Below are positions 1-64,000 of a stretch of 64,000 nt of DNA, piece by piece; within the stretch, counting starts at the first letter, position 1; every line of letters begins with the position of its first letter. Position numbers and translations under genes: made by a program. The stretch comes from Brevibacillus humidisoli (lineage in GTDB: Bacteria > Bacillota > Bacilli > Brevibacillales > Brevibacillaceae): contig NZ_CP087263.1 of assembly GCF_020923435.1 (NCBI RefSeq), forward strand, positions 4,808,001 to 4,872,000, in the 5' to 3' direction. Below the pieces are notes generated by a model. That model made no database searches. It was not told the origin of the DNA and saw only the letters and a program-made list of their open reading frames with translations.

Positions 1-2
1 AT

Positions 3-200
3 ATCCCGCAAGCGACATTGATACCACTGGCGACACTGCCCGTGCGCCTAGAGGAGCTAGACAAGGAAACACCGATTGTGATGGTTTGCCGCAGCGGCGC
101 CCGCAGTTGGAATGCGACGGCGTACGTGCAGCAGTTCGGTTATCAGGCGGAGAACATGGCGGGCGGGATGCTTGCCTGGAACGGCGAAGTCGAGAAGTAG
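3..200 (+). CDS. Rhodanese-like domain protein, C-terminal part (5' end outside window)
   Basis: The frame is open from the window edge and reads IPQATLIPL before the catalytic-loop sequence VCRSGARSWNA and the terminal GGMLAWNGEVEK, which is the second half of a single rhodanese (sulfurtransferase) domain. The active-site Cys lies in the CRSGAR loop. Such small cytoplasmic rhodaneses move sulfane sulfur; the substrate cannot be told from sequence. A TTG at 18 is only an internal Leu codon, so the gene starts upstream of the window. A strong hairpin terminator follows directly. Confidence 0.85.
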   Translation: MPQATLIPLATLPVRLEELDKETPIVMVCRSGARSWNATAYVQQFGYQAENMAGGMLAWNGEVEK

Positions 201-211
201 AGGGCGATAAG

Positions 212-239
212 AAAAACCACCTTGGCATAGGTGGTTTTT
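212..239. terminator. Bidirectional intrinsic terminator
   Basis: A ten-base arm AAAAACCACC pairs perfectly with GGTGGTTTTT across an eight-base loop. The A/T-rich outer ends give a U-tract on either strand, so it can serve both the rhodanese gene and the convergent VOC gene. Confidence 0.85.
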
Positions 240-274
240 CTCTATTTGGCGCAACCATACTCTTTCTATCACGC

Positions 275-697
275 TTACTGCTGCTCTTGACTTACTGCAC
301 TTTCATCCATATAGATCAATTCCCACAGGTGACCGTCGATATCCTGAAAGCCCCATTCATACATAAATCCATGGTCGACCGGATCTTTCGAAGGCGTTGC
401 GCCAGCCGCCAGGGCCTTGTTCACGATCTCGTCCACCTGTTCCTTGCTTTCAGCAGACAAGGCTACCAACACTTCTGTGCTTTTGGTTGCATCGCAAATC
501 TCTTTTTTGGTGAACGTTTGAAAAAACTCCTCAACCAGCAGCATGGCAAAGATATGATCACTGATGACCATGCATGCTGCCTTTTCATCGGTGAAGTGGG
601 GGTTGAATTCGAACCCTACCTTGCTGAAGAAGTCCATCGTTCGATTCAGGTCTTTGACTGGCAGGTTGACGAAAATTTTTTCTGCTCTGGTTGCCAT
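275..697 (-). CDS. VOC family (glyoxalase/bleomycin-resistance fold) protein
   Basis: 140 aa. The start MATRAEKIFVNLPVKDL and the end YEWGFQDIDGHLWELIYMD are typical of the vicinal-oxygen-chelate superfamily: a paired beta-alpha-beta-beta-beta module with a metal-ligand-type Glu in the final HLWELIY strand. Members include glyoxalases, dioxygenases and antibiotic-binding proteins; the closest style is the uncharacterised PhnB/YaeR-like group, so no substrate is assigned. A GAGGTGA ribosome site sits just upstream of the ATG. It is transcribed alone, convergent with the rhodanese gene. Confidence 0.8.
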   Translation of the reverse strand: MATRAEKIFVNLPVKDLNRTMDFFSKVGFEFNPHFTDEKAACMVISDHIFAMLLVEEFFQTFTKKEICDATKSTEVLVALSAESKEQVDEIVNKALAAGATPSKDPVDHGFMYEWGFQDIDGHLWELIYMDESAVSQEQQ

Positions 698-919
698 GTG
701 AAATCACCTCGACATGATAATATCGTTATGTACGCATGTGTAGGACTTCCTACATTATAGCGTGACTGAGACATTGTGATTTCTTTTCGATTGCTGTTTT
801 TGCCCGCCTGTTGTAAGGAATGATGTTTGATCAGCTCGAAACCGTCACAACCTTGACACAGAACAATCGGCTGGCTCACGATACAATCAACATGTAGAGA
901 AGTATGAGGGGGTAAACAA

Positions 920-1558
920 ATGAGTGGAATCAACGATGGGCAGCAGCACGCCCCAAGTTTTTGGCAAAAATACAAAATGCTCCTGTTTGCCGCTGTGATG
1001 GTAATTGCACTGGCAGGTGTATTGATGTACAAGCTGGTCTGGTCCATAGAACCTATCCCGGTGTTAAAGCAGATGGACAACTTCACCTTGCAAAACATGA
1101 ACGGCGATACGTTCAACTTCGACGATACCGCGGGAAAAGTGCGGCTGGTCTCCTTTATCTTCACCAACTGCCCAGATGTTTGCCCGGCTACTACCCACTT
1201 GATGGCCCAACTGCAAGACGACTTGCAGAAAGAAGGGTTGTTCGGGAAAGAGGTGGTGTTTGTGACCGTTGCCTTTGATCACGAGCGAGACACGCCAGAG
1301 GCATTGCAAAAGTACGCGGAAGCGTTTGGGGCCGATACCAGCGGCTGGTACTTCGTTCGCGGCGGTCAGCAAGAGATCAAGCAGGTGGCGGACATGTTCG
1401 GCGTCTACATTCAGAAGAACAAGCAGGGTCTCTACGATCATTCCATGTATACGTTTTTGATCGACGGTGAGAGCAATCTGCGAAAACTGCACGGAATGGC
1501 CTCTGACTTGGATCTCGAAGAATTGAAGTTGGATATTAAACAACTCGTCGAAGAATAG
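920..1558 (+). CDS. SCO1/SenC family copper chaperone for cytochrome c oxidase assembly
   Basis: 212 aa. An N-terminal membrane anchor (about residues 21-40) is followed by a thioredoxin-fold domain with the copper motif C84-PDV-C88 and the third ligand H174 in YDHSMYTFLID. Sco proteins deliver copper to the CuA site of cytochrome oxidase subunit II outside the membrane; Bacillus YpmQ is the counterpart. All three copper ligands are present, so function is expected to be intact. A GAGGGGG site precedes the ATG. It is a single gene with its own terminator; no cox genes are adjacent. Confidence 0.92.
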   Translation: MSGINDGQQHAPSFWQKYKMLLFAAVMVIALAGVLMYKLVWSIEPIPVLKQMDNFTLQNMNGDTFNFDDTAGKVRLVSFIFTNCPDVCPATTHLMAQLQDDLQKEGLFGKEVVFVTVAFDHERDTPEALQKYAEAFGADTSGWYFVRGGQQEIKQVADMFGVYIQKNKQGLYDHSMYTFLIDGESNLRKLHGMASDLDLEELKLDIKQLVEE

Positions 1559-1577
1559 TCGTCATTTGATGAATAAC

Positions 1578-1622
1578 GCCGCCGTTTTCCCTTGGTCAGG
1601 ATGGGGGGAACTGCGGCTTTTT
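1578..1622 (+). terminator. Probable intrinsic terminator after the SCO gene
   Basis: GCCGC pairs with GCGGC, extended by an imperfect CCC/GGG-rich inner stem, followed by a run of five T. The stem is imperfect, so confidence is moderate. Confidence 0.6.
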
Positions 1623-1848
1623 GGTTATCCTGAGTATGTTCGCATTCATCGGATTTCTGATTAACAAGTGACTCGTCCGATCGTGAAAACAGACGCGGAT
1701 GATGTTCGACTGCGGTCATTCGTTTTCTAACAGCGCGTTGTTCTTAATTTTTAGCGTTATCCTTTCTCTCTCCCCCAGTCGGTCTTGATGACTTCCCTCT
1801 CTGTTCCTGAGCGCAATGAATCCCTTTTTCCCAACCGGTTCGGCAAGT

Positions 1849-1877
1849 TTGGCAAGACAGGAGTGACCAGCTATAAT
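1849..1877 (+). promoter_or_regulatory. Sigma-A promoter for rnjA
   Basis: TTGGCA and TATAAT are separated by 17 bases. The predicted start point leaves a leader of about 85 nt before the rnjA TTG. Two -10 hexamer matches out of the window's best lie here; no other gene fits between it and rnjA. Confidence 0.7.
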
Positions 1878-1970
1878 ACAATAAAGATAAGACAGGTGGA
1901 CGGCTGATATTTTTTGTGAAAGAGAAAAGAAGCTGAACGAACCTAGACGAACCAAGTAGGAGGAGTACGA

Positions 1971-3620
1971 TTGAGTGAAGTAAAAATATTTGCGCTGGGT
2001 GGACTCGGGGAGATTGGCAAAAACATGTACTGCATCGAATATCTGGATGAGATCGTGGTGATCGACTGCGGCGTCAAGTTTCCGGAAAATGAGATGTTCG
2101 GTGTCGATCTGGTGATCCCCGACGTTTCCTACCTGGTGGACAATCAAGATAAAATCAAGGGATTGTTTCTCACTCACGGACATGAGGACCACATCGGGGC
2201 TATTCCTTATGTGTTGAAGCAGATCAACATGCCGGTCTATGGCGGCCGACTGACGCTGGGACTGGTCAAGTCGAAGCTGGAGGAGCATCGGATGCTCAGC
2301 GACGTCGAGCTGGTTACCGTCACGGATGAGACAGTCGTGCCCTTCCGTCATCTGTCCGTCTCGTTCTTCCGGACCAATCACAGTATCCCCGACTCGTTTG
2401 GGATCGCGGTAGAGACACCGGAAGGTACGGTGGTGCACACCGGTGACTTCAAGCTGGATATGACGCCGGTTGGCCCTTCGACCGATTTTGCCAAAATGGC
2501 CAAGATCGGCAACGGCGATGTGCTGGCCTTGTTGTCAGACAGCACCAATAGCGAACGGCCGGGCTTTACGATGTCGGAGCGGGCTGTAGGCGAGGGCATA
2601 CAGGAAGTGATCGCCAAGGCGAGAGGGCGGATCATCCTCGCCACATTTGCCTCCAATGTGCATCGGTTGCAGCAGGTAGTAGAAGCCGCGATGAGCGTGG
2701 ACCGCAAGATTGCGGTGATTGGCCGCAGTATGGAAAAGGTGTTCCTGATCGGCCAGGAACTGGGCTATATCCAGGTGCCGGAAGGAATGTTGATCGACAT
2801 CAAGACGATCGACCAGTACCCGGACAACCAGATCTTGATTATCTGTACGGGCAGCCAGGGGGAACCGATGGCTGCACTGACCCGCATCGCTTCTGGCGCG
2901 CACCGCACCGTGCAGATCTATCCGGAAGACACCGTGATTATCTCCGCCTCACCGATTCCCGGCAACACGATCAACGTCAGCCGGACGATTGACAAGCTGT
3001 TCCGGGCGGGAGCCAATGTGGTCCACGGTACCGTGTTTGACATCCACGCTTCCGGTCACGGCAGCAGCGAAGAGTTGAAGATGATGCTCAACTTTATTCG
3101 CCCACGCTACTTTGTTCCGATCCACGGCGAGTACCGGATGCTGGTAACCCACTCCAAACTGGCCCAGCAGGTGGGGATCGATCCCGAGAATATCTTCGTG
3201 ATGGATAACGGCGATGTGCTCTCCTGTACACGTGAGCAGGCGACACGGGGCAAAGTGCCGGCTGGGGTTGTCTTGATCGACGGCAGCGGTATTGGCGATG
3301 TTGGCAATATCGTGCTGCGCGATAGAAAGCATCTGGCGGAAGACGGATTGATGGTAGTCGTGGTCAGTATCGACATGAAAAACTTCAAGATCCTGACCGG
3401 TCCTGACATCGTCAGCCGCGGATTCGTCTACGTCCGCGGATCGGAAGCACTGATCCAGGAGGCGACCGTACTGGTCAAGCAGAGACTGGCCGAACTGCTC
3501 AACAAGAAGGTGAAAGAGTGGTCCGAGTTGAAGTCTCAGATTAATCAGGTGCTGAAACCATATGTGTTTGAAAAGACGGGCCGCAACCCGATGATCCTGA
3601 CGATCTTGATGGAAGTATAA
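1971..3620 (+). CDS. rnjA: Ribonuclease J1
   Basis: 549 aa, colinear with Bacillus subtilis RNase J1 (555 aa). The metallo-beta-lactamase core carries H69-G-H71-E-D73-H74, the beta-CASP segment includes the conserved SDSTNSERPGFTMSE and CTGSQGEPMAAL stretches, and the C-terminal domain ends NPMILTILMEV. RNase J has endonuclease and 5'-3' exonuclease activity in mRNA turnover and rRNA maturation. The start is TTG with an AGGAGGAG site just upstream. In B. subtilis rnjA sits behind rpoY (RNA polymerase epsilon); no such gene is seen in the roughly 400 bases upstream here. J1 rather than J2 is chosen on overall similarity. Confidence 0.95.
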   Translation: MSEVKIFALGGLGEIGKNMYCIEYLDEIVVIDCGVKFPENEMFGVDLVIPDVSYLVDNQDKIKGLFLTHGHEDHIGAIPYVLKQINMPVYGGRLTLGLVKSKLEEHRMLSDVELVTVTDETVVPFRHLSVSFFRTNHSIPDSFGIAVETPEGTVVHTGDFKLDMTPVGPSTDFAKMAKIGNGDVLALLSDSTNSERPGFTMSERAVGEGIQEVIAKARGRIILATFASNVHRLQQVVEAAMSVDRKIAVIGRSMEKVFLIGQELGYIQVPEGMLIDIKTIDQYPDNQILIICTGSQGEPMAALTRIASGAHRTVQIYPEDTVIISASPIPGNTINVSRTIDKLFRAGANVVHGTVFDIHASGHGSSEELKMMLNFIRPRYFVPIHGEYRMLVTHSKLAQQVGIDPENIFVMDNGDVLSCTREQATRGKVPAGVVLIDGSGIGDVGNIVLRDRKHLAEDGLMVVVVSIDMKNFKILTGPDIVSRGFVYVRGSEALIQEATVLVKQRLAELLNKKVKEWSELKSQINQVLKPYVFEKTGRNPMILTILMEV

Positions 3621-3679
3621 AGCAGAAGAGGGCAGCCGTGGTTGAGACTGTTCTCTGTTGAGCATACCCAGCCATTCTC

Positions 3680-3703
3680 TATCCCGTAGATAACGGGTAT
3701 AAT
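3680..3703 (+). promoter_or_regulatory. Possible promoter with overlapping inverted repeat before the bacilliredoxin gene
   Basis: A TATAAT at 3698-3703 lies about 35 bases before the ATG of the next gene, but no good -35 hexamer is visible. CCCGT/ACGGG arms with a short spacer overlap the upstream edge of the -10, so a repressor site is possible but unproven. Confidence 0.4.
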
Positions 3704-3738
3704 AAGAAGTAGCTACTCACAAGAGGGGGTAATTTCTG

Positions 3739-4170
3739 ATGATGTCCTATGAAGCGTATATGAGTCAGGTGATTCAACCGATGCGCGACGAGCTGACTCG
3801 CGTCGGTTTTCAGGAACTGCGTACTCCGGAAGAAGTAGAAGAAGCGTTTGCCAATGCCAAAGGGACGGCGCTGGTCGTCGTGAACTCGGTCTGCGGCTGT
3901 GCTGCCGGATTAGCGCGTCCCGCAGTGGCTCATTCGATGCGCAATGAGAAAAAACCGGATCATTTGTATACCGTTTTCGCCGGTCAGGACAAGGAAGCGA
4001 CGGCAAAAGCACGGGAATACTTTGAGGGCTACCCTCCGTCTTCTCCTTCGTTCGCTCTGCTCAAAGACGGCAAACTGGTCACGATGATCGAGCGGCACCA
4101 GATCGAGAACAACGATCTGGTGACGATTTCCCGCCTGCTTACATCGGCCTATGATCAGTACTGCAGCTAA
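3739..4170 (+). CDS. BrxA/BrxB family bacilliredoxin (YphP/YqiW type)
   Basis: 143 aa, the usual family length. The thioredoxin-like domain carries the C52-G-C54 redox motif in VVVNSVCGCAAG, followed by ARPA and the HQIENND segment typical of bacilliredoxins. These proteins remove bacillithiol from S-bacillithiolated proteins in the cytoplasm. A GAGGGGG site precedes two consecutive ATG codons; the first is used here. The gene is monocistronic with a very strong terminator. Confidence 0.9.
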   Translation: MMSYEAYMSQVIQPMRDELTRVGFQELRTPEEVEEAFANAKGTALVVVNSVCGCAAGLARPAVAHSMRNEKKPDHLYTVFAGQDKEATAKAREYFEGYPPSSPSFALLKDGKLVTMIERHQIENNDLVTISRLLTSAYDQYCS

Positions 4171-4211
4171 GGGATGACGGATCACAAGTAACGAACACAA
4201 GGAAACAGCAC

Positions 4212-4257
4212 AAAAAACGAGTGCGATACCCCCTTGGGGGATCACACTCGTTTTTTT
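4212..4257. terminator. Strong intrinsic terminator, near-symmetrical
   Basis: A long stem pairs AAACGAGTG with CACTCGTTT and continues through GATCCCCC/GGGGGATC-type pairing to a TT loop, flanked by A6 on the left and T7 on the right, so it can act on both strands. Confidence 0.9.
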
Positions 4258-4340
4258 GTTATCCAGGATGGTTGGTCACGTCCAACTACCAATCTTTTTT
4301 CTCCTGTGCATGTCCGCCTCAGCACGAGTCAACACGTCCA

Positions 4341-4349
4341 TGCTATAAT
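4341..4349 (+). promoter_or_regulatory. Extended -10 promoter for the leader/methyltransferase transcript
   Basis: TGC-TATAAT forms an extended -10 element with no clear -35. It would start transcription near 4356, giving a long leader of about 180 nt before the methyltransferase gene, which contains the leader ORF and terminator described separately. Confidence 0.55.
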
Positions 4350-4394
4350 GAGAATGTCGCAGGACAGTATAGAGCTATGGGAGAGAGCTGTTTT

Positions 4395-4424
4395 ATGATC
4401 ATCCAATTCATCCGTTTTCGGTAA
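4395..4424 (+). CDS. Leader peptide of nine residues (MIIQFIRFR) with stop
   Basis: A nine-codon ORF encodes MIIQFIRFR and is preceded at seven bases by a GGGAGAGAG ribosome site. The last three residues are Arg-Phe-Arg, matching the +X+ (Arg/Lys-X-Arg/Lys) arrest motif known from macrolide-induced stalling on Erm leader peptides. A hairpin (4424-4443, six pairs including one G-U) overlaps the stop codon, and an intrinsic terminator follows before the rRNA methyltransferase gene. I infer that it is the sensor of a drug-induced attenuator; this is not proven by sequence alone. Confidence 0.7.
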   Translation: MIIQFIRFR

Positions 4425-4446
4425 TGTGAGGTACAGATCACGTAAT

Positions 4447-4484
4447 CCCTTCCGTTTTTTTAGGTAAACGGAGCGGGTTTATTT
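4447..4484 (+). terminator. Attenuator terminator between leader peptide and methyltransferase gene
   Basis: CCC-TTCCGTTT pairs with AAACGGAG-C-GGG (one bulged base, one G-U) around an eight-base loop and is followed by TTTATTT. It lies 23 bases after the leader-peptide stop and about 55 bases before the methyltransferase start, inside the same transcript. The eight bases TCCGTTTT of its left arm are repeated in the leader ORF (4411-4418), so the right arm has two possible partners. Confidence 0.65.
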
Positions 4485-4537
4485 GACTGTGCCTTTTTTC
4501 ATTCAACCGATTACGAATGAATGGGGTGCATTTTTTT

Positions 4538-5422
4538 ATGTCTAAACATAGCGGAAAAATCAGCAGCGCCGGACTGATGAAACAAGAGGAAGGGATGTTT
4601 CGCTGCCCCATCTGTTTCGGTCCTATGCGTATGGCTGATCTGAAAAGTTTGTTATGCATCAACGATCACTGTTTTGATCTATCCAAGAGGGGATATGTCA
4701 ATCTACTGTCTCGCCCCTCGAAAACGAAATATGACAAGCGCATGTTTGCATCCAGGAGAATCATGTGCAGGAGCGGCTTCTTTGCACCATTGCATGCTGT
4801 GATCAGCGACAAAATGTCCCATCGCTTCCAAGACCAAAGCGAACGGATTCGGGTGTTGGATGCCGGTTGTGGAGAAGGATCACATCTGGCCGCGATTCAG
4901 AGAACCGTAATGCAAAACACCACCAATCCACTGTTGGCGGTAGGCATGGATATTTCCAAAGAAGCGATACAGAGCGCGGCGAGGGAATATCCAGACGCGA
5001 TGTGGTGTGTCGCCGACATTGCCAACTGCCCGTTTGCCGATTATCAATTCCGCTTCGTTCTCAATATCTTGTCGCCCGCTCATTATGCAGAGTTTCAGAG
5101 GCTGGTTGCGGATGATGGCATGCTGATCAAAGTGATTCCTGCCAGGTATCATCTGCAAGAATTAAGGGAGATGCTATATGCAGGCACGCATCGACAGGTG
5201 TATTCCAACGATGATACATTGGAACATTTTAAAGCAAAATTTACGCTCGTGGACGTCGAACAGGTCCAGTATCGTTTCCCCCTGGATCAGACCCTGCTTG
5301 AGCCTCTGCTCCATATGACGCCGTTATCGTGGGGAATGGAGCAGGGGCGTTTGCAGAGAGCACTTAAGATGGAACCAAAAGAGATAACGGTTGACCTGAC
5401 CGTCCTGTTTGGAAGGAAATAA
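4538..5422 (+). CDS. RlmA-type 23S rRNA (guanine-N1) methyltransferase
   Basis: 294 aa. An N-terminal zinc-binding segment (C23-PI-C26, C40, C45 in a CINDHCFDLSKRGYVNLL context) precedes a Rossmann methyltransferase with the SAM loop VLDAGCGEGSHL near residues 107-116. That is the layout of RlmA(I)/RlmA(II), which methylate G745 or G748 in helix 35 of 23S rRNA; the Gram-positive RlmA(II)/TlrB branch contributes to tylosin-type macrolide tolerance. I chose the ATG with a GGGGTG site about ten bases upstream; another in-frame ATG lies at 4517 without a ribosome site. The attenuator-like leader supports a role in drug response. Confidence 0.82.
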   Translation: MSKHSGKISSAGLMKQEEGMFRCPICFGPMRMADLKSLLCINDHCFDLSKRGYVNLLSRPSKTKYDKRMFASRRIMCRSGFFAPLHAVISDKMSHRFQDQSERIRVLDAGCGEGSHLAAIQRTVMQNTTNPLLAVGMDISKEAIQSAAREYPDAMWCVADIANCPFADYQFRFVLNILSPAHYAEFQRLVADDGMLIKVIPARYHLQELREMLYAGTHRQVYSNDDTLEHFKAKFTLVDVEQVQYRFPLDQTLLEPLLHMTPLSWGMEQGRLQRALKMEPKEITVDLTVLFGRK

Positions 5423-5503
5423 GGCGCGATATTTTTCATTTGCCTTCATTTGGGGTACAATCACTGATAACATCGACACACCAGCAGAAAGGATGAACAA
5501 CGG

Positions 5504-6382
5504 TTGCAGACAAGAGCATTCGGCCGAGATCCGCACCAGGTGTCGCTGCTCGGATTTGGTGCCCAGCGGATCGTAGACGAACACGACTGTACGGAAGAAC
5601 AAGCGGTTGAGATTATCCGCAAGGCAGTAGAGAGAGGTGTAAACTACTTCGATACCGCTCCCAGCTACAGCGACGGCCAGTCGGAGACAAGGGTCGGTCT
5701 TGGTCTGGAAGGACTGCGAGATACGGTCTGGATCGCCACCAAGACGGGCGGGCGGACACGCGACCTGGCCTGGCGCGATCTGGAAGCCAGCCTCAAGCGG
5801 CTGAGAACCGATTACGTCAACGAATGGCGCATCCACAATGTGATGCAACCGCATGACTTGGAAGCCATTTTCGCCAAGGGGGGTGTTCTGGAAGCGCTGC
5901 TGGAGGCTAGAGAACAGGGACTGGTGAGGAAACTGAGCATCAGCGGTCATACCGACCCGCGTCTGCTGGCGGAAGCGATCCGTCGCTTCCCATTTGACAG
6001 TGCCTTGGTCGCCCTGTCAGCGTTGGATCACTTCATCTATAGCTTCGCGCACGATTTCGTGCCGCTGGCGGTAGAGAAGGGCGTAGCCGTGATCGGCATG
6101 AAGGTGATGGCGCTCGGCAAGCTCGCCCCTTGGTATGAGCAGGCGCTGCGTTATACTTGGAGCCTTCCGGTGACGACGTCCATCTTGGGCATTAGCAAGA
6201 TGAGCGAACTGGAGGCGGACCTGCAAGCAGCAGAGCGCTTTCAACCGATGAGCGAGACGGAGCGTGTCGCCTTTTTCCAGGAGATCATCCCGCTGGTTCG
6301 AGCCGATATTCTGCGCTGGAAAGCGAGCGAGTGGATGTCGGGTGAGTGGTATCAACTGCCCAAGTTGGCGTTTGCCACTTGA
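5504..6382 (+). CDS. Aldo/keto reductase family oxidoreductase
   Basis: 292 aa, a TIM-barrel NAD(P)H-dependent reductase. The catalytic tetrad is complete: D50 and Y55 (NYFDTAPSYSDG), K80 (IATKTGG) and H111 (RIHNVM). The C-terminal ILGISKMSELEADL loop is the cofactor-binding region of the family. The start is TTG with an AAAGGA site 11 bases upstream; a nearby ATG at 5493 is out of frame. The substrate cannot be predicted. The gene stands alone with a downstream terminator. Confidence 0.88.
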   Translation: MQTRAFGRDPHQVSLLGFGAQRIVDEHDCTEEQAVEIIRKAVERGVNYFDTAPSYSDGQSETRVGLGLEGLRDTVWIATKTGGRTRDLAWRDLEASLKRLRTDYVNEWRIHNVMQPHDLEAIFAKGGVLEALLEAREQGLVRKLSISGHTDPRLLAEAIRRFPFDSALVALSALDHFIYSFAHDFVPLAVEKGVAVIGMKVMALGKLAPWYEQALRYTWSLPVTTSILGISKMSELEADLQAAERFQPMSETERVAFFQEIIPLVRADILRWKASEWMSGEWYQLPKLAFAT

Positions 6383-6458
6383 TTCGGCAGGAACGCCTAT
6401 TATCATTACCCTGGGAGCGTAACCGGGAATCGGAAGAGTAACAAACTGACTTAACGGT

Positions 6459-6501
6459 AAACAGGACGGATTGCGACGGAAATGAGTAGTTCGTCCTGTT
6501 T
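6459..6501 (+). terminator. Probable intrinsic terminator after the aldo/keto reductase gene
   Basis: AAACAGGACG pairs perfectly with CGTCCTGTTT across a 23-base loop, followed by GTTGTTCT. The long loop and broken T-tract lower certainty. Confidence 0.6.
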
Positions 6502-6640
6502 GTTGTTCTGTCATCAACGGTCCCCTCTACTTTTTCGTAACATCCTCCACAAATAAGGAAATGGACCTAAAGACCTATACACTAAAAATCCAAATTGTGA
6601 CATTATATAGTAAATAAATACTTAAAAGGAGAAAGTTAGG

Positions 6641-7381
6641 TTGAGTAAGTCCTTGCTTAGCCTTTTAACCGTACTTTTGTGCATGATGCTTATTAGTGTG
6701 GTGAGTGCAAATTCTTTGGAAGCAGAGGTTGTATTTGAAGCAGATATGAATTCTGAAACAGAATTATTGGAGGATGCTTTAGCAGGGAAAAGGGATACTG
6801 GCTTGGATGTCTCCTATAGCGCAGAAATTCTAGACAATGAAGATGTCAATATATCTGGTAAAGAAGGAAAGAAAGCAAACAGTAGTCAGAAAATAAATAC
6901 ATATTATACAGTTCAAAAATTAAAGGAAGTTAGAGAAGGGGATAACGTGACTGAAAGCTATGTCGTTTTGGCAGTATCTGATCCTACCGGTTATGATGAT
7001 CGAGATCGAGATCAAAATAATGGATTAAACTTCCGACAAACGATTTGGGCGTGGTATGACGTTTATACTCACGATTTTATTACTTATGCGAAAGGTACTA
7101 GGTACGAAGCGAGATGGGATTTACTTGACAGTAACCGATTAACAATCAAAAACGGAACATTTAGAGCAGTAGCTGACGGCTTTAGCCCAAATAATGATAG
7201 GATAGAGGAGGAATCCCCAAGTACTTATTATCCTCCTGATTGGGGAATAAGATATGTAAAAACCCCCAAATGGGATTATGTAAATGTTAGTGGAGAGGGA
7301 TGGGTCGGCGCTGAAATTATTACAGATTACCAGGCAGGTTCTTCGTCGGGTAAGTTAAGAAGTGTTGTACAAGTTAATTAA
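6641..7381 (+). CDS. Unknown secreted protein (copy A of a paralogous pair)
   Basis: 246 aa with a clear signal peptide (about residues 1-24, cleaved near VSANS). I do not recognise the family. The mature part contains DPTGYDDRDRDQNNGLNF, a GTRYEARWDLLDSN block and STYYPPDWGIRYVKTPKWDYV, which recur almost unchanged in the broken gene 820 bases downstream. The Trp/Tyr/Asp-rich, cysteine-free mature sequence suggests a beta-rich extracellular domain. The start is TTG behind AAGGAGA. Base composition is clearly more AT-rich than the flanking genes, which suggests a different origin. Confidence 0.75.
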   Translation: MSKSLLSLLTVLLCMMLISVVSANSLEAEVVFEADMNSETELLEDALAGKRDTGLDVSYSAEILDNEDVNISGKEGKKANSSQKINTYYTVQKLKEVREGDNVTESYVVLAVSDPTGYDDRDRDQNNGLNFRQTIWAWYDVYTHDFITYAKGTRYEARWDLLDSNRLTIKNGTFRAVADGFSPNNDRIEEESPSTYYPPDWGIRYVKTPKWDYVNVSGEGWVGAEIITDYQAGSSSGKLRSVVQVN

Positions 7382-7717
7382 CACAACTAACTATAGTATA
7401 CTGCCAAGGGAATCTACAAAATGCAACTGGTATCATTACATCAAGCTGGAGGATTGTTAGCGGCAAATACGAAATGCAGGATTTGGTAGTCGTTTTTGAT
7501 GCAGTTTCCAATCAATTCATTCGGCTTTACTTGGAGAGGTGGGCATGATAGGCTGAACTGGCTTTTCGATATGTGTGGCTTCACCTTTCGAAAGAAATCA
7601 TGCCCGTATACGCTCCATGTCAGGCCTATGCACTATAAACACGAATGTTGATGTATATTGATTATTGCCGAATTCTGCTTTTTAATTTGCCAAACACAGG
7701 GGGATGAGAGACAATAC
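7382..7717. other. Intergenic stretch inside the AT-rich islet
   Basis: About 335 bases. Translation in all frames gives only interrupted fragments, and I recognise no promoter, terminator or mobile-element end. The arms GGGCATGAT (about 7540) and ATCATGCCC (about 7600) form an isolated inverted repeat with a loop of about 50 bases; its meaning is unclear. Confidence 0.4.
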
Positions 7718-8185
7718 ATGAAACTTGTGGGTGTATGGCTAGCTATTGTTTGTTTACTCTGCTTATTGATAGGGTGTGCTAACAATGATTGGAGTTACAG
7801 ACTTGAAGGAACAGGAGAGCATTGGCGCGCTATCTTGGATATTGTACCAATTACAGAGGATGAAAAAAGGGACTCTTTAGGTGATGTAGCTTATATTGGT
7901 ATGGTAGAAAAGATTAAGGACTTTGATGTTGAGTCTATCACTTATGACGCAGTAATCAACAATAGCAATCCAGGAGGAAAAGAAAGCGGGAAGAATTTCA
8001 CCAAAAACAAAATTGTAAGAATATTCATTGATGTCCCATCTACTGAAACAGAAGCCGAAGCGTTTAAAAAAGATTTGTCCAGACAGGAGCTGCAAGAAAT
8101 ATTGTATAACGTTTCCTTTACTATTAACTGGAAAGACGATACAGGTGATCACTCGGAAACGATTACTCTTGATGTATTGGAGTAG
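7718..8185 (+). CDS. Unknown lipoprotein
   Basis: 155 aa from the ATG chosen here, which follows a GGGGGATGAGAG ribosome region; an upstream in-frame TTG would add a non-hydrophobic tail before the signal peptide. MKLVGVWLAIVCLLCLLIGC is a lipoprotein signal with the lipobox LIGC and acylated C20. The remainder, with a FTINWKDDTGDHSETITLDV strand near the C-terminus, resembles a small beta-sandwich but matches nothing I know. It sits between the two copies of the unknown secreted protein, 15 bases before the second copy, so these genes probably form one unit. Confidence 0.75.
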   Translation: MKLVGVWLAIVCLLCLLIGCANNDWSYRLEGTGEHWRAILDIVPITEDEKRDSLGDVAYIGMVEKIKDFDVESITYDAVINNSNPGGKESGKNFTKNKIVRIFIDVPSTETEAEAFKKDLSRQELQEILYNVSFTINWKDDTGDHSETITLDVLE

Positions 8186-8200
8186 AGGAGGAAGGTTTAA

Positions 8201-8781
8201 ATGAAAAAGGTTTTGACCGGCTTTCTTGTTTATGCCTTTTGTTCCTTGGCTCTTCTAGGTAATGGTGTTGTAGCGGAAGAACCTAAGGCAAAGAAACCAC
8301 AAGCTATGTTGTTATGGCAGTGACTGATCCAACAGGTTATGATAAGCGGGACCGTGACGAAAATTCTGGACTAAACTTTCGACAGACTATCTGGGGTTGG
8401 TTCGATAAAGTACAAGATGGAACGATGGAGTATGGAAAAGGCACGAGGTATGAAGCAAGGTGGGATTTACTGGATAGCAATAGACTGACGATTAAAAGTG
8501 GAACTTTTGAAGCCAAGACAGAAGGCGATACAATGGATCGAGATCCGATTTTTGAAAGTGATCCCTCAACCTATTATCCTCCAAGTTGGGGTATACGTTA
8601 TGTAAAAGTTCCAAAGTGGGACTATGTATTGATTAGTGACAGCTTTGGATACGCTGGAGCGGCAGTTAGAACGCAGTATAAAGCTGGGTCTACCGAATCC
8701 ACTCTATATAGTAGGGTATATATTGGAACGATACCGTTGCCAGGTCCGTTTAAACAAATTGATAGTTCTGAACAGAGGTAA
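8201..8781 (+). pseudogene. Broken second copy (B) of the unknown secreted protein
   Basis: A good GGAGGAAGG site and ATG open a signal peptide of copy-A type (MKKVLTGFLVYAFCSLALLG) that runs into a TGA at 8321 after 40 codons. The rest of the paralogue continues in another frame from SYVVMAVTDPTGYDKRDRDE to the stop at 8781. Relative to copy A the mature N-terminal part (roughly 65-75 residues) is missing and the frame changes at the junction, so an internal deletion with a frameshift best explains it. The downstream part remains open and well conserved with copy A, so the damage looks recent. A sequencing error cannot explain the missing segment. Confidence 0.7.
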
Positions 8782-9115
8782 AATTTTAATGTAACAGTTC
8801 TATTCTGTTGGAAGGCCACGTTTTTTTGTCCTTCACCTCCGGTACAGTGAACCGATGTAAAAATTGAGTAGCCCATCATCCAGTTTCGCGCACGACTTCT
8901 CACCTAAGTCACAACTCGGTTGAGCCTCCGTAGCCGCAATGAACAAAATAACAGGTGAACAGAGCTGACAGCCAAACGGCTTCCTGATGTCAGCTCTATT
9001 TTTATGGATAAATTCATACTATCGTCCCAGTTTCGTTTCAAAAAAATAGGGGTATTCGAATATATACGATAATTTTTAAGGGAAAGACAAAGGAGACAAG
9101 GAGGCAAAGAACAAC
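8782..9115. other. Intergenic region before the acidic stalk protein
   Basis: About 330 bases without a credible gene. It contains one terminator (given separately) and, closer to the next gene, an AT-rich stretch with TATACGATAAT-like sequence that may hold its promoter. No other feature seen. Confidence 0.5.
8961..9004 (+). terminator. Intrinsic terminator
   Basis: AGAGCTGACA pairs perfectly with TGTCAGCTCT across an 18-base loop, followed by ATTTTTAT. It lies 180 bases after the broken secreted-protein gene and closes that transcription unit. Confidence 0.75.
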
Positions 9116-10567
9116 ATGAAAAAAGTAGCTCTTGGGGTTTTGGCAACCATGCTGGTGGTAGGTGCAAACAGTGCCGTAGCTGCTGCAGCTTCTGTAGACG
9201 CAAAATATAGTGTGAGCGTCGGGGCAAGTGTCGATACATCAGACGATGATCAGGATGATTCTGACGACGATGATGGTGGCGACGATTCCACGGACGAAGC
9301 GGATGATGATGCAGATGACTCAGATGATGAAGATACGGATGAAGACGGCAAGGGAAAAGGTAAGGGGAAAGGCAAAGGGAAAGGCAAAGGCAAAGGTAAG
9401 GGTGGTGACGACGCAGACGAAGGCGATCAGGATGACGCTGACGACAGTGATGACACCGAAGAAGATGCAGGTGATGAGGATGGCGACGAAAGTGACGATG
9501 CTCAAGATGATGACGCCGCCGACGAAGGTGATGATGCTCTAGATGGTGACGACACCGACGAGGGTGACGATGCGGAAGACGGCGACGATAGCGGCAAAGG
9601 AAAGAAAGGCGACAAGAAAAAGGGACTGGAAAACGCTCTTGAGCGTGTGAAAGGAACACCGGCTGAAAGTGTGATCAAGGCGTTGCTGGAAGGCAGAACA
9701 GGCTCAGATGATGAAGAGACTCCCGACGAGGAGGATACTGGGACCGAAGACGGGACCGACGATGGAGAGCAGGATGGCGAACAGTCTGATGATGGACAAG
9801 CGGGAACCGATGAGGGAACTGACGACGATGCAGCGGATGATCTGCTGGATGAGTTAGAGGAGCAGTTGGACGAACTGGAGGGAACGCTGGAGGAATCCGA
9901 GTACGAAGCGACACTCAACTCGCTCACGGTCGAGTTTGAGCAGGAGCAGCAGTGGGAGTTGGCGTTAACCTCCCAGAAGAAGTTAGTCCAGAAGAACAAA
10001 AAGAACAAAGAGATCTACAAACGGATTGGCGAATTGTACGAAAAGGCTGGCAAAAAAGGGATCAAGGCTTTTGTCAACGGGGAAGAGCCGGCATTTGACG
10101 TTTCACCGGTGATTAAGGAAGGACGCACGCTCGTGCCGATCCGGGCCATCGCTGAATCTCTGGATGCAGAAGTAACCTGGGATGATGCGACCAAAACGAT
10201 TACGATTGTTCGCGACGGTGTAACCGTAACTTTGCCTGTAGGCAGCACCGATGCTACGGTAGACGGAGAAACCGTAACACTGGATGTACCGGCTACGATA
10301 AGCAACGGACGCACAGTTGTACCGATCCGCTTTGTGGCGGAAGCACTGCAGGCCGAGGTGGATTGGGTTGCGACCGGACAAGTGATCGTGATCACCGATG
10401 CAGCAGAAGCAGATACTTCTGCAGAGACAGAAGGAACGGTTGAGGCTGGAGCTGAAGCAGATACCTCTACAGAGGCGGAGGGAACGGCTGAAGCTGAGGC
10501 GGACACCTCTGACAGCAGTGAAGCACAAACAAGCGAAGCAAGCAGTTCGCAAACTGATAGTGAATAA
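9116..10567 (+). CDS. Secreted acidic low-complexity protein with stalk (copper amine oxidase N-terminal-like) domain
   Basis: 483 aa. Order: signal peptide (1-25); Asp-rich tract (43-78); nine Gly-Lys dipeptides (79-96); a second Asp/Glu-rich region to about 160; a Lys-rich knot (161-169); another acidic region (198-265); a short helical, Lys-rich linker (280-315); a stalk domain (about 316-428) with the doublets GRTLVPIRAIAESLDAEVTWD and GRTVVPIRFVAEALQAEVDW; and a Glu/Ser/Thr/Ala-rich tail. The stalk module is common in Bacillales surface proteins and is not itself a copper oxidase. The polyanionic stretches could bind cations, Ca2+ or wall polymers (inference). A GACAAGGAGG site precedes the ATG. 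Confidence 0.85.
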   Translation: MKKVALGVLATMLVVGANSAVAAAASVDAKYSVSVGASVDTSDDDQDDSDDDDGGDDSTDEADDDADDSDDEDTDEDGKGKGKGKGKGKGKGKGKGGDDADEGDQDDADDSDDTEEDAGDEDGDESDDAQDDDAADEGDDALDGDDTDEGDDAEDGDDSGKGKKGDKKKGLENALERVKGTPAESVIKALLEGRTGSDDEETPDEEDTGTEDGTDDGEQDGEQSDDGQAGTDEGTDDDAADDLLDELEEQLDELEGTLEESEYEATLNSLTVEFEQEQQWELALTSQKKLVQKNKKNKEIYKRIGELYEKAGKKGIKAFVNGEEPAFDVSPVIKEGRTLVPIRAIAESLDAEVTWDDATKTITIVRDGVTVTLPVGSTDATVDGETVTLDVPATISNGRTVVPIRFVAEALQAEVDWVATGQVIVITDAAEADTSAETEGTVEAGAEADTSTEAEGTAEAEADTSDSSEAQTSEASSSQTDSE

Positions 10568-10578
10568 TTAAGAAAAAG

Positions 10579-10618
10579 GCAGCCAGCTCAAAAGAGCGCG
10601 GCTGCTTGTTTTTTTTTC
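10579..10618 (+). terminator. Intrinsic terminator
   Basis: GCAGCC pairs with GGCTGC and an inner GCTC with GAGC around an AAAA loop, followed within four bases by nine T. Confidence 0.85.
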
Positions 10619-10630
10619 TCATCGAATCTT

Positions 10631-11224
10631 CTAATCATTTAATCCCTTTCCATCGAGAATATGCTGCATGTATTTTTCAACCCTTGACTCCCGAGTTTTG
10701 GATTGTTTGGGCACAGAAAAATAAAGAATGTATGCTCTTTGCCGTCCTGGCGTCAAAGCATCAAATGCAGTTTTCAAGTCAGGGTTCTCATCTACTTTCT
10801 TTTGAAATTCTTCAGGAAATGCAAGTTCAGTTTTTGCTTTAAAATCCACTTCCAAACCGGCTTTTTCCACTTCGATGGCTTCATAAATATAGGCTTTCAA
10901 GATGGGTTCCATCTCAATGATTTCTTGAACATTGGTGAACCGAATCTGGCGTGCCGCCTGTACATTCTCCGTTTGTTGGATTAGTATCCCATGGGCATCC
11001 TGTAATAAGGCACCTTTGTGAAACAGAAGCGCACAATAGTCTTTAAATCCATGTATTAAAACGATGTTTTTATTCTCCAATGTGTAACAAGGATGCATCC
11101 ACTTAAAATCTTCGGTCAGCCCACAGTCAAGAACGATATTTCTCAACTTCTCAAATTCTTCCTTCCACTTTTTGGACTTCCTTAAAAATCCATCAACCTT
11201 AGGATTCATTCTACTATTTGTCAT
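10631..11224 (-). CDS. YdeI family protein (DUF1801 plus YdeI/OmpD-associated C-terminal part)
   Basis: 197 aa from the ATG; a TTG one codon upstream is in frame. The N-terminal half has the DUF1801-type FKWMHPCYTLENKNIVLIHGFKDYCALLF sheet, and the C-terminal half has FPEEFQKKVDENPDLKTAFDALTPGRQRAYILYFS, the signature of the bacteriocin-protection/YdeI group. No biochemical role is established that I can rely on. A GAGAGGGG site lies upstream. The gene is more AT-rich than its neighbours and convergent with the acidic stalk-protein gene. Confidence 0.82.
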   Translation of the reverse strand: MTNSRMNPKVDGFLRKSKKWKEEFEKLRNIVLDCGLTEDFKWMHPCYTLENKNIVLIHGFKDYCALLFHKGALLQDAHGILIQQTENVQAARQIRFTNVQEIIEMEPILKAYIYEAIEVEKAGLEVDFKAKTELAFPEEFQKKVDENPDLKTAFDALTPGRQRAYILYFSVPKQSKTRESRVEKYMQHILDGKGLND

Positions 11225-11423
11225 CAAGGCATACCCCTCTCAGAGCCATAAGATTCACTTAATTATAGAGCGAATGTTCGTATGTAGCAAATATCAACAG
11301 TTGCGTTTACTGTAGCGCATAGCGCTATATCCGTGGTCGATGAGGGCCGTTGTCCGCTCCGTTCGATCACAGCTTGCTCCACCGCGCGGCACGTCCCAAT
11401 TGTTCTATGCAATCCGCCCGGCC

Positions 11424-11714
11424 CTACCTCCTGACCAACCGCAGTACGAATACCCCACATGCATAGACTCCCACCCCAGCCAGCAGGTATAGGGAGACTG
11501 TGAGGGGAGACGCGGCAGAGGCCGTCCAGCCAAACGACACCTCATTTTGCAGGTAGCTGACATTCTCATACTTCTGTTCAATGTCAGGTATGTAGAAGTA
11601 GCTAAGAATCATTCCGCTCACTACGGGTATCACCCAAAAATAGAGTAGGTTGATCGCGATCGAAAACAAAATCGCTCTGACGACGTGCCGCACCCAAATC
11701 CTCTCTCTTCTCAT
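11424..11714 (-). CDS. Small membrane protein of unknown function
   Basis: 96 aa with two hydrophobic segments (about residues 12-37 and 72-91) separated by a polar loop, and Arg-rich ends (MRRERIWVRHVVR, VLRLVRR) that suit a cytoplasmic N- and C-terminus. No family is recognised. The ribosome site is weak (GATGAG), so the start is uncertain; the hydrophobicity pattern is the main argument that the frame is real. Confidence 0.5.
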   Translation of the reverse strand: MRRERIWVRHVVRAILFSIAINLLYFWVIPVVSGMILSYFYIPDIEQKYENVSYLQNEVSFGWTASAASPLTVSLYLLAGVGVYACGVFVLRLVRR

Positions 11715-11830
11715 CGTTTTTTCTCATCTTATCACAATTTGGAAAATACCGTAAACCGATCGCCGTTTCTCATAGCCTCAGGCTCGTCTGCATACACATG
11801 TTGGTAAGACAAGCGATGGAGGAGATTGCT

Positions 11831-14674
11831 GTGACGGCGATACCGAAAATAACGTCAAAACACGCAAGGACGCACACACCAAACCTGACGAATCAAACCA
11901 AACCCTGGCACCTCGTTACGGCCGAAGAAACTGCTGGAAGGCTGGGCACCGATCTGACCGGCGGGTTGTCTGCTGCAGAGGTGCAGAAACGGCAGGAGAG
12001 GTTTGGCCCCAACCAGTTGACAGAGGCTGGGCAGATCCCGCTGATGCTGTTGTTTATCCATCAATTTAAAGACTTCATGGTCGGAATTCTGCTCGCTGCC
12101 ACCGTCATCTCTTTTTTCCTTGGAGAGTACCTGGACGCCATCACCATTATCGCCATTATCATTCTCAACGGTGTGCTGGGTTTTATTCAGGAGGCCAGAG
12201 CTGAGCGATCTCTGCAGGCGTTGAAAGAATTGGCTTCACCAATGGCCAGGGTGATACGGGATGGGGAGCAGGAGATGATCCCGGCTTCCCAACTAGTGCC
12301 CGGAGATCTCGTCCTGCTGGAGGCAGGTGACCGGGTTCCCGCCGATGTACGGATCACCTCGGCAAATCGGCTGGAGGTAGAAGAGTCAGCGCTAACTGGA
12401 GAGTCGCTGCCGGTTGGCAAGACAGCTCAAGCGATTCGCACAAAAGGAAGCGGTGTCGAGATCCCCCTGGGTGATCGGAAAAACCTCGCCTTTATGGGGA
12501 CGCTTGTCGTCAGCGGGACCGGCCAAGGCATCGTCACGACGACCGGTATGGAGACAGAGATTGGCAAGATCGCTCATCTGATGAATCAGGCAGAATCGAC
12601 GCAGACGCCATTGCAGAACCGCCTCGAACAGATGGGCAAGCTGTTGGTGGCGGTTGCGCTGTTCCTTACTGCACTAGTGATTGTCGTCGGGGTCTGGCAT
12701 GGACATGATCTGATGACGATGTTTCTGACCGGCGTCAGCCTTGCCGTTGCCGCGATACCAGAAGGACTGCCGGCTATTGTGACGGTTGCGCTGGCATTGG
12801 GTGTACAGCGGATGGTAAAGCGAAACGCGATCGTGCGCAAGCTGCCGTCAGTAGAGACGCTTGGCTGCGCATCCGTGATCTGCTCCGACAAAACAGGTAC
12901 GCTCACCCAGAACAAGATGACGGTCACGCATCTCTGGCACGGGGACCAGCCGTTTGCGGTGAGCGGCAGCGGCTATGAACCGAATGGAGAGATTACTCAT
13001 CAGGGGAGGAGCGTGTCCCTAAAGGGTGACGGAGCTCTGCGACAACTGTTGCGCATCGCCGAACGCTGCAATAACGCTCGCCTCGTCAGCGACCAGCAGA
13101 CAGAGCGTAGGCTGTTGGTCTTGTCTCGAACCGTACAAAGCTGGCGGGTACTGGGCGATCCAACCGAAGGGGCCTTGCTGGTGCTGGCAGCCAAAGGAGA
13201 GCGCTCTGCCGAGGGAGTTCCTCTCTATCCGACGGGAGAACGGATAGATGAGCTGCCGTTTGATTCGGAGCGAAAGATGATGTCAGTCGTTGAACGAACG
13301 CCCGACGGCACCCTTACCTTGCTGTCCAAAGGAGCGGTGGAAGCGCTCCTGCCCCGCTGCAGTCATATCCTCTGGCAAGGAGAAGTGAAGCCGCTGACCG
13401 GACCGCTGCGCGAGCGTGTGCTGACGGAGACAGAAGCGATGGCCAAGCAGGCCCTGCGGGTATTAGGTTTTGCATACAAACCGCTCGACAGCTACAGAGC
13501 GGGGCAGCCTGCATCTCGCGTGGAAAACGGCCTTGTCTTTGTTGGGATGGCGGGAATGATTGACCCGCCCCGCCAGGAAGTGGCCGATGCGATCGCCGTC
13601 TGTCGTCGAGCCGGGATCAAGACGGTGATGATTACCGGGGATCACAAGATTACGGCGGAGGCGATTGCCCGCAAAATCGGGCTCATGCAGCCTCAGGATG
13701 AAGTGTTGGAAGGAAGGGATTTACATACGCTCCACGAGGATGATTTGGCCAGTCGTGTCGACCGGGTCGCCGTATACGCCCGTGTTTCGCCAGAACACAA
13801 GCTGCAGATCGTACGCGCGCTGCAAAAGCGTGGCCATGTGGTGGCGATGACAGGTGATGGCGTAAACGATGCTCCCGCCATCAAATCGGCCGACATCGGG
13901 GTGGCGATGGGGATTTCCGGTACCGATGTGACCAAGGAAGCAGCTGATCTCGTCCTCAGGGACGACAACTTCTCAACCATTGTTGCCGCCGTCGAGGAAG
14001 GGCGGAATATATACGACAACATTCGCAAGTTTATTCGCTATTTGCTGGCCTCCAATGTGGGGGAGATTCTGGTCATGTTTTTTGCCATGCTGCTGGCGCT
14101 TCCCCTGCCGCTGGTGCCGATTCAGATCCTGTGGGTCAATCTGGTCACCGATGGACTGCCTGCCATGGCACTCGGTGTCGACCCTGCCGAAAAAGATACC
14201 ATGCATCAAAAACCGCGCAACAAACAGGAGCCCATCTTCGGCCGTGGGCTGGGCTGGAAGATTCTCAGCCGAGGTTTCCTGATCGGCGCCTCCACCCTGG
14301 GCGCATTCTGGCTGACATGGCGCGAACATCCAGATAATCTGGTCTACGCGCAGACTGTAGCATTCGCCACACTAGTCCTGGCCCAACTGATCCATGTATT
14401 TGACTGCCGCAGCGAGCGCTCTGTCTTTCATCGAAACCCGCTGGAAAACAAGTATCTGGTGCTGGCTGTTCTCTCATCGCTGCTACTGGTCCTGTTTGTG
14501 ATCTACATCGATGCTCTGCAGCCCATTTTCAAGACGACTGATCTGACGCTGCGCGACTGGGCACTGGTGTTTGTGGCCGCGGGCATCCCCACATTCGTTG
14601 CTGGTATCGGCAGTGTGTTGCGAGACACATCGGCAGACGGAGAGGTACATTGGCGAAGACGCAGCGTTCGTTGA
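11831..14674 (+). CDS. Cation-transporting P-type ATPase, Ca2+ (SERCA/P2A) type
   Basis: 947 aa from GTG, chosen for the GGAGGAG site eight bases upstream; an in-frame ATG at 11798 has none. Motifs in order: actuator TGES (LTGESLPVGK), M4 PEGLP (AIPEGLPAIV), phosphorylation site D353-KTGTLT, the nucleotide-binding KGAVEALLPRC, the hinge TGDGVNDAPAIKSADIGVAMG and M6 NLVTDGLPAMALG. PEGLP together with the N/D pair in M6 is the Ca2+-pump pattern (compare YloB), so ATP-driven Ca2+ export is likely, though Mn2+ is possible. Ten membrane segments fit. No regulator is adjacent. Confidence 0.9.
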   Translation: MTAIPKITSKHARTHTPNLTNQTKPWHLVTAEETAGRLGTDLTGGLSAAEVQKRQERFGPNQLTEAGQIPLMLLFIHQFKDFMVGILLAATVISFFLGEYLDAITIIAIIILNGVLGFIQEARAERSLQALKELASPMARVIRDGEQEMIPASQLVPGDLVLLEAGDRVPADVRITSANRLEVEESALTGESLPVGKTAQAIRTKGSGVEIPLGDRKNLAFMGTLVVSGTGQGIVTTTGMETEIGKIAHLMNQAESTQTPLQNRLEQMGKLLVAVALFLTALVIVVGVWHGHDLMTMFLTGVSLAVAAIPEGLPAIVTVALALGVQRMVKRNAIVRKLPSVETLGCASVICSDKTGTLTQNKMTVTHLWHGDQPFAVSGSGYEPNGEITHQGRSVSLKGDGALRQLLRIAERCNNARLVSDQQTERRLLVLSRTVQSWRVLGDPTEGALLVLAAKGERSAEGVPLYPTGERIDELPFDSERKMMSVVERTPDGTLTLLSKGAVEALLPRCSHILWQGEVKPLTGPLRERVLTETEAMAKQALRVLGFAYKPLDSYRAGQPASRVENGLVFVGMAGMIDPPRQEVADAIAVCRRAGIKTVMITGDHKITAEAIARKIGLMQPQDEVLEGRDLHTLHEDDLASRVDRVAVYARVSPEHKLQIVRALQKRGHVVAMTGDGVNDAPAIKSADIGVAMGISGTDVTKEAADLVLRDDNFSTIVAAVEEGRNIYDNIRKFIRYLLASNVGEILVMFFAMLLALPLPLVPIQILWVNLVTDGLPAMALGVDPAEKDTMHQKPRNKQEPIFGRGLGWKILSRGFLIGASTLGAFWLTWREHPDNLVYAQTVAFATLVLAQLIHVFDCRSERSVFHRNPLENKYLVLAVLSSLLLVLFVIYIDALQPIFKTTDLTLRDWALVFVAAGIPTFVAGIGSVLRDTSADGEVHWRRRSVR

Positions 14675-14712
14675 CAATGGCTTTCCACGGCACATGTGTG
14701 AGACATTCCTGA

Positions 14713-14738
14713 TCCTTTTGCATAGTGTAGCAAAAGGA
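14713..14738 (+). promoter_or_regulatory. Hairpin overlapping the ribosome binding site of the next gene
   Basis: TCCTTTTGC and GCAAAAGGA form a perfect nine-pair stem with an eight-base loop. Its right arm contains the first part of the AAAGGAGG ribosome site of the following small membrane-protein gene, so it could mask translation initiation. It might instead be an mRNA 3'-end structure of the ATPase gene, but no T-tract follows. Confidence 0.5.
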
Positions 14739-14748
14739 GGGAGACGAT

Positions 14749-15009
14749 ATGGAGTTGCTCTGGTTACTGCTCGCGCTTACCTGTTCGTTGGTCGCCTACC
14801 TGATTGAAAAGAAGCGGTGGACGACGCTGGTGCGTACCACCGATCAACAATGGTATCAGCAGTGGTGTGAGCATCTTGATCGTCTCGACATCCCGTACCA
14901 AGCCAAGACGTTTACTATCGTACAAGGGGATGAGATTGAGACGATCTACAAGATTAAAGTGCTCTCTCAACAAGCCTCGCAGGTAAAAGCCCCTAATGTT
15001 CCTCTATAG
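14749..15009 (+). CDS. Small membrane-anchored protein of unknown function
   Basis: 86 aa with one N-terminal transmembrane segment (about residues 2-19) followed by a cytoplasmic-type tail containing LDRLDIPYQAKTFTIVQGDEIETIYKIKVLS. I do not recognise the family. An AAAGGAGGGAG site lies seven bases before the ATG and is partly held in a hairpin. The 3' end of the coding sequence forms the left arm of its own terminator. Confidence 0.7.
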   Translation: MELLWLLLALTCSLVAYLIEKKRWTTLVRTTDQQWYQQWCEHLDRLDIPYQAKTFTIVQGDEIETIYKIKVLSQQASQVKAPNVPL

Positions 15010-15020
15010 GGGCTTTGTCC
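14985..15020 (+). terminator. Intrinsic terminator overlapping the 3' end of the coding sequence
   Basis: AAAGCCCCTA pairs with TAGGGGCTTT across a 12-base loop, followed by GTCCTT. The T-tract is short. Confidence 0.7.
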
Positions 15021-15143
15021 TTACGAGGCGAATGGAGTAAAATGGATTTGCCCGCCACGATCCAAAAAGAAGTATACTTGAGATAGGATCGTCCGTACTA
15101 GTAGATAAAAGTAGACAACGATTGACAAAAGGTGGCGTTTCTT

Positions 15144-16121
15144 TTGACACTAAAAAGAATTTTCTTGGGTCTGCTGCTCTTTTTGGCGGCTGCCGTAGGA
15201 TATTACGTCTATGCGTTTGTGACGTTTGCCTCTGACATCCAACAACCGCACATCGTGAAAGATCAATCGCCGGACAAGCCGAACAAGTCTGAGATTCCCG
15301 TCTGGGGCGGCAAAGAGCGAGTCAATATTTTGCTGATGGGTGTCGATTCACGAGAACGTTCACTAGACGAGATGCCCCGCTCTGACACCATGCTGGTCGT
15401 CAGCATTGACCCGGCAAGCAAAACCTACAGCCTGTTTTCCGTCCTGCGGGATACCTACGTGGAGATTCCCGGTTACGGTTCGTCGCGGATCAACGCAGCC
15501 CTGAGCCATGGCGGGCCAAGCTTGGCGATGCAGACAATCAGCAACTTCACCGGTCTTCCCATCGACTACTACGTGATTACGGATTTTGAGGGGTTCAAGG
15601 GGCTCGTTGACGCCGTTGGCGGTGTGGAGTTTGAGGTGGAAAAAGATATGTACTACCGAGATCCGGCCGACAAAGGCAAATACGACATCAACCTGAAAAA
15701 GGGTTTGCAGCATCTGGATGGAGAAAAAGCACTGCAGTATGTACGCTTCCGCCACGATGCGATGTCCGACTATACGCGGACCGAACGGCAGCGGAAATTC
15801 CTTTCAGCGTTAGCCGACAAGATGAAGCGGGGGGCTACGGTGCTGCAGCTGCCTGATATCCTGGAAAGCATGCGCCCTTATGTGCAGACCAACCTCAGCT
15901 CGCTTGACATGGTTAAACTGGCGGCGCTGGGACTGACACTGGACGGGGCCGGAGCAGAAGGGCATCAGCTTCCACAGCCCGGTGCGTTTCGTGAAGCAAA
16001 CCGCGGCGGCTCAGTTCTGCTGCCGTCAGTGGAAAGAGTGCAGACGTATGTACAGGATGTACTGAGCAAATCGGCGGAACAGTCCCCCAAGACGGATACC
16101 GACTCCGCCACGCAAGGGTAG
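15144..16121 (+). CDS. LytR-CpsA-Psr (LCP) family cell-wall polymer ligase
   Basis: 325 aa from TTG, with AAAGGTGG nine bases upstream; a GTG at 15132 overlaps that site. One N-terminal membrane segment is followed by the extracellular LCP domain: NILLMGVDSRE, RSDTMLVVSIDP, SVLRDTYVEIPGYGSSRINAALSHGG, LDGEKALQYVRFRHD and YTRTERQRKFL. The conserved Arg and Asp residues that bind the polyprenyl-pyrophosphate head group are present. LCP enzymes transfer teichoic acid or other glycopolymers from a lipid carrier to peptidoglycan. It is a single gene; the target polymer is unknown. Confidence 0.92.
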   Translation: MTLKRIFLGLLLFLAAAVGYYVYAFVTFASDIQQPHIVKDQSPDKPNKSEIPVWGGKERVNILLMGVDSRERSLDEMPRSDTMLVVSIDPASKTYSLFSVLRDTYVEIPGYGSSRINAALSHGGPSLAMQTISNFTGLPIDYYVITDFEGFKGLVDAVGGVEFEVEKDMYYRDPADKGKYDINLKKGLQHLDGEKALQYVRFRHDAMSDYTRTERQRKFLSALADKMKRGATVLQLPDILESMRPYVQTNLSSLDMVKLAALGLTLDGAGAEGHQLPQPGAFREANRGGSVLLPSVERVQTYVQDVLSKSAEQSPKTDTDSATQG

Positions 16122-16130
16122 TCACGAGTG

Positions 16131-16161
16131 AGCGCCTCCCTGTTTCAACACGGACAGGGGG
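16131..16161 (+). terminator. Intrinsic terminator after the LCP gene
   Basis: GCGCC-T-CCCTGT pairs with ACAGGG-GGCG (one bulged T), followed by ATTTTTTTC. Confidence 0.8.
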
Positions 16162-16213
16162 CGATTTTTTTCGTTATGCTGAAAGAGCATGTTTTGGCCC
16201 CCTTATTTTTCCA

Positions 16214-16304
16214 TTGACAGATAGTCTAGTATTTTATATTGTTATATTGTTTTACGCAAATCCTGAGTAAGACGCTTGGAATTATAGCGAATCTTTCATA
16301 TAAT
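16214..16304 (+). promoter_or_regulatory. Promoter region of the metNIQ operon (two candidates)
   Basis: Candidate 1: TTGACA at 16214 with TATTGT 17 bases later. Candidate 2: TTGGAA at 16276 and TATAAT at 16299 with a 17-base spacer, which leaves only a short leader before the metN ribosome site at 16311. There is no space for, and no sign of, a SAM (S-box) riboswitch, which is the usual control of this operon in Bacillales. Confidence 0.55.
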
Positions 16305-16325
16305 GAGGAAAGGGGGCGCAAAGGC

Positions 16326-17357
16326 TTGATTACGCTGTCCAACGTTGTAAAAACATTTGCCAACCGGTTTGGCTCGTTCACCGCGCTGAACGGCATCGAT
16401 CTGACGATTCAAAAAGGAGAGATTTTTGGGATTATCGGTTACAGCGGGGCCGGTAAATCGACACTGGTGCGGATGATTAACATGCTGGAAACACCAACCA
16501 GCGGGGAGGTTTCCGTAGGCGAGACGAAGCTGAACCAACTGTCGTTTCGCGAACTGCGCAGGGCACGGCGGAAGATCGGAATGGTTTTTCAGCACTTCAA
16601 CCTGCTCTGGTCGCGAACCGTAGCAGAAAACGTAGCGCTGCCGCTGGAGATCGCCGGAATCCCCAAGAAGGAGCATGCTGCCCGTGTGACGGAACTGCTC
16701 AACCTGGTAGGTTTGGCAGACAAAGCGGACGCTTACCCGTCCCAGCTCTCCGGCGGACAGAAACAGCGAGTCGGCATTGCGCGCGCTTTGGCTAATCAAC
16801 CGGATGTGCTTTTATGTGATGAAGCAACATCGGCGTTGGACCCCAAGACGACCGACTCGATCCTGGAGTTGCTTCGCGAGATCAACCGCAAACTGGGTTT
16901 AACGGTTGTCTTGATCACACACGAGATGCACGTGATCGAAAAGATATGTGACCGGGTTGCTGTGATGGAGAGTGGGCGGATCATCGAGATGGGGGATGTG
17001 GTCGATGTGTTTTCCCATCCCAAAACGACAACGACGCGGGAGTTGATCAGTCAGGTAGCCGGTTCGGAACAGCCGGACGAAGAGTTCCTGCAAGGCTTGG
17101 AAGGCGGGGCCGTACTGCGCTGCACCTTCCTCGGAGAAGCGGCCAACCAGACGATGATCAGTCGGTTGGTGACCGAACTGGGTGTTGAAGTGAATATTTT
17201 GCAGGGTCAGATCAAGCGGTTAAAGGATATCGCCTTTGGAACGCTGTACATTCAGATTCCGGGTGATGTTGAGGTAGAGGCCCGCACGATTGCTTTCCTG
17301 AAAAAACAGGGGATCAAGGTGGAAGTCCTGCGCGGCGCGGAAGGAGGTGCCAAGTGA
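16326..17357 (+). CDS. metN: Methionine ABC transporter ATP-binding protein MetN
   Basis: 343 aa from TTG, with AGGGGG nine bases upstream; upstream in-frame codons do not resemble the family. Walker A GYSGAGKST (38-46), the signature LSGGQKQRVGIARAL, Walker B VLLCDEATSALDP and the H-loop LITHEM are followed by a C-terminal NIL (ACT-like) domain (about 265-343), which binds methionine and inhibits transport when substrate is plentiful. It powers uptake through MetI. The stop codon overlaps the metI start region, so translation is coupled. Confidence 0.95.
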   Translation: MITLSNVVKTFANRFGSFTALNGIDLTIQKGEIFGIIGYSGAGKSTLVRMINMLETPTSGEVSVGETKLNQLSFRELRRARRKIGMVFQHFNLLWSRTVAENVALPLEIAGIPKKEHAARVTELLNLVGLADKADAYPSQLSGGQKQRVGIARALANQPDVLLCDEATSALDPKTTDSILELLREINRKLGLTVVLITHEMHVIEKICDRVAVMESGRIIEMGDVVDVFSHPKTTTTRELISQVAGSEQPDEEFLQGLEGGAVLRCTFLGEAANQTMISRLVTELGVEVNILQGQIKRLKDIAFGTLYIQIPGDVEVEARTIAFLKKQGIKVEVLRGAEGGAK

Positions 17358-18040
17358 TGAACGACTTTATGGCAACCTATCTTCCCAATGTGATCAAGTT
17401 CTGGGACATCATCGAACAATCCATTTTCGAAACGATCTACATGGTAGGCGTCTCGCTGTTTTTCTCTGCGCTGATCGGCATTCCGCTCGGTGTCTTGTTG
17501 GTCGTAACCAGTCGCAATCATTTGCTGCCGCTGCCCGCCATCAACCAACTGCTTGGATTGGTGGTAAACGTGTTTCGTTCTATTCCGTATATCGTCCTGA
17601 TTATTTTGCTGATTCCCTTCTCTCGTTTGTTGATAGGGACCTCCATCGGGCCTGAAGCGGCGATTATCAGCCTGGTCGTCGGTTCTGCACCGTTTATCGC
17701 CCGCTTGGTGGAGACGGCGATTCGCGAAGTGAACCGCGGCGTCATTGAGGCGGCGCAGTCGATGGGAGCAACCAACTGGCAGATCATTCGCAAGATCCTG
17801 ATTCCAGAGTCGCTGCCGGCGATTGTGTCAGGCACGACGGTAACGGCCGTTGGGCTGATCGGCTACTCCGCGATGGCTGGTGTCGTGGGTGCAGGCGGAC
17901 TTGGCGCTGTGGCATTCAACTATGGATTTAATGGGTTTAAACCGGACATCATGATTGTTACAACCATTTTCCTGATTATCCTCGTACAGGGGGTTCAGAT
18001 GATCGGCGATCTCATCGCCCGTAAGCTGGATCATCGTTAA
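17357..18040 (+). CDS. metI: Methionine ABC transporter permease MetI
   Basis: 227 aa, an integral membrane protein with five or six hydrophobic segments and the EAA loop VIEAAQSMGATNWQIIRKILIPESLPAIVSG that docks on MetN. An AAGGAGGTG site precedes GTG-ATG; I use the ATG (nine-base spacing), the GTG at 17354 being the alternative. It forms the membrane channel of the D-/L-methionine importer between metN and metQ. Confidence 0.95.
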   Translation: MNDFMATYLPNVIKFWDIIEQSIFETIYMVGVSLFFSALIGIPLGVLLVVTSRNHLLPLPAINQLLGLVVNVFRSIPYIVLIILLIPFSRLLIGTSIGPEAAIISLVVGSAPFIARLVETAIREVNRGVIEAAQSMGATNWQIIRKILIPESLPAIVSGTTVTAVGLIGYSAMAGVVGAGGLGAVAFNYGFNGFKPDIMIVTTIFLIILVQGVQMIGDLIARKLDHR

Positions 18041-18082
18041 TGTTTATACACCAATATACAAGAACAGTAGGGGGTTATGGTA

Positions 18083-18964
18083 ATGAAAAAAAGATGGATC
18101 TCTTCGCTTTTTGCCGGTCTGTTGGCCGTGTCGCTTGCCGCATGCGGAGCGGGCGGCGGTGAACAGCAGCAACCTGCCGGTGGTGACACGGCAGCACCAA
18201 GTGAACCACAAGAGGAAGCCATTTCGTTAAAAGTAGGTGCGACAGCGGTTCCTCACGCAGAAATTCTCAATGAAGTAGTAAAGCCTGCATTGGAAAAAGA
18301 GGGAGTCACTCTGGAAGTAGTCTTGTTCCAGGATTACGTGCTTCCCAACACCAATCTGGCTGATGGAGAATTGGACGCCAACTACTTCCAGCACATTCCG
18401 TGGCTGGAAAACACCAATAAAGAAAAAGGATTGGATCTGACCTATGTAGCCGGTGTGCACATCGAGCCGATGGGCATTTACTCCAACAAAGAAAAGGCGT
18501 ATAAAGACATCGCTTCCTTGCCGGAAGGCGCTGTCGTCGCTGTTACCAATGGCCAAGGTGAACACGGCCGCATCCTCGCTCTCCTGCAAGATGCTGGTCT
18601 GATCAAGTTGACAGATGGCGTAGGCATTAACGGAACGATGGCTGACATCGTTGAGAAGAAGATTGAGCTGAAAGAACTGGAGCCGGCCATGCTGCCGCGT
18701 GCGATTGAAGATCCAGCTATTGACGCGGCTGTTATCAACTCCAACTTCGCTCTGCAAGCGGGGCTGAACCCGACCAAGGATTCGATTCATCTCGAATCCG
18801 GAAAAGACAACCCATATGTAAACGTACTGGCTACCCGTCAGGACAACAAAGATTCCGAAGGGATCAAGAAACTGGCCAAGGCGCTCACTTCTCCGGAAGT
18901 AGAAGAGTTCATCAATCAAAAATACGGCGGTTCCGTCCTGTTTGTAGGGGAACTGAAAGAATAA
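18083..18964 (+). CDS. metQ: Methionine-binding lipoprotein MetQ
   Basis: 293 aa. The second ATG is chosen because the AGGGGG site is nine bases away (only three from the first ATG at 18077). MKKRWISSLFAGLLAVSLAAC is a lipoprotein signal with lipobox LAAC, then a Gly/Gln/Pro-rich linker and the NlpA/MetQ fold (VGATAVPHAEILNEVVKPALE, DYVLPNTNLADGELDANYFQH). It captures methionine outside the membrane for MetNI. It is the last gene of the operon, closed by a strong terminator. Confidence 0.95.
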   Translation: MKKRWISSLFAGLLAVSLAACGAGGGEQQQPAGGDTAAPSEPQEEAISLKVGATAVPHAEILNEVVKPALEKEGVTLEVVLFQDYVLPNTNLADGELDANYFQHIPWLENTNKEKGLDLTYVAGVHIEPMGIYSNKEKAYKDIASLPEGAVVAVTNGQGEHGRILALLQDAGLIKLTDGVGINGTMADIVEKKIELKELEPAMLPRAIEDPAIDAAVINSNFALQAGLNPTKDSIHLESGKDNPYVNVLATRQDNKDSEGIKKLAKALTSPEVEEFINQKYGGSVLFVGELKE

Positions 18965-18981
18965 CGCGGGAAGATCGAGTC

Positions 18982-19019
18982 ATCCTCCGGCTGCCAAGAG
19001 CAGCCGGAGGATTTTTTTT
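18982..19019 (+). terminator. Intrinsic terminator of metNIQ
   Basis: ATCCTCCGGCTGC pairs with GCAGCCGGAGGAT across a six-base loop, followed by eight T. Confidence 0.92.
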
Positions 19020-19195
19020 ATTCGGGAAAACTCTTTTTATTTCTAAATGAATCTTTATGATTTTTAATCAAAACATAAATTTTAATTAAATGTAAACGAA
19101 AGATATTTTTTGCAATTGTGAAAAGAAGTATAGTGAGAAAAGATCGGTTTGAGCATGCCGACCGTTGACTGGAAAAGAAGGGGGATATAACACAT

Positions 19196-20833
19196 ATGAA
19201 GAAAAACGCATTCATACTGATGAGCTCCGTGCTGGCGCTTAGCGTGGCGCTTGCAGGATGCGGCAGTGCAAACAATGCTGCTACTGGCGACCAGAATAAA
19301 GAGAGTCAAGCTGATACAGGAGACAAAGCACAGCTGCTCCGTGCCAATCTGCACAGTGAGCCTCCTACAGCAGACCCGGGCTTAGCGGAAGACAGCACAT
19401 CCGGAGCGGTGATCCGTGCCACCTTTGACGGCCTGACCCGTCTCAATGCAGAAGGCAAACCAGTTGAGTCTGTTGCCGAAAAAATCGAGATTTCAGACGA
19501 TCTCAAAACATATACCTTCCATCTCCGCGATTCTCAATGGAGCAACGGCGATCCCGTCACGGCTCATGACTTTGAATTCGCATGGAAACGTGTGCTGAAC
19601 CCGGCAACGGCATCTAACTACGCCTATCAGCTCTACTACATCAAAAACGGGGAAAAGTACAACAAAAAGCAGGAAGGCATCACGGCTGACGATGTCGGCG
19701 TTAAAGCGATCGATGAGAAAACGTTGCAGGTGGAGCTGGAAAACCCGACGCCATACTTCCTGGAATTGACGGCTTTCTACAGCTACATGCCGGTAAACAA
19801 AAAGGTCGTGGAAGCCAATCCGAAATGGGCAAATGAAGCCGCTACCCACGTAGGAAACGGTCCTTTCAAGATGGAGAATTGGGAACACAAAAACAAAATG
19901 ACGTTGGTCAAAAACGACAAATATTGGGATAAGAATGCAGTGAAACTGGATCGAATCGAGTTTTCGATGATCGAAGACGAGAATACAGAATTGTCGATGT
20001 TCCTAAATGATGAGTTGGACTGGGCGGGCAAGCCGCTGGGCCTGCTTCCGCTCGACGCGATCCCGCCGATGAAAGACGAGGGCAAGCTGCATGTAAAAGA
20101 GATTGCCGGCGTTTACTGGTACAAGTTTAATACGGAACAAGCGCCATTTAACAATGCGAAGATTCGCAAGGCGTTTTCCTACGCTATCGATCGTCAATCG
20201 ATTGTCGACAACGTGACACAAGCCGGCGAAGTACCCGCACTCGGGGCTCTCCCTGGCTCGATGGCGGTCAATCCAGGCGGCCTGTTTAAAGACCATGATG
20301 TAGAGACAGCGAAAAAATTGTTGGCAGAAGGCATGCAAGAGCTTGGCATCAGCGAGCTGCCGCCGATCACCCTCTCCTACAACACGGCAGACAATCACCA
20401 GAAGATTGCCCAAGCCATCCAGGATCAGTGGAAGCAGTCACTTGGCGTGGACGTGCAGTTGAAGAATACCGAGTGGAAAGTATACATCGAAGATTTGCAC
20501 GAAGGAAACTATCAGGTTGGTCGTATGGGCTGGCTGGGTGACTTTAACGACCCGATCAACTTCCTTGAGCTGTTTAAAGATAAGTACGGCGGCAATAATG
20601 ACACCCGCTGGGAGAACGCAAGGTTTAAGGAACTGCTGGAAAAATCCCAGACAGAAACCGATCCAGCCGAGCGCAAGAAGCTGCTGGCGCAAGCAGAGCA
20701 GATCTTCATCGACGAGATGCCGGTTGCCCCGATTTACTTCTATACGCATGCTTGGGTACAAAATGAGGACGTCAAAGACGTGGTCATCGACGGTCTTGGC
20801 TTCATTGACTTCAAGTGGGCGTCCATACAATAG
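19196..20833 (+). CDS. Oligopeptide ABC transporter substrate-binding lipoprotein (OppA/DppE type)
   Basis: 545 aa. Signal with lipobox LAGC at about residue 22, then a family SBP_bac_5 (cluster C) body: LRANLHSEPPTADPGLAED, FHLRDSQWSNGDPVTAHDFEFAWKRVLNP, HVGNGPFKMENWEHKNKM and FNDPINFLELFKDKYGGNNDTRW. Such proteins bind oligopeptides (or other solutes) for Opp/Dpp importers, and in spore formers they also act in peptide sensing. No permease or ATPase genes lie next to it, so it must share a transporter encoded elsewhere. An AGAAGGGGGAT site precedes the ATG. Confidence 0.92.
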   Translation: MKKNAFILMSSVLALSVALAGCGSANNAATGDQNKESQADTGDKAQLLRANLHSEPPTADPGLAEDSTSGAVIRATFDGLTRLNAEGKPVESVAEKIEISDDLKTYTFHLRDSQWSNGDPVTAHDFEFAWKRVLNPATASNYAYQLYYIKNGEKYNKKQEGITADDVGVKAIDEKTLQVELENPTPYFLELTAFYSYMPVNKKVVEANPKWANEAATHVGNGPFKMENWEHKNKMTLVKNDKYWDKNAVKLDRIEFSMIEDENTELSMFLNDELDWAGKPLGLLPLDAIPPMKDEGKLHVKEIAGVYWYKFNTEQAPFNNAKIRKAFSYAIDRQSIVDNVTQAGEVPALGALPGSMAVNPGGLFKDHDVETAKKLLAEGMQELGISELPPITLSYNTADNHQKIAQAIQDQWKQSLGVDVQLKNTEWKVYIEDLHEGNYQVGRMGWLGDFNDPINFLELFKDKYGGNNDTRWENARFKELLEKSQTETDPAERKKLLAQAEQIFIDEMPVAPIYFYTHAWVQNEDVKDVVIDGLGFIDFKWASIQ

Positions 20834-20848
20834 GATTTGTGAGCGAGT

Positions 20849-20893
20849 AGGAACTGCTCCCGTGCTGTATGCGGGGGTGGTTCCTTTCTTTTT
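20849..20893 (+). terminator. Intrinsic terminator after the OppA-type gene
   Basis: GGAACTGCTCCCG pairs with CGGGGGTGGTTCC (three G-U pairs) across a nine-base loop, followed by TTTCTTTTT. Confidence 0.85.
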
Positions 20894-21051
20894 AGGGTGA
20901 TGAATGAGGGTGACGAAGCGACCCACAGGCAAAGGGGACCGGCCGTATGAATGGGAATTAGGTGCTTTCCCCAGGGACATCCGACCAATCCAGATGACAA
21001 ACGCTGACATACAGTATCAGGGAACAGGCAAACCGAAGGAGGAGAGACGGA

Positions 21052-21312
21052 TTGGACATTGAAAAGTGGGCGAAAATCGCCAAGTCAATCCCCAGGGAAA
21101 AATTAAAATCTGACGAAGGGCTGCGGGAAGTGATCCGCGAGCTTGCCAAAAAGGCGGGCAAAAATGTGAATGACAGGCAGCTGGATCAGTACGTCGCCAA
21201 GTTCCGTACCATGTCTCGAACCGAAACCGCAAGTAGCCTGATGAACAAATTGTCCCAAAAAGGGGTCAGGAAACAGGAACTGGATAAAATCAAGAAGCGA
21301 TTTCACAAGTAG
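21052..21312 (+). CDS. SpoVIF-like (stage VI sporulation protein F family) protein
   Basis: 86 aa, highly charged and helical, with the core LREVIRELAKKAGKNVNDRQLDQYVAKF that resembles SpoVIF (YjcC), a protein needed for spore coat assembly and resistance in Bacillus. Assignment rests on this short core only. The start is TTG behind GGAGGAGAG. It is followed at nine bases by another small basic protein gene, with which it probably forms an operon. Confidence 0.6.
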   Translation: MDIEKWAKIAKSIPREKLKSDEGLREVIRELAKKAGKNVNDRQLDQYVAKFRTMSRTETASSLMNKLSQKGVRKQELDKIKKRFHK

Positions 21313-21321
21313 GGGGTGAGG

Positions 21322-21789
21322 ATGATCGCGAAGAAAAAACCAGCCAGACCCAAGCCCAAAAAGCAAGTCCCTCAGCTGCAGCTTGTCGAAGCCGCAGTGA
21401 ATCAGATCCGGGAAGCAAACGCTGCTCAATCGGAGCAGGTTATGGCAGAGTTGGCTACGTTGCGGCAGCATGTCGACGACATTAAACAGATGGTGGAGCG
21501 GCTAAAACCGGCCAAGTCACGTGGTCGGGGGTTGTTTAAAAGAAGAAGAAGTGTTCCTGTAGAGGTTGCACAGACGCCTCCTGAGCAGACGCTGTCGGTG
21601 GACCAACTGCTCCCCCTGCTTCCTCAACTCGGCAAGTTTATACCCCAATTGAAAAATCCAAAGGCGACAGAGACGTTAAAGGTGCTGTCCAATCCAGCGG
21701 TGATGTCGATGATCCAGCAGTTTTTGGCGAACGGCAGCGCGGTGAAAGCACGGCCGGTTTCGCGTACCACCCGGCGATTCCGGCTATAG
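21322..21789 (+). CDS. Basic protein of unknown function, possibly spore-associated
   Basis: 155 aa from the ATG placed five bases after GGGGG; an in-frame GTG lies at 21316. The N-terminus is Lys/Pro-rich (KKKPARPKPKK), followed by a helical, coiled-coil-like segment (about 20-65), an Arg/Lys-rich patch (KSRGRGLFKRRRS) and a hydrophobic helix-rich end (LLPLLPQLGKFIPQL). No known domain is recognised. Its position directly behind the SpoVIF-like gene hints at a role in sporulation (inference). Confidence 0.65.
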   Translation: MIAKKKPARPKPKKQVPQLQLVEAAVNQIREANAAQSEQVMAELATLRQHVDDIKQMVERLKPAKSRGRGLFKRRRSVPVEVAQTPPEQTLSVDQLLPLLPQLGKFIPQLKNPKATETLKVLSNPAVMSMIQQFLANGSAVKARPVSRTTRRFRL

Positions 21790-21810
21790 CGGCTGCGGAT
21801 GTATCACTTG

Positions 21811-21838
21811 GGAGGCCTATCACGGGCCTCCTATTTTT
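21811..21838 (+). terminator. Intrinsic terminator
   Basis: GGAGGCC pairs perfectly with GGCCTCC across a seven-base loop, followed by TATTTTT. Confidence 0.88.
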
Positions 21839-21937
21839 AGTCCAAAAATACTAACAACTTTCTCGGACAAGCAGCGTCTAACCGATCGTAGACTTCAACA
21901 AAATATGACATGGACGAACCAACAGGGGAGGGCAGAA

Positions 21938-23758
21938 ATGAGATATGTCGTATTTACGATGATGATCTTGCTGGGTGTAGGTCTGCTGGTTCCAGGGATG
22001 ACGGCAGCTGCCTCAGGGGAAGCGAATGCGATCGATTTGATGATCCAGGGAGAACGGGTAAAGCCGGATGTGCCGCCGCTTATCCAAAACGGGCGGACGT
22101 TGGTGCCGATCCGCGTAATTGCAGAAGGATTGGGAGCGGAAGTCTCGTGGGATCAGAACAGCCGAACGGCGACGATTAAACGGGATCAGATTCAGCTCAA
22201 GCTGCAGTTGGGCAGCAGGAGTGCCGAAGTAAATGGCAAGCAGGTACTATTGGATGCGCCGCCCGCACTGAAGGAGGAACGAATGCTGCTGCCGCTCCGC
22301 TTTGTCGGCGAAGCGCTCGGTGCCACGGTGGGCTGGGAAGCAAGTACTCGTACTGTTGTGGTCAATGAATCGATTGCCCTGTTCGCAAACGGAGAGGATC
22401 TCTCCGCCTCCTTGAAGGCATATCAAGTGGAAGACACTCTGTATCTGCCAGTTCAGAAAATCGCCGAGAAACTGGGTGTAGCTCCAGAGCAGTCAGGAGG
22501 GTTCGCTCCGACTAAAGTGATCGATTCGACGGTTGTCGCGCCTCTGAGTGAACTAGAGCGACTGATCGATCGATTGCCTGGAGGCGAGGTCGACTGGGAC
22601 GATGAACAGAACCGCCTACATATCAAACGAGTCAGTTACCTTGAGAAGATAGCGGTCGACGAAGAGAGAGTGACCATTCGCACGGCAGGCTCCGTTGCAC
22701 CTAAGCATTTCGTGCTGGCAGGGCCCCACCGTATTGTCTTCGACCTGCCAAGCACGCAGCTGTCTGAGGAGATGCTGGCAGAACTGTTGGAGAGCCAAGC
22801 GACACAATTGATCGTCCAAAATGAACTGGCGGGCGATGCGGTTGCCGAAGCGGAAGAACGTACCGACAAGTCGGGACAAGCAAGGGCAGCGTCTCTCGAC
22901 GAAACCGAAGCTGATCGCGATACCTCAGAGGATGAAGCAGAGGCATCAGCCGGTGATACGGGCCCCCCTAGCTGGCTGTTTGACGAGGCCGAGCGGACCA
23001 CCTTCACTGAACAAACGGTTTCAACGAGTGAAGCGAGCCAACAGCAGCAGAATGAAATGGATCAGCAGCCGTTGATCAGGGAGGTTCGCTATAGCCAGTT
23101 TAGCGATTCGCCATACACAGTCCGTGTCGTGATCGAACTGAACCAGAAAAGCAAGTATACCGTTACGCCTAGAGAGAACGGATTTGAGGTAGAACTGACG
23201 CCCATCCCTCGCAAGACAGGGTTTTTGATCGTCGTCGATGCCGGACACGGCGCCCACGATCCAGGGGCACGCGGTGTCGCAGGCAACTGGGAAAAAGACT
23301 TTAACCTCGCTGTGGCCAACCGGATGGTAGAGCTGTTAAAAGAGTACCCAGAGTTTCAGCCCGTGGCCACTCGTTCCACGGACGTATTTCTCGAGCTGCA
23401 AGAACGGGTAGCATTGGCTAACGAATACGAAGCTGATCTGTTTATCTCCATCCATGCCAACTCTTTTCGCAATGCTCAGACAGGGGGAACGGAGACGTAC
23501 TACTACAACGAGTTTAGTGAGGCATTTGCCAAGGTTGTGCACAAACACTTGGTGCAGGCTACCGGATTTCCCGATCGGAAGATGAGGCAGTATCCATTTT
23601 ACGTGATCAAGCATACTCAAATGCCGGCGGTGCTGACAGAGACAGGCTTTCTGAGCAACCCGACGGAGAATGCGCAGTTGCTCAAGCCGGAGTTTCAGGA
23701 GAAGGTGGCAAAAGCGCTGGTGGCTGCGATCCGGGAGTACTACGAATCCTATCATTAA
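21938..23758 (+). CDS. N-acetylmuramoyl-L-alanine amidase (Amidase_3) with stalk and AMIN domains
   Basis: 606 aa from the ATG preceded by GGGGAGGG. Signal peptide (1-25); stalk domain with GRTLVPIRVIAEGLGAEVSWD and RMLLPLRFVGEALGATVGW (about 30-150); a variable Asp/Glu/Ser-rich linker; an AMIN-type beta segment (SPYTVRVVIELNQKSKYTV); and a C-terminal zinc amidase starting near residue 428. Zinc ligands are His in VVDAGHGAHDPG, Glu in NWEKDFNLA and His in SIHANSF; the catalytic Glu is in VLTETGFLSN. It cleaves the amide bond between MurNAc and L-Ala in peptidoglycan. Together with the GerMN gene behind it, this suggests a cell-separation or spore-cortex role. Confidence 0.92.
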   Translation: MRYVVFTMMILLGVGLLVPGMTAAASGEANAIDLMIQGERVKPDVPPLIQNGRTLVPIRVIAEGLGAEVSWDQNSRTATIKRDQIQLKLQLGSRSAEVNGKQVLLDAPPALKEERMLLPLRFVGEALGATVGWEASTRTVVVNESIALFANGEDLSASLKAYQVEDTLYLPVQKIAEKLGVAPEQSGGFAPTKVIDSTVVAPLSELERLIDRLPGGEVDWDDEQNRLHIKRVSYLEKIAVDEERVTIRTAGSVAPKHFVLAGPHRIVFDLPSTQLSEEMLAELLESQATQLIVQNELAGDAVAEAEERTDKSGQARAASLDETEADRDTSEDEAEASAGDTGPPSWLFDEAERTTFTEQTVSTSEASQQQQNEMDQQPLIREVRYSQFSDSPYTVRVVIELNQKSKYTVTPRENGFEVELTPIPRKTGFLIVVDAGHGAHDPGARGVAGNWEKDFNLAVANRMVELLKEYPEFQPVATRSTDVFLELQERVALANEYEADLFISIHANSFRNAQTGGTETYYYNEFSEAFAKVVHKHLVQATGFPDRKMRQYPFYVIKHTQMPAVLTETGFLSNPTENAQLLKPEFQEKVAKALVAAIREYYESYH

Positions 23759-23784
23759 TTGACCGCATGTAACGGAGGTATGAC

Positions 23785-24315
23785 ATGAAGCGATTCGCGA
23801 ATCTGATTTTTCTGCTCTTGCTGCTCGCCTTGCTGAGTGCCTGCGGCAGTTCGGTACCTTCCGACAGTCAACCTGCTCCCGCACCTGACCCCACCAATGG
23901 GGGGGCAGAAGAGGGGCAAAAGATCTCGGCACAACTGCAGGTGTACTACAGTGATGCCAACTTGGAGCAGCTGGAAGCGGAACAGCGGGAGATTTCCTAT
24001 CAACCGGACCAGAGCGGAGACAAGTATGTACAAGCGCTTTCGCTATTGGGAATGCCGACTGAGCAGGGGCATGAGCCGCTTTGGGAAAACTTCGACTATC
24101 ACACTGTCAGCTTCTCAGATGGCACGCTGACAATTGACGCGTCCGGGGAGAATCAGTACAATCTGGGAGCTACCGGAGAAGCACTGGCGATGGAAGCATT
24201 GAAACGTACGATGTTTCAGTTTTCGGAAGTGGAGCAAATCGTGATCTTGGTCGACGGAAAACCTGCAGACTCGCTGATGGGCCACGCCGACATCAGTCAA
24301 CCGTTAACCCGTTAA
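23785..24315 (+). CDS. GerMN domain lipoprotein
   Basis: 176 aa. Lipoprotein signal with lipobox LSAC, a Pro/Gly-rich linker, then one GerMN domain: QVYYSDANLEQLEAEQRE, YVQALSLLGMPTE, SDGTLTIDASGENQYNLGATGEALAMEALKRTMFQF. GerM (two such domains) is an outer-forespore lipoprotein needed for stable SpoIIIA-SpoIIQ assembly; single-domain versions are uncharacterised. The gene lies 26 bases behind the amidase gene with an ACGGAGG site, so it is likely co-transcribed. Confidence 0.88.
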   Translation: MKRFANLIFLLLLLALLSACGSSVPSDSQPAPAPDPTNGGAEEGQKISAQLQVYYSDANLEQLEAEQREISYQPDQSGDKYVQALSLLGMPTEQGHEPLWENFDYHTVSFSDGTLTIDASGENQYNLGATGEALAMEALKRTMFQFSEVEQIVILVDGKPADSLMGHADISQPLTR

Positions 24316-24322
24316 AGTGAAT

Positions 24323-24369
24323 AAAAAGCGGTATGTCCAACCGTTCACAGTTGGACATACCGCTTTTTT
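24323..24369. terminator. Bidirectional intrinsic terminator
   Basis: A perfect stem of about 19 pairs (AAAAAGCGGTATGTCCAAC / GTTGGACATACCGCTTTTT) with an eight-base loop. It serves the GerMN gene and the convergent DUF378 gene. Confidence 0.93.
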
Positions 24370-24400
24370 GATGCGGACATGGCAGGGGAAGTTTGATCGC

Positions 24401-24595
24401 TTATGTGCGTGCTCGTTCGCGAAAGAAAAATCTGATTGCATAGATTCCGGCTACACCGACAAGTATGTAAACGATCCGGCTGATCCAACTCTCCTGGCCA
24501 CCGAACAAAAAGGCTACTAGATCAAATTGAAACAGGCCGATCAGTCCCCAATTAAGTGCACCGATTACAACAAGGAGTAATGCCAGTTTATCCAT
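24401..24595 (-). CDS. DUF378 family small membrane protein
   Basis: 64 aa with two membrane segments. The first, LLLVVIGALNWGLIGLFQFDLVAFLFG, is the hallmark of DUF378 (YuzA-like) proteins; the second is RIVYILVGVAGIYAI. The function is unknown. An AAAGGGGTGTG site lies upstream of the ATG. Confidence 0.88.
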   Translation of the reverse strand: MDKLALLLVVIGALNWGLIGLFQFDLVAFLFGGQESWISRIVYILVGVAGIYAIRFFFRERART

Positions 24596-24659
24596 CGTTT
24601 CACACCCCTTTGAATGATATATTTACTAGTTTTACCCCTCTGTGGAGGAATTATACCTG

Positions 24660-26357
24660 TCAGGCGACGGTAAACTGCTGGCTCATTTCATCTAGTCGGC
24701 TGGATAGTTGAATCAATTGGTCCGCCAGATGTTTCGACTTATCGATGGCGTCCAATTGAACTTTGGAAGCACTCGTCATTTCGCTCGTGCAATCTAGCGT
24801 CTCTTGTGAAATCGCTACGAACGATTGCAGGGTTTGATCTACTTCAGCAAGGGTGGCGGACAAGTGAGAGAGTCCTTGCGAGATGACATCCATCTGTTCA
24901 TTGGTTTGAGCAACCGTGTGTCGCAACGTGGCGAAAGACTGCTCTGTCGATTCCACTCGTCGCTGACTCTCCGGAAGGTGACCGGCAGCGTCTTTTGTTT
25001 CGTCTGCCACAAGTGCTACGTCGCTCTGGATGCGTTGGATCAACTCTGAGATGTCCAGGGCCGCTTTTTGCGACTCATCCGCCAACAGACCGATTTCTTG
25101 TGCCACGACAGCAAACCCCTTGCCTGATTGTCCTGCTCGCGCTGCTTCGATAGAGGCGTTGAGGGCCAACAGTTTGGTCTGCTTGGCCAGTCCTTGGATC
25201 ATATGGACCACCTGACCAATAGATTGCGAGTGGCCGTTCAACCTGTCCATTTTCTCCTCCAGGCGCTGGAATATGAGCGTGAATTCTCGCATCATGGAGG
25301 TTACTTCGTCCAACTGCTGCTGACCGTAGTCGGATACCTGATTCATCTCTGCACTGGATTGGATAACGGCATTGATATTGACTAACAATTGGTTAATCGC
25401 TTCTGTCATTTGAGAAAAAGAGAGCGTAGCTTCCTGAGTAGCGGAGGCGGTTCTTACCACTCCGCGATTTACCGTCTCCACATGGGAAAATAGCTGCGCC
25501 GAACGTTGCCTTGCTTCATCGGCCGATTGCTGCATCTGTTCTCCACTTTGATGAAGCTCCTTGATCATTTGATTAATCTCCCGGATCATCTGCGACATTT
25601 GCTCGATCATGGTGTTAAAGCTGACAGCGATCCAGTGGAGCTCTGGTCCCTCTTTTTGCAGGTTGGTACGTTCGGTAAGGTTGCCGGCACTTACATTTTT
25701 CATATGTTCAATCAAGACACGGAATGGCTTGGTGACGCTGCGCACCACCAGCCAGCCAAAGAGGAGGGACATGAGCAGACTGATGATCACAGCGTATAAG
25801 ATCAGATTTGCCGTTTTGTGCAGGGGAGCCAGATACTGCTCTTGCTCCACTGTAATCACATAAATAAAGTGCTCTTCCGGTGAGGGAGAGTAGGCAAGGG
25901 TATAGATCGTTCCATCTATGTCTACATGAGTCACACCCGCTCGTTCTGCTTCGATTGATGCGGCCAACTCACTGCCAAAGGGAACCTCTCCTCTGGTGAT
26001 CTTGTCGATGGGCTGAAATGAGCCTTCCGAGACGACCAACTGGTTAACAGACAGGTCTTGTTGGGCCAAATCTGCCTGCAGTTGGCGAAGTTCATAGGTG
26101 AGTCGCTTGGAAAATTGCTGTTCATCTGCCGCAAACACAAATGCAAGAAGGGATATCTTCTCCGTTACTTTTTTGGTTTCGGAGAGCAGGCGGGTTTCTA
26201 CCAGCGTCACTACATTGTTTTTTGTCTGGGTATAAAAGAGCCAGCCCATCGCGCCAAGTGACAAAATAATAATGAGCAGAAAAGGAATCGTAATCTTGGC
26301 GCTTAGCGGTACCCGCTGGTGCAAACGATGAAAGATGGAGAAATATCGCGTTTTCAT
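24660..26357 (-). CDS. Methyl-accepting chemotaxis protein
   Basis: 565 aa. Membrane segment 1 (about 20-45), an extracytoplasmic sensor region of roughly 140 residues that looks like a single Cache-type fold, membrane segment 2 (about 190-215), a HAMP domain with [22 protein letters not shown], and a long coiled-coil signalling domain. The conserved tip reads [30 protein letters not shown]; in most receptors the first residues are QTNLLALNA, so N is K here. It would pass a ligand signal to CheA/CheW. An AGGGGGAA site precedes the ATG. No che genes are nearby. Confidence 0.93.
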
Positions 26358-26502
26358 AAACGTTCCCCCTAGTTCAAAAGGCCTTGTTTTCTCTAATACT
26401 AGGGTAGGAACGTAAAGGCTGTGTTGATATCAGATGAAGAAACTGTAGTGTACGGGATGATTCGACAGAACGGGAGCAAAACACCAGGGGAATCGACAAA
26501 TC

Positions 26503-26556
26503 TTAAAACAAGCTTAACAATCGCCCAACATTGCCATAATAAAACGGCAGTATGAT
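26503..26556 (+). promoter_or_regulatory. Pho box and promoter of pstSCAB
   Basis: Hexamers TTAAAA (26503), TTAACA (26514), CCAACA (26525) and ATAATA (26536) recur every 11 bases, the spacing of Bacillus PhoP half-sites (TTAACA-like). A TATGAT -10 candidate lies at 26551. Together with pstS directly downstream this supports PhoP-PhoR control by phosphate starvation. Confidence 0.65.
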
Positions 26557-26605
26557 TAGAAAGCGTGAGAGACATACTGATAATTTTGAGGAGGGTTTTC
26601 TCGAG

Positions 26606-27613
26606 ATGAAAAAATTTGGTGGTCTAATGATGGCCTTGGCACTGGCTGGAGGCGTGCTTGCTGGATGTGGTCAAACCGCTGAGCAAAATCCGGCTCCAAG
26701 CAACAACCAAGGCAACGGTTCAGCTCAAGCTCCTGCCGAAACTGATAAAGAACAAGGGGCAGAACTGAGCGGGGAAGTATTGATTGCGGGTTCTTCTACT
26801 GTATATCCGATCACCATCGTGGCTGCTGAAAAATTCATGGACGAAAATCCGGGAGTAAACGTATCTGTCGCCTCTACCGGTACCGGTGGTGGCTTTAAGA
26901 AATGGGTTGTTGGGGAAACGGATATCAACAACGCCTCTTCCAGAATCAAAGATTCCGTTATTGAAGAAGCGAAAGCGAATGGCATTGAGCATCTAGAACT
27001 GACGGTTGCGTATGACGCATTGACGGTTGTTGTCAACAAGGAGAACGACTTCGTCGATCAACTGACGATCGAAGAACTGAAAAAAATCTGGGAACCGAAT
27101 TCCCAAGTAAAACTCTGGTCTGAAGTTCGTGAAGGATGGCCGGCTGAGGAAATCAAGCTCTATGGTCCGGGAACCGACTCTGGTACGTTTGAGTACTTCA
27201 CGGAAACGGTTGTTGGTGAAGCGAAATCTTCCCGTACTGACTATACCCCGTCTGAAGACGACAACGTTCTGGTACAAGGGGTCGCTGGTGACCAGTACTC
27301 CCTCGGCTACTTCGGATTTGCGTATTTCGCCGAAAACAGCGACAAGCTGAAAGCAGTGCCAATCGTAAACCCTGAGTCCGGTAAAGCTGTGATGCCGTCC
27401 GACCAAACGATTGAAGATGGATCCTATGCGCCGCTAGGCCGCGAACTATGGATCTATCCTTCCAAGCAGGCGCTGAAAAAACCGGAAGTAGCTGCTTTTG
27501 TGAAGTTCTACATGGACAACGTAGCTGAGTTTGCAAAAGAAGGCGGGTATACTCCGTTGCCGGAGGCCAAATATGATGAAGAGAGAAAAGAACTGGAAGA
27601 AGCATTAAAATAA
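26606..27613 (+). CDS. pstS: Phosphate ABC transporter substrate-binding lipoprotein PstS
   Basis: 335 aa from the ATG behind GAGGAGGG; the upstream in-frame ATG at 26552 lies in the promoter. Lipobox LAGC, then a linker and the phosphate-binding fold with AGSSTVYPIT, STGTGGGFKKWVVGETDINNASS, and GTDSGTFEYF: these loops hold the Ser/Thr/Asp/Arg phosphate ligands. It binds orthophosphate outside the membrane and delivers it to PstCA. An intercistronic hairpin after the gene probably keeps its mRNA in excess over the permease genes. Confidence 0.95.
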   Translation: MKKFGGLMMALALAGGVLAGCGQTAEQNPAPSNNQGNGSAQAPAETDKEQGAELSGEVLIAGSSTVYPITIVAAEKFMDENPGVNVSVASTGTGGGFKKWVVGETDINNASSRIKDSVIEEAKANGIEHLELTVAYDALTVVVNKENDFVDQLTIEELKKIWEPNSQVKLWSEVREGWPAEEIKLYGPGTDSGTFEYFTETVVGEAKSSRTDYTPSEDDNVLVQGVAGDQYSLGYFGFAYFAENSDKLKAVPIVNPESGKAVMPSDQTIEDGSYAPLGRELWIYPSKQALKKPEVAAFVKFYMDNVAEFAKEGGYTPLPEAKYDEERKELEEALK

Positions 27614-27644
27614 AAGACTGCGTGTAACATTTCAGAGTGAGAAA

Positions 27645-27699
27645 TGGAAAAGTGTGGCGATGCTCAACCACCGATGTGGGCGGGGTTGCCACATTTTTC
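27645..27699 (+). terminator. Intercistronic hairpin (partial terminator or mRNA stabiliser) between pstS and pstC
   Basis: GGAAAA-GTGTGGC pairs with GCCACAT-TTTTCC around a long loop of about 30 bases. The following sequence has only TTTTTCC, so readthrough into pstC is expected; this is a common arrangement that raises binding-protein mRNA. Confidence 0.6.
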
Positions 27700-27728
27700 C
27701 GTGTCTATGACCAAAGGGGGAATAACGC

Positions 27729-28637
27729 GTGCAAGGGTCTGTCACATCAGAAAAGAAAAAAGTAAGCAGATGGCCAGACAAGCTGGTTCCGGCTTTCCTA
27801 TTTTCCAGTTCCCTGCTTACTGTTCTGACAACGGTAGGGATCGTATTGGTTTTGCTGTCGGAAACATTGCGCTTCTTTGGCGAAGTCTCGCTTTTGGAAT
27901 TCCTGACAAGTACCAAGTGGACGCCTCAGTTTGCCGACAAGAACTTTGGGATTTTGCCACTGTTGAACGGGACATTGATGATCACTGTGATTGCCAGTCT
28001 GGTCGCCATCCCGATCGGTCTCGGTACGGCCATTTACTTGAGTGAGTATGCTCCTGAAAAAGTGAGAAAGGTCGTCAAACCGATTCTGGAGATTTTGGCC
28101 GGCGTTCCTACGATTGTGTATGGATACTTTGCCTTAACCTTTGTGACGCCTTTGATCCGTGGTATTATACCAGATACGAGCGTCTACAATGCGCTGAGTG
28201 CCAGTTTAGTAGTTGGCATCATGATTTTGCCCATGGTCGCCTCCCTCAGTGAAGATGCCATGCTGGCCGTTCCTCGCAGCTTGCGTAACGGAGCTTATGC
28301 ACTGGGGGCCACTCGCTTCGAAGTGGCTTTGCGAGTCGTCGTTCCCGCAGCCTTATCAGGTATTATTGCTTCATTCGTCCTAGCTTTATCCCGTGCGATT
28401 GGCGAGACGATGATCGTTACCATTGCAGCTGGTGCGCTTGCTCAGGTTACCATGAACCCTTTGGAAAGTGTGCAAACCATGACCGCTTTTATCGTTAATA
28501 TCAGCCTTGGCGACGTTGAGCCTGGCAGCATTGAATCAAGGAGCATTTTTGCTGTCGGTATGACATTGTTTGTGATGACGCTGGGACTTAACCTGATTGC
28601 ACAATTTATCTCCCGTCGCTACAAGGAGGAGTATTAA
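27729..28637 (+). CDS. pstC: Phosphate ABC transporter permease PstC
   Basis: 302 aa from GTG with AAAGGGGGAA upstream. Six membrane segments with the conserved EILAGVPTIVYGYFAL and the ABC-docking loop LRNGAYALGATRFEVALRVVVPAALSGI. It is one of the two channel subunits of the Pst importer. Its stop overlaps the pstA ATG by one base, so pstC and pstA are translationally coupled. Confidence 0.95.
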   Translation: MQGSVTSEKKKVSRWPDKLVPAFLFSSSLLTVLTTVGIVLVLLSETLRFFGEVSLLEFLTSTKWTPQFADKNFGILPLLNGTLMITVIASLVAIPIGLGTAIYLSEYAPEKVRKVVKPILEILAGVPTIVYGYFALTFVTPLIRGIIPDTSVYNALSASLVVGIMILPMVASLSEDAMLAVPRSLRNGAYALGATRFEVALRVVVPAALSGIIASFVLALSRAIGETMIVTIAAGALAQVTMNPLESVQTMTAFIVNISLGDVEPGSIESRSIFAVGMTLFVMTLGLNLIAQFISRRYKEEY

Positions 28638-29482
28638 TGAACAAGCTGAGGAAGATAAAAGATACGGCCTACAAGTGGGTCTTCTTTGCGGCTACCCTGT
28701 TTGGCATGCTGGCGCTTGTCGTCTTGGTGATCGACATTATTTATCAAGGGATGCCCCGCTTGAATTGGGATTTTATTAACAATTTCCCTTCGTACAATCC
28801 GGAGCGGTCAGGGATTAAGGCAGCCCTCTGGGGATCGATCTGGGTGATCGTTCTTACTGCTCCGATGGCTCTTGTTTTGGGAGTATCGACTGCACTGTAT
28901 CTGGAGGAATACGCAAAGAAAAACTGGTTTACCCGCCTGGTCCAGACCAATATCTCCAACCTGGCCGGCGTTCCGTCCATTATATACGGGATCTTGGGAC
29001 TGGCGCTGTTTGTTCGCGCGATGAGTCTGGGTCCCAGCATCTTGGCGGGGGCGTTTACCATGGCGCTGCTTGTGCTGCCGATCGTCGTCGTAGCTGCTCA
29101 GGAAGCGATCAGGGCAGTTCCCCAGACACTGCGGCACGGGGCATATGCGCTGGGCGCATCCAAGTGGCAGACGATCCGAGGCATTGTCTTGCCATCCGCT
29201 GCACCGGGAATCCTGACAGGCATGATTCTCAGTCTCTCCCGGGCGATTGGTGAGACAGCACCACTCGTTGTTGTGGGTGCGTTTGTTTTTGTCCGCTTTG
29301 TCCCGGAGGATCCACTCGACAAGTTTACGGTACTGCCGATTCAAATCTACAGTTGGGTATCGCAGCCCAAGCAGGAGTTCCACGAACTGGCTGCATCGGG
29401 TATCATCATCTTGCTGGTTGTCTTGTTGCTAATGAATGCAACAGCTGTATTCCTGCGCAACAAGTATCAAAAACGCTTTTAA
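28637..29482 (+). CDS. pstA: Phosphate ABC transporter permease PstA
   Basis: 281 aa. Six membrane segments; NLAGVPSIIYGILGLALFV and LRHGAYALGASKWQTIRGIVLPSAAPGILTG are the PstA signatures, the latter being the EAA loop contacting PstB. AAGGAGGAG lies at the end of pstC as its ribosome site. It is the second channel subunit. Confidence 0.95.
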   Translation: MNKLRKIKDTAYKWVFFAATLFGMLALVVLVIDIIYQGMPRLNWDFINNFPSYNPERSGIKAALWGSIWVIVLTAPMALVLGVSTALYLEEYAKKNWFTRLVQTNISNLAGVPSIIYGILGLALFVRAMSLGPSILAGAFTMALLVLPIVVVAAQEAIRAVPQTLRHGAYALGASKWQTIRGIVLPSAAPGILTGMILSLSRAIGETAPLVVVGAFVFVRFVPEDPLDKFTVLPIQIYSWVSQPKQEFHELAASGIIILLVVLLLMNATAVFLRNKYQKRF

Positions 29483-29556
29483 GGTTTTGGGCGTTCAAGG
29501 AAAGATACGTGTAACGAAAGAAAATAGAAAAAATTTTTTGAGGGGAGCTATGACCA

Positions 29557-30309
29557 GTGAGCATCATCGAAACCAGTAACCTGAATCTGTACTATGGACA
29601 GCATCACGCGCTGCTGGATATCAATGTAGATATTGAAGGGAACAGCATCACCGCGTTTATCGGCCCATCCGGCTGCGGGAAGTCCACTTTTTTGAGGACG
29701 CTGAACCGCATGAACGACATGATTCCAAATGTGAAAATAACCGGTACGGTAACGGTATCCGGCGAAGATATATATCAGAGCAATGTGGACGTAGAAATCT
29801 TGCGGAAAAACGTGGGGATGGTCTTTCAACAGCCTAACCCGTTCCCGAAAAGCATTTACGACAATATCACGTTTGGTCCCAAGCTGCATGGAGTGACCAA
29901 CCGCGCCCAACTGGACGAAATCGTCGAAAAAAGCTTGAAAGCGGCAGCGCTGTGGGACGAGGTAAAAGACGTACTGAAGAAGCCGGCCTACGGTTTATCC
30001 GGAGGGCAGCAGCAGCGGCTCTGTATCGCCAGGGCTTTGGCGGTCAACCCGCAGATCCTGCTGATGGACGAACCTACGTCCGCTCTCGACCCGATCTCTA
30101 CTGCCAAGATTGAGGAACTGCTGGATGAACTAAAGCAAACCTACACCATCGTCATCGTCACCCACAACATGCAGCAGGCGGCACGCATCTCGGACAAGAC
30201 AGCCTTTTTCCTCAACGGTGAGCTGGTGGAATACGATGCCACACCTGTGATTTTCCAAAACCCTAGCGACAAGCGGACCGAAGATTACATCACCGGACGC
30301 TTTGGGTGA
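29557..30309 (+). CDS. pstB: Phosphate ABC transporter ATP-binding protein PstB
   Basis: 250 aa from GTG behind GAGGGGAGC; an ATG seven bases earlier is out of frame. Walker [10 protein letters not shown], signature [15 protein letters not shown], Walker [15 protein letters not shown]-loop [14 protein letters not shown] and the PstB-specific LRTLNRMND segment. It drives phosphate import. The operon ends here with a terminator: phoU, which often follows pstB, is absent. Confidence 0.95.
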
Positions 30310-30339
30310 GTCGCCCATAGCTACAAGCGATAAAAAATG

Positions 30340-30382
30340 ATAAGCATTTGTCCTTTGCAAAACAGCTTGGACAAATGCTTAT
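30340..30382. terminator. Intrinsic terminator of pstSCAB
   Basis: ATAAGCATTTGTCC pairs perfectly with GGACAAATGCTTAT across a 15-base loop, followed by TTCAGTTT. Confidence 0.8.
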
Positions 30383-30431
30383 TTCAGTTTGTAAAAATCA
30401 AATCAAGCTGAAAATTAACGAATTGCCTCCA

Positions 30432-30884
30432 TTACTTTTTTTCAGCTATCCTCTTTAACTCTTTTGCACGATTTTCAATAAAATGTCTCATATATTTTTC
30501 TAAAAACAATTTATCAGCTATTATTCCAAAAATGCTAAAAGGAGATTTATAACAAAAGGTATCTTTCATAATGGTTCCTGTGCCACTTTCTATAAATTCG
30601 TGTGTATGCCTAAAGGAGTGGAATGCTCCTTTAACCATAACATCAGTAAATTTGTATGGCTTTTCCATCTCTATTATCTTAGCTGTTAATATGAGTTTTA
30701 CTCCAAAATGGATAGCTTCCCAAGTAACTGTATCGCCATTTTCCATCAGTCCAACTGTAACACCATCAACGGCTCTTTCCTTCGTTCTAGTTGTTGTTTC
30801 TGTGTGTACTTCTACGTTTCTGGCAAGGTCAAAACAAACATTAATTGGTGCATCTATATAAATATCGTGTCTAATTATAGGCAT
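30432..30884 (-). CDS. SRPBCC (START/polyketide cyclase-like) domain protein
   Basis: 150 aa, one hydrophobic-pocket domain of the SRPBCC type: it starts IIRHDIYIDAPINVCFDLARNVEVH, has the middle strand WEAIHFGVKLILTAKI, and ends with the long C-terminal helix MRHFIENRAKELKRIAEKK. Such proteins bind lipids or small hydrophobic molecules; no specific role can be given. The gene is AT-rich compared with the pst operon and is convergent with it. Confidence 0.85.
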   Translation of the reverse strand: MPIIRHDIYIDAPINVCFDLARNVEVHTETTTRTKERAVDGVTVGLMENGDTVTWEAIHFGVKLILTAKIIEMEKPYKFTDVMVKGAFHSFRHTHEFIESGTGTIMKDTFCYKSPFSIFGIIADKLFLEKYMRHFIENRAKELKRIAEKK

Positions 30885-30907
30885 ATTTTTTTTACCTTCT
30901 CATTTAT

Positions 30908-31042
30908 TTAGTCTTGAAAACAATATAGTTCATAATCTGGGAACCCATCATGTTCAATATCAAGTTCGGTCATACCTGTGACTCCCCCATACCTCCATTT
31001 TCGGGGTTGTTTTATCGCATCGATAAGAGAAATTTTGTTCTG
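30908..31042 (-). pseudogene. Possible C-terminal remnant of an unknown gene
   Basis: On the minus strand a frame open for 44 codons reads QNKISLIDAIKQPRKWRY and ends with MTELDIEHDGFPDYELYCFQD before TAA. The composition looks coding rather than random, but the frame is closed by TGA upstream and no ribosome site precedes the internal ATG at 30973. It could be the decayed 3' end of a gene or the end of one broken by a frameshift. The remaining bases up to the next gene at 31298 hold nothing I recognise. Confidence 0.3.
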
Positions 31043-31297
31043 TCAGTTCATCCTCAAACACGGTCGATTATCAAAGGGTTTGATTCAGGATGATTATTGT
31101 ACTTTCATTTATTATCCTACTTCAAACAACAGTTTGCACGGTAGTAGGAATGAAATACTTTTAATAGGACGACCAGGACCTTTTTTTCAACTGATTTAGG
31201 ATCTTCTGGAATAAACAGGAGAGCTGATGCTAAAAATAGGTTCGCATACATCACGGCTGCAAGTGACTTGATGCTGGCGTAAAAGGAGTGGTGGTCT

Positions 31298-31690
31298 ATG
31301 TGGCAGGGGTGGCCGCTTGAGCGTGTCATCATTTTGTTTACTGGTTTGGCTTTTGCGATGATCTTCGTGCAGGTCACCATGTTTCATTCACGGCAAAACT
31401 TTCGCCACTGGTCGATGTGGCTGCCTGTGCTGGGCACACCGGTGGTAGCTGTCACAGCCATTGTCTACGGCTTTTTTCGTGCGGAGTGGATTGAGTGGAC
31501 GTTTAGCGTGCTGCTCTGGATTACCTTGGCAGAAGGCTTGTTCGGCGCGTATAAACACACGGCAGGGGTGGGCGAGCGTGTCGGCGGGTACGGGGAAACA
31601 CAGAACTTTTTGGTGGGGCCGCCGATTGTTCTTCCCTTGATGGTGAGTGCACTAAGTGTGCTGGGGCTGCTGGCCCTGTTTTGGGGGTGA
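31298..31690 (+). CDS. Small integral membrane protein, first gene of a GMC dehydrogenase unit
   Basis: 130 aa with four hydrophobic segments (about 8-27, 42-60, 66-83, 106-128). No family is recognised. It has an AAAGGAGTGG site and is followed within six bases by the gluconate-2-dehydrogenase-subunit-3-like gene, so it may anchor that enzyme or pass its electrons to the membrane (inference). It carries no heme- or Fe-S-binding Cys motif. Confidence 0.7.
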   Translation: MWQGWPLERVIILFTGLAFAMIFVQVTMFHSRQNFRHWSMWLPVLGTPVVAVTAIVYGFFRAEWIEWTFSVLLWITLAEGLFGAYKHTAGVGERVGGYGETQNFLVGPPIVLPLMVSALSVLGLLALFWG

Positions 31691-31695
31691 GCAGG

Positions 31696-32295
31696 ATGAG
31701 CGAATCAAGCTACTACCCTTGGTACAACGTATGGGACGAGCATGAACACTGGGACCCGCATACCCGTCAGATCGTAGCGAAGCGGCGTACACCGGTGGTG
31801 AGCCACTCCTTTCTTACCCGCGACGAAGCTCTGCTGATTCAGACGCTGGCTGGCGTGCTCACCGACGAGTACCGTCAAGAAGTGCTAACGTTTGTCACAC
31901 AGCATATCGATGAGTCCCTGCGAAGCCCGGTCGGCGAATCACAGCGCAAAGCAGGCGTGCCGGAGAAGAAGACGCTATACCGCGTTGGGATGGGCGGACT
32001 AAACGAACTAAGCCATAGGATGTACCGGACAGACTTTATCGGGTTAAAGAGAGATCAACAGGAGGAACTGCTCTCCTTGTTGGAGTCAGGCAGAGCGCCG
32101 CAGACGCCAGCCTGGATGCAAGTACAGCCAAAGGATTTTTTTAAAAAAGTGCTGTTTGACGTCGTCAGTGCCTATTACTCGCATCCGCTGGTCTGGTCCG
32201 ACATCGGCTATGGCGGCCCAGCCTATCCGCGCGGTTATGTGAGGGTGGAAAAAGGACTGGTAGATCCATGGGAGGCAAAGCGCGATGGAAAATAA
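31696..32295 (+). CDS. Gluconate 2-dehydrogenase subunit 3 family protein
   Basis: 199 aa from the ATG behind GGGGGTGAGCAGG. The family is recognised from its position and from SFLTRDEALLIQTLAGVLTDEYR, MGGLNELSHRMY and FFKKVLFDVVSAYYSHPLVWSDIGYGGPAYPRGY, which ends like small subunits of membrane FAD dehydrogenases. Unlike many members it has no Tat or Sec signal, so the complex probably stays in the cytoplasm or on the inner face. It overlaps the downstream GMC gene by 11 bases. Confidence 0.8.
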   Translation: MSESSYYPWYNVWDEHEHWDPHTRQIVAKRRTPVVSHSFLTRDEALLIQTLAGVLTDEYRQEVLTFVTQHIDESLRSPVGESQRKAGVPEKKTLYRVGMGGLNELSHRMYRTDFIGLKRDQQEELLSLLESGRAPQTPAWMQVQPKDFFKKVLFDVVSAYYSHPLVWSDIGYGGPAYPRGYVRVEKGLVDPWEAKRDGK

Positions 32296-33922
32296 AGATC
32301 GTGTGACCCACCATAGTGATCACTATGCAGGGCACCGTTCGAAACGACTGGATAAACGGAAATACAGGGATGGAGCGGACATTTGCATCGTAGGAGCAGG
32401 CGCTGCCGGTGGAGTGCTGGCTTATGAATTGGCCAAGGCAGGTCTGAAAGTGGTCGTGATTGAGGCAGGTCCTTATTGGAACCCACAGACTGACTTTGCC
32501 AGTGACGAACTGGCCACCAGACGGCTTGGCTGGGAAGCCACCCGCATCGTCGATGGGGCCAACCCGCTTCGTTTGGGCCACAACAACTCTGGTCGCGGTG
32601 TCGGCGGAGGGACGGTTCACTTTACAGGTGTCTTTCTCCGTTTTCACGAGAGCGATTTTAAAACGCGAACCACTGACGGGGTAGGAGAGGATTGGCCAAT
32701 CGCCTACGAAGATCTTGCTCCCTTTTACGACAAGATTGAGCGCGATATTGCCGTCTCCGGACCCAAGCACTACCCCTGGGGACCGTTTAACGGGCCGTAT
32801 CCGTACCCGGTTCGGGAACCGATTAGCGCCAATGCGCAGGTGTTCCGGGAAGCTTGTGAGAAGCTGGGGATCGAGAGCGTAGTCACACCGTTGGCCATTC
32901 TGTCCGCCCCGTTTGACGGTCGTCCCCCCTGCATCAACCGCGGTTTTTGCAACCAGGGGTGCATGCCCAATGCCAAGTACAGTGGACTGATCCAGCACAT
33001 CCCCAAAGCGATTGAACACGGTGCGGAAGTGCTGTCGGACTGCATGGTGACACAGGTGCTGACCGATGGAAGCCGGGTGACCGGCGTGCTATTTGACTAT
33101 GAGGGGACAACCTACGAGCAAAAGGCACGTGTCGTCATTCTGGCCGGGTTTGTCGTGGAAACACCCCGCTTGCTGCTTCACTCTGCTACGCCGCATTTCC
33201 CTGACGGCTTGGCCAACTCCAGCGGTTGGGTCGGCAAAGCGATCATGCCGCACAGCAGTCACGATGTATACGGGTTGCTGCCGGAGGAGGTACGCCTTTA
33301 CAAGGGTACGCCTGTTCTGGCGACGACGCAGCACTTTTACGAAACGGATAAGCGGCGGGGATTTGCGCGTGGCTACACGCTGCATGCCCACGGCTCACGG
33401 CCGGTTGGGATGGCTTCACAGATCGCCACCGAACGGGCGGATGGGCGTATGTTGTGGGGCAAGCAGTTGCGGGAAGCCATGCTCGATTACAACTACTACG
33501 CTCGGATCACATTGGTCGGAGAAGTGCTGCCCAACCCCGACAACCGAGTTACGTTGACGGATGGGGCGGATGAGTACGGAATGCCGTTGGCCAAGGTAAC
33601 GTTCAGTTACGGAGAAAACGACCTGCGGCTGATCGATCACGCGGTGGAACAGATGAATCGTCTGATCGAAGCGATGGGCGGCAGCCCGGCACATGTCGTC
33701 GGGGAAACAGCTCATCTGATGGGCGGGTGCCGGATGGGTAGCGATCCTGACGCGTCAGTCGTTGATTCGTACGGCCGCTCTCACGATATTCCTAACCTGT
33801 ATATCGCTGGAGCAAGTGTTTTCGTGACATCCGGCGGCGGAAATCCGACCAATACGGTAATGGCTTTGGCTGCTCGAACTGCAGATCATCTGATTGAGGA
33901 AATGTCACGTCACAACATCTGA
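32285..33922 (+). CDS. GMC family FAD-dependent oxidoreductase (gluconate dehydrogenase-like large subunit)
   Basis: 545 aa. The N-terminal FAD-binding fold reads DICIVGAGAAGGVLAYELAKAGLKVVVIEAGP, followed by RGVGGGTVHFTG (FAD ring contact) and a Cys cluster in CINRGFCNQGCMPNAKYSGL. The C-terminal part holds ETAHLMGGCRMGSDP, where the active-site His lies, and ANLYIAGA-type NLYIAGASVFVTSGGGNPTNTVMALAAR. It oxidises an alcohol or sugar acid; the exact substrate is unknown. It overlaps the subunit-3 gene, so the pair is translated together. Confidence 0.88.
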   Translation: MENKDRVTHHSDHYAGHRSKRLDKRKYRDGADICIVGAGAAGGVLAYELAKAGLKVVVIEAGPYWNPQTDFASDELATRRLGWEATRIVDGANPLRLGHNNSGRGVGGGTVHFTGVFLRFHESDFKTRTTDGVGEDWPIAYEDLAPFYDKIERDIAVSGPKHYPWGPFNGPYPYPVREPISANAQVFREACEKLGIESVVTPLAILSAPFDGRPPCINRGFCNQGCMPNAKYSGLIQHIPKAIEHGAEVLSDCMVTQVLTDGSRVTGVLFDYEGTTYEQKARVVILAGFVVETPRLLLHSATPHFPDGLANSSGWVGKAIMPHSSHDVYGLLPEEVRLYKGTPVLATTQHFYETDKRRGFARGYTLHAHGSRPVGMASQIATERADGRMLWGKQLREAMLDYNYYARITLVGEVLPNPDNRVTLTDGADEYGMPLAKVTFSYGENDLRLIDHAVEQMNRLIEAMGGSPAHVVGETAHLMGGCRMGSDPDASVVDSYGRSHDIPNLYIAGASVFVTSGGGNPTNTVMALAARTADHLIEEMSRHNI

Positions 33923-34010
33923 CCTGCATTTTCAGCGAAGGCGTCTTTAGTACGCTTGGACAAGTTATGCCAAGAAATTGTAAAAAGTGCTGTTCCCCTG
34001 CAAGTGAGAC

Positions 34011-34040
34011 GTATAGTATACTAATATGAGCAAACTATAC
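34011..34040 (+). promoter_or_regulatory. Operator-like inverted repeats in front of the ArsR gene
   Basis: GTATA-G-TATAC forms a perfect palindrome at 34011-34021, and GTATAG (34011) is repeated in inverse orientation as CTATAC (34035). They lie 22-50 bases before the ArsR-family ATG and overlap TATACTAAT, which could be the -10. This fits autorepression by the encoded protein. Confidence 0.55.
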
Positions 34041-34062
34041 ACTACAAAAGGCGGGGGGAAGC

Positions 34063-34404
34063 ATGATGGAACCCTCAGAGATGATGCACCTTCTGGATAT
34101 GTCCGACCTGTTTAAGATTTTGGGAGACAAGACGAGGCTGGCCATTTTAGCCCTTCTGCACGTGCAGGCTCTCTGTGTGCGTGATATCGTGATGATTTTA
34201 CAGGTTTCCCAACCATCTATCTCTCAACATCTTGCTAAATTAAAGGGTCAGGGCCTAGTGAAAGAAAGCAAGAAGGGCTCATGGGTGCTGTATTCCATAA
34301 ATGACGACTGTGAACCGATCGTGAAGGCAATCCTCGACTACCTGCCCGACTTGCGACATCGGGTCAAGGAGTTAGAACGGCGTGGGTTAAAGGCTGCATT
34401 GTGA
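34063..34404 (+). CDS. ArsR/SmtB family transcriptional regulator
   Basis: 113 aa winged-helix protein: FKILGDKTRLAILALLHVQALCVRDIVMILQVSQPSISQHLAKLKGQGLVKESKKGSWVLYSIND. The alpha-3 metal site of ArsR (ELCVCDL) is ALCVRDI here, so the second Cys is Arg; a thiol metal site of ArsR type is not complete, and another signal is likely. The recognition helix SQPSISQHLAKLK is normal. No efflux or resistance gene follows; it has its own terminator. A GGCGGGGGGAAG site precedes ATG-ATG. Confidence 0.9.
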   Translation: MMEPSEMMHLLDMSDLFKILGDKTRLAILALLHVQALCVRDIVMILQVSQPSISQHLAKLKGQGLVKESKKGSWVLYSINDDCEPIVKAILDYLPDLRHRVKELERRGLKAAL

Positions 34405-34432
34405 TACATACCAACAAGTATCGGGACATGAT

Positions 34433-34462
34433 CAAAAGGTGAAGCCTAGGCTTCACCTTTTG
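34433..34462. terminator. Bidirectional intrinsic terminator
   Basis: A 30-base perfect palindrome (AAAAGGTGAAGCC mirrored as GGCTTCACCTTTT) folds into a strong hairpin with A4 and T4 ends, shared by the ArsR gene and the convergent thioredoxin-fold gene. Confidence 0.85.
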
Positions 34463-34496
34463 TCTGACGCACGGGAGATCTGCTTGTTTGGTCCGT

Positions 34497-34745
34497 TTAA
34501 TCGTTTAGTGCCTGTTGGAGTGCCGTTTTATCAAATCCGTGAATCACCGACTGTTCCTCGTTTTCATCAATGACAAGGGTCACAGGGGTCTGTGTCGCCC
34601 CCAACTGAATTGCTTCATTGAAATAAGTGTCGTTTTCGCGAATGTTTCGGTCTTCAAAAGCAATCCCTTGCTGCGTTAACCACATTTTTTCTTCCTGACA
34701 GGGACCGCATGTCGGTTGCGTGTATATAATGACTTGTTTGGGCAT
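34497..34745 (-). CDS. Glutaredoxin/NrdH-like thioredoxin-fold protein
   Basis: 82 aa from the ATG; an in-frame GTG at 34757 is the alternative start but lies only one base from the GGAG site. VIIYTQPTCGPCQEEKMWLTQQGIAFEDRNI has the CGPC redox motif and TQTPVTLVID the cis-Pro loop of glutaredoxin-like proteins. It is probably a small dithiol reductase; the partner is unknown. Confidence 0.85.
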   Translation of the reverse strand: MPKQVIIYTQPTCGPCQEEKMWLTQQGIAFEDRNIRENDTYFNEAIQLGATQTPVTLVIDENEEQSVIHGFDKTALQQALND

Positions 34746-34909
34746 CTGTTTCGTCACGCTCCTTTTCTTGTTTTTGGTAAATACAGGTAAAACGGGCGGC
34801 GGGAAGGTGGGAAAAGAAGGGCCGTTATAGCGGACACGCTACTGGTATTCGCGATGAAAAGGGATTCCTCCTGCCATTATGTATACACTATGTGAAAAGA
34901 GGAAAGATC

Positions 34910-35830
34910 ATGAAAGCGATAGCCCTTGGCATATTGTCATGTCTGTTTTTTTCGACCACCTTTTTGTTGAACCGTTCCATGAGCCTTGAGGGGGGATCGT
35001 TCGCCTGGAGTGCCTCCCTTCGCTTTTTCTTTATGATTCCCCCGTTGCTGCTGATTGTCTGGCTTAGCGGCGGGATGAAAAAACTATGGAAGGAATGGAC
35101 GGCTCACCCCTGGACATGGATTCTTTGGGGAACCGTCGGCTTTGGCGTGTTTTACACCGCTACTTGTTTTGCGGCCGATTACGGTCCCGGATGGTTGGTG
35201 GCCGGTACCTGGCAGATCACGATCATCTGCGGGCCGCTTCTTGCCCCACTATTTGGAAGCAAGATTCCGTGGAAAAACCTTAGCTGGTCGATACTGATCT
35301 TGATTGGGGTCGTGATCATTCAGCTTGATCATGCGCAGGCCGTCACGCCGTTGGCAGTTGCTTTAACCGTGCTGCCCTTATTAGCTGCGGCTGTCGCCTA
35401 TCCGCTCGGCAACCGCAAGATGATGGAGCATCTTGGGGGCAGTCTGGACACATTTTCGCGCATACTCGGCATGTGTCTGGGCAGTCTGCCTTGCTGGCTG
35501 CTGCTGGCTGCTGGAGGATACGCCACACATGGGTGGCCGAGTCAGTCGCAGGTGACACAGTCCCTGTTGGTAGCTGTTTGCTCCGGACTTATTGCGACGG
35601 TGCTGTTTTTTGCCGCCACAGAGATGGCGGGTGGCGATCAGAACAAGCTGGCAGCGGTCGAAGCAACTCAATCCACCGAGATTGTTTTTACACTCATTGG
35701 CGAGATGCTGCTGCTGGGTGCAGTATTGCCGTCTTTTGCGGCGCTAATCGGTATTAGCATTGTTTGTCTCGGGATTTTTATGCAAAGCATGCAGCGGCAG
35801 AAGCCAACTGCACACGTCGATACTGCATAG
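34910..35830 (+). CDS. DMT superfamily transporter (multidrug resistance efflux, EmrE-like/EamA group)
   Basis: 306 aa from the ATG behind AGAGGAAAG; GTG at 34892 is a weaker choice. Ten hydrophobic segments arranged as two five-helix repeats, with a conserved FFSTTFLLNRSMS in helix 1 and AAVEATQSTEIVFTLIGEMLLLG in the last repeat. It is likely an exporter of a small organic compound; drug efflux is only a family label. Confidence 0.85.
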   Translation: MKAIALGILSCLFFSTTFLLNRSMSLEGGSFAWSASLRFFFMIPPLLLIVWLSGGMKKLWKEWTAHPWTWILWGTVGFGVFYTATCFAADYGPGWLVAGTWQITIICGPLLAPLFGSKIPWKNLSWSILILIGVVIIQLDHAQAVTPLAVALTVLPLLAAAVAYPLGNRKMMEHLGGSLDTFSRILGMCLGSLPCWLLLAAGGYATHGWPSQSQVTQSLLVAVCSGLIATVLFFAATEMAGGDQNKLAAVEATQSTEIVFTLIGEMLLLGAVLPSFAALIGISIVCLGIFMQSMQRQKPTAHVDTA

Positions 35831-35870
35831 GAAAAGGAGGAAAACGGGGAAGGCTGTGGCAATAAATGGT

Positions 35871-35903
35871 TGGATACCTTCTTGATGAGCAGAGCACATT
35901 ATA
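35871..35903 (+). promoter_or_regulatory. Possible forespore (sigma-G type) promoter of the SASP gene
   Basis: CATTATA at 35897-35903 fits the sigma-G/F -10 pattern CATNNTA. TGGATA (35871-35876) resembles the -35 but the spacer of 20 bases is longer than the usual 17-18. Confidence 0.35.
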
Positions 35904-35931
35904 GTCAGCAAGGTCAAGGAGGTGAACCGCA

Positions 35932-36120
35932 ATGGCAAGACGTAACCAACAACCTCAAAACCCGGCTGCCGCTAACGCTGCTGCAAATGCTGCCGCTCGT
36001 GCAGCTCAAAACAATAATGCTGCAACTGAGTTCGCCGCTGAGACGAATGCAGCTGAGGTACGCCGTCAAAACCAACAATCTGCTGCTCGTGCTGCAGCAA
36101 ACAACAAGGTGACTGAATAG
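35932..36120 (+). CDS. Gamma-type small acid-soluble spore protein
   Basis: 62 aa, rich in Ala, Asn and Gln. TEFAAETNAAEVRRQNQQ contains the EFA(A/S)ETN-like site cut by the germination protease GPR, which identifies gamma-type SASPs (SspE family). These proteins store amino acids in the spore core and are degraded during germination. Only one GPR repeat is present, whereas Bacillus SspE usually has two. AAGGAGGTG lies eight bases before the ATG. Confidence 0.9.
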   Translation: MARRNQQPQNPAAANAAANAAARAAQNNNAATEFAAETNAAEVRRQNQQSAARAAANNKVTE

Positions 36121-36137
36121 GTTCACTCCGTCCAAAA

Positions 36138-36165
36138 ACCCCCGTTCAGACGGGGGTATTTCTTT
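36138..36165 (+). terminator. Intrinsic terminator of the SASP gene
   Basis: ACCCCCGT pairs perfectly with ACGGGGGT around a four-base loop, followed by ATTTCTTTTTT. Confidence 0.92.
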
Positions 36166-36222
36166 TTTGTCATCATACTCATCATTTGCGATAATGGATG
36201 GAGCAGGAAAGGGGTGTTGCGG

Positions 36223-36606
36223 ATGATTGTCGGTATTGGAAGCGATATCGTAGAGATTGACCGCGTTGATACGCTGCTGCAGCGTCAACCGCGGCTGCGT
36301 GATCGGCTTTTCAGTTCGCGTGAGCAGCTTTATGTCCCGACAGGGTCGCAGCAGCGCGTGGTTGAGTACACAGCAGGTCGGTTCGCGGCCAAGGAGGCGG
36401 CAGCCAAGGCGCTGGGCACCGGAATTGGTGCCAGGGTTGCTTTTACCGATATAGAGATCATTCCGGATGAGCGGGGAAAACCTCTGCTGTCGATCACGCC
36501 AGCTATACTTGCCGCCTTGTTTCCCGACAGCAAACTGCGGCTGCACGTCAGCATTTCCCACTGTACGTCATATGCGCTCGCCTATGTGGTGATCGAACAA
36601 CTCTAA
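36223..36606 (+). CDS. acpS: Holo-[acyl-carrier-protein] synthase
   Basis: 127 aa from ATG with an AAAGGGGTG site; TTG at 36214 is an in-frame alternative. The Mg2+ site D8 in GIGSDIVEIDRV and E58 in RFAAKEAAAKALGTG are present, and the C-terminal HVSISHCTSYALAYVVIE is typical. It transfers 4'-phosphopantetheine from CoA to acyl carrier protein. As in B. subtilis it begins the acpS-ydcC-alr gene order. Confidence 0.95.
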   Translation: MIVGIGSDIVEIDRVDTLLQRQPRLRDRLFSSREQLYVPTGSQQRVVEYTAGRFAAKEAAAKALGTGIGARVAFTDIEIIPDERGKPLLSITPAILAALFPDSKLRLHVSISHCTSYALAYVVIEQL

Positions 36607-36841
36607 CTTGTCTGCATATTGGGACGAGAAGAGACATAGATATATATCGCGTAGATTAGGAGGGACTACCTGTTCTGGTGAATGCACCGGGAATGTCGGT
36701 CCGACCCTTCTCAAAAAGCGATATCGTATCTACTTGCATCGTCTCGTCATACTCGACATACGAGTTACAAGCAGATGCGACACCACGTTGATGGGTGGGG
36801 TTTTCGGGCTTACAAATTTCCCTGGAAATAGACAGGGGAGC

Positions 36842-36869
36842 CCTCCTTTGTCGAAACTAGACAAGGAGG
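36842..36869 (+). promoter_or_regulatory. Hairpin that contains the ribosome binding site of ydcC
   Basis: CCTCCTT-T-GTC pairs with GAC-AAGGAGG (one bulged T) around a seven-base loop. The right arm is the whole AAGGAGG ribosome site of ydcC, so the fold would block initiation. It is followed by TTGTTTTCT, so partial termination is also possible. Confidence 0.6.
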
Positions 36870-36880
36870 AGTTGTTTTCT

Positions 36881-37909
36881 ATGAAACGGGGAGCTTTATG
36901 GTTGGTGATCGGACTTGTCCTTTCCGTTTTTACAGCAGGTTGCTTTGGCACGAAGTCGCCGGAAGACGTGGTAGGGGACTTGAGCAGTACGCTTGAAAAG
37001 ATGTCCGGTTACAAGACAACTGCTGTGCTGACATTGCAGACAGGTTCGACCCCGCAAGAGTATGATGTGGAAGTTTGGTATCAAAAGCCGACAAACTATC
37101 GGGTCGCACTCACCTCCAAGCAGCGGAACATTACACAGATCATACTGCGTAATGACGAAGGTGTGTTTGTGCTGACTCCCCACCTGAACAAAAGCTTCCG
37201 TTTCCAAAGTGGTTGGCCGGAAAACAACGGTCCGCTCTACTTGTACGAGACGTTGGTACGGAGTATCCTGGACGACTCGGAACGGAAGGTAAACATGGAC
37301 GACAAGCAGTACGTATTTGAGGTGAAGGCGAACTACAGCGGCAATCGTTCCCTTACCAGGCAAAAAATCTGGCTGACGGAAGACTTCAAACCGACCCATG
37401 CCGAAATCATGGATGGCAACATGAATACGATGGTAGAGATTTCGTTCGCAGAGTTTATCTTTGATCCTCAGTTCGACAAAGATGCATTCGATAAAGACCG
37501 CAACATGCAAAGTGCGATGATGGCTATTCCAACGTTTGCGCAGGGGGGACTTGAGGAGCCGCCATCGGGCTCTTTTGGTGTGATCCAGCCTACCTATATG
37601 CCGCAAGGGGTAAAGTTGGGTGCAGTAGAACCGGTAAAGCGTGGGGAAGAGTATAGTGTCGTGCTGCAGTACGAAGGGACATACAATTATAAGCTGATGG
37701 AGGCTCGTCCTACGGCTACAACCGTTAGCTATGATGTGGGGATGCCGATCAACCTAGGATTTACCGTTGGTGTTCTGACCGGTTCGGCCGACCAGCAGCG
37801 GATGCTGACTTGGGAGCTGGACGGCGTAGAGTTTACGTTGGTGGGGAACCTGCCGGAGGAAGAGATGGTTAAAATCGCTAACTCTACGTATGGTGTGAGC
37901 GGGAAGTAA
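36881..37909 (+). CDS. ydcC: YdcC-like sporulation lipoprotein (LolA-like fold)
   Basis: 342 aa from the ATG with AAGGAGGA ten bases upstream; the frame is open further upstream by chance but that part has no protein character. Lipobox TAGC at residue 20, then a LolA/LppX-like half-barrel (DVEVWYQKPTNYRVALTS, IILRNDEGVFVLTPHLNKSF, LYETLVRSILDD, QKIWLTEDFKPTHAEIMD). B. subtilis ydcC occupies the same place between acpS and alr and is sigma-E controlled. Probably a mother-cell lipoprotein that binds lipid; exact role unknown. Confidence 0.85.
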   Translation: MKRGALWLVIGLVLSVFTAGCFGTKSPEDVVGDLSSTLEKMSGYKTTAVLTLQTGSTPQEYDVEVWYQKPTNYRVALTSKQRNITQIILRNDEGVFVLTPHLNKSFRFQSGWPENNGPLYLYETLVRSILDDSERKVNMDDKQYVFEVKANYSGNRSLTRQKIWLTEDFKPTHAEIMDGNMNTMVEISFAEFIFDPQFDKDAFDKDRNMQSAMMAIPTFAQGGLEEPPSGSFGVIQPTYMPQGVKLGAVEPVKRGEEYSVVLQYEGTYNYKLMEARPTATTVSYDVGMPINLGFTVGVLTGSADQQRMLTWELDGVEFTLVGNLPEEEMVKIANSTYGVSGK

Positions 37910-37981
37910 AACAAGCTGATCCACACGCGCGGGCAGGTGAACCCTGCCTCTTTTTTCTCTTTTTTCTTGGCATCCTGTTTG

Positions 37982-38011
37982 TTGACACGTCAGCCCAAAA
38001 AGCGATAAGAT
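37982..38011 (+). promoter_or_regulatory. Sigma-A promoter upstream of the PH-domain gene and alr
   Basis: TTGACA and TAAGAT are separated by 18 bases, about 35 bases before the next start codon. Confidence 0.6.
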
Positions 38012-38046
38012 ACGCATAGTCATGACGTGAGGTGACAGACAAGGGC

Positions 38047-38487
38047 ATGAAGAAGCGAACGGAAGAAGTACTGTTTCAAGCAGAAGCGAGCTATAAGGAT
38101 TTGCTTTTGCGGAAAAATATGAAGCTGCGCATATGGGAGACGGCCGTTTTTGTCGTCGGCATGGTGCTGCTCTCTGTCTTGTTTGGATCGCAAAGCAATA
38201 CGTTTAAGCTGTTGGCCTTTGCGATTGCCTTTGGAGTAGTCGGTCTTTCGCCTTTTCTGTACAAAGCTGTATTACGCCCGCGTTACACACTGACGAAATC
38301 GCATCTGATCGTCTCGATTGCCGGTCAGGAACGGTCGTATCCGCTTTCTGCGGTTGAGCAGGTGTACGAGGGGAGAAACGTCTATCGGCTGCAGGGGAAG
38401 AAAGAATCTTTGATGATTTCGCGCGAATTCCTCGCCCATCTGGACGAACGGTTATTTCTCCTTCAGCGTAAGGGGAAGAGGCGATAA
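38047..38487 (+). CDS. Membrane protein of unknown function with a PH-like C-terminal half
   Basis: 146 aa from ATG; GTG at 38032 is an alternative. Two hydrophobic segments (about 32-50 and 56-75) are followed by RPRYTLTKSHLIVSIAGQERSYPLSAVEQVYEGRNVYRLQGKKESLMISREFL, a beta-rich stretch like the bacterial PH/YdbS-type domains. It sits three bases before alr, so it is expressed with it. B. subtilis lacks this gene at the same position. Confidence 0.7.
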   Translation: MKKRTEEVLFQAEASYKDLLLRKNMKLRIWETAVFVVGMVLLSVLFGSQSNTFKLLAFAIAFGVVGLSPFLYKAVLRPRYTLTKSHLIVSIAGQERSYPLSAVEQVYEGRNVYRLQGKKESLMISREFLAHLDERLFLLQRKGKRR

Positions 38488-38490
38488 ATC

Positions 38491-39672
38491 ATGAAACCCT
38501 ATTGTCGTGATACGTGGATTGAGGTGGATTTGGACGCGATCGGCGCCAACGTGCTGGCGTTCCGGGAGCACATCCCTCCGTCTTCGGCGATTATGGCCGT
38601 TGTCAAGGCGGACGGATATGGTCACGGAGCGGTTCACGTCGGGCGTGCGGCTCTGGAAAGCGGTGCCGCGTCGCTAGCTGTGGCCATGCTGGATGAAGCG
38701 ATTGTCCTGCGTCGGGCAGGCATTACGGCGCCGATTCTCGTGCTGGGATATACACCGGTTGAATCCGTAGACCAGGCAGCGGAATGGAACGTAGCTCTAA
38801 CCGTGTACCATGCTGAGTGGATCGAACAGGTGACACGGCGGCTTCAGCATGCTGACAGTCTGAACCGGTTGGCTGTTCATGTCAAGGTGGACACGGGCAT
38901 GGGCCGCCTGGGGGTGCGCTCAGAAGCGGAACTGCTCGCAGTGGTTGAAGCAGTTGAGCGATCGCACGAGTTGTCCTGGGAAGGGATTTTTACGCATTTC
39001 GCCTGTGCCGACGAGCCGGATACGGCACATGTGGAAGCACAGCACAGGCGGTTTCGGGAGCTGCTAGATGGGCTGCGGGCGAGAGGATATGCCCTGCCAC
39101 AGGTCCATTGCTGCAACAGTGCGGCGGCCACCGCTTTTCCGGAGTGGGGGTATGATGCGATACGGCTGGGCATCAGCTTGTACGGGCTGTCCCCATCCGC
39201 TTTTCTGCGCGAGCAAGGACAGGTCCGATTGACACCTGCTCTCTCGCTGAAGACGCGAATCGCCCATGTGAAAACAGCAGAACAGCCGATGACGATTAGC
39301 TATGGAGCCACCTATACGGCTGCACCGGGAGAACAGATTGCCACACTGCCGATTGGATATGCAGACGGTTTTTCCCGCTTGCTTTCCAACCGTGGCACGG
39401 CTTTGCATAACGGTCGGCGGGTACCGATCGTCGGCAGGGTTTGTATGGATCAGACGATGGTCCGGATTGAAGCGGCAGATGCCAGTGTGGGTGATGAGGT
39501 CGTCTTGTACGGCCAGCAGCAGGATGAGCGAATCACGCTGGATGAAGTGGCGGAGCTGTTGGGAACGATCAACTATGAAGTTGCCTGCATGTTAAACTAC
39601 CGTATTCCACGTGTATATCTTAAAGGCAACCAAGTTGTCGATTTTTGTCACCGAATTCACAACAAGTGTTAA
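38491..39672 (+). CDS. alr: Alanine racemase
   Basis: 393 aa. The PLP-binding K39 is in AVVKADGYGHGA, the second catalytic residue Tyr in ISYGATYTA, and substrate and PLP contacts in KVDTGMGRLGVR, RLGISLYGL and VGRVCMDQTMV. It interconverts L- and D-alanine for peptidoglycan. The start codon lies three bases after the upstream gene within a AAGAGGCG ribosome region. Followed by the EndoAI/EndoA toxin-antitoxin pair, as in other Bacillales. Confidence 0.95.
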   Translation: MKPYCRDTWIEVDLDAIGANVLAFREHIPPSSAIMAVVKADGYGHGAVHVGRAALESGAASLAVAMLDEAIVLRRAGITAPILVLGYTPVESVDQAAEWNVALTVYHAEWIEQVTRRLQHADSLNRLAVHVKVDTGMGRLGVRSEAELLAVVEAVERSHELSWEGIFTHFACADEPDTAHVEAQHRRFRELLDGLRARGYALPQVHCCNSAAATAFPEWGYDAIRLGISLYGLSPSAFLREQGQVRLTPALSLKTRIAHVKTAEQPMTISYGATYTAAPGEQIATLPIGYADGFSRLLSNRGTALHNGRRVPIVGRVCMDQTMVRIEAADASVGDEVVLYGQQQDERITLDEVAELLGTINYEVACMLNYRIPRVYLKGNQVVDFCHRIHNKC

Positions 39673-39883
39673 ATTGTAACACGAAAGAAGCAGGATTTTT
39701 GCAGCAGAAAGCGAATAGTATGATAGCGGTATGCTGAAGGAGTTGGAGTTCTCCGGAACGCATGTTTCGTCACCATACAGGTATATTTTTGCATACGGTT
39801 CGACATAATGGTATTGTTAATAAGGGATAATCACCGGTTAACTGCATTGGATGTCATTGGGTCATGGTGGAGGTGGATTTGTC

Positions 39884-40162
39884 TTGTCGAAAACCAACAC
39901 GAAGCGTATCATGATTAGCCTGCCGCAGCACCTGCTGCAGGAAGTGGACGGCGTGGTAGAGAAAGAGAAGTCCAATAGAAGCGAACTCATTCGTCAGGCA
40001 ATGAGTCTTTATCTGAAGGAGCGTAAAAAGCGTTTTATCCGGGAAACGATGCAAAAAGGGTATATGGAGATGGCAAAAATCAATTTAAATATGGCTTCGG
40101 AGGCATTTGAAGCAGAGGAAGAAGCCGACTTGACTTTGGACCGCTTAGTAAGCGGGGTGTAG
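39884..40162 (+). CDS. ndoAI: EndoAI antitoxin (MazE-type, ribbon-helix-helix)
   Basis: 92 aa from TTG with GGTGGAGGTGG eight bases upstream. The N-terminal KRIMISLPQHLLQEVDGVVEKEKSNRSELIRQAMSLYLKERKKR is a ribbon-helix-helix DNA-binding and dimer domain; the acidic C-terminal tail (AEEEADLTLDRLVSGV) is the toxin-blocking part. It neutralises EndoA and represses the pair. The stop lies three bases before the toxin start. Confidence 0.93.
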   Translation: MSKTNTKRIMISLPQHLLQEVDGVVEKEKSNRSELIRQAMSLYLKERKKRFIRETMQKGYMEMAKINLNMASEAFEAEEEADLTLDRLVSGV

Positions 40163-40165
40163 CTG

Positions 40166-40516
40166 GTGATAGTAAAACGTGGCGATGTATTTTTTGCGGA
40201 CCTCTCACCTGTTGTCGGTTCTGAACAGGGGGGCGTGCGCCCAGTATTGGTGATCCAAAACGATATTGGAAATCGTTTTAGTCCGACTGTCATCGTCGCG
40301 GCTATCACGGCACAGATTCAAAAGGCCAAACTGCCTACGCATGTAGAGATTGACGCCAAGTTATACGGATTTGATCGTGACTCCGTTATTCTGCTCGAGC
40401 AGATTCGCACGATTGACAAACAGCGTCTCACCGACAAAATCACTCGCTTGGACGATGAGATGATGGAGCGTGTCAATGAATCGTTGCAGATAAGTTTGGG
40501 TTTGATAGACTTCTAA
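40166..40516 (+). CDS. ndoA: EndoA/MazF-type mRNA interferase toxin
   Basis: 116 aa, the exact B. subtilis EndoA length. [31 protein letters not shown] has the conserved catalytic Arg and the GSEQGG loop, and [23 protein letters not shown] the catalytic Thr. The enzyme cuts single-stranded RNA at U^ACAU. The start is GTG. It is closed by a terminator, separating it from the rsb genes. Confidence 0.96.
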
Positions 40517-40527
40517 AACGACGAATG

Positions 40528-40570
40528 GAAACCGCTTTTGTCTCGTGGGGCAAAGTGGTTTTTCTTTTTC
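40528..40570 (+). terminator. Intrinsic terminator between ndoA and rsbT
   Basis: AAACCGCTTT pairs with AAAGTGGTTT (one G-U) across a loop of about 12 bases, followed by TTCTTTTTC. Confidence 0.75.
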
Positions 40571-40755
40571 CAGCACAAATCAGGTGCTCGCAGAGAAGGA
40601 ATTACGTACCCGGATAGCGAATAATTCAAAAAATTATCTGACACGAATAGACAGAAACCAACAAAGTTTTTTTATTCATCCGATAAGTTTTTTAGCTCCA
40701 GGCGGGGAAGGGGCGGTGCAAAACATGTTGCGGAAAAGGGAAGGAGTCGCTTCCT

Positions 40756-41157
40756 ATGGCCGAGCGATGCTCTATTTATGTATACACAGAACATGATATT
40801 GTTCGGGCCAGGCAGGCGGGCAGACAAATTGCCAAGGAGATGGGGTTCGGCACCATTGTCCAGTCCCGGATCACGACTGCCATCTCGGAACTGGCGCGCA
40901 ACATCTTTTTGTATGCCGAAGTGGGCACCATCACGATCGAGCAGATTCAACAGGACGAGAAGATCGGCTTGCAAGTGATCGCCACGGATAAAGGGCCGGG
41001 CATCCCTGATATACGCAAAGCAATGGAGGACGGATTTTCCACCTCAGGAGGGCTTGGCGCCGGTTTGCCAGGGGTAAAGCGCCTGATGGATTCCTTCTTG
41101 ATTGACAGCGTTCCAAACCGGGGGACACGGGTAACCGTCGTGAAATGGAAAGACTGA
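40756..41157 (+). CDS. rsbT: RsbT-like serine kinase / switch protein
   Basis: 133 aa, a GHKL ATPase of the anti-sigma-factor type. ISELARNIFLYAEVGTITI is the N-box, VIATDKGPGIPD the G1 box and GFSTSGGLGAGLPGVKRLMD the lid/G2, all characteristic of RsbT. In the stressosome RsbT phosphorylates RsbS and RsbR, then leaves to activate the phosphatase RsbU. Here neither rsbR nor rsbS precedes it. AAGGGAAGGAG lies 10 bases before the ATG. Confidence 0.9.
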   Translation: MAERCSIYVYTEHDIVRARQAGRQIAKEMGFGTIVQSRITTAISELARNIFLYAEVGTITIEQIQQDEKIGLQVIATDKGPGIPDIRKAMEDGFSTSGGLGAGLPGVKRLMDSFLIDSVPNRGTRVTVVKWKD

Positions 41158-41174
41158 AGGGAGAACCGCCGCCG

Positions 41175-42179
41175 ATGAGTCGCAGACAGCTAAAAAAACA
41201 ATACAACGAACTACTGCTATCGTTTCTTCTATCGGGGGCAGAGGATCAACTCTATTCGGCACAGCAGCTCGGCAAGTGGCTCATCCGGCATAATGTGGCA
41301 CCAGAAGATATCATTGACCTCCACCTGGAGGCCTTGGAGGGCCACGTGGACGTGCCTGAGCCGGTACGGATATCGTTTCAGCTGCTGACAGAGATCATGA
41401 TCGAATACGGGATTGCCTATCGGGAGCATCTGTTTCTGCGAAACAAGCAGCAGCAGTTGGAGTCGGAGATCGAAGTGGCTGTAACGATGCAGCATACGCT
41501 GCTGCCGGCATCGATTCCCGATGCGGCTGGTTTGGACATTGGGCTGATTAGTGTGCCGTCCAAGAAAATGAGCGGGGACTACTACAATGTGTTTCAGTTG
41601 GAGGATCACCTGCTAGGGGTAGCTGTTGCCGATATCGTGGGAAAAGGGATACCGGCAGCGCTCTCCATGTCCATGATCAAATACGCCATGGACGGTCTGG
41701 CTGCCTGGGCCCGCAAGCCTGCTGAAATGCTTCGCCAACTAAATGGTGTGGTGGAGCGCAATATCGATTCCAGCATGTTTATCACCATGGCATATGGTGC
41801 TTATGATACGTCGGCACATCGCTTTCGCTATGCTGTCGCCGGTCACGAGCCGGGATTCTGGTATCGGTCTCGTACCAAGCGATTGGCCGATTTGCCGGGG
41901 AGTGGATTGGCGCTCGGCCTGCAGCGAGACTCCATCTATGAAGAGTATGAGCTGCAGTTAAAACGAGGGGACTTGATCATCCTGCTGACCGATGGCGTGA
42001 CCGAGCGAAAGGTGGGAGATCACTTTTTGCGGCGGAGCGAGTTGAGCGAATACATACTGGATTTGATTGGTTTGCCTTGTCAGGAAATCGTCGACAGCTT
42101 GTATCGCAAGTTGCTTAATCTCTCCAATCACGAGTTGCCTGATGATCATACGATGATTGCGATACGCAGAACGAAATAA
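41175..42179 (+). CDS. rsbU: RsbU-type PP2C phosphatase, activator of RsbV
   Basis: 334 aa from the ATG placed 11 bases behind AAGGGAG; the in-frame ATG at 41145, inside rsbT, has no ribosome site. The N-terminal 80 residues are helical and match the RsbT-binding domain of RsbU. The phosphatase domain shows SGDYYNVF, VADIVGKGIPAALSMS and LLTDGVTER, carrying the Asp residues that bind Mn2+/Mg2+. When bound by RsbT it dephosphorylates RsbV-P and so frees sigma-B. Confidence 0.92.
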   Translation: MSRRQLKKQYNELLLSFLLSGAEDQLYSAQQLGKWLIRHNVAPEDIIDLHLEALEGHVDVPEPVRISFQLLTEIMIEYGIAYREHLFLRNKQQQLESEIEVAVTMQHTLLPASIPDAAGLDIGLISVPSKKMSGDYYNVFQLEDHLLGVAVADIVGKGIPAALSMSMIKYAMDGLAAWARKPAEMLRQLNGVVERNIDSSMFITMAYGAYDTSAHRFRYAVAGHEPGFWYRSRTKRLADLPGSGLALGLQRDSIYEEYELQLKRGDLIILLTDGVTERKVGDHFLRRSELSEYILDLIGLPCQEIVDSLYRKLLNLSNHELPDDHTMIAIRRTK

Positions 42180-42237
42180 AACCATGCCGAAGCTACGATA
42201 CCATCCATGGCTGAACTCACAGGGAGGAAAGGGAAAC

Positions 42238-42579
42238 ATGAATGTGTCGATCAATAAAAAGCAGCGAAAAGACGGCTCCGTGCTCTACGTTCGGGGAGAG
42301 ATCGATGCCTATACCGCTCCGCTGGTAAGCGAACAGCTTCTGCCGCTGGTCTCGGAAGCAGAGTCGAAAAGCGTTTCCGTCGATTTGCGAGATGTATCGT
42401 ACATGGACAGCACTGGTGTAGGGGTGCTGATCGGGGCATTAAAAGCATCCAGACAATCGGGATGCCAGTTGGTATTGGAAAATGTTACTCCCAGGATTGA
42501 ACGCCTGTTCCGGATTACCGGACTGTCCGATATTATCCCTGTTAAACCGCTTGGAGGAGAGGAAAAGGAATGGGAGTGA
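42238..42579 (+). CDS. rsbV: Anti-sigma-factor antagonist RsbV
   Basis: 113 aa STAS-domain protein from ATG behind AGGGAGGAAAGGG. The phosphorylated serine is S58 in VSYMDSTGVGVLIGAL. Dephosphorylated RsbV binds RsbW and releases sigma-B. The 3' end overlaps rsbW by ten bases, so the two are translated together. Confidence 0.93.
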   Translation: MNVSINKKQRKDGSVLYVRGEIDAYTAPLVSEQLLPLVSEAESKSVSVDLRDVSYMDSTGVGVLIGALKASRQSGCQLVLENVTPRIERLFRITGLSDIIPVKPLGGEEKEWE

Positions 42580-43061
42580 AAGAAACTGGTCATCTCGTTG
42601 AACTAACGATCCCCGCTCGTGCCGAATACATCGGGGTAGCACGTCTACTGGTGTCAGGCGTGGCCAACCGGGCCGGATTTTCCTACGACGAGATTGAGGA
42701 TATCAAGCTGGCCGTAGCGGAAGCTTGCACCAACGCGATTCATCACGCATATGGAGAGGGAGCTAACGGCTCGGTTCGCATCCTCTGCATGATCTATGAA
42801 GATCGACTGCAGATACAGATCATCGACTGGGGGGCCAGTTTTGATCCGGAGCGTGTCGAACGAAAGCTTGGTCCGTTTGACAAAGATGCTGATATCGATT
42901 CGTTGACAGAAGGAGGGCTTGGGCTTTTTCTCATCCAGTCTGTTATGGACGATGTACAGATTGACGCAGACAACGGGTGTGTCGTGACAATGACCAAGTA
43001 CGTTCGGCGAGACGAGGTGGCAAAGCATGTCGACGAACAGTCCAAAGCAAAAATGGAGTAG
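42570..43061 (+). CDS. rsbW: Anti-sigma-B factor and serine kinase RsbW
   Basis: 163 aa GHKL kinase: LAVAEACTNAIHHAYGE (N-box), IIDWGASFDP (G1) and GGLGLFLIQSVMDDV (G2). It binds and inactivates sigma-B and phosphorylates RsbV. GGAGAGGAAAAGG upstream is the ribosome site within rsbV. Its last 35 bases overlap sigB. Confidence 0.95.
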   Translation: MGVKETGHLVELTIPARAEYIGVARLLVSGVANRAGFSYDEIEDIKLAVAEACTNAIHHAYGEGANGSVRILCMIYEDRLQIQIIDWGASFDPERVERKLGPFDKDADIDSLTEGGLGLFLIQSVMDDVQIDADNGCVVTMTKYVRRDEVAKHVDEQSKAKME

Positions 43062-43833
43062 CGAGGAACTGGACCAACTGCTCGCCGCCTACCAGCAAGA
43101 CTACAACAAGGATATCCAGAACATCTTGTGTGCGCACTATCGGCCGTTGGTGGAATCCCTGGCCAGTCGCTTTTCCCGGGGACAGGAGCCACAGGAAGAC
43201 CTTGTGCAAGTCGGTATGATCGGGCTGCTGGCCGCCTTTCGACGGTACAACAGCGGCTATGGTCGCAGTTTTGAGAGTTTTGCGATCCCCACCGTAGTGG
43301 GTGAGATCAAGCGGTACATACGGGACAAAACCTGGAGCGTGTACGTTCCCCGGCGGATCAAGGAGCTGGGGCCCAAGATCAAGAAAGCTGTGGATGAGCT
43401 GACCGCTCAGATGCAGTGCTCCCCTCAGATCGCCGATATTGCTCGCTACATGAACGTAAGCGAAGAAGAGGTTTTGGAGACGATGGAGATGGGGCGCAAC
43501 TACCACTCTTTGTCAGTCGACAGTGAAATCGAGACAGACAGTGACGGAAGCACGATCACCCTGTTGGATCTCATCGGCAGGGAAGATTCAGGGTATACCA
43601 GTATTGAAGATGAAATCACCCTTTCGAAAGCCCTGCAGGTACTCACTCCACGTGAGAAGGCAATTATCCATCTAACTTTTTATGAAAACATGAGCCAAAA
43701 ACAAGCAGGTGACGTGCTCGGCATCTCACAGATGCACGTATCTCGGTTGCAGCGAAGAGCGCTGATGAAACTGCGAGAGGCGCTTCGGGCGAGCGAATGG
43801 GTAGAGGAAAGACAGCGGGGGGGCTTCGGATAA
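43027..43833 (+). CDS. sigB: RNA polymerase sigma-B factor (general stress)
   Basis: 268 aa of the SigB/SigF/SigG group. Region 2 includes QEDLVQVGMIGLLAAFRRYNSGYGRSFESFAIPTVVGEIKRYIRD, region 3 VPRRIKELGPKIKKAVDEL and region 4 ENMSQKQAGDVLGISQMHVSRLQRRAL. Gene order with rsbV-rsbW identifies it as sigma-B rather than sigma-F. An in-frame GAGGTGG site lies in rsbW. The feedback phosphatase rsbX that usually follows is missing; tex follows instead. Confidence 0.93.
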   Translation: MSTNSPKQKWSSEELDQLLAAYQQDYNKDIQNILCAHYRPLVESLASRFSRGQEPQEDLVQVGMIGLLAAFRRYNSGYGRSFESFAIPTVVGEIKRYIRDKTWSVYVPRRIKELGPKIKKAVDELTAQMQCSPQIADIARYMNVSEEEVLETMEMGRNYHSLSVDSEIETDSDGSTITLLDLIGREDSGYTSIEDEITLSKALQVLTPREKAIIHLTFYENMSQKQAGDVLGISQMHVSRLQRRALMKLREALRASEWVEERQRGGFG

Positions 43834-43846
43834 GCCCTCTTTTTTG
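43819..43846 (+). terminator. Intrinsic terminator of the rsbT-sigB operon
   Basis: GGGCTT and AAGCCC form a short stem (extended by GG/CT) followed by T6-G-T4. The TAA stop of sigB lies at the edge of the loop, so the terminator overlaps the coding end. Confidence 0.8.
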
Positions 43847-43894
43847 TTTTATGGTAAAATGATAGGGCTAGAATGACAGGAGGACGTATCGCAC

Positions 43895-46057
43895 ATGGAA
43901 GAGAAGCAGATGGGACTTGTGATTGCACAAGAGCTGGGGATTCAGCCAAAGCAGGCAGAGCATACAATCGCCCTCTTGGATGAGGGTAATACGGTACCGT
44001 TTATTGCCCGTTACCGTAAGGAGATGACCGGACAACTGGACGAAACTCTGATTCGTCAGATCGATGAACGGGTCCGTTATCTGCGCAACCTCTCCGTACG
44101 GAAAGAAGAGGTACTGCGGCTGATCGACGAACAGGGAAAGCTGACCGAAGAATTGGCTGAGTCGATTCAGCAGGCGACCAAGCTGCAGGAAGTGGAAGAT
44201 CTGTACCGTCCGTTCCGACAAAAGCGGCGAACCAGGGCGACAGCAGCCAAGGAAAAGGGATTAGAGCCACTTGCTGACTACTTGCTCACTCTGCCGACAG
44301 CAGGCGAACCGGCAGAGGAAGCGGCTCGCTACGTTGATGCCGACAAAGGTGTAGAGACGGCGGAGGATGCCCTGCAGGGTGCGATGGATATCATAGCCGA
44401 ACTCGTATCAGATGACGCCGATGTACGGAAATGGATCCGTCAGATCACGCAGGAGAAGGGCACGATCCAGACCGAGCAGAAGGAAGCGGAGCAGGACGGC
44501 AAAAACGTGTACGAGATGTACTATCAATACAGTGAGCCAGTAAAAAAAGTGGTGCCGCATCGCGTGTTAGCCATCAATCGAGGAGAGCGCGAAGGCATCT
44601 TGAAAGTGGCGATTGAAGCACCGGTCGATGAGATCCTGCGATATCTCAGACAGCGTTATATTCCGCGGGAGACAGTGGTTCGTCCCATCTTGGAAGAAGC
44701 GATCGATGACGCGTACAAGCGGCTGATCACCCCCTCGATTGAACGGGAAGTGAGGGGACTGCTCACAGAGGCTGCGGAAGAGAGGGCGATCCACATCTTC
44801 GCTGAGAATTTGCGAAACTTGCTGTTGCAGCCGCCGCTGAAAGGGAAGCGAGTCCTGGGAGTGGACCCGGCTTACCGCACCGGCTGCAAGCTGGCGGCCG
44901 TGGATGAGACGGGTAAACTGCTGGAGGTGGCTGTGGTATACCCGACTCCGCCACAAAAAAAGGTGGTAGAAGCGAAAGAGAAAGTAAAACAGATGATTGC
45001 CGACCACCGTCTGACGATCGCCGCGATCGGAAATGGCACGGCTTCACGCGAGACAGAGCAGTTTGTGGCAGATGTGATCAAAGAGCTCAATCAACCTGAT
45101 CTGTTCTACATCATTGTCAATGAAGCTGGAGCTTCCGTCTACTCTGCCTCGGAGCTGGCCAAAGAGGAGTTTCCACAGCTAGATGTTGCCGAGCGCAGTG
45201 CCGTATCGATTGCTCGCCGACTGCAGGATCCGCTGGCTGAACTGGTAAAAATCGACCCCAAATCGGTCGGGGTGGGTCAGTATCAGCACGATGTGTCACA
45301 GGCACGACTGGCGGAAAGTTTGCAGTTTGTGGTAGAATCAGCGGTCAATCACGTCGGAGTCGATGTGAACACGGCTTCTGCTTCTCTGCTGCAATACGTT
45401 TCCGGAATCAATAAACAGGTTGCGGCCAATATCGTCAAACACCGCGAAGAGAACGGCAGCTTCACCAATCGGGTGCAACTGAAAAAGGTGTCGCGGTTAG
45501 GCGCCAAGACGTACGAGCAGTGTATCGGTTTCTTGCGCATCGTCGATGGAGAGAATCCTTTGGACAAGACACCGATTCATCCCGAATCATATGCGGCTAC
45601 AACGCAACTGCTGTCCTCGCTGAGCATCCGTCCGGAGGAGATCGGCAGTCCACAGTGTCGAGAGCTGCTGCAGACTGTAGATGTGTCAGCAACTGCAGCA
45701 CAACTGGGTATTGGCGAACCGACGCTGAACGATATCATCCAAAGTCTGCTTCGCCCAGGACGCGATCCACGTGACGAACTGCCAAAGCCGCTGCTCCACA
45801 AGGATGTCCTGCAACTCAGCGATCTGAGGGAAGGGATGAAGCTGCAGGGCACCATTCGCAACGTGGTCGACTTTGGGGCGTTTGTAGACATTGGACTGAA
45901 AAATGACGGTCTCGTTCACATCTCCCAGATGAGGAAAGGTTTTGTCAAGCATCCGCTGGACGTCGTAACCGTAGGGGACATAGTCGATGTCTGGGTGCTG
46001 GAGATCGACGAGCGGCGTCAGCGTGTGGGTCTGACGATGATCGATCCCGGCAGTTGA
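43895..46057 (+). CDS. tex: Tex family RNA-binding protein (YdcI)
   Basis: 720 aa, typical length. N-terminal helical HTH-like region (NTVPFIARYRKEMTG), a YqgF/RNase H-like domain with VLGVDPAYRTGCKLAAVDETG, a helix-hairpin-helix pair (NTASASLLQYVSGINKQVAANIVKHREENG) and a C-terminal S1 domain (GMKLQGTIRNVVDFGAFVDIGLKNDGLVHISQM). Tex is a conserved nucleic-acid-binding transcription-accessory factor. An AGGAGGACG site precedes the ATG. Its place behind sigB is as in Bacillus. Confidence 0.95.
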   Translation: MEEKQMGLVIAQELGIQPKQAEHTIALLDEGNTVPFIARYRKEMTGQLDETLIRQIDERVRYLRNLSVRKEEVLRLIDEQGKLTEELAESIQQATKLQEVEDLYRPFRQKRRTRATAAKEKGLEPLADYLLTLPTAGEPAEEAARYVDADKGVETAEDALQGAMDIIAELVSDDADVRKWIRQITQEKGTIQTEQKEAEQDGKNVYEMYYQYSEPVKKVVPHRVLAINRGEREGILKVAIEAPVDEILRYLRQRYIPRETVVRPILEEAIDDAYKRLITPSIEREVRGLLTEAAEERAIHIFAENLRNLLLQPPLKGKRVLGVDPAYRTGCKLAAVDETGKLLEVAVVYPTPPQKKVVEAKEKVKQMIADHRLTIAAIGNGTASRETEQFVADVIKELNQPDLFYIIVNEAGASVYSASELAKEEFPQLDVAERSAVSIARRLQDPLAELVKIDPKSVGVGQYQHDVSQARLAESLQFVVESAVNHVGVDVNTASASLLQYVSGINKQVAANIVKHREENGSFTNRVQLKKVSRLGAKTYEQCIGFLRIVDGENPLDKTPIHPESYAATTQLLSSLSIRPEEIGSPQCRELLQTVDVSATAAQLGIGEPTLNDIIQSLLRPGRDPRDELPKPLLHKDVLQLSDLREGMKLQGTIRNVVDFGAFVDIGLKNDGLVHISQMRKGFVKHPLDVVTVGDIVDVWVLEIDERRQRVGLTMIDPGS

Positions 46058-46119
46058 GGGAGAAAGGCTTGGAGCAATCCCGGGATTAGTGCTTTTACAC
46101 CACCATGTATAGAAAAAAG

Positions 46120-46142
46120 GCCGTCCTACTCTTGAGGACGGC
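46120..46142. terminator. Terminator shared by tex and cmpA
   Basis: GCCGTCC pairs perfectly with GGACGGC across a nine-base loop. On the minus strand it is followed by CTTTTTTCT, so it is mainly the cmpA terminator and overlaps the cmpA stop codon; on the plus strand TCACATGTTTTT follows, a weaker signal. Confidence 0.8.
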
Positions 46143-46251
46143 TCACATGTTTTTCTAAGTATAGGAACCAACAACTGTTTAACAAGCGGATTTGTCTAAC
46201 ATCTTTCCCTAAAAAAGCACGCTGCAGTTGCTTGCGCATCCACTGTGGCAT
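46126..46251 (-). CDS. cmpA: Cortex morphogenetic protein CmpA
   Basis: 41 aa. The sequence MPQWMRKQLQRAFLGKD, then IRLLNSCWFLYLEKH, matches the B. subtilis CmpA pattern (Trp near the N-terminus, QxAF.KD, IKLLNQCW). AGGAGGTTCCTAT provides an ideal ribosome site before the ATG. CmpA is a small mother-cell protein that checks coat/cortex assembly and promotes degradation of SpoIVA with ClpXP. The position between tex and the sprT-like gene is the same as in B. subtilis, which strengthens the call. Confidence 0.9.
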   Translation of the reverse strand: MPQWMRKQLQRAFLGKDVRQIRLLNSCWFLYLEKHVSRPQE

Positions 46252-46319
46252 ATAGGAACCTCCTGCTGCAGTTTTCCATACAGCAGTGTATGCCCAATGA
46301 GGCGAAGCGGTACCTGTCT

Positions 46320-46667
46320 TTAGCCCAGTGATTCCTCTTCTTCCTGCAGGAATTCGAGCTGCGCCTGAAGCGCGCGAATTTCTGTCAGCAGCGAGATGAG
46401 CGGATACTGCGTTTCCGGCAACCTGGCAAAGCGCTGTTCCAGTTCGCTCACGTATGTCAAGCCCGGCAGCACAGGACAGTCATCGGCGTATAGATCCAGA
46501 CTGCCGCATTCGGCAATCAGCTTAGGCAAAGGTGGTTTTTCTTCACTGGTTAGTTTGTCAATCTCCTTGTATAACCGCTTGATCAAGGCGACCAACTGGT
46601 ACATATATGAGTCCGGCAGACTGACAAAGCAGAGCCGGTCGGAGTCCGCCAACAAAAGGTATCGCAT
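46320..46667 (-). CDS. Conserved-looking protein of unknown function
   Basis: 115 aa, acidic and mainly helical. It has MRYLLLADSDRLCFVSLPDSYMYQLVALIKRLYKEIDKL at the N-terminus and a coiled-coil-like C-terminal end (LTEIRALQAQLEFLQEEEESLG). No family is recognised, and I see no catalytic motif. GGGGGAACGGT lies just before the ATG. It is transcribed in the same direction as cmpA, 68 bases upstream of it, and may share its sporulation timing (inference). Confidence 0.7.
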   Translation of the reverse strand: MRYLLLADSDRLCFVSLPDSYMYQLVALIKRLYKEIDKLTSEEKPPLPKLIAECGSLDLYADDCPVLPGLTYVSELEQRFARLPETQYPLISLLTEIRALQAQLEFLQEEEESLG

Positions 46668-46800
46668 ACCGTTCCCCCATCCATCTTGCTTATGTGATTG
46701 TTTCCTGAAATCGCTCCATCATGGACAAGTGTAGCGTTCCTTTGCCAGGAATTCAAGACCGGGTATAAAACCCTTTTTGCCAGAGAGAGGAGTGGTGTCC

Positions 46801-47292
46801 ATGACCGATCAAGAACTGCAGACACTGGTGGAAGAAATCTCGCTCACCTTTTTCGGCAAGCCGTTTCGCCATCATGCTCGCTTTAATCGACGGTTGCGGA
46901 CAACCGGTGGACGTTATCTGCTGGCTTCACACGATATCGAACTAAATCCGCTTCATCTGGCTGAGCACGGAGAAGCGGAATTGATCAGTATTATCAAGCA
47001 CGAACTGTGTCACTACCACCTTCATTTGGCCGGACAGGGGTATAGACACGCAGATCGTGATTTCCAGATACTGTTGAGCGAGGTGGGCGGGTCTCGCTAC
47101 TGCAAACGGGTCGGAAAAGCGGGAAAACCTGCCGATTATAAATATGAACTGCGCTGTCGGGAATGCGGCATGTCCTACAAGCGCAGACGCAAGATGAATC
47201 CGGCACGTTACGTATGCGGACGATGCCGGGGGCGTCTGCAGTTGTTTTCACTCGGTGACGGGACCAACTCTGCCGCGCAAAGTGGAAAGTGA
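46801..47292 (+). CDS. SprT-like family metalloprotein (YdcK type)
   Basis: 163 aa from the ATG behind GAGAGAGGAGTGG. The zinc protease-like motif H67-ELC-H71 lies in IIKHELCHYHLHLAGQGYRH and a C-terminal zinc ribbon has C119/C122 and C139/C142. This is the bacterial SprT-like layout (compare Spartan/YdcK); the substrate is unknown. It follows the tex-cmpA block as in Bacillus. Confidence 0.92.
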   Translation: MTDQELQTLVEEISLTFFGKPFRHHARFNRRLRTTGGRYLLASHDIELNPLHLAEHGEAELISIIKHELCHYHLHLAGQGYRHADRDFQILLSEVGGSRYCKRVGKAGKPADYKYELRCRECGMSYKRRRKMNPARYVCGRCRGRLQLFSLGDGTNSAAQSGK

Positions 47293-47311
47293 GAGAAGGC
47301 AGCGGTATAAT
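47283..47311 (+). promoter_or_regulatory. Probable sigma-A promoter for the thiL-tsaE-tsaB-rimI-tsaD operon
   Basis: TATAAT at 47306-47311 with TGGAAA 17 bases upstream. It overlaps the end of the SprT-like gene. Confidence 0.5.
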
Positions 47312-47343
47312 GGGAAGCAAACATGCGGGAAAGGGTGTTGGCG

Positions 47344-48369
47344 GTGGCAAAAGATGAGTTTTCCCTCATCCGCCGCTGGACGAGTCGCGCCTCCAATCAG
47401 GAAGGAGCAGGCTTATCTGTGGGAATAGGAGACGATGCTGCCGTCTTCACCGTTCCGGACGGGATGGAGGTCATCGCCTGCTGTGACGCGATGATTGAGA
47501 CGGTTCATTTTCTGCGGGAGACGATGGCACCCGCTGATATCGGCTATAAAGCGATCATGAGTACGATTAGCGATGTCGCCGCCATGGGGGGAATTCCTCG
47601 CTATGCACTGGTGACGATGGGGTTGTCGGCGGATTGGACGGCAGAGGAATGCGATCGGATTTACGATGGTATCTATGAAGCGCTCGCTCTTTACGGAATG
47701 CAGTTGATTGGCGGGGACACCGTATCGACGCCTGATGCGCTCCACTTGTCCGTCAGTGTGCTGGGCGAGGTGGAACGAGGAAGAGCGCTGCGTCGTTCTG
47801 CGGCTAGACCCGGAGATGTTGTTTTTACCACTGGGAGGCTTGGCGAGTCTGCTGCCGGTTTACACGCCTTGCTGGCAGCAGCTCGCACAGATCGTGAGCC
47901 GGACCAGGAGTGGGAAACCCTGTACGCGGCCCATCGACGTCCGCAAGCAGCGGTCCATGCTGGGCGTCTGCTGCTCACTTCCGGCGCCGCAGGTGCTTTG
48001 AACGACATCAGTGATGGCTTGGCCTCGGAATTATGGGAGATCGCAGAAGCGAGCAAGGTCCATATCACGATCGAGCAAGAGCGTCTGCCGATATCGGAGA
48101 CGCTGCGTCGATACGCTGCTGCTGTTGGGCACGATCCATATCGCTGGATCTTTTACGGTGGCGAGGATTATCAATTGGTCGGCACGGTAGATCGGGAAGC
48201 TGCCGATGGACTGCAGCGGCAGTTTGCGGAGCACGGACTCTCTCTTGTCTGCATCGGTCGCGTGATCGAGGGGGAGAGTGAGCCGGGAATCACGCTGTGC
48301 GAACCGCAGGGTAGAAGCAGGCCGCTTGGCAAGGAAGGCTTCAATCACTTTTCCGGTGCTGTTGAATGA
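47344..48369 (+). CDS. thiL: Thiamine-monophosphate kinase
   Basis: 341 aa from GTG, chosen because AAAGGG lies seven bases upstream and the product then begins MAKDEFSLIRRW like known ThiL; ATG at 47323 is the longer alternative. The AIRS-type N-terminal domain carries GIGDDAAVF and the metal-binding DAMIETVHFLRE, followed by DVAAMGGIPRYALVTMGL and, near the C-terminus, DISDGLASELWEIAE. It makes thiamine pyrophosphate from thiamine phosphate. It overlaps or abuts tsaE. Confidence 0.93.
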   Translation: MAKDEFSLIRRWTSRASNQEGAGLSVGIGDDAAVFTVPDGMEVIACCDAMIETVHFLRETMAPADIGYKAIMSTISDVAAMGGIPRYALVTMGLSADWTAEECDRIYDGIYEALALYGMQLIGGDTVSTPDALHLSVSVLGEVERGRALRRSAARPGDVVFTTGRLGESAAGLHALLAAARTDREPDQEWETLYAAHRRPQAAVHAGRLLLTSGAAGALNDISDGLASELWEIAEASKVHITIEQERLPISETLRRYAAAVGHDPYRWIFYGGEDYQLVGTVDREAADGLQRQFAEHGLSLVCIGRVIEGESEPGITLCEPQGRSRPLGKEGFNHFSGAVE

Positions 48370-48389
48370 ACGATCGGGAGGAAGCAGGT

Positions 48390-48866
48390 ATGCAGAATAC
48401 ATACAGCTGGACATTTCAGGACGTCGGGGAGACACAGCGGTTTGCCGAGCGATTGGCGGCGCTGCTTGTTCCCGGCGACTTTCTCGCTCTGGAGGGTGAT
48501 CTGGGAGCGGGCAAAACCACGTTTACCCAGGGATTGGCGCGCGGTCTGCAGATTGATGAGGTGGTCAACAGTCCTACCTTTACCATTGTCAAAGAGTATC
48601 ACGGTCGGCTGCCGCTCTATCACATCGATGTGTATCGGGTGAGTGACGATCCTGATTCGCTCGACCTGGACCCATACTTTTTCGGAGATGGCGTATGTGT
48701 CGTAGAATGGGCCTCCCTGATCGAGCGGTGGCTGCCAGGAGAGCGGTTGACCATAACGCTGCGCCACGAGGGTGAACAGAAGCGTCACTGCGAACTGACA
48801 GCGCAAGGAGACCGATACGAAACACTTTGTAAGGAGTTGGACGGTAGTGCGCATCTTGGCGATTGA
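48390..48866 (+). CDS. tsaE: tRNA t6A biosynthesis ATPase TsaE
   Basis: 158 aa from the ATG seven bases behind GGGAGG; ATG at 48366, overlapping the thiL stop, is the alternative. Walker A ALEGDLGAGKTTF, the switch SPTFTIVKEYHG, and DVYRVSD...VEWASLIE are diagnostic. TsaE (YdiB) supports the TsaB-TsaD complex in threonylcarbamoyl transfer to A37 of ANN-decoding tRNAs. The end overlaps tsaB by 20 bases. Confidence 0.95.
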   Translation: MQNTYSWTFQDVGETQRFAERLAALLVPGDFLALEGDLGAGKTTFTQGLARGLQIDEVVNSPTFTIVKEYHGRLPLYHIDVYRVSDDPDSLDLDPYFFGDGVCVVEWASLIERWLPGERLTITLRHEGEQKRHCELTAQGDRYETLCKELDGSAHLGD

Positions 48867-49554
48867 TACATCCAACCTGGTGCTGAGTGTAGCCGTAGTC
48901 GATGAGACACGTATGCTTGGCGAGTGGACGACCAATAAGCAAAAGGATCATTCCGTCCGTCTCATGGACGGGATTGCACAACTGTTGGAGACATTGGAGT
49001 TGGAACCCGAACAGTTGGACGGGATTGCGGTTGCTCACGGACCAGGTTCCTATACCGGAGTGAGAATCGGAGTGGCAGCGGCCAAAAGCATGGCTTGGTC
49101 GCTGGGCATTCCGGTTGTTGGAGTCTCTAGTTTGGAAGTAGTAGCCGCAAACGCACTCGGTTTTGCAGGAGCTGTCGTTCCCCTGTTCGATGCGCGGCGA
49201 GGACAGGTGTATACCGCCTGCTACCGCTCGAAACATACCGATGCATGGGACACGGTGCTGCCTGAGCGGATTATCCTGCTGGACGAGTGGCTCTCACTAC
49301 TAGCGGAATCACTGGATCAGGAATCGATTCTGTTCCTTGGCGATGATACTGCACTGCACCAGGAGACGATCCGTTCCCGACTGATAGGTCGTGCCTGTTT
49401 TGCTCCTCCTGCCTTCAATCACGCCCGGGCTGCCCATCTCGGTTGGATCGGTTTACAGCGGCTGGTTCGTGATGCCGACCCCCATCTGCTCAATCCCGAG
49501 TATCTGCAGATGGCGGAAGCAGAGGCAAAATGGCTGGCAAAACAAGGACAGTAG
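48847..49554 (+). CDS. tsaB: tRNA t6A biosynthesis protein TsaB
   Basis: 235 aa from GTG with AAGGAG ten bases upstream. An ASKHA-fold protein: ILAIDTSNLVLSVAVVDE, GIAVAHGPGSYTGVRIGVAAAKSMAW and PLFDARRGQVYTACY are the TsaB (YeaZ/YdiC) signatures. It pairs with TsaD as a scaffold and has no catalytic metal site. It is followed within 12 bases by rimI. Confidence 0.95.
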   Translation: MRILAIDTSNLVLSVAVVDETRMLGEWTTNKQKDHSVRLMDGIAQLLETLELEPEQLDGIAVAHGPGSYTGVRIGVAAAKSMAWSLGIPVVGVSSLEVVAANALGFAGAVVPLFDARRGQVYTACYRSKHTDAWDTVLPERIILLDEWLSLLAESLDQESILFLGDDTALHQETIRSRLIGRACFAPPAFNHARAAHLGWIGLQRLVRDADPHLLNPEYLQMAEAEAKWLAKQGQ

Positions 49555-49565
49555 AGGGGAAAACG

Positions 49566-50054
49566 ATGAGTGGACAGGATCAGATGGGGCAGACGATTCC
49601 GGTCCGGTTTCGTCTCATGACACTAGATGACGTAGAGTGGGTTGGGGAATTGGAGCGATTGGCCTTTCCCACACCGTGGCCGACGGATGCTTTTGTCAAC
49701 GAACTGACGATCAACAAACACGCCCGATATGTAGTAGCCGAAGTAGAGGGGCAGGTCATCGCCTACTGTGGCATGTGGCTGCTCGTGGATGAAGCGCACA
49801 TCACCAACGTCGCCGTCCATCCCCATTACCGCGGACGGGGAATCGGTGAGCGGCTGATGCGGCAGATGATGGGCTTGGCCCTGTTGCAAGGTGGGGAAAA
49901 GATGACGCTGGAAGTGCGGCCCAGCAACCATAGCGCGCGCCGCCTCTACAAAAAGCTCGGTTTCATGGAGCACGGGATTCGCAGGAAGTACTATACGGAC
50001 AATGACGAAGATGCCATTATCATGTGGGTGAATTTACGTGAACAAGAAAACTGA
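49566..50054 (+). CDS. rimI: Ribosomal protein S18-alanine N-acetyltransferase RimI
   Basis: 162 aa from ATG behind GAGGGGAAAAC. GNAT fold: [21 protein letters not shown] is the acetyl-CoA-binding A motif and [29 protein letters not shown] the B motif with the catalytic Tyr. RimI acetylates the N-terminal Ala of S18. Its place between tsaB and tsaD is the standard Firmicute order. It overlaps the tsaD start by 17 bases. Confidence 0.95.
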
Positions 50055-51120
50055 CACGCGCTATCATCAGCGCGTCCAGCAAACCTATCAACAGCATATA
50101 AAATCAGGCCGACCGACGCTGCTGCTTGGCATTGAGACCAGTTGTGACGAGACCTCGGCCGCCGTGGTCCAAGATGGCACGACGATCCTCTCCAACGTGA
50201 TCGCCTCCCAAGCAGAGATTCATAAGCGCTTTGGCGGTGTCGTGCCGGAAGTTGCCTCACGACGTCACGTGGAAAACATCACGCTTACCGTAGAGGAGGC
50301 GCTTCGCCAAGCGGATAAAAAGCTGGAGGACATCGCGGCAATCGCTGTCACACATGGTCCCGGACTGGTAGGTGCGCTTCTCGTAGGGATTGCCGCCGCC
50401 AAGGCGATTTCGTTTGCCCGCGGCATCCCACTGATTGGCGTTCATCATATTGCCGGTCATATCTATGCCAACCGCCTGATCACAGAGCTTTCCTTTCCGC
50501 TGATCGCGCTGGTCGTATCCGGCGGGCATACGGAATTGGTGCTGATGCGCGAACACGGCAGCTTTGAAATCCTGGGGCGGACGCGTGACGATGCTGCCGG
50601 TGAAGCCTACGACAAGGTAGCGAGAGCACTCGCTCTGCCATACCCCGGTGGACCGCAGATCGACCGGTTGTCCCGGGAGGGCATGGCTTCGATTCCGCTA
50701 CCGCGTGCCTGGCTGGAGCCGGGTTCGTACGATTTCAGCTTCAGCGGTCTGAAGTCGGCGGTATTAAATACGCTCCACAATGCGAAGCAGCGCGGCGAGA
50801 CGATCCCGCCTGCCGATTTGGCCGCCAGCTTCCAGGAATCCGTAGTGGAGGTACTGGTGGAAAAAACGATTCGCGCCGCCACGGAGTACAAGGCGCAGCA
50901 GGTTCTGCTGGCGGGAGGCGTCGCAGCAAATCAAGCACTCCGTGACCAGTTGGCTGCCCGCTGTGCAAAGGCAGAACTGCCGCTAGTCATTCCTCCATTG
51001 TGCCTTTGTACGGACAATGCTGCGATGATTGCGGCTGCCGGCCATATTTCCTATCTGCGGGGGAAGTTCGCCTCGCTCGACTTAAACGGTGTGCCCGGCT
51101 TGCCGCTTTCTGATTTATAG
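50038..51120 (+). CDS. tsaD: tRNA N6-adenosine threonylcarbamoyltransferase TsaD
   Basis: 360 aa from GTG inside rimI, with a roughly 28-residue N-terminal extension before the usual start of homology [20 protein letters not shown]. The metal-binding H137 and H141 are in [12 protein letters not shown]; further landmarks are [37 protein letters not shown] and [11 protein letters not shown]. TsaD (formerly Gcp) attaches threonylcarbamoyl to A37 of tRNA. The last 134 bases are overlapped on the opposite strand by the TVP38-type gene. Confidence 0.95.
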
Positions 51121-51874
51121 GTCTGGTGTACAGCTGATATCGTCCGGTGAACGGATCATCGCACTTTTTTCCCTTGATGCTGCTCGTCTGTTTCATCAGC
51201 TGAACGAACCATGCCTCCAGTCGCTGCCGCTGCCAGACAGCCAACAGAACAAGGACGCCGCATACCACCGCAATCGATACCCACAAGCCAGTCGACCCGG
51301 TAATCACCCCGGTCGTAATCAGGAATGTCAGGAGAATGCCCGGCAGTCGACCGATGAACACCAGCAGCAGGAAGCGGCGAAACGAGACGGCAGAAAGCCC
51401 TGCCAAGGCACAAACCGCGTCGTCAGGCAGAAAGGGCAGCAGAAAGATGACAAACAGCCAGACTCCGCGCGCATCACAAAAGCCGATATAGCGGCGAAAA
51501 ATGGTTTCCCCAACCATCTTGGTGACGAGCGGGCGTCCCCATCTGCGAGCGAGCAGAAAGATCATCACGGAGCCTACTACGGCACCGGCCAAACTGAGTG
51601 CAACGCCCTTGTAAAAACCAAACAAGAGCCCACCGGCGACCACAACGACCGGAGCGGGAATCGGAGCGATCACGACCTGCAGAACCTGCAGGAAAAAATA
51701 AACGATCGGTGCCCAAGGGCCGTAGCTTTCAACAAACTGGCGGTGCGCCTCGGCCGAAGAGAACACGTGACGAGCCTGTTCCCAGAGAAGGGGCCAGTCA
51801 GCTTGTACCGTAGCGTAACCGACGGCTGCTGCTGCTATGATCAAACTGAAAAGAAGGATTGTGCGGTGTTTCAC
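50987..51874 (-). CDS. TVP38/TMEM64 (DedA-like VTT domain) membrane protein
   Basis: 295 aa from GTG. Five or six membrane segments with the VTT signature [27 protein letters not shown]...[56 protein letters not shown] and [21 protein letters not shown]. Related proteins are lipid scramblase-like or phospholipid flippase-like. The last ~45 residues (after GRYQLYTRP) are basic, low in hydrophobicity and are simply the antisense of the tsaD end, so the natural stop seems to have been lost and a new one recruited inside tsaD. Confidence 0.85.
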
Positions 51875-52063
51875 GGAACAGATACGCCCCTTTCTGGCTG
51901 GTGTTGCGCTTGATCAGGTCAACCGTGCCGGGACGGGGTTTTCTTTTTGCTGCCGCCTATACTACGCGGAGATTTGCTGCTATGGTATAGTCTTTCATTA
52001 CGCTGTATAGGTACACGAAGAAGAAGTTTCCGTCATGATCGATGAAGACCGAGCATCACGGCT

Positions 52064-52461
52064 TTACCCACAGGCAGTCATTCAGCGCAGTTGTGGAAAA
52101 GAAGCGACCTCTTGTGGGAATTGTGGATAAATTGTGGTGAACAGCTATGTTTCAGGTAGAATCCTGTGGAATAAATTGTGGCCAATGTGGATAAAGCTGT
52201 TGAAAACAGCACTGAGCAGAAGAGTGTCCGCAAGAGGACCTGCTCATTTATCCACAAGGAGGCTTTTATGCACAGGGTGCGTACGATCTGGTTGCTGACG
52301 ATCATGACATGCCTGCTTACCGTTGGCGTAGGAACAGTGGCGACCGACGTCCATGCAGTCGGTTCGCAGCAGCAACCACCCAAACAGGCCATTGTCGTAT
52401 TTATTGAAAATATGTCTTTTACCGATCTTCAACAACTTCAGCATTATCCACATGTGAATAA
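52064..52461. promoter_or_regulatory. DnaA-box cluster
   Basis: Exact TTATCCACA boxes: 52122-52130 and 52186-52194 (minus), 52248-52256 and 52444-52452 (plus). Consensus TTWTNCACA matches: 52092-52100 and 52453-52461 (minus). Weaker, seven or eight of nine: 52064-52072 (plus), 52113-52121, 52133-52141, 52165-52173, 52177-52185 (minus). The 52248 box touches the AAGGAGG ribosome site of the next gene and the last two boxes lie back to back in its coding region. The rest of the gene-free stretch 51875-52267 holds no other feature I can name. Confidence 0.8.
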
Positions 52462-54619
52462 AGGACTGCGTCACGCTTACTATGCGGCACTGACGATGCG
52501 AACTCCAGGAGCCCGCAATGATGCCAATGCCTATCTGCTGATGGGCAGTGGTGGTCAGGCGTTGTACACCAGCCGCAGCGGCACCGTTTATCACCGGGAA
52601 GAACAAGTGGAACTGGCGGAGATGCAAGGGGAAGGAACAGCTGCAGAACGAATGATCCAGATGCGCGGTATAGAACCAGCCGTGCAGAGGGAATCAGTAC
52701 CGAAGTTATTGTTTCCCGGCATCTACCGACTGCATGCTTATAACGAAGATAGACCATTCACGGCTCGTATCGGACTGCTTGGCTCTACATTGCAGGAAGC
52801 AGGTATTGATGTTGCGCTCTACGGGAACGGTGACACGGCGGAGGGGAAACAACGGCATGCCGCGTTGTTCGCGATGAACCGGGATGGAGAAATTCCCAGA
52901 GGGGATGTCTCTGCCCGCACGACGCTGCGGGCAGCGGGATACCCGGACGGAATCCGCACTCATTACGGTTATCTGCTGGAGAGGATCAGGCAGGAGAGGT
53001 CAGGCCTGATCGTCGTGCAAATCGCCGACTTGGCCCGTCTGTATCGTCTGCAGGAATACCTGGCACCAGAGCACTATCAGCGACAGTATCAAAAGGTACT
53101 GGCTGATTTGGATCAATTCTTGGGAGTACTGCTTGCGGAGCGGAAGCCAGGTCAGCTGATCATGGTGACGTCGCCGTCTGTCAATCCGATAGCAGTTCAA
53201 GAAAAATCGTTGCTTACACCGATGCTTCTGTGGAAAGGGACCACCGCAGGAGGTGAACTGGCATCAATCACCACCAGGCAGAATGGTTTGGTCAGCGGAT
53301 TGGACGTATTGCCGACGATCCTCTCTTGGTTGTCAGTACCGATTCCAGAGGGCGTGATCGGACACGTGATGTCAGGAGTCCCCGTAGAGGGGGAGAAGGC
53401 CGTCTTCTCAGAGGCCGACTTTTCGGACTCCTCTGTTAGCAGATTGCCTTTCTTTACAGAATTTATGGGGAAAGTAAACCAGATCGACCGCATCTATCAA
53501 AACCGCTCCGGGATCATGTATACCTACGTGATGCTGCAGATCATCATTCTCATAGCAGCAGCAGTAGCTTGGGTGTGGCAAAAAGACGGCAAACGTCCAC
53601 TTGCTTACAAATTGCGACGGATTGTTCGCCTCTCCCTGTTGGCCATGCTGTTTTTTCCAGCGCTGTTCCTGATCGAACCGCTGCTGAGTTGGTCTGTTCC
53701 CGCCCCTGTTATAATTGCGGTGATCGTCATGTTTGCATTGGGTGGGGCCCTGTTGGTGGAGCACTGGAAGCTGCCGCAGCTGCTGCTGGCAGTCGCTGGT
53801 TTTACCGTTGGCTGTATCCTGCTTGACGGGTTTACAGGAGGAGAAGCGATGCGCCGCTCCTACCTGGGCTATGATCCGGTGATCGGTGCCCGCTTTTACG
53901 GATTGGGTAACGAATACGAGGGCGTGTTGATCGGGGCCAGCATACTGGCTGTTGCTGCCTTGTACGAATGGCAAAGGAGGCGGCAGCAGGCCCTCTTGAC
54001 ACAGCCGTTTCTCCTGACGGTGGCAGGGTTTGCGCTCACCCTCTACTACATGGCTGCTCCCTCGTTGGGCACCAATGCGGGCGGTTTCCTGGCCGGAGCA
54101 GTCGGCTTCGGTGTCACACTGTTTCGCCTCGAAGGCTGGGAGTTCGGTAAAAAGGGTTTCATCCTGTGTGGAGGAGGACTGATCGGCGGGATTGCGTTGA
54201 TTATTGCTCTTCATCTCAGCTCGTCAGAGCCTCTTACCCATGTAGGTGTAGTCGCAGCCGACATTGTCAATGGCAATTGGAGTGACGTGCTCCACATCGT
54301 ACAGCGAAAAATCGAAATGAACCTACGGCTGATCCGTGTTTCTTCATGGAGCAAGATGTTTGTCATCTCACTGATCGTCATCGGGTTGTTAAGCTTGCGG
54401 CCGGACCGCTATCTACGCCGTCTCTCGCAGCGGTACCCCTATCTGGTCAGAGGATTCAGCGGTGTGGTTGCCGGTTCACTGGCAGGTTTGGTGCTCAATG
54501 ATTCCGGTATCGTCTCCGCTGCTACCTCAATCATCTTTTTTGCCGTCCCCGCGCTATTTGCCGCGCTGGGGGAAGGGGAAAAGCTGCCATCCGTCGATTC
54601 GGCAGAGGCTGGCAGCTAG
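52268..54619 (+). CDS. Alkaline phosphatase-superfamily-like protein with polytopic membrane C-terminal half
   Basis: 783 aa from the ATG behind AAGGAGG. A signal segment (1-32) leads to an extracellular domain (about 40-400) with the fold pattern of the alkaline phosphatase/phosphoglycerate mutase superfamily (IVVFIENMSF, a long alpha/beta body, and GLVSGLDVLPTILSWLSVPIP near its end). From about residue 415 there are roughly ten membrane segments with SYLGYDPVIGARFYGLGNEYEGVLIGA. The metal-binding Asp/His set of active enzymes is not clearly complete, so catalysis is uncertain. It may modify or survey envelope glycopolymers (inference). Confidence 0.75.
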   Translation: MHRVRTIWLLTIMTCLLTVGVGTVATDVHAVGSQQQPPKQAIVVFIENMSFTDLQQLQHYPHVNKGLRHAYYAALTMRTPGARNDANAYLLMGSGGQALYTSRSGTVYHREEQVELAEMQGEGTAAERMIQMRGIEPAVQRESVPKLLFPGIYRLHAYNEDRPFTARIGLLGSTLQEAGIDVALYGNGDTAEGKQRHAALFAMNRDGEIPRGDVSARTTLRAAGYPDGIRTHYGYLLERIRQERSGLIVVQIADLARLYRLQEYLAPEHYQRQYQKVLADLDQFLGVLLAERKPGQLIMVTSPSVNPIAVQEKSLLTPMLLWKGTTAGGELASITTRQNGLVSGLDVLPTILSWLSVPIPEGVIGHVMSGVPVEGEKAVFSEADFSDSSVSRLPFFTEFMGKVNQIDRIYQNRSGIMYTYVMLQIIILIAAAVAWVWQKDGKRPLAYKLRRIVRLSLLAMLFFPALFLIEPLLSWSVPAPVIIAVIVMFALGGALLVEHWKLPQLLLAVAGFTVGCILLDGFTGGEAMRRSYLGYDPVIGARFYGLGNEYEGVLIGASILAVAALYEWQRRRQQALLTQPFLLTVAGFALTLYYMAAPSLGTNAGGFLAGAVGFGVTLFRLEGWEFGKKGFILCGGGLIGGIALIIALHLSSSEPLTHVGVVAADIVNGNWSDVLHIVQRKIEMNLRLIRVSSWSKMFVISLIVIGLLSLRPDRYLRRLSQRYPYLVRGFSGVVAGSLAGLVLNDSGIVSAATSIIFFAVPALFAALGEGEKLPSVDSAEAGS

Positions 54620-54679
54620 CAGGAAAGTTCGTTGTCAAGATCAACCGGTAAGATCGCAAGCAAGATGACTTGCCAGATC

Positions 54680-56626
54680 CTACCCATCAGATAGCATCGC
54701 CCACTCGTCTAGCAGCATCTCCAACTCAGCTTTGGCTTGCTGTATAGCGTCGTTTCGTGCCTTGGCTTTTTTGTGGTCATTGTACACCTCGGGTTGGCAC
54801 AGTTCATCTTCCCAGCCGGCGATCGATTCCTCTAGTTCGGAAATCGCCGTTTCCAGCTCTTCCAAACGGCGCAGCCGCTGACGTTCGCGCCGCTTCGCTT
54901 CTTTATCCTGTTCGTAACTCGATTTTTCCGGGGGTTGATTTGCCGCTGCGAGAGAGCTTGTTTTGCCGGAGCTGGCCTTGGCTTCTGCCTGTTCGGCAGC
55001 CAATTCGGCCAGTTCCTGTTTCTTTTCTACATAATAATCGTAGTTGCCGAGATAACTGGTGACACCATCGGCGGATAATTCCAGCACACGGGTCGCCATC
55101 TTGTTTAAAAAATAGCGGTCATGCGAGACGAACAAGATGGTGCCTGGATAGTCAAACAGGGCGTTTTCCAATACTTCTTTGCTCAAGATGTCCAAGTGGT
55201 TGGTCGGCTCGTCAAAGATCAAGAAATTGGCCTGCTTTAACATCAGCTTGGCCAGCGAGACACGCGCTCGCTCACCGCCGGACAGATCGCCGATTTTTTT
55301 CAGCACATCATCGCCGCTAAACAGGAAGTTGCCAAGCACTGTGCGCACTTCTCTCTCCTGCATCTGGGGGTACTGATCCCACAGTTCGGCCAGAACCGTC
55401 TTGTCATCTCGCAGATCTTCCTGTTCCTGATCGTAGTAGCCAGTGCTGACGTTGCTGCCGTACTGGATCTTGCCGGTCAGGGGCGGAAGCTGTCCAATTA
55501 CTGTCTTTAGCAGTGTCGACTTTCCGATGCCGTTGGGACCAACTAGCGCCACCCGCTCTTCGCGCTCGATGGCAAAGGTTATGTTGCTGGCGAGAGCGTG
55601 ATCCGGGTAGCCGATGCTGAGCTGTTCCGCCTTTACGACATCGTTTCCGCTCATGCGGGCGATATCGAAGCGAAACTGCGCCGCTTTGGAGTGGGTGATC
55701 GGTTTCTCCATCCGGTCCATTTTTTCCAGCGTCTTGCGGCGACTCTGCGCTCGGCGCGTCGTAGAAGCACGGGCGATGTTGCGCGCGATAAAATCTTCCA
55801 GCCGGGAAATCTCCTCCTGCTGCTTTTCATACTGCTGCAGTTCCTGTTCCATTTTGGCTGCCTTCAGGTCCAGAAACTGACTGTAGTTCCCCACATAGCG
55901 AGTTGCTTTTGTCCGCTCAATCTCGTAGATCACGGTAACCAGCTTGTCCAGAAAGTAGCGGTCGTGGGAGACGACAAGGATCGCTCCCTTGTAGTTGAGC
56001 AGATACGTCTCCAGCCAGGATAGCGTCTCGATATCCAGGTAGTTGGTCGGCTCGTCCAAGAGCAGCACGTCAGGTGCTTGCAGCAGCAGCTTGCCTAAAG
56101 CCAGGCGGGTTTTCTGTCCGCCGCTCAGCGTGTGGATCGGGGTATTGGTATCCATCTCTGAGAATCGAAGTCCGTTCAAGACTCCGCGGATGCTGGCTTC
56201 GTAGCTGTAGCCGCCGTGCTCCCGAAAGGCATCGGAAAGGACAGCATAGCTGTCGGCGATTTGCTGATAGCGTTTTTCGTCGGCCAGCACCTGCTCGTCA
56301 CCCATCAAGGCTTCCAGACGACGCAGTTCTTGCTCCTCTTTGCGCAGGTGATCGAAAACAGAGAGCAGCTCTTCCCATATCGTTCGCTCCGATTCCAGTC
56401 CACTGTCTTGGGCCAGATAACCAATCGTCACTTCTTTTGGCTTACGAATCGTGCCGCTATCATGTCCCAACTCGCCGGCGAGGATTTTCATCAGGGTCGA
56501 TTTGCCGGCGCCGTTTGCCCCCACCAGCCCGACACGCTCCCCGGTTTGAACTTGCAAGGATATATCTTGTAAAATGGTTTCAATCCCATATGCTTTGCTG
56601 ATGTGTTCGGCTTGCAACAAAATCAT
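54680..56626 (-). CDS. ydiF: ABC-F family ATP-binding protein (YdiF type)
   Basis: 648 aa with two ABC cassettes and no membrane segment. Walker A GANGAGKST and GPNGIGKST, signatures LSGGQKTRLALGKLL and LSGGERARVSLAKLM, Walker B DEPTNYLDIE and DEPTNHLDIL, a linker rich in Arg/Lys (RNIARASTTRRAQSRRKTLEKMDR) that enters the ribosomal E site in this family, and a C-terminal coiled coil. It probably acts on ribosomes as a translation factor; no antibiotic-resistance-type leader is seen upstream. GAGGTGAAACG lies before the ATG. Orientation opposite to tsaD and tat as in Bacillus. Confidence 0.93.
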   Translation of the reverse strand: MILLQAEHISKAYGIETILQDISLQVQTGERVGLVGANGAGKSTLMKILAGELGHDSGTIRKPKEVTIGYLAQDSGLESERTIWEELLSVFDHLRKEEQELRRLEALMGDEQVLADEKRYQQIADSYAVLSDAFREHGGYSYEASIRGVLNGLRFSEMDTNTPIHTLSGGQKTRLALGKLLLQAPDVLLLDEPTNYLDIETLSWLETYLLNYKGAILVVSHDRYFLDKLVTVIYEIERTKATRYVGNYSQFLDLKAAKMEQELQQYEKQQEEISRLEDFIARNIARASTTRRAQSRRKTLEKMDRMEKPITHSKAAQFRFDIARMSGNDVVKAEQLSIGYPDHALASNITFAIEREERVALVGPNGIGKSTLLKTVIGQLPPLTGKIQYGSNVSTGYYDQEQEDLRDDKTVLAELWDQYPQMQEREVRTVLGNFLFSGDDVLKKIGDLSGGERARVSLAKLMLKQANFLIFDEPTNHLDILSKEVLENALFDYPGTILFVSHDRYFLNKMATRVLELSADGVTSYLGNYDYYVEKKQELAELAAEQAEAKASSGKTSSLAAANQPPEKSSYEQDKEAKRRERQRLRRLEELETAISELEESIAGWEDELCQPEVYNDHKKAKARNDAIQQAKAELEMLLDEWAMLSDG

Positions 56627-56726
56627 CGTTTCACCTCAAAATATTGTGTCCATCCTATCCAGTTTAGCGTAAGCCGACGGAGAGCGACAAGAGGAGGCAG
56701 CAGGGAAGAGAGAGGAGGAACACTCC

Positions 56727-57335
56727 GTGGCACACTGGGAGGAGTCATCGGATGTGGAAAAGGCAAAAAAACTGCTTCGCCAGCAGATGTCCCAAATGCG
56801 CGGGGAGCTGTCTCGCCAGGAGCAGAGCCGTCGTTCCGCTCAGGCGGCACAGCATTTGCTGGAACTGCAACCGCTGACTGACAGTCGAACCATCCTGGCA
56901 TTTTACCCGTTTCGGGACGAGATTGATACCAGACCGTTTCTGGAGGCAGCCGGCAGGCGAGGCCAGGAGGTGTGGCTGCCGTTAACCGATCCGGCATGCA
57001 GGCGGATCCATCCGCACGTATACCGGGGAAGGGACAGCTTGCGCCGGGGTGCGTACGGCATATTGGAACCTGACCCGGAACAGGCACCGCCGGCGGATCC
57101 CGAACGACTTGATGCCGTGGTCGTGCCTGGTCTGGCATTTGACCGCTCAGGCGGACGTCTCGGTTACGGTGGTGGGTATTACGACCGGTTTTTGGCTGAT
57201 TTGTCCCATCGCCCGCTGTTGGTTGGGCTTGCTTACTCCATACAGCTTGTCGAGTCAGTCCCGCGGGAACGTCACGACATCCCGCTCCATTATCTGGTGA
57301 CGGAGGACGGGGTGCTGGGGCCGTTCGGAAAATAA
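56727..57335 (+). CDS. 5-formyltetrahydrofolate cyclo-ligase
   Basis: 202 aa from GTG behind AGGAGGAAC. AKKLLRQQMSQMRGELS at the N-terminus, FYPFRDEIDTRPFLEAAGRRGQEVWLPL in the middle, and VVVPGLAFDRSGGRLGYGGGYYDRFLADL, the ATP/folate-binding signature, near the C-terminus. It converts 5-formyl-THF to 5,10-methenyl-THF with ATP. It is divergent from ydiF and followed by molybdopterin genes. Confidence 0.95.
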   Translation: MAHWEESSDVEKAKKLLRQQMSQMRGELSRQEQSRRSAQAAQHLLELQPLTDSRTILAFYPFRDEIDTRPFLEAAGRRGQEVWLPLTDPACRRIHPHVYRGRDSLRRGAYGILEPDPEQAPPADPERLDAVVVPGLAFDRSGGRLGYGGGYYDRFLADLSHRPLLVGLAYSIQLVESVPRERHDIPLHYLVTEDGVLGPFGK

Positions 57336-57440
57336 ACATTTCTGTCACATAGTTGTAAGCCGCGATATCGGTAGACATGTAGTATAATATTGAAGTGAAT
57401 GCCGACTCCCGCCCTAGCGGAAGGAAGTGGAGGTATCAAG

Positions 57441-57965
57441 ATGCCAAACTGGAAGATCGGCGTCATCACGGCGAGCGATACGATTGCCAAGGGAGAGCGT
57501 GAGGATGACCGCGTGCAAATCCTGCGTGAACTGGCGCGGGAATGGTTGCAGGCCGATGTGGCCGTTTACCGTATCGTACCTGATGATATGGAAGAATTGA
57601 AGGAACAGATGATTGAATTGGTTGACCGGGACAAGTGCGATCTGTTGATTGTAACAGGCGGCACCAGTCTCTCACCGAGGGACGTGACGCCAGAAGTGAC
57701 ATCATGGGTGATCGACCGGGTCGTCCCTGGCTTGGCGGAGGAGATGAGACGAGCTGCCCTGCAGCAATCGCGACGGGCCATGCTGACGCGGGCCGTGGCG
57801 GGAACTCGCGGCAACAGTCTGATCATTAACCTGCCGGGTAGTCCGCGCGGGGTCGAAATCTGTTTCACGGCAATCGCCGATATGATCCCGGATGCGCTTA
57901 ACATTTTACAGGGGACTGGTGACGCCAACGAGAATTGGGGGAGTCCGAGTGGTAGCCAAGCCTAA
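57441..57965 (+). CDS. moaB: MoaB/MogA family molybdopterin protein
   Basis: 174 aa from the ATG behind GTGGAGG; the frame is open upstream without protein character. WKIGVITASDTIAKGEREDD, LLIVTGGTSLSPRDVTPEV and the MPT-binding GTRGNSLIINLPGSPRGVEICF identify the MoCF_biosynth domain. Members adenylylate or bind molybdopterin. Its end overlaps the next molybdopterin gene by 17 bases, which indicates translational coupling. Confidence 0.9.
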   Translation: MPNWKIGVITASDTIAKGEREDDRVQILRELAREWLQADVAVYRIVPDDMEELKEQMIELVDRDKCDLLIVTGGTSLSPRDVTPEVTSWVIDRVVPGLAEEMRRAALQQSRRAMLTRAVAGTRGNSLIINLPGSPRGVEICFTAIADMIPDALNILQGTGDANENWGSPSGSQA

Positions 57966-58950
57966 CTTTAAGGAAATCCCGGTCAGGGAAGCGGTCGGTA
58001 TGGTTCTGCCGCACGATATGACCCAGATACTGCCCGGAACGTTTAAGGGCCGCCTGTTTAAAAAAGGTCACGTAATCACGGAAGCGGACATTGAACCGCT
58101 GCTGTCGATCGGCAAGGAACACATCTATGTACTGGAGATGCCCCCTGGCCACCTGCACGAGAACGATGCGTCCGAACGTATCGCCCGTGCTGTCGCTGGT
58201 CAAGGAGTTATCCTGACTGAACCTTACGAAGGCAAGGTTACACTAAAGGCGGACTATACCGGTCTGGCCAAGGTGGATGAAGCCGCCGTTCATGCCATTA
58301 ACGAACTGGACGCAATTGCTTTGGCTACGATGACAACCAACCAGGTGGTTGCTGCGGGTCGCCCGGTAGCTGCTGCACGAATCATCCCGCTGATTATCGA
58401 GGAGGCGCAGATTGACCGGCTGGAAGCATTGGCCAAGACATTTGACCAGCCGATTGTCCACGTCGTTCCCTTTCCGTCGAGAAAGGCAGGAGTCGTGACA
58501 ACCGGAAAAGAAGTGTACAGCGGTCGAATTGAAGATAAGTTCGGACCAGTGATTCGCGGCAAACTGGAGGCGCTTGGGTCAACCGTAGTGGAGCAGCGGA
58601 TCGTCCCGGATGACAAAGAGGTGATTGAGCAGGAAATTCGCCGCTTCCTTGAGCAAGGGGTTGATCTGGTGCTCGTAACCGGGGGAATGTCTGTTGACCC
58701 CGATGATCGCACGCCGGGTGCGATCGCTGAAGTTGCGACAGAGGTGGTTCGCTACGGGACGCCGATGCTGCCAGGTTCGATGTTGATGGTTGCCTATGCC
58801 GGAGACGTGCCGATTCTGGGACTTCCCGGTGCGGTGATGCATGAGCCGCTTACTTCGTTTGACGTGTTTTTGCCGCGTCTGCTGATCGGCGAGCGGATCA
58901 CGGAGCAGGAGATCACCCGGCTCGGGTACGGCGGTCTGCGGAACTGTTAA
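57949..58950 (+). CDS. MoeA-like molybdopterin-binding protein
   Basis: 333 aa from GTG six bases behind GGGGGAG inside moaB. The N-terminal third resembles the linker-like domain of MoeA (ILPGTFKGRLFKKGHVITEADIEPLLSIGKEHIYVLE); the C-terminal part is a MoCF domain with VVTTGKEVYSGRIEDKFGPVI, VLVTGGMSVDPDDRTPGAI and LPGSMLMVAYAGDVPILGLPGAVMHE. It is shorter than classical MoeA (about 400-420 aa) and lacks its domain IV, so it is a compact form whose exact step is unsure. It lies beside tatA-tatC, which export molybdo-enzymes. Confidence 0.85.
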   Translation: MVAKPNFKEIPVREAVGMVLPHDMTQILPGTFKGRLFKKGHVITEADIEPLLSIGKEHIYVLEMPPGHLHENDASERIARAVAGQGVILTEPYEGKVTLKADYTGLAKVDEAAVHAINELDAIALATMTTNQVVAAGRPVAAARIIPLIIEEAQIDRLEALAKTFDQPIVHVVPFPSRKAGVVTTGKEVYSGRIEDKFGPVIRGKLEALGSTVVEQRIVPDDKEVIEQEIRRFLEQGVDLVLVTGGMSVDPDDRTPGAIAEVATEVVRYGTPMLPGSMLMVAYAGDVPILGLPGAVMHEPLTSFDVFLPRLLIGERITEQEITRLGYGGLRNC

Positions 58951-58974
58951 CTATCACGAATGGAGTTGGGAAAG

Positions 58975-59295
58975 ATGAGTTCAATTGGTATTTCAGGCGT
59001 TATCCTGATCCTCATCCTGGCCCTGGTCCTGTTTGGACCCAAGAAGCTCCCTGAGTTGGGACGGGCGGTCGGACACACGCTGAAAGAGTTTAAGAATGCA
59101 ACGCGCGGCCTGACCAAAGACGATGACGATGACGACGAGCGGAAGCGGCCTGTACAGCAGGCTGTCATCACGGAAAAAACAGATCCGGAACAGGAAAAAC
59201 TGGAGCAGGAGATTCGCGAGCGGGTGCAAGCGGAGATTCGTGAAAAGATGGAGCGGGAACGTCTGCAGGCAGAGAAGGAGCAGCCAAAGACATAG
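58975..59295 (+). CDS. tatA: Twin-arginine translocase subunit TatA
   Basis: 106 aa. One N-terminal membrane segment (about 4-22), the hinge [26 protein letters not shown] and then an Asp6 stretch and a long, charged helical tail. GGAGTTGGGAAAG is the ribosome site for the second ATG; ATG at 58960 is the alternative. TatA forms the pore for folded proteins with TatC, which follows 57 bases later. Firmicute TatA proteins also do the work of TatB. Confidence 0.93.
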
Positions 59296-59352
59296 CCGCT
59301 TCGCATAAGATGGAAATACCCTTTTTTGGGCAGAAAAAAGGCTGGTGGCTTG

Positions 59353-60126
59353 ATGAGTGAGATTCGCGAGATGACGCTGGAAGAGCACCTGGGAGAGCTG
59401 CGGAAGCGGATCATCTGGGTGCTGGTCGTATTTGTACTGGCCTTGGTCGTGGGGTTGTTTTACGCTGATGTTGTGATTCAATACATGCAGTCTAACCCCA
59501 TATCGCAAGAAATCCCTTTGTCCGGGCTCGTTTCCCTGTCTCCCTCGGATGCACTCAGAGTCTATATGCAGTTCGCGTTCCTGATTGGAGTTGTGATTAC
59601 GCTGCCGGTGGCGCTATTTCAGATATGGAGGTTTGTCAGCCCCGGTTTGCGGCCGCCTGAGCAGCGGGTTGCCCTGCGGTTTATCCCCGTAGCGTTTTTG
59701 TTGTTCTTGCTAGGTTTGGGATTTGGCTACTATATTGTTTTTCCGATGATCCTGCCGTTTATGGTCGGATTTACGGAAAAGATCGGTACGCAGCCGCTTT
59801 ACGGAGTTGCCGAGTATTTCGGATTTATGTTCAACATCGTGATACCGTTTGGATTTCTGTTTGAACTGCCGATGCTGGTGATGTTTTTGACTCGTCTGCG
59901 GATTGTCAATCCCATGCGACTTGCCCGCTTGCGTCGGGTGGCCTACTTCGTCCTTGCGGTGGTTGCCATTACACTAACCCCGCCGGAGATTGTCAGCGAT
60001 ATTCTGGTGACGATTCCGTTGCTTCTGCTGTACGAAGTGAGCATCTGGCTGTCCAAGCTGGTATATCGGAAACAGCTGCAGGAAGATGAGGCGTGGGAGA
60101 GGGAGTTTGCGGACAGGAAATCATAA
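59353..60126 (+). CDS. tatC: Twin-arginine translocase subunit TatC
   Basis: 257 aa from ATG; TTG at 59350 and ATG at 59326 are in frame. Six membrane segments; EMTLEEHLGELRKRIIW, the signal-peptide-binding N-terminus, FQIWRFVSPGLRPPEQRVALRF and YFGFMFNIVIPFGFLFELPMLVMFL are conserved. TatC is the receptor for twin-arginine signal peptides. Together with tatA it forms a minimal TatAC system. Confidence 0.95.
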   Translation: MSEIREMTLEEHLGELRKRIIWVLVVFVLALVVGLFYADVVIQYMQSNPISQEIPLSGLVSLSPSDALRVYMQFAFLIGVVITLPVALFQIWRFVSPGLRPPEQRVALRFIPVAFLLFLLGLGFGYYIVFPMILPFMVGFTEKIGTQPLYGVAEYFGFMFNIVIPFGFLFELPMLVMFLTRLRIVNPMRLARLRRVAYFVLAVVAITLTPPEIVSDILVTIPLLLLYEVSIWLSKLVYRKQLQEDEAWEREFADRKS

Positions 60127-60202
60127 ATTGTTTATATTTGCCGCCAAAGTTGCTATGATAGTAATTAAGAGCAAGTCATTCAAAGAAATGGAGGAACCAT
60201 TG

Positions 60203-60862
60203 GTGAATTATGAAGTAACCCAGCCATATGGCAGTGTGGAGACTAACTTTTCCAAACTGCTAAGGATGTTTGCTGTTTCCTTGCTCGTATCGGCGATCGG
60301 CTGTGCGTTTGGTACAATGTTCGTACCACCGGCGTTGATCTTGCCGCTCGTCATCGTTGAGCTGCTGATGCTGGTCGGCGCATTCATCTTCCGCCGTCGA
60401 GGTGTGCGAGTCGGCTACCTGTTTACGTTCGCGTTTGTCTTCATCAGCGGGATTACGCTGGGACCAACGCTGCAGTACTACGCGATGAGAGGGGATGCTG
60501 CGCTCGTCAACATCGCCTTTTTCCTGACGGCGGGGATTTTTGTCGGACTGGCGGCCTATGCCTATGTCTCCAAGCGGGATTTCAGCTTCCTCGGGGGGAT
60601 GTTGTTCGCCGGACTGATCGGATTGATCTTGCTGCAGGTATTGAATCTGTTCCTGCCGCTTGGCAGCGGGATGCAGATGCTGATGGCTTCTGCTGGCGTA
60701 CTGATCTTCAGTGGCTACATTTTGTACGATATCTCCAACTATAAGCATGGTGTTGCCGAAGAAGATATCCCGCTTGCGGTGATCTCACTCTATCTTGACT
60801 TTATCAACCTGTTCTTGTCCCTCCTGCGCTTGCTCGGACTGTTCGGTGGCAACGACGATTAA
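60203..60862 (+). CDS. Bax inhibitor-1/YccA family membrane protein
   Basis: 219 aa from GTG eight bases behind GGAGG; TTG at 60200 is nearly equivalent. Seven hydrophobic segments with FVFISGITLGPTLQYYAM, FFLTAGIFVGLAAYAYVSKRDFSFLGGML and the C-terminal ASAGVLIFSGYILYDISNYKHG...AVISLYLDFINLFLSLLRLLG. The Asp residues in YDIS and YLDF form the pH-sensing pair in the B. subtilis BI-1 homologue YetJ, a Ca2+ leak channel. Confidence 0.92.
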   Translation: MNYEVTQPYGSVETNFSKLLRMFAVSLLVSAIGCAFGTMFVPPALILPLVIVELLMLVGAFIFRRRGVRVGYLFTFAFVFISGITLGPTLQYYAMRGDAALVNIAFFLTAGIFVGLAAYAYVSKRDFSFLGGMLFAGLIGLILLQVLNLFLPLGSGMQMLMASAGVLIFSGYILYDISNYKHGVAEEDIPLAVISLYLDFINLFLSLLRLLGLFGGNDD

Positions 60863-60960
60863 GCAGACGACTATGCTATGAAGAGCAAGTACAGCGAGTA
60901 CTGAGACGACAGCTGACCGGATCTAGCGTGTGAACGCCTGTGGTACGGTTGGATTTGCTG

Positions 60961-60997
60961 ACATCTCCCGTCAAACTGCCGACGGGAGATGTTTTTT
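60961..60997 (+). terminator. Intrinsic terminator after the BI-1 gene
   Basis: ACATCTCCCGTC pairs perfectly with GACGGGAGATGT across an eight-base loop, followed by T6. Confidence 0.93.
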
Positions 60998-61056
60998 TCA
61001 TCCCCTGTTCTTCGCTGGGCATACTAGGTGCAGATGAGAAGAAGGGGGTTTTTCCG

Positions 61057-61479
61057 TTGCATGCTATATTGGCCGGTCTTCTGCTGCTCTTTGGTCCGAT
61101 CGCCGCTTCGGGCGAGGTAGAATTGTTTGATACCGATAAAGAAAAAGTGGTTGAGATCTACGCCAATTCGGATCTCTTTCAACAAGAGGCAAAAGAAATG
61201 TTGGACAGTGTCAGCGGACGCGTGCAGGAATTAAGTCCCTCGCTGGAACGGGCACTCATCCTGAGAATTCCATTGACCCCGCCACAAGATCTGACCGTTG
61301 AGTCCACCGGGATCGATGCTCAGATCGTCGAGATGTTTGTGGTCATGCCGAAGCAGGGGGCTCGCCGCCCATGGATGATCGTACATACCAAGGACGGGGA
61401 CTCGCTGTTGCTGGAGTTTGCTCGCGGTGCCGAGAAAGTACAACGGCTATTGGAGCGAGTGGAACGAAAAACAAGCTGA
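61057..61479 (+). CDS. Probable secreted or membrane-anchored protein of unknown function
   Basis: 140 aa from TTG, eight bases behind AAGGGGG; longer in-frame starts would run through the preceding terminator. MHAILAGLLLLFGPIAASGEV is a signal-like segment, and the rest is a small alpha/beta region (KVVEIYANSDLFQQEAKEMLDSVSGRVQELSPSLE, then RRPWMIVHTKDGDSLLLEFARGAEKVQRLLERV). I do not recognise the family. Confidence 0.7.
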   Translation: MHAILAGLLLLFGPIAASGEVELFDTDKEKVVEIYANSDLFQQEAKEMLDSVSGRVQELSPSLERALILRIPLTPPQDLTVESTGIDAQIVEMFVVMPKQGARRPWMIVHTKDGDSLLLEFARGAEKVQRLLERVERKTS

Positions 61480-61501
61480 CCTCATACGATGAAGTCAGCT
61501 T
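61473..61501 (-). terminator. Terminator of the CAP-domain gene (acts mainly on the minus strand)
   Basis: AAGCTGAC pairs with GTCAGCTT across a 13-base loop. On the minus strand GTTTTTC follows. It overlaps the stop region of the convergent plus-strand gene. Confidence 0.75.
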
Positions 61502-61526
61502 CTATAACGGGGTTAGCGAGACAGGA

Positions 61527-62888
61527 TTAGCGAGGCGTGAGGAAGTTTTGCGTATAGTAGTCGTTCATCACGCCAACCCCCAATTGGGTAAACGCTTTTT
61601 CCATCACGTTTTTGCGGTGGCCGAGGCTGTTCATCCAACTCTCATGTGCTTCGATGGCGTCGACAAACCCGGCAGCGATATTTTCTCCAGCCGCTTTGTA
61701 GGGGATGCCTGCTTGTTTCAGCCGTTCAAAGGGATCCATGCCAGTGGTAGCGGAGACGTGATCGAAAAACTGATGCTGTTCCATATTGCTGCTGTGTTTT
61801 CGTGCTACCTCGGCCGCTTTTTCGTGCCAACTGAGGCGGGGCAGACTGTAACGGTAGCGAATCACATTGACTAGGTCTATAATCTGCCTTTCGTGAGCGG
61901 CATCAATCGCTTCACGCTCTTTGATCGACAGGGGAGGCGGATCAAAGTTTGGGCTTTGCCCCCGATAGGTCCATTTGGTCTCATAGAATCCCCCTTGCAG
62001 CAGCGGGAGTTGATTGATCATGCGCATGGCGGTTACGCGATCACCATTGTGTTTGTCGATGTAGAAGATCAGAGCGGTATCTTGCTCCATCACAAGCGGC
62101 CGCTCTTTGATCAGGTTGGTGATTTCAACCTGTGCGCCGCGGTAAGCGAAAGTAACCTTGTCGTTCAACCGGTATGTGCTGCTAAGCGCTTGGTAGCTGG
62201 TACCGATTGCTACCTGACCGATGCGAGCTTGCGGAGCGTTGGAGTACAGGTCAACTACTTTTCCATCGTCGATGCCTACCTGGAGGTACTTGTTCGGGTC
62301 TTGGTTGTATATCCACCACTCGTATCCCAAAGCACTCGGCTCACGGCGGGCAGGTGCTCCTAGCAGCGTGGTTACTTGCTCGGCAGGATCTCCCAGTTTC
62401 AAACCAAAAAGCTCCTGGTTCTCTGGCGGCGACGGTTGATTCGGATCTGCTTTTCCGCTCTTTTCACTGGCTGTGATTTGCTTTTCTCCATCGGTTTGCC
62501 CGTCCCTATTGGCCGTTTGCGAGCTCTCTGCAGGGGAGTCAACCTTGGAAGCAGACTGCCCGCCTTGCCTGGATGGTTGTTTGTCTGGAGATTCTCCCAA
62601 CCAGGCTGTGAAGCTGGAGGGATCCCAGCCAACGGGTTGATTGATATGTTTGCCCACTAAGTGCAGCGGCACGTACATCGTTCCCTGGTACTCAATCGCG
62701 GCCGGAACTTGCTCTTTACCGTTGTCAAAATACCCTTTACGCTCGCCTTCCTCTACTTTCTGCCCGTTGATATAAAGGGTTGCCGGGTATAGCTTGACCG
62801 GCAATACGGTATAAAAGCCACCGGCCAGCAGGTGTGCCAGCACGCCAATTCCCAGCAATGAGACAAGTATCATCGTCAGCTTCCGCAT
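61527..62888 (-). CDS. CAP (SCP/PR-1) domain protein with CAP_assoc_N and stalk-like modules
   Basis: 453 aa from the ATG behind AAAGGAGG. A membrane segment (about 4-25) and a stalk-like part (LYINGQKVEEG, MYVPLHLVGKHINQPVGWD) are followed by a Ser/Gln/Asp-rich linker; CAP_assoc_N (ELFGLKLGDPAEQVTTLLGAPARREPSALGYEWWIYNQ); and a C-terminal CAP domain (LVNVIRYRYSLPRLSWHEKAAEVARKHSSNM, HVSATTGMDPFERLKQAGI, GENIAAGF, ESWMNSLGHRKNVM). It resembles B. subtilis YlbC with an added N-terminal stalk. The extracellular role is unknown. Confidence 0.9.
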   Translation of the reverse strand: MRKLTMILVSLLGIGVLAHLLAGGFYTVLPVKLYPATLYINGQKVEEGERKGYFDNGKEQVPAAIEYQGTMYVPLHLVGKHINQPVGWDPSSFTAWLGESPDKQPSRQGGQSASKVDSPAESSQTANRDGQTDGEKQITASEKSGKADPNQPSPPENQELFGLKLGDPAEQVTTLLGAPARREPSALGYEWWIYNQDPNKYLQVGIDDGKVVDLYSNAPQARIGQVAIGTSYQALSSTYRLNDKVTFAYRGAQVEITNLIKERPLVMEQDTALIFYIDKHNGDRVTAMRMINQLPLLQGGFYETKWTYRGQSPNFDPPPLSIKEREAIDAAHERQIIDLVNVIRYRYSLPRLSWHEKAAEVARKHSSNMEQHQFFDHVSATTGMDPFERLKQAGIPYKAAGENIAAGFVDAIEAHESWMNSLGHRKNVMEKAFTQLGVGVMNDYYTQNFLTPR

Positions 62889-63035
62889 CCATGATCCTCC
62901 TTTGGCTCCTATCACAATCTTTTATTCTATCTATATTCACCAAGAGGATTACTAGAACCTATTTCTCTTCTTTCTACTATATAGAATCTTGCTGTTGCTG
63001 TATGCAGGAGGTCAGACATAAAAAAACCTCGACCG

Positions 63036-63068
63036 GTACGTAGAGAACAGACCCGTACGTAGAGAACA
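63036..63068. repeat. Direct repeat of 14 bases in the groES upstream region
   Basis: GTACGTAGAGAACA occurs at 63036-63049 and 63055-63068, 19 bases apart. The surrounding 19-base units also agree in most positions. It lies about 100 bases upstream of the groES promoter and may be a protein-binding site or a small tandem duplication. Confidence 0.7.
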
Positions 63069-63162
63069 TAGGAAGAGACAGTATAATCGGGGCAATGGTG
63101 GTGAATAGTAGAGGGGGATGACTTGACTGATCAAAAATTACATAAAGTTGGATGAAAAGTAC

Positions 63163-63191
63163 TTGCAAAGAAATTGCTCATTGATTATTAT
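63163..63191 (+). promoter_or_regulatory. Sigma-A promoter of groES-groEL
   Basis: TTGCAA and TATTAT are separated by 17 bases; the CIRCE element begins 13 bases after the -10, covering the expected start of transcription. Confidence 0.75.
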
Positions 63192-63203
63192 AGGAATTGG
63201 GTG

Positions 63204-63230
63204 TTAGCACTCCTTAGAGGTGAGTGCTAA
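63204..63230 (+). promoter_or_regulatory. CIRCE operator (HrcA site)
   Basis: An exact TTAGCACTC-N9-GAGTGCTAA inverted repeat. HrcA binds it and represses groESL until heat shock draws GroEL away from HrcA. Confidence 0.98.
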
Positions 63231-63275
63231 CAACCTAAAAAAAGTCCATCTACAAACTTGAGGAGGGTGTTTTTT

Positions 63276-63560
63276 GTGTTGAAGCCATTAGGTGACCGTG
63301 TGGTAATCGAACCAATCTCGAAGGAAGAAACAACCGCTAGCGGTATCGTTCTGCCTGACACCGCGAAAGAAAAACCACAGGAAGGCCGCGTAGTTGCAGT
63401 CGGATCCGGTCGCGTAGCTGATAATGGTGAGCGTATCGCTCCCGAAGTGAAGGAAGGCGACAAGGTCATCTTCTCCAAGTACGCTGGCACGGAAGTCAAA
63501 GTGGACAACAAAGAACTGCTTGTTTTGCGCGAGTCCGATATCCTGGCAATTATCGGCTAA
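63276..63560 (+). CDS. groES: Co-chaperonin GroES
   Basis: 94 aa from GTG behind GAGGAGGGTG. It reads [44 protein letters not shown] with the mobile loop that contacts GroEL, and ends ESDILAIIG. It caps the GroEL cavity. First gene of the CIRCE-controlled operon. Confidence 0.97.
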
Positions 63561-63587
63561 CCCACTTCACATAAGGAACGACCCTAA

Positions 63588-64000
<413 letters not shown>

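Follow-up and report, generated by a model that had tools for sequence, protein, structure and literature searches.

The tsaD-ydiF interval of Brevibacillus humidisoli contains a dense group of DnaA boxes outside oriC, of the kind found in the off-origin DnaA-box clusters of Bacillus subtilis, and its sequence and position make it most likely orthologous to the B. subtilis gcp-ydiF cluster. We consider it likely that the cluster acts as an off-origin sink for DnaA, with a possible side role at the adjoining gene memP (a name coined here). By analogy with B. subtilis it probably helps to control the timing of chromosome copying, since a similar cluster lies beside tsaD in most of the sampled families, even where the other neighbouring gene is missing. 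The window referred to below is the whole stretch of DNA analyzed, 64 kb in length (positions 4808001-4872000 of one 4,908,260-bp contig), and the features used are the following.

50038..51120, plus strand: tsaD (gcp) ORF, upstream neighbour (Pfam TsaD, 6.9e-100)
50987..51874, minus strand: VTT-domain membrane protein ORF, between tsaD and the cluster (Pfam VTT_dom, 4.7e-20)
52064..52072, plus strand: DnaA-box-like TTACCCACA, one mismatch (motif scan)
52092..52100, minus strand: DnaA-box-like TTTTCCACA, one mismatch, fits TTWTNCACA (motif scan)
52122..52130, minus strand: exact DnaA box TTATCCACA, aligned in both congeners
52133..52141, minus strand: weak site, two mismatches (motif scan)
52165..52206, minus strand: head-to-tail array of four sites from 52165, 52177, 52186 (exact) and 52198, with spacings of 12, 9 and 12
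52248..52256, plus strand: exact DnaA box TTATCCACA, immediately 5' of the memP Shine-Dalgarno AGGAGG, the same in genomes G001 and G002
52266..52274, plus strand: DnaA box TTATGCACA over the memP start codon, also in G002
52268..54619, plus strand: memP, 783 aa (ORF; AlphaFold model, Foldseek)
52444..52461, no single strand: inverted double box TTATCCACA-TGTGAATAA in memP codons (synonymous-shuffle test in the family)
54680..56626, minus strand: ydiF-type ABC-F protein ORF, downstream neighbour (Pfam ABC_tran, ABC_tran_Xtn)

The four exact TTATCCACA boxes, which the first-pass annotation had placed within about 400 bp, lie at 52122(-), 52186(-), 52248(+) and 52444(+), all within 331 bp, and are the only exact copies in the 64-kb window; shuffled sequences contained 0.53 copies on average and none of 100 reached four. 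Allowing one mismatch, eight sites were found in the 398 bp from 52064 to 52461, four of them exact, and allowing two mismatches the number in the same segment was 12. The annotation had correctly counted five weaker sites, namely TTACCCACA at 52064(+) with one mismatch and those at 52133, 52165, 52177 and 52198 (all minus) with two mismatches, but the further matches to TTWTNCACA are three rather than two (TTTTCCACA at 52092(-), TTATGCACA at 52266(+) and TTATTCACA at 52453(-)), giving a total of 12 and not 11. A scan in 400-bp windows with 100-bp steps revealed a mean of 0.10 sites with up to one mismatch per 400 bp, compared to eight in the cluster, and no more than one at distances above 600 bp from it; together with the shuffle control, this supports the claim that the density is far above chance. 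In the head-to-tail array the three non-exact sites have two mismatches each, both congeners have an aligned counterpart of the exact box at 52186, and genus g7 has head-to-tail pieces of a similar kind.

The 4.9-Mb genome contains 45 exact boxes and 22 copies of the reversed pattern. The genome-wide comparison of box density proposed with the annotation came out in its favour: by exact boxes, four within 400 bp are found only at this locus and at 4294632-4294968, directly upstream of dnaA-dnaN. This ranking starts from exact boxes, so that clusters with no exact box would escape it. The first 30 of the 45 exact-box places (L001-L030) were read with 1.5-kb flanks, five places (4314073, 4488328, 4562368, 4784565 and 4884765) entering without flank reading, and the densest among the 30, allowing one mismatch per site, had seven boxes per 400 bp at one place (L028/L029) and six at L030. 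Two other loci also have groups of boxes. At L034 (4884-5043, at 4275.4 kb, 19.6 kb to the left of dnaA) seven boxes with up to one mismatch cover the start of an oligoendopeptidase-F-like gene that adjoins a mechanosensitive-channel gene, and at L033 (4317-4464, at 3726.3 kb) four same-strand boxes with spacings of 12, 115 and 12 precede a gene whose product has the domains of sigma-70 regions 2 and 4.

The gene order at the cluster is tsaD (+), the VTT-domain gene (-), the cluster, memP (+), the ydiF-type ABC-F gene (-) and a 5-formyltetrahydrofolate cyclo-ligase gene (+). In tblastn searches (1e-5) of the corresponding regions of 58 relatives, the VTT-domain ORF had as sole match a short piece in G002, where the tail of the ORF is antisense to tsaD; the gene thus seems to have been inserted locally, separating tsaD from the cluster. 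The ORF and the 3' end of tsaD overlap tail to tail by 134 bp (50987-51120). The view that two unrelated genes had been inserted here therefore holds for the VTT-domain gene alone. A local insertion of memP was rejected, since in 17 families memP and the cluster occur together near tsaD and ydiF, and memP is an old neighbour of the cluster. An RNA element at the cluster was also rejected, as Rfam gave no match up to an E value of 1 in 51850-52700.

The memP product has an N-terminal helix, an alkaline-phosphatase-superfamily-like domain and many long helices, which we take as transmembrane. No Pfam family matched and the best NCBIfam match was insignificant (E 0.22). The AlphaFold model (mean pLDDT 89.7) matched alkaline-phosphatase-superfamily enzymes in Foldseek, with E values from 1.2e-5, target-normalised TM scores of 0.25-0.56 and identities of 9-13%, and the 50 best matches include phosphopentomutase, LtaS, YejM and MCR-1; the predicted likeness is one of fold and implies no function. 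The gene is common in Firmicutes (at least 508 loci) and probably encodes a membrane protein.

The conservation of the cluster was determined across the class Bacilli. TsaD was found in 59 and 151 genomes (176 distinct), and for 139 of them, B. humidisoli included, the DNA that follows tsaD was read. A cluster was called where the stretch from tsaD to ydiF held at least four sites with up to one mismatch in 400 bp; with ydiF out of view, the limit was set at the end of memP or at 3 kb. By this rule 110 of 138 usable genomes, from 29 of 40 families, have the cluster. In agreement with the proposal that selection keeps it in place, this is far above what permuted motifs gave (300 motifs, shifted look-alikes excluded: mean 0.05 genomes, maximum 3). 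In a control without this exclusion one motif, which we suspect to be a shifted copy of the real one, scored in 53 genomes. Loss of the boxes in close relatives, which would have spoken against the proposal, was not observed: the cluster was found in 34 of the 35 members of the family, the exception (G031) being a contig end. Sampling favours the cluster, since 35 of the 138 genomes are from its own family and 14 of the 37 unfetched genomes from families that lack it, and the family count is for this reason fairer than the fraction of genomes.

Fewer than four boxes were found in 28 of the 138 genomes, in a few of them through contig ends. In 11 families (f5, f11, f16, f17, f19, f22, f24, f25, f26, f31 and f34) no sampled member has the cluster, f24 nearly qualifying with three boxes, and on this sequence evidence some lineages can do without the cluster. 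For 122 genomes with two or more boxes, the densest window of the fetched region fell inside the tsaD-ydiF interval in 112, compared to 38.9 expected from interval length. Because columns picked as boxes in most genomes give a biased conservation, boxes were defined in one reference genome. Identity at these positions was 0.82-0.95 within the genus (three genomes) and averaged 0.91 in g7 (12 genomes), against 0.51-0.59 in the 9-nt flanks of the boxes in both comparisons; in other genera of the family it was 0.66 at boxes and 0.41 in flanks. These comparisons suggest that the cluster has probably been kept since early in the class Bacilli. Among the literature matches listed, none dealt with its conservation across Bacilli as judged by title or opening of the abstract, and an earlier mention in Okumura 2012, Ishikawa 2007, Breier 2009 or Goranov 2005 is possible.

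Other known DnaA regions were compared in a smaller set. In B. humidisoli, six boxes surround the start of trmE (mnmE) and ywlC (tsaC) has four within 400 bp; in B. subtilis, too, these two genes adjoin DnaA regions (PMC4447404). No box cluster was found in the 3.5-kb yqeG locus. The comparison across genomes covered tsaD-ydiF, ywlC and trmE, yqeG and sda being looked at in B. humidisoli only and ywcI/vpr and yydA left out. Of 31 genomes, 26 had at least four boxes per 400 bp in tsaD-ydiF, 18 had them upstream of ywlC and 11 had them upstream of trmE, so that tsaD-ydiF is the most widely kept of the three. In two genomes without the tsaD-ydiF cluster (G038 and G118, of f5 and f34; loci L361/L362) six boxes lie upstream of ywlC, as though one cluster might replace the other. 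The window cluster, L030 (about 1462-1780, at 4288.6 kb) and L305 (about 2081-2255, at 3980.4 kb) are all at tRNA-modification genes; trmE/mnmE, ywlC/tsaC and tsaD are such genes with clusters, and they also mark DnaA regions in B. subtilis. The products of ywlC/tsaC and tsaD act in the same t6A pathway. The occurrence of clusters at three tRNA-modification genes may be a coincidence.

In B. subtilis the gcp-ydiF interval is a high-affinity DnaA region (region 4) with 10 sites and a Kd of 0.15 uM for ATP-DnaA, and at 55 nM ATP-DnaA bound 16-fold more of this DNA in vitro than ADP-DnaA did (PMC4447404). The interval is the same as that occupied here, as the annotation had stated: the order is tsaD, cluster, memP and ydiF in B. 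humidisoli, and across the class it is found with and without memP. Ten sites in B. subtilis compare with eight (up to one mismatch) here, and both clusters are several hundred kb from dnaA (summit at 627955 in B. subtilis; tsaD at 563 kb here). The B. subtilis position was taken from the published description (PMC4447404), not from its sequence; that cluster lies between two convergent 3' ends and has no gene of its own, whereas the cluster of B. humidisoli is upstream of and inside memP and is separated from tsaD by the VTT-domain gene. Deletion of six off-origin clusters in B. subtilis, a set to which gcp-ydiF belongs, is reported in reviews to cause early initiation, which is strong only when all six are gone; according to one review the role of such clusters is unsettled between passive titration, active control and gene regulation. 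The datA locus of E. coli is likewise an off-origin DnaA-box cluster with a negative effect on initiation, but it acts with IHF by promoting hydrolysis of ATP-DnaA (review), and B. subtilis is described as lacking IHF (2026 review).

In B. humidisoli, with a genome of 4.9 Mb, tsaD lies downstream of dnaA at a distance of 563 kb, and each round of replication thus reaches the cluster early. The median distance in 39 genomes was 535 kb, with tsaD co-directional with the fork in all 39 and on the right arm in 33. A position near oriC proves little by itself, since tsaD is also near oriC in two genomes without the cluster (G055 and G061), and old synteny may explain it.

The orientation and spacing of the boxes revealed trends across families. 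Relative to tsaD, minus-strand boxes were in excess in 27 of the 29 families and equal to plus-strand boxes in the remaining two, plus-strand boxes being in excess in none (497 minus and 198 plus among the 695 boxes of all clusters). The bias is weaker in the family of B. humidisoli (114 to 87), and the window itself has four boxes on each strand. Strand composition was rejected as the cause, the 37 exact boxes outside the two main clusters being divided 20 to 17 relative to the leading strand. Same-strand neighbours at 9 or 12 bp were found in 75 of the 110 clusters and in 23 of the 29 families, compared to five clusters at 10/13 bp and 17 at 8/11 bp. When box positions were randomised (300 shuffles), a 9-bp tandem, present in 58 genomes, occurred in at most 22; at the level of families the observed 23 (9 or 12 bp) compared with a mean of 14.7 and a maximum of 21, indicating that the family-level excess is small and that the contrast with 10/13 and 8/11 bp is clearer. 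Under the rule of up to one mismatch the window has no same-strand pair at 9 or 12 bp, and its 12-9-12 array needs sites with two mismatches.

By analogy with B. subtilis, DnaA would bind the cluster cooperatively, and the head-to-tail sites would favour ATP-DnaA. The preference for ATP-DnaA is that of the B. subtilis region and its link to head-to-tail order is our conjecture; the 2015 binding study states that too few regions were at hand to define what gives some of them this preference (PMC4447404). A bound cluster would hold free DnaA back from oriC, as the negative effect on initiation in B. subtilis suggests. Early copying would double the capacity of the cluster in each round and so might damp re-initiation.

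The main rival is that the cluster is primarily a DnaA operator of memP, acting at the start of transcription or translation, any effect on replication being incidental, which we regard as unlikely. The boxes stand beside the Shine-Dalgarno, on the start codon and in the coding part, the inverted double box being 176 nt into memP; thus the claim that boxes run into the 5' coding region of the membrane-protein gene was right, although the gene is not an insertion. The boxes of the start region exceed what coding constraint predicts: in 30 of the 33 genomes of the family that carry memP, which are related and so not 30 independent cases, the first 360 nt of the gene contain 40 boxes, against 10.1 in synonymous shuffles (sd 2.7, maximum 17). 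The rest of the same 30 genes contains 15, against 9.2 (sd 2.7, maximum 18). G009 (L073) contributes eight of these 15, all with up to one mismatch, where 1.5 were expected. Where tsaD and memP are separated, the cluster stays with memP in G007, G018, G022, G088 and Paenibacillus ferrarius. A memP promoter under the boxes was rejected, since a crude sigma-70-type scan found no match near the cluster (two in 51000-54900, compared to 2.4 in shuffles).

On the other hand, the cluster is often found without the gene. Among 135 genomes (four cut contigs omitted, memP scored in the fetched regions), 69 have both, 39 the cluster without memP, three memP without the cluster and 24 neither, and the 39 argue against the regulation of memP as the only role of the cluster. 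Of these, 38 belong to 12 families with no memP in the fetched regions, and the other is G004. A whole-genome search for memP in 28 genomes without a regional copy, 24 of them with the cluster, gave six matches, all short and below 22 bits. On the TsaD tree the presence of memP changed at least nine times in directions that the tree does not polarise, so that to speak of its loss is our reading, and a test of correlated change between memP and the cluster had too few pairs.

G004, a member of the same family with no memP match in its genome, keeps six boxes, including an inverted pair, GTATCCACA-TGTGGATAA, which in its relatives sits within memP codons; from its position and its identity with, for example, G015, we infer that this pair is a surviving homologue and not a new one. 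In f8 (five Tepidibacillus-like genomes) the cluster is by tsaD, and memP, in the four genomes where it is in view, starts 2.1-2.7 kb downstream of the cluster start. Of the best 80 of at least 508 named memP loci in the alignment scan, the 40 with tsaD in the locus all have the cluster, whereas none of the 40 without it there does; the latter have at most three boxes and are mostly from Clostridia or relatives, with one cut Tepidibacillus contig. Those with tsaD are from Brevibacillus, Ammoniphilus, Aneurinibacillus, Tepidibacillus, Kroppenstedtia, Melghirimyces, Marinithermofilum, Chengkuizengella, Paenibacillus, Caldalkalibacillus, Alkalihalophilus pseudofirmus and a Bacillaceae MAG.

A DnaA sink is the likely main role of the cluster, and it is plausible from the sites that the boxes also regulate memP: in genomes that carry the gene, it may be repressed by DnaA occupying its ribosome-binding site, start codon and early codons. 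The DnaA-regulated operators of B. subtilis (dnaA, sda, yqeG, ywlC, trmE and others) similarly have boxes at the gene start, but gcp and ydiF are outside the eight gene sets listed in a review, and regulation of memP is what we infer here.

A further reading, which we hold to be quite improbable, is that of a class-wide oriented assembly site for ATP-DnaA. On the head-to-tail arrays at 9 and 12 bp, which lie mostly on one strand with respect to tsaD and the fork, ATP-DnaA would form a polar filament. Like datA, but in Gram-positive bacteria, the site would alter the oligomer or nucleotide state of DnaA shortly after passage of the fork; it would have begun as, or joined, a memP operator and outlived memP in many lineages, a former piece of memP coding sequence included. 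The reading is weakened by the lack of strand bias among the eight boxes of the window itself.

A second or backup replication origin is very hard to credit. The exact boxes are as many as upstream of dnaA, a region with 7-11 boxes (up to one mismatch) in all but one of the 18 genomes for which 600 bases could be read. However, neither dnaA nor dnaN adjoins the cluster, the GC skew is positive throughout the window with no switch, and the commonest spacings differ from those of the dnaA region, where, in 21 stretches, some of them short upstream, opposite-strand pairs at 30 and 12 bp were commonest (12 each) and same-strand pairs at 12 bp occurred in five; on these three grounds the reading was rejected. 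Nor is there a strongly AT-rich stretch (lowest 100-bp GC 0.40), and one B. subtilis paper calls the off-origin clusters of that species inhibitory and the use of alternative origins unlikely. Every genome has some densest locus, but a chance or compositional cluster with no function is next to impossible in view of the shuffle and permuted-motif controls and of the same place being kept in 29 of 40 families, and we hold it refuted by the comparison across genomes.

The many orthologous clusters of the Bacilli reveal trends in box orientation and spacing that are beyond the reach of one genome, and the genomes that carry the cluster without memP provide a natural experiment separating gene regulation from a role in replication. 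If the cluster were an oriented assembly site, it would do more than soak up DnaA.
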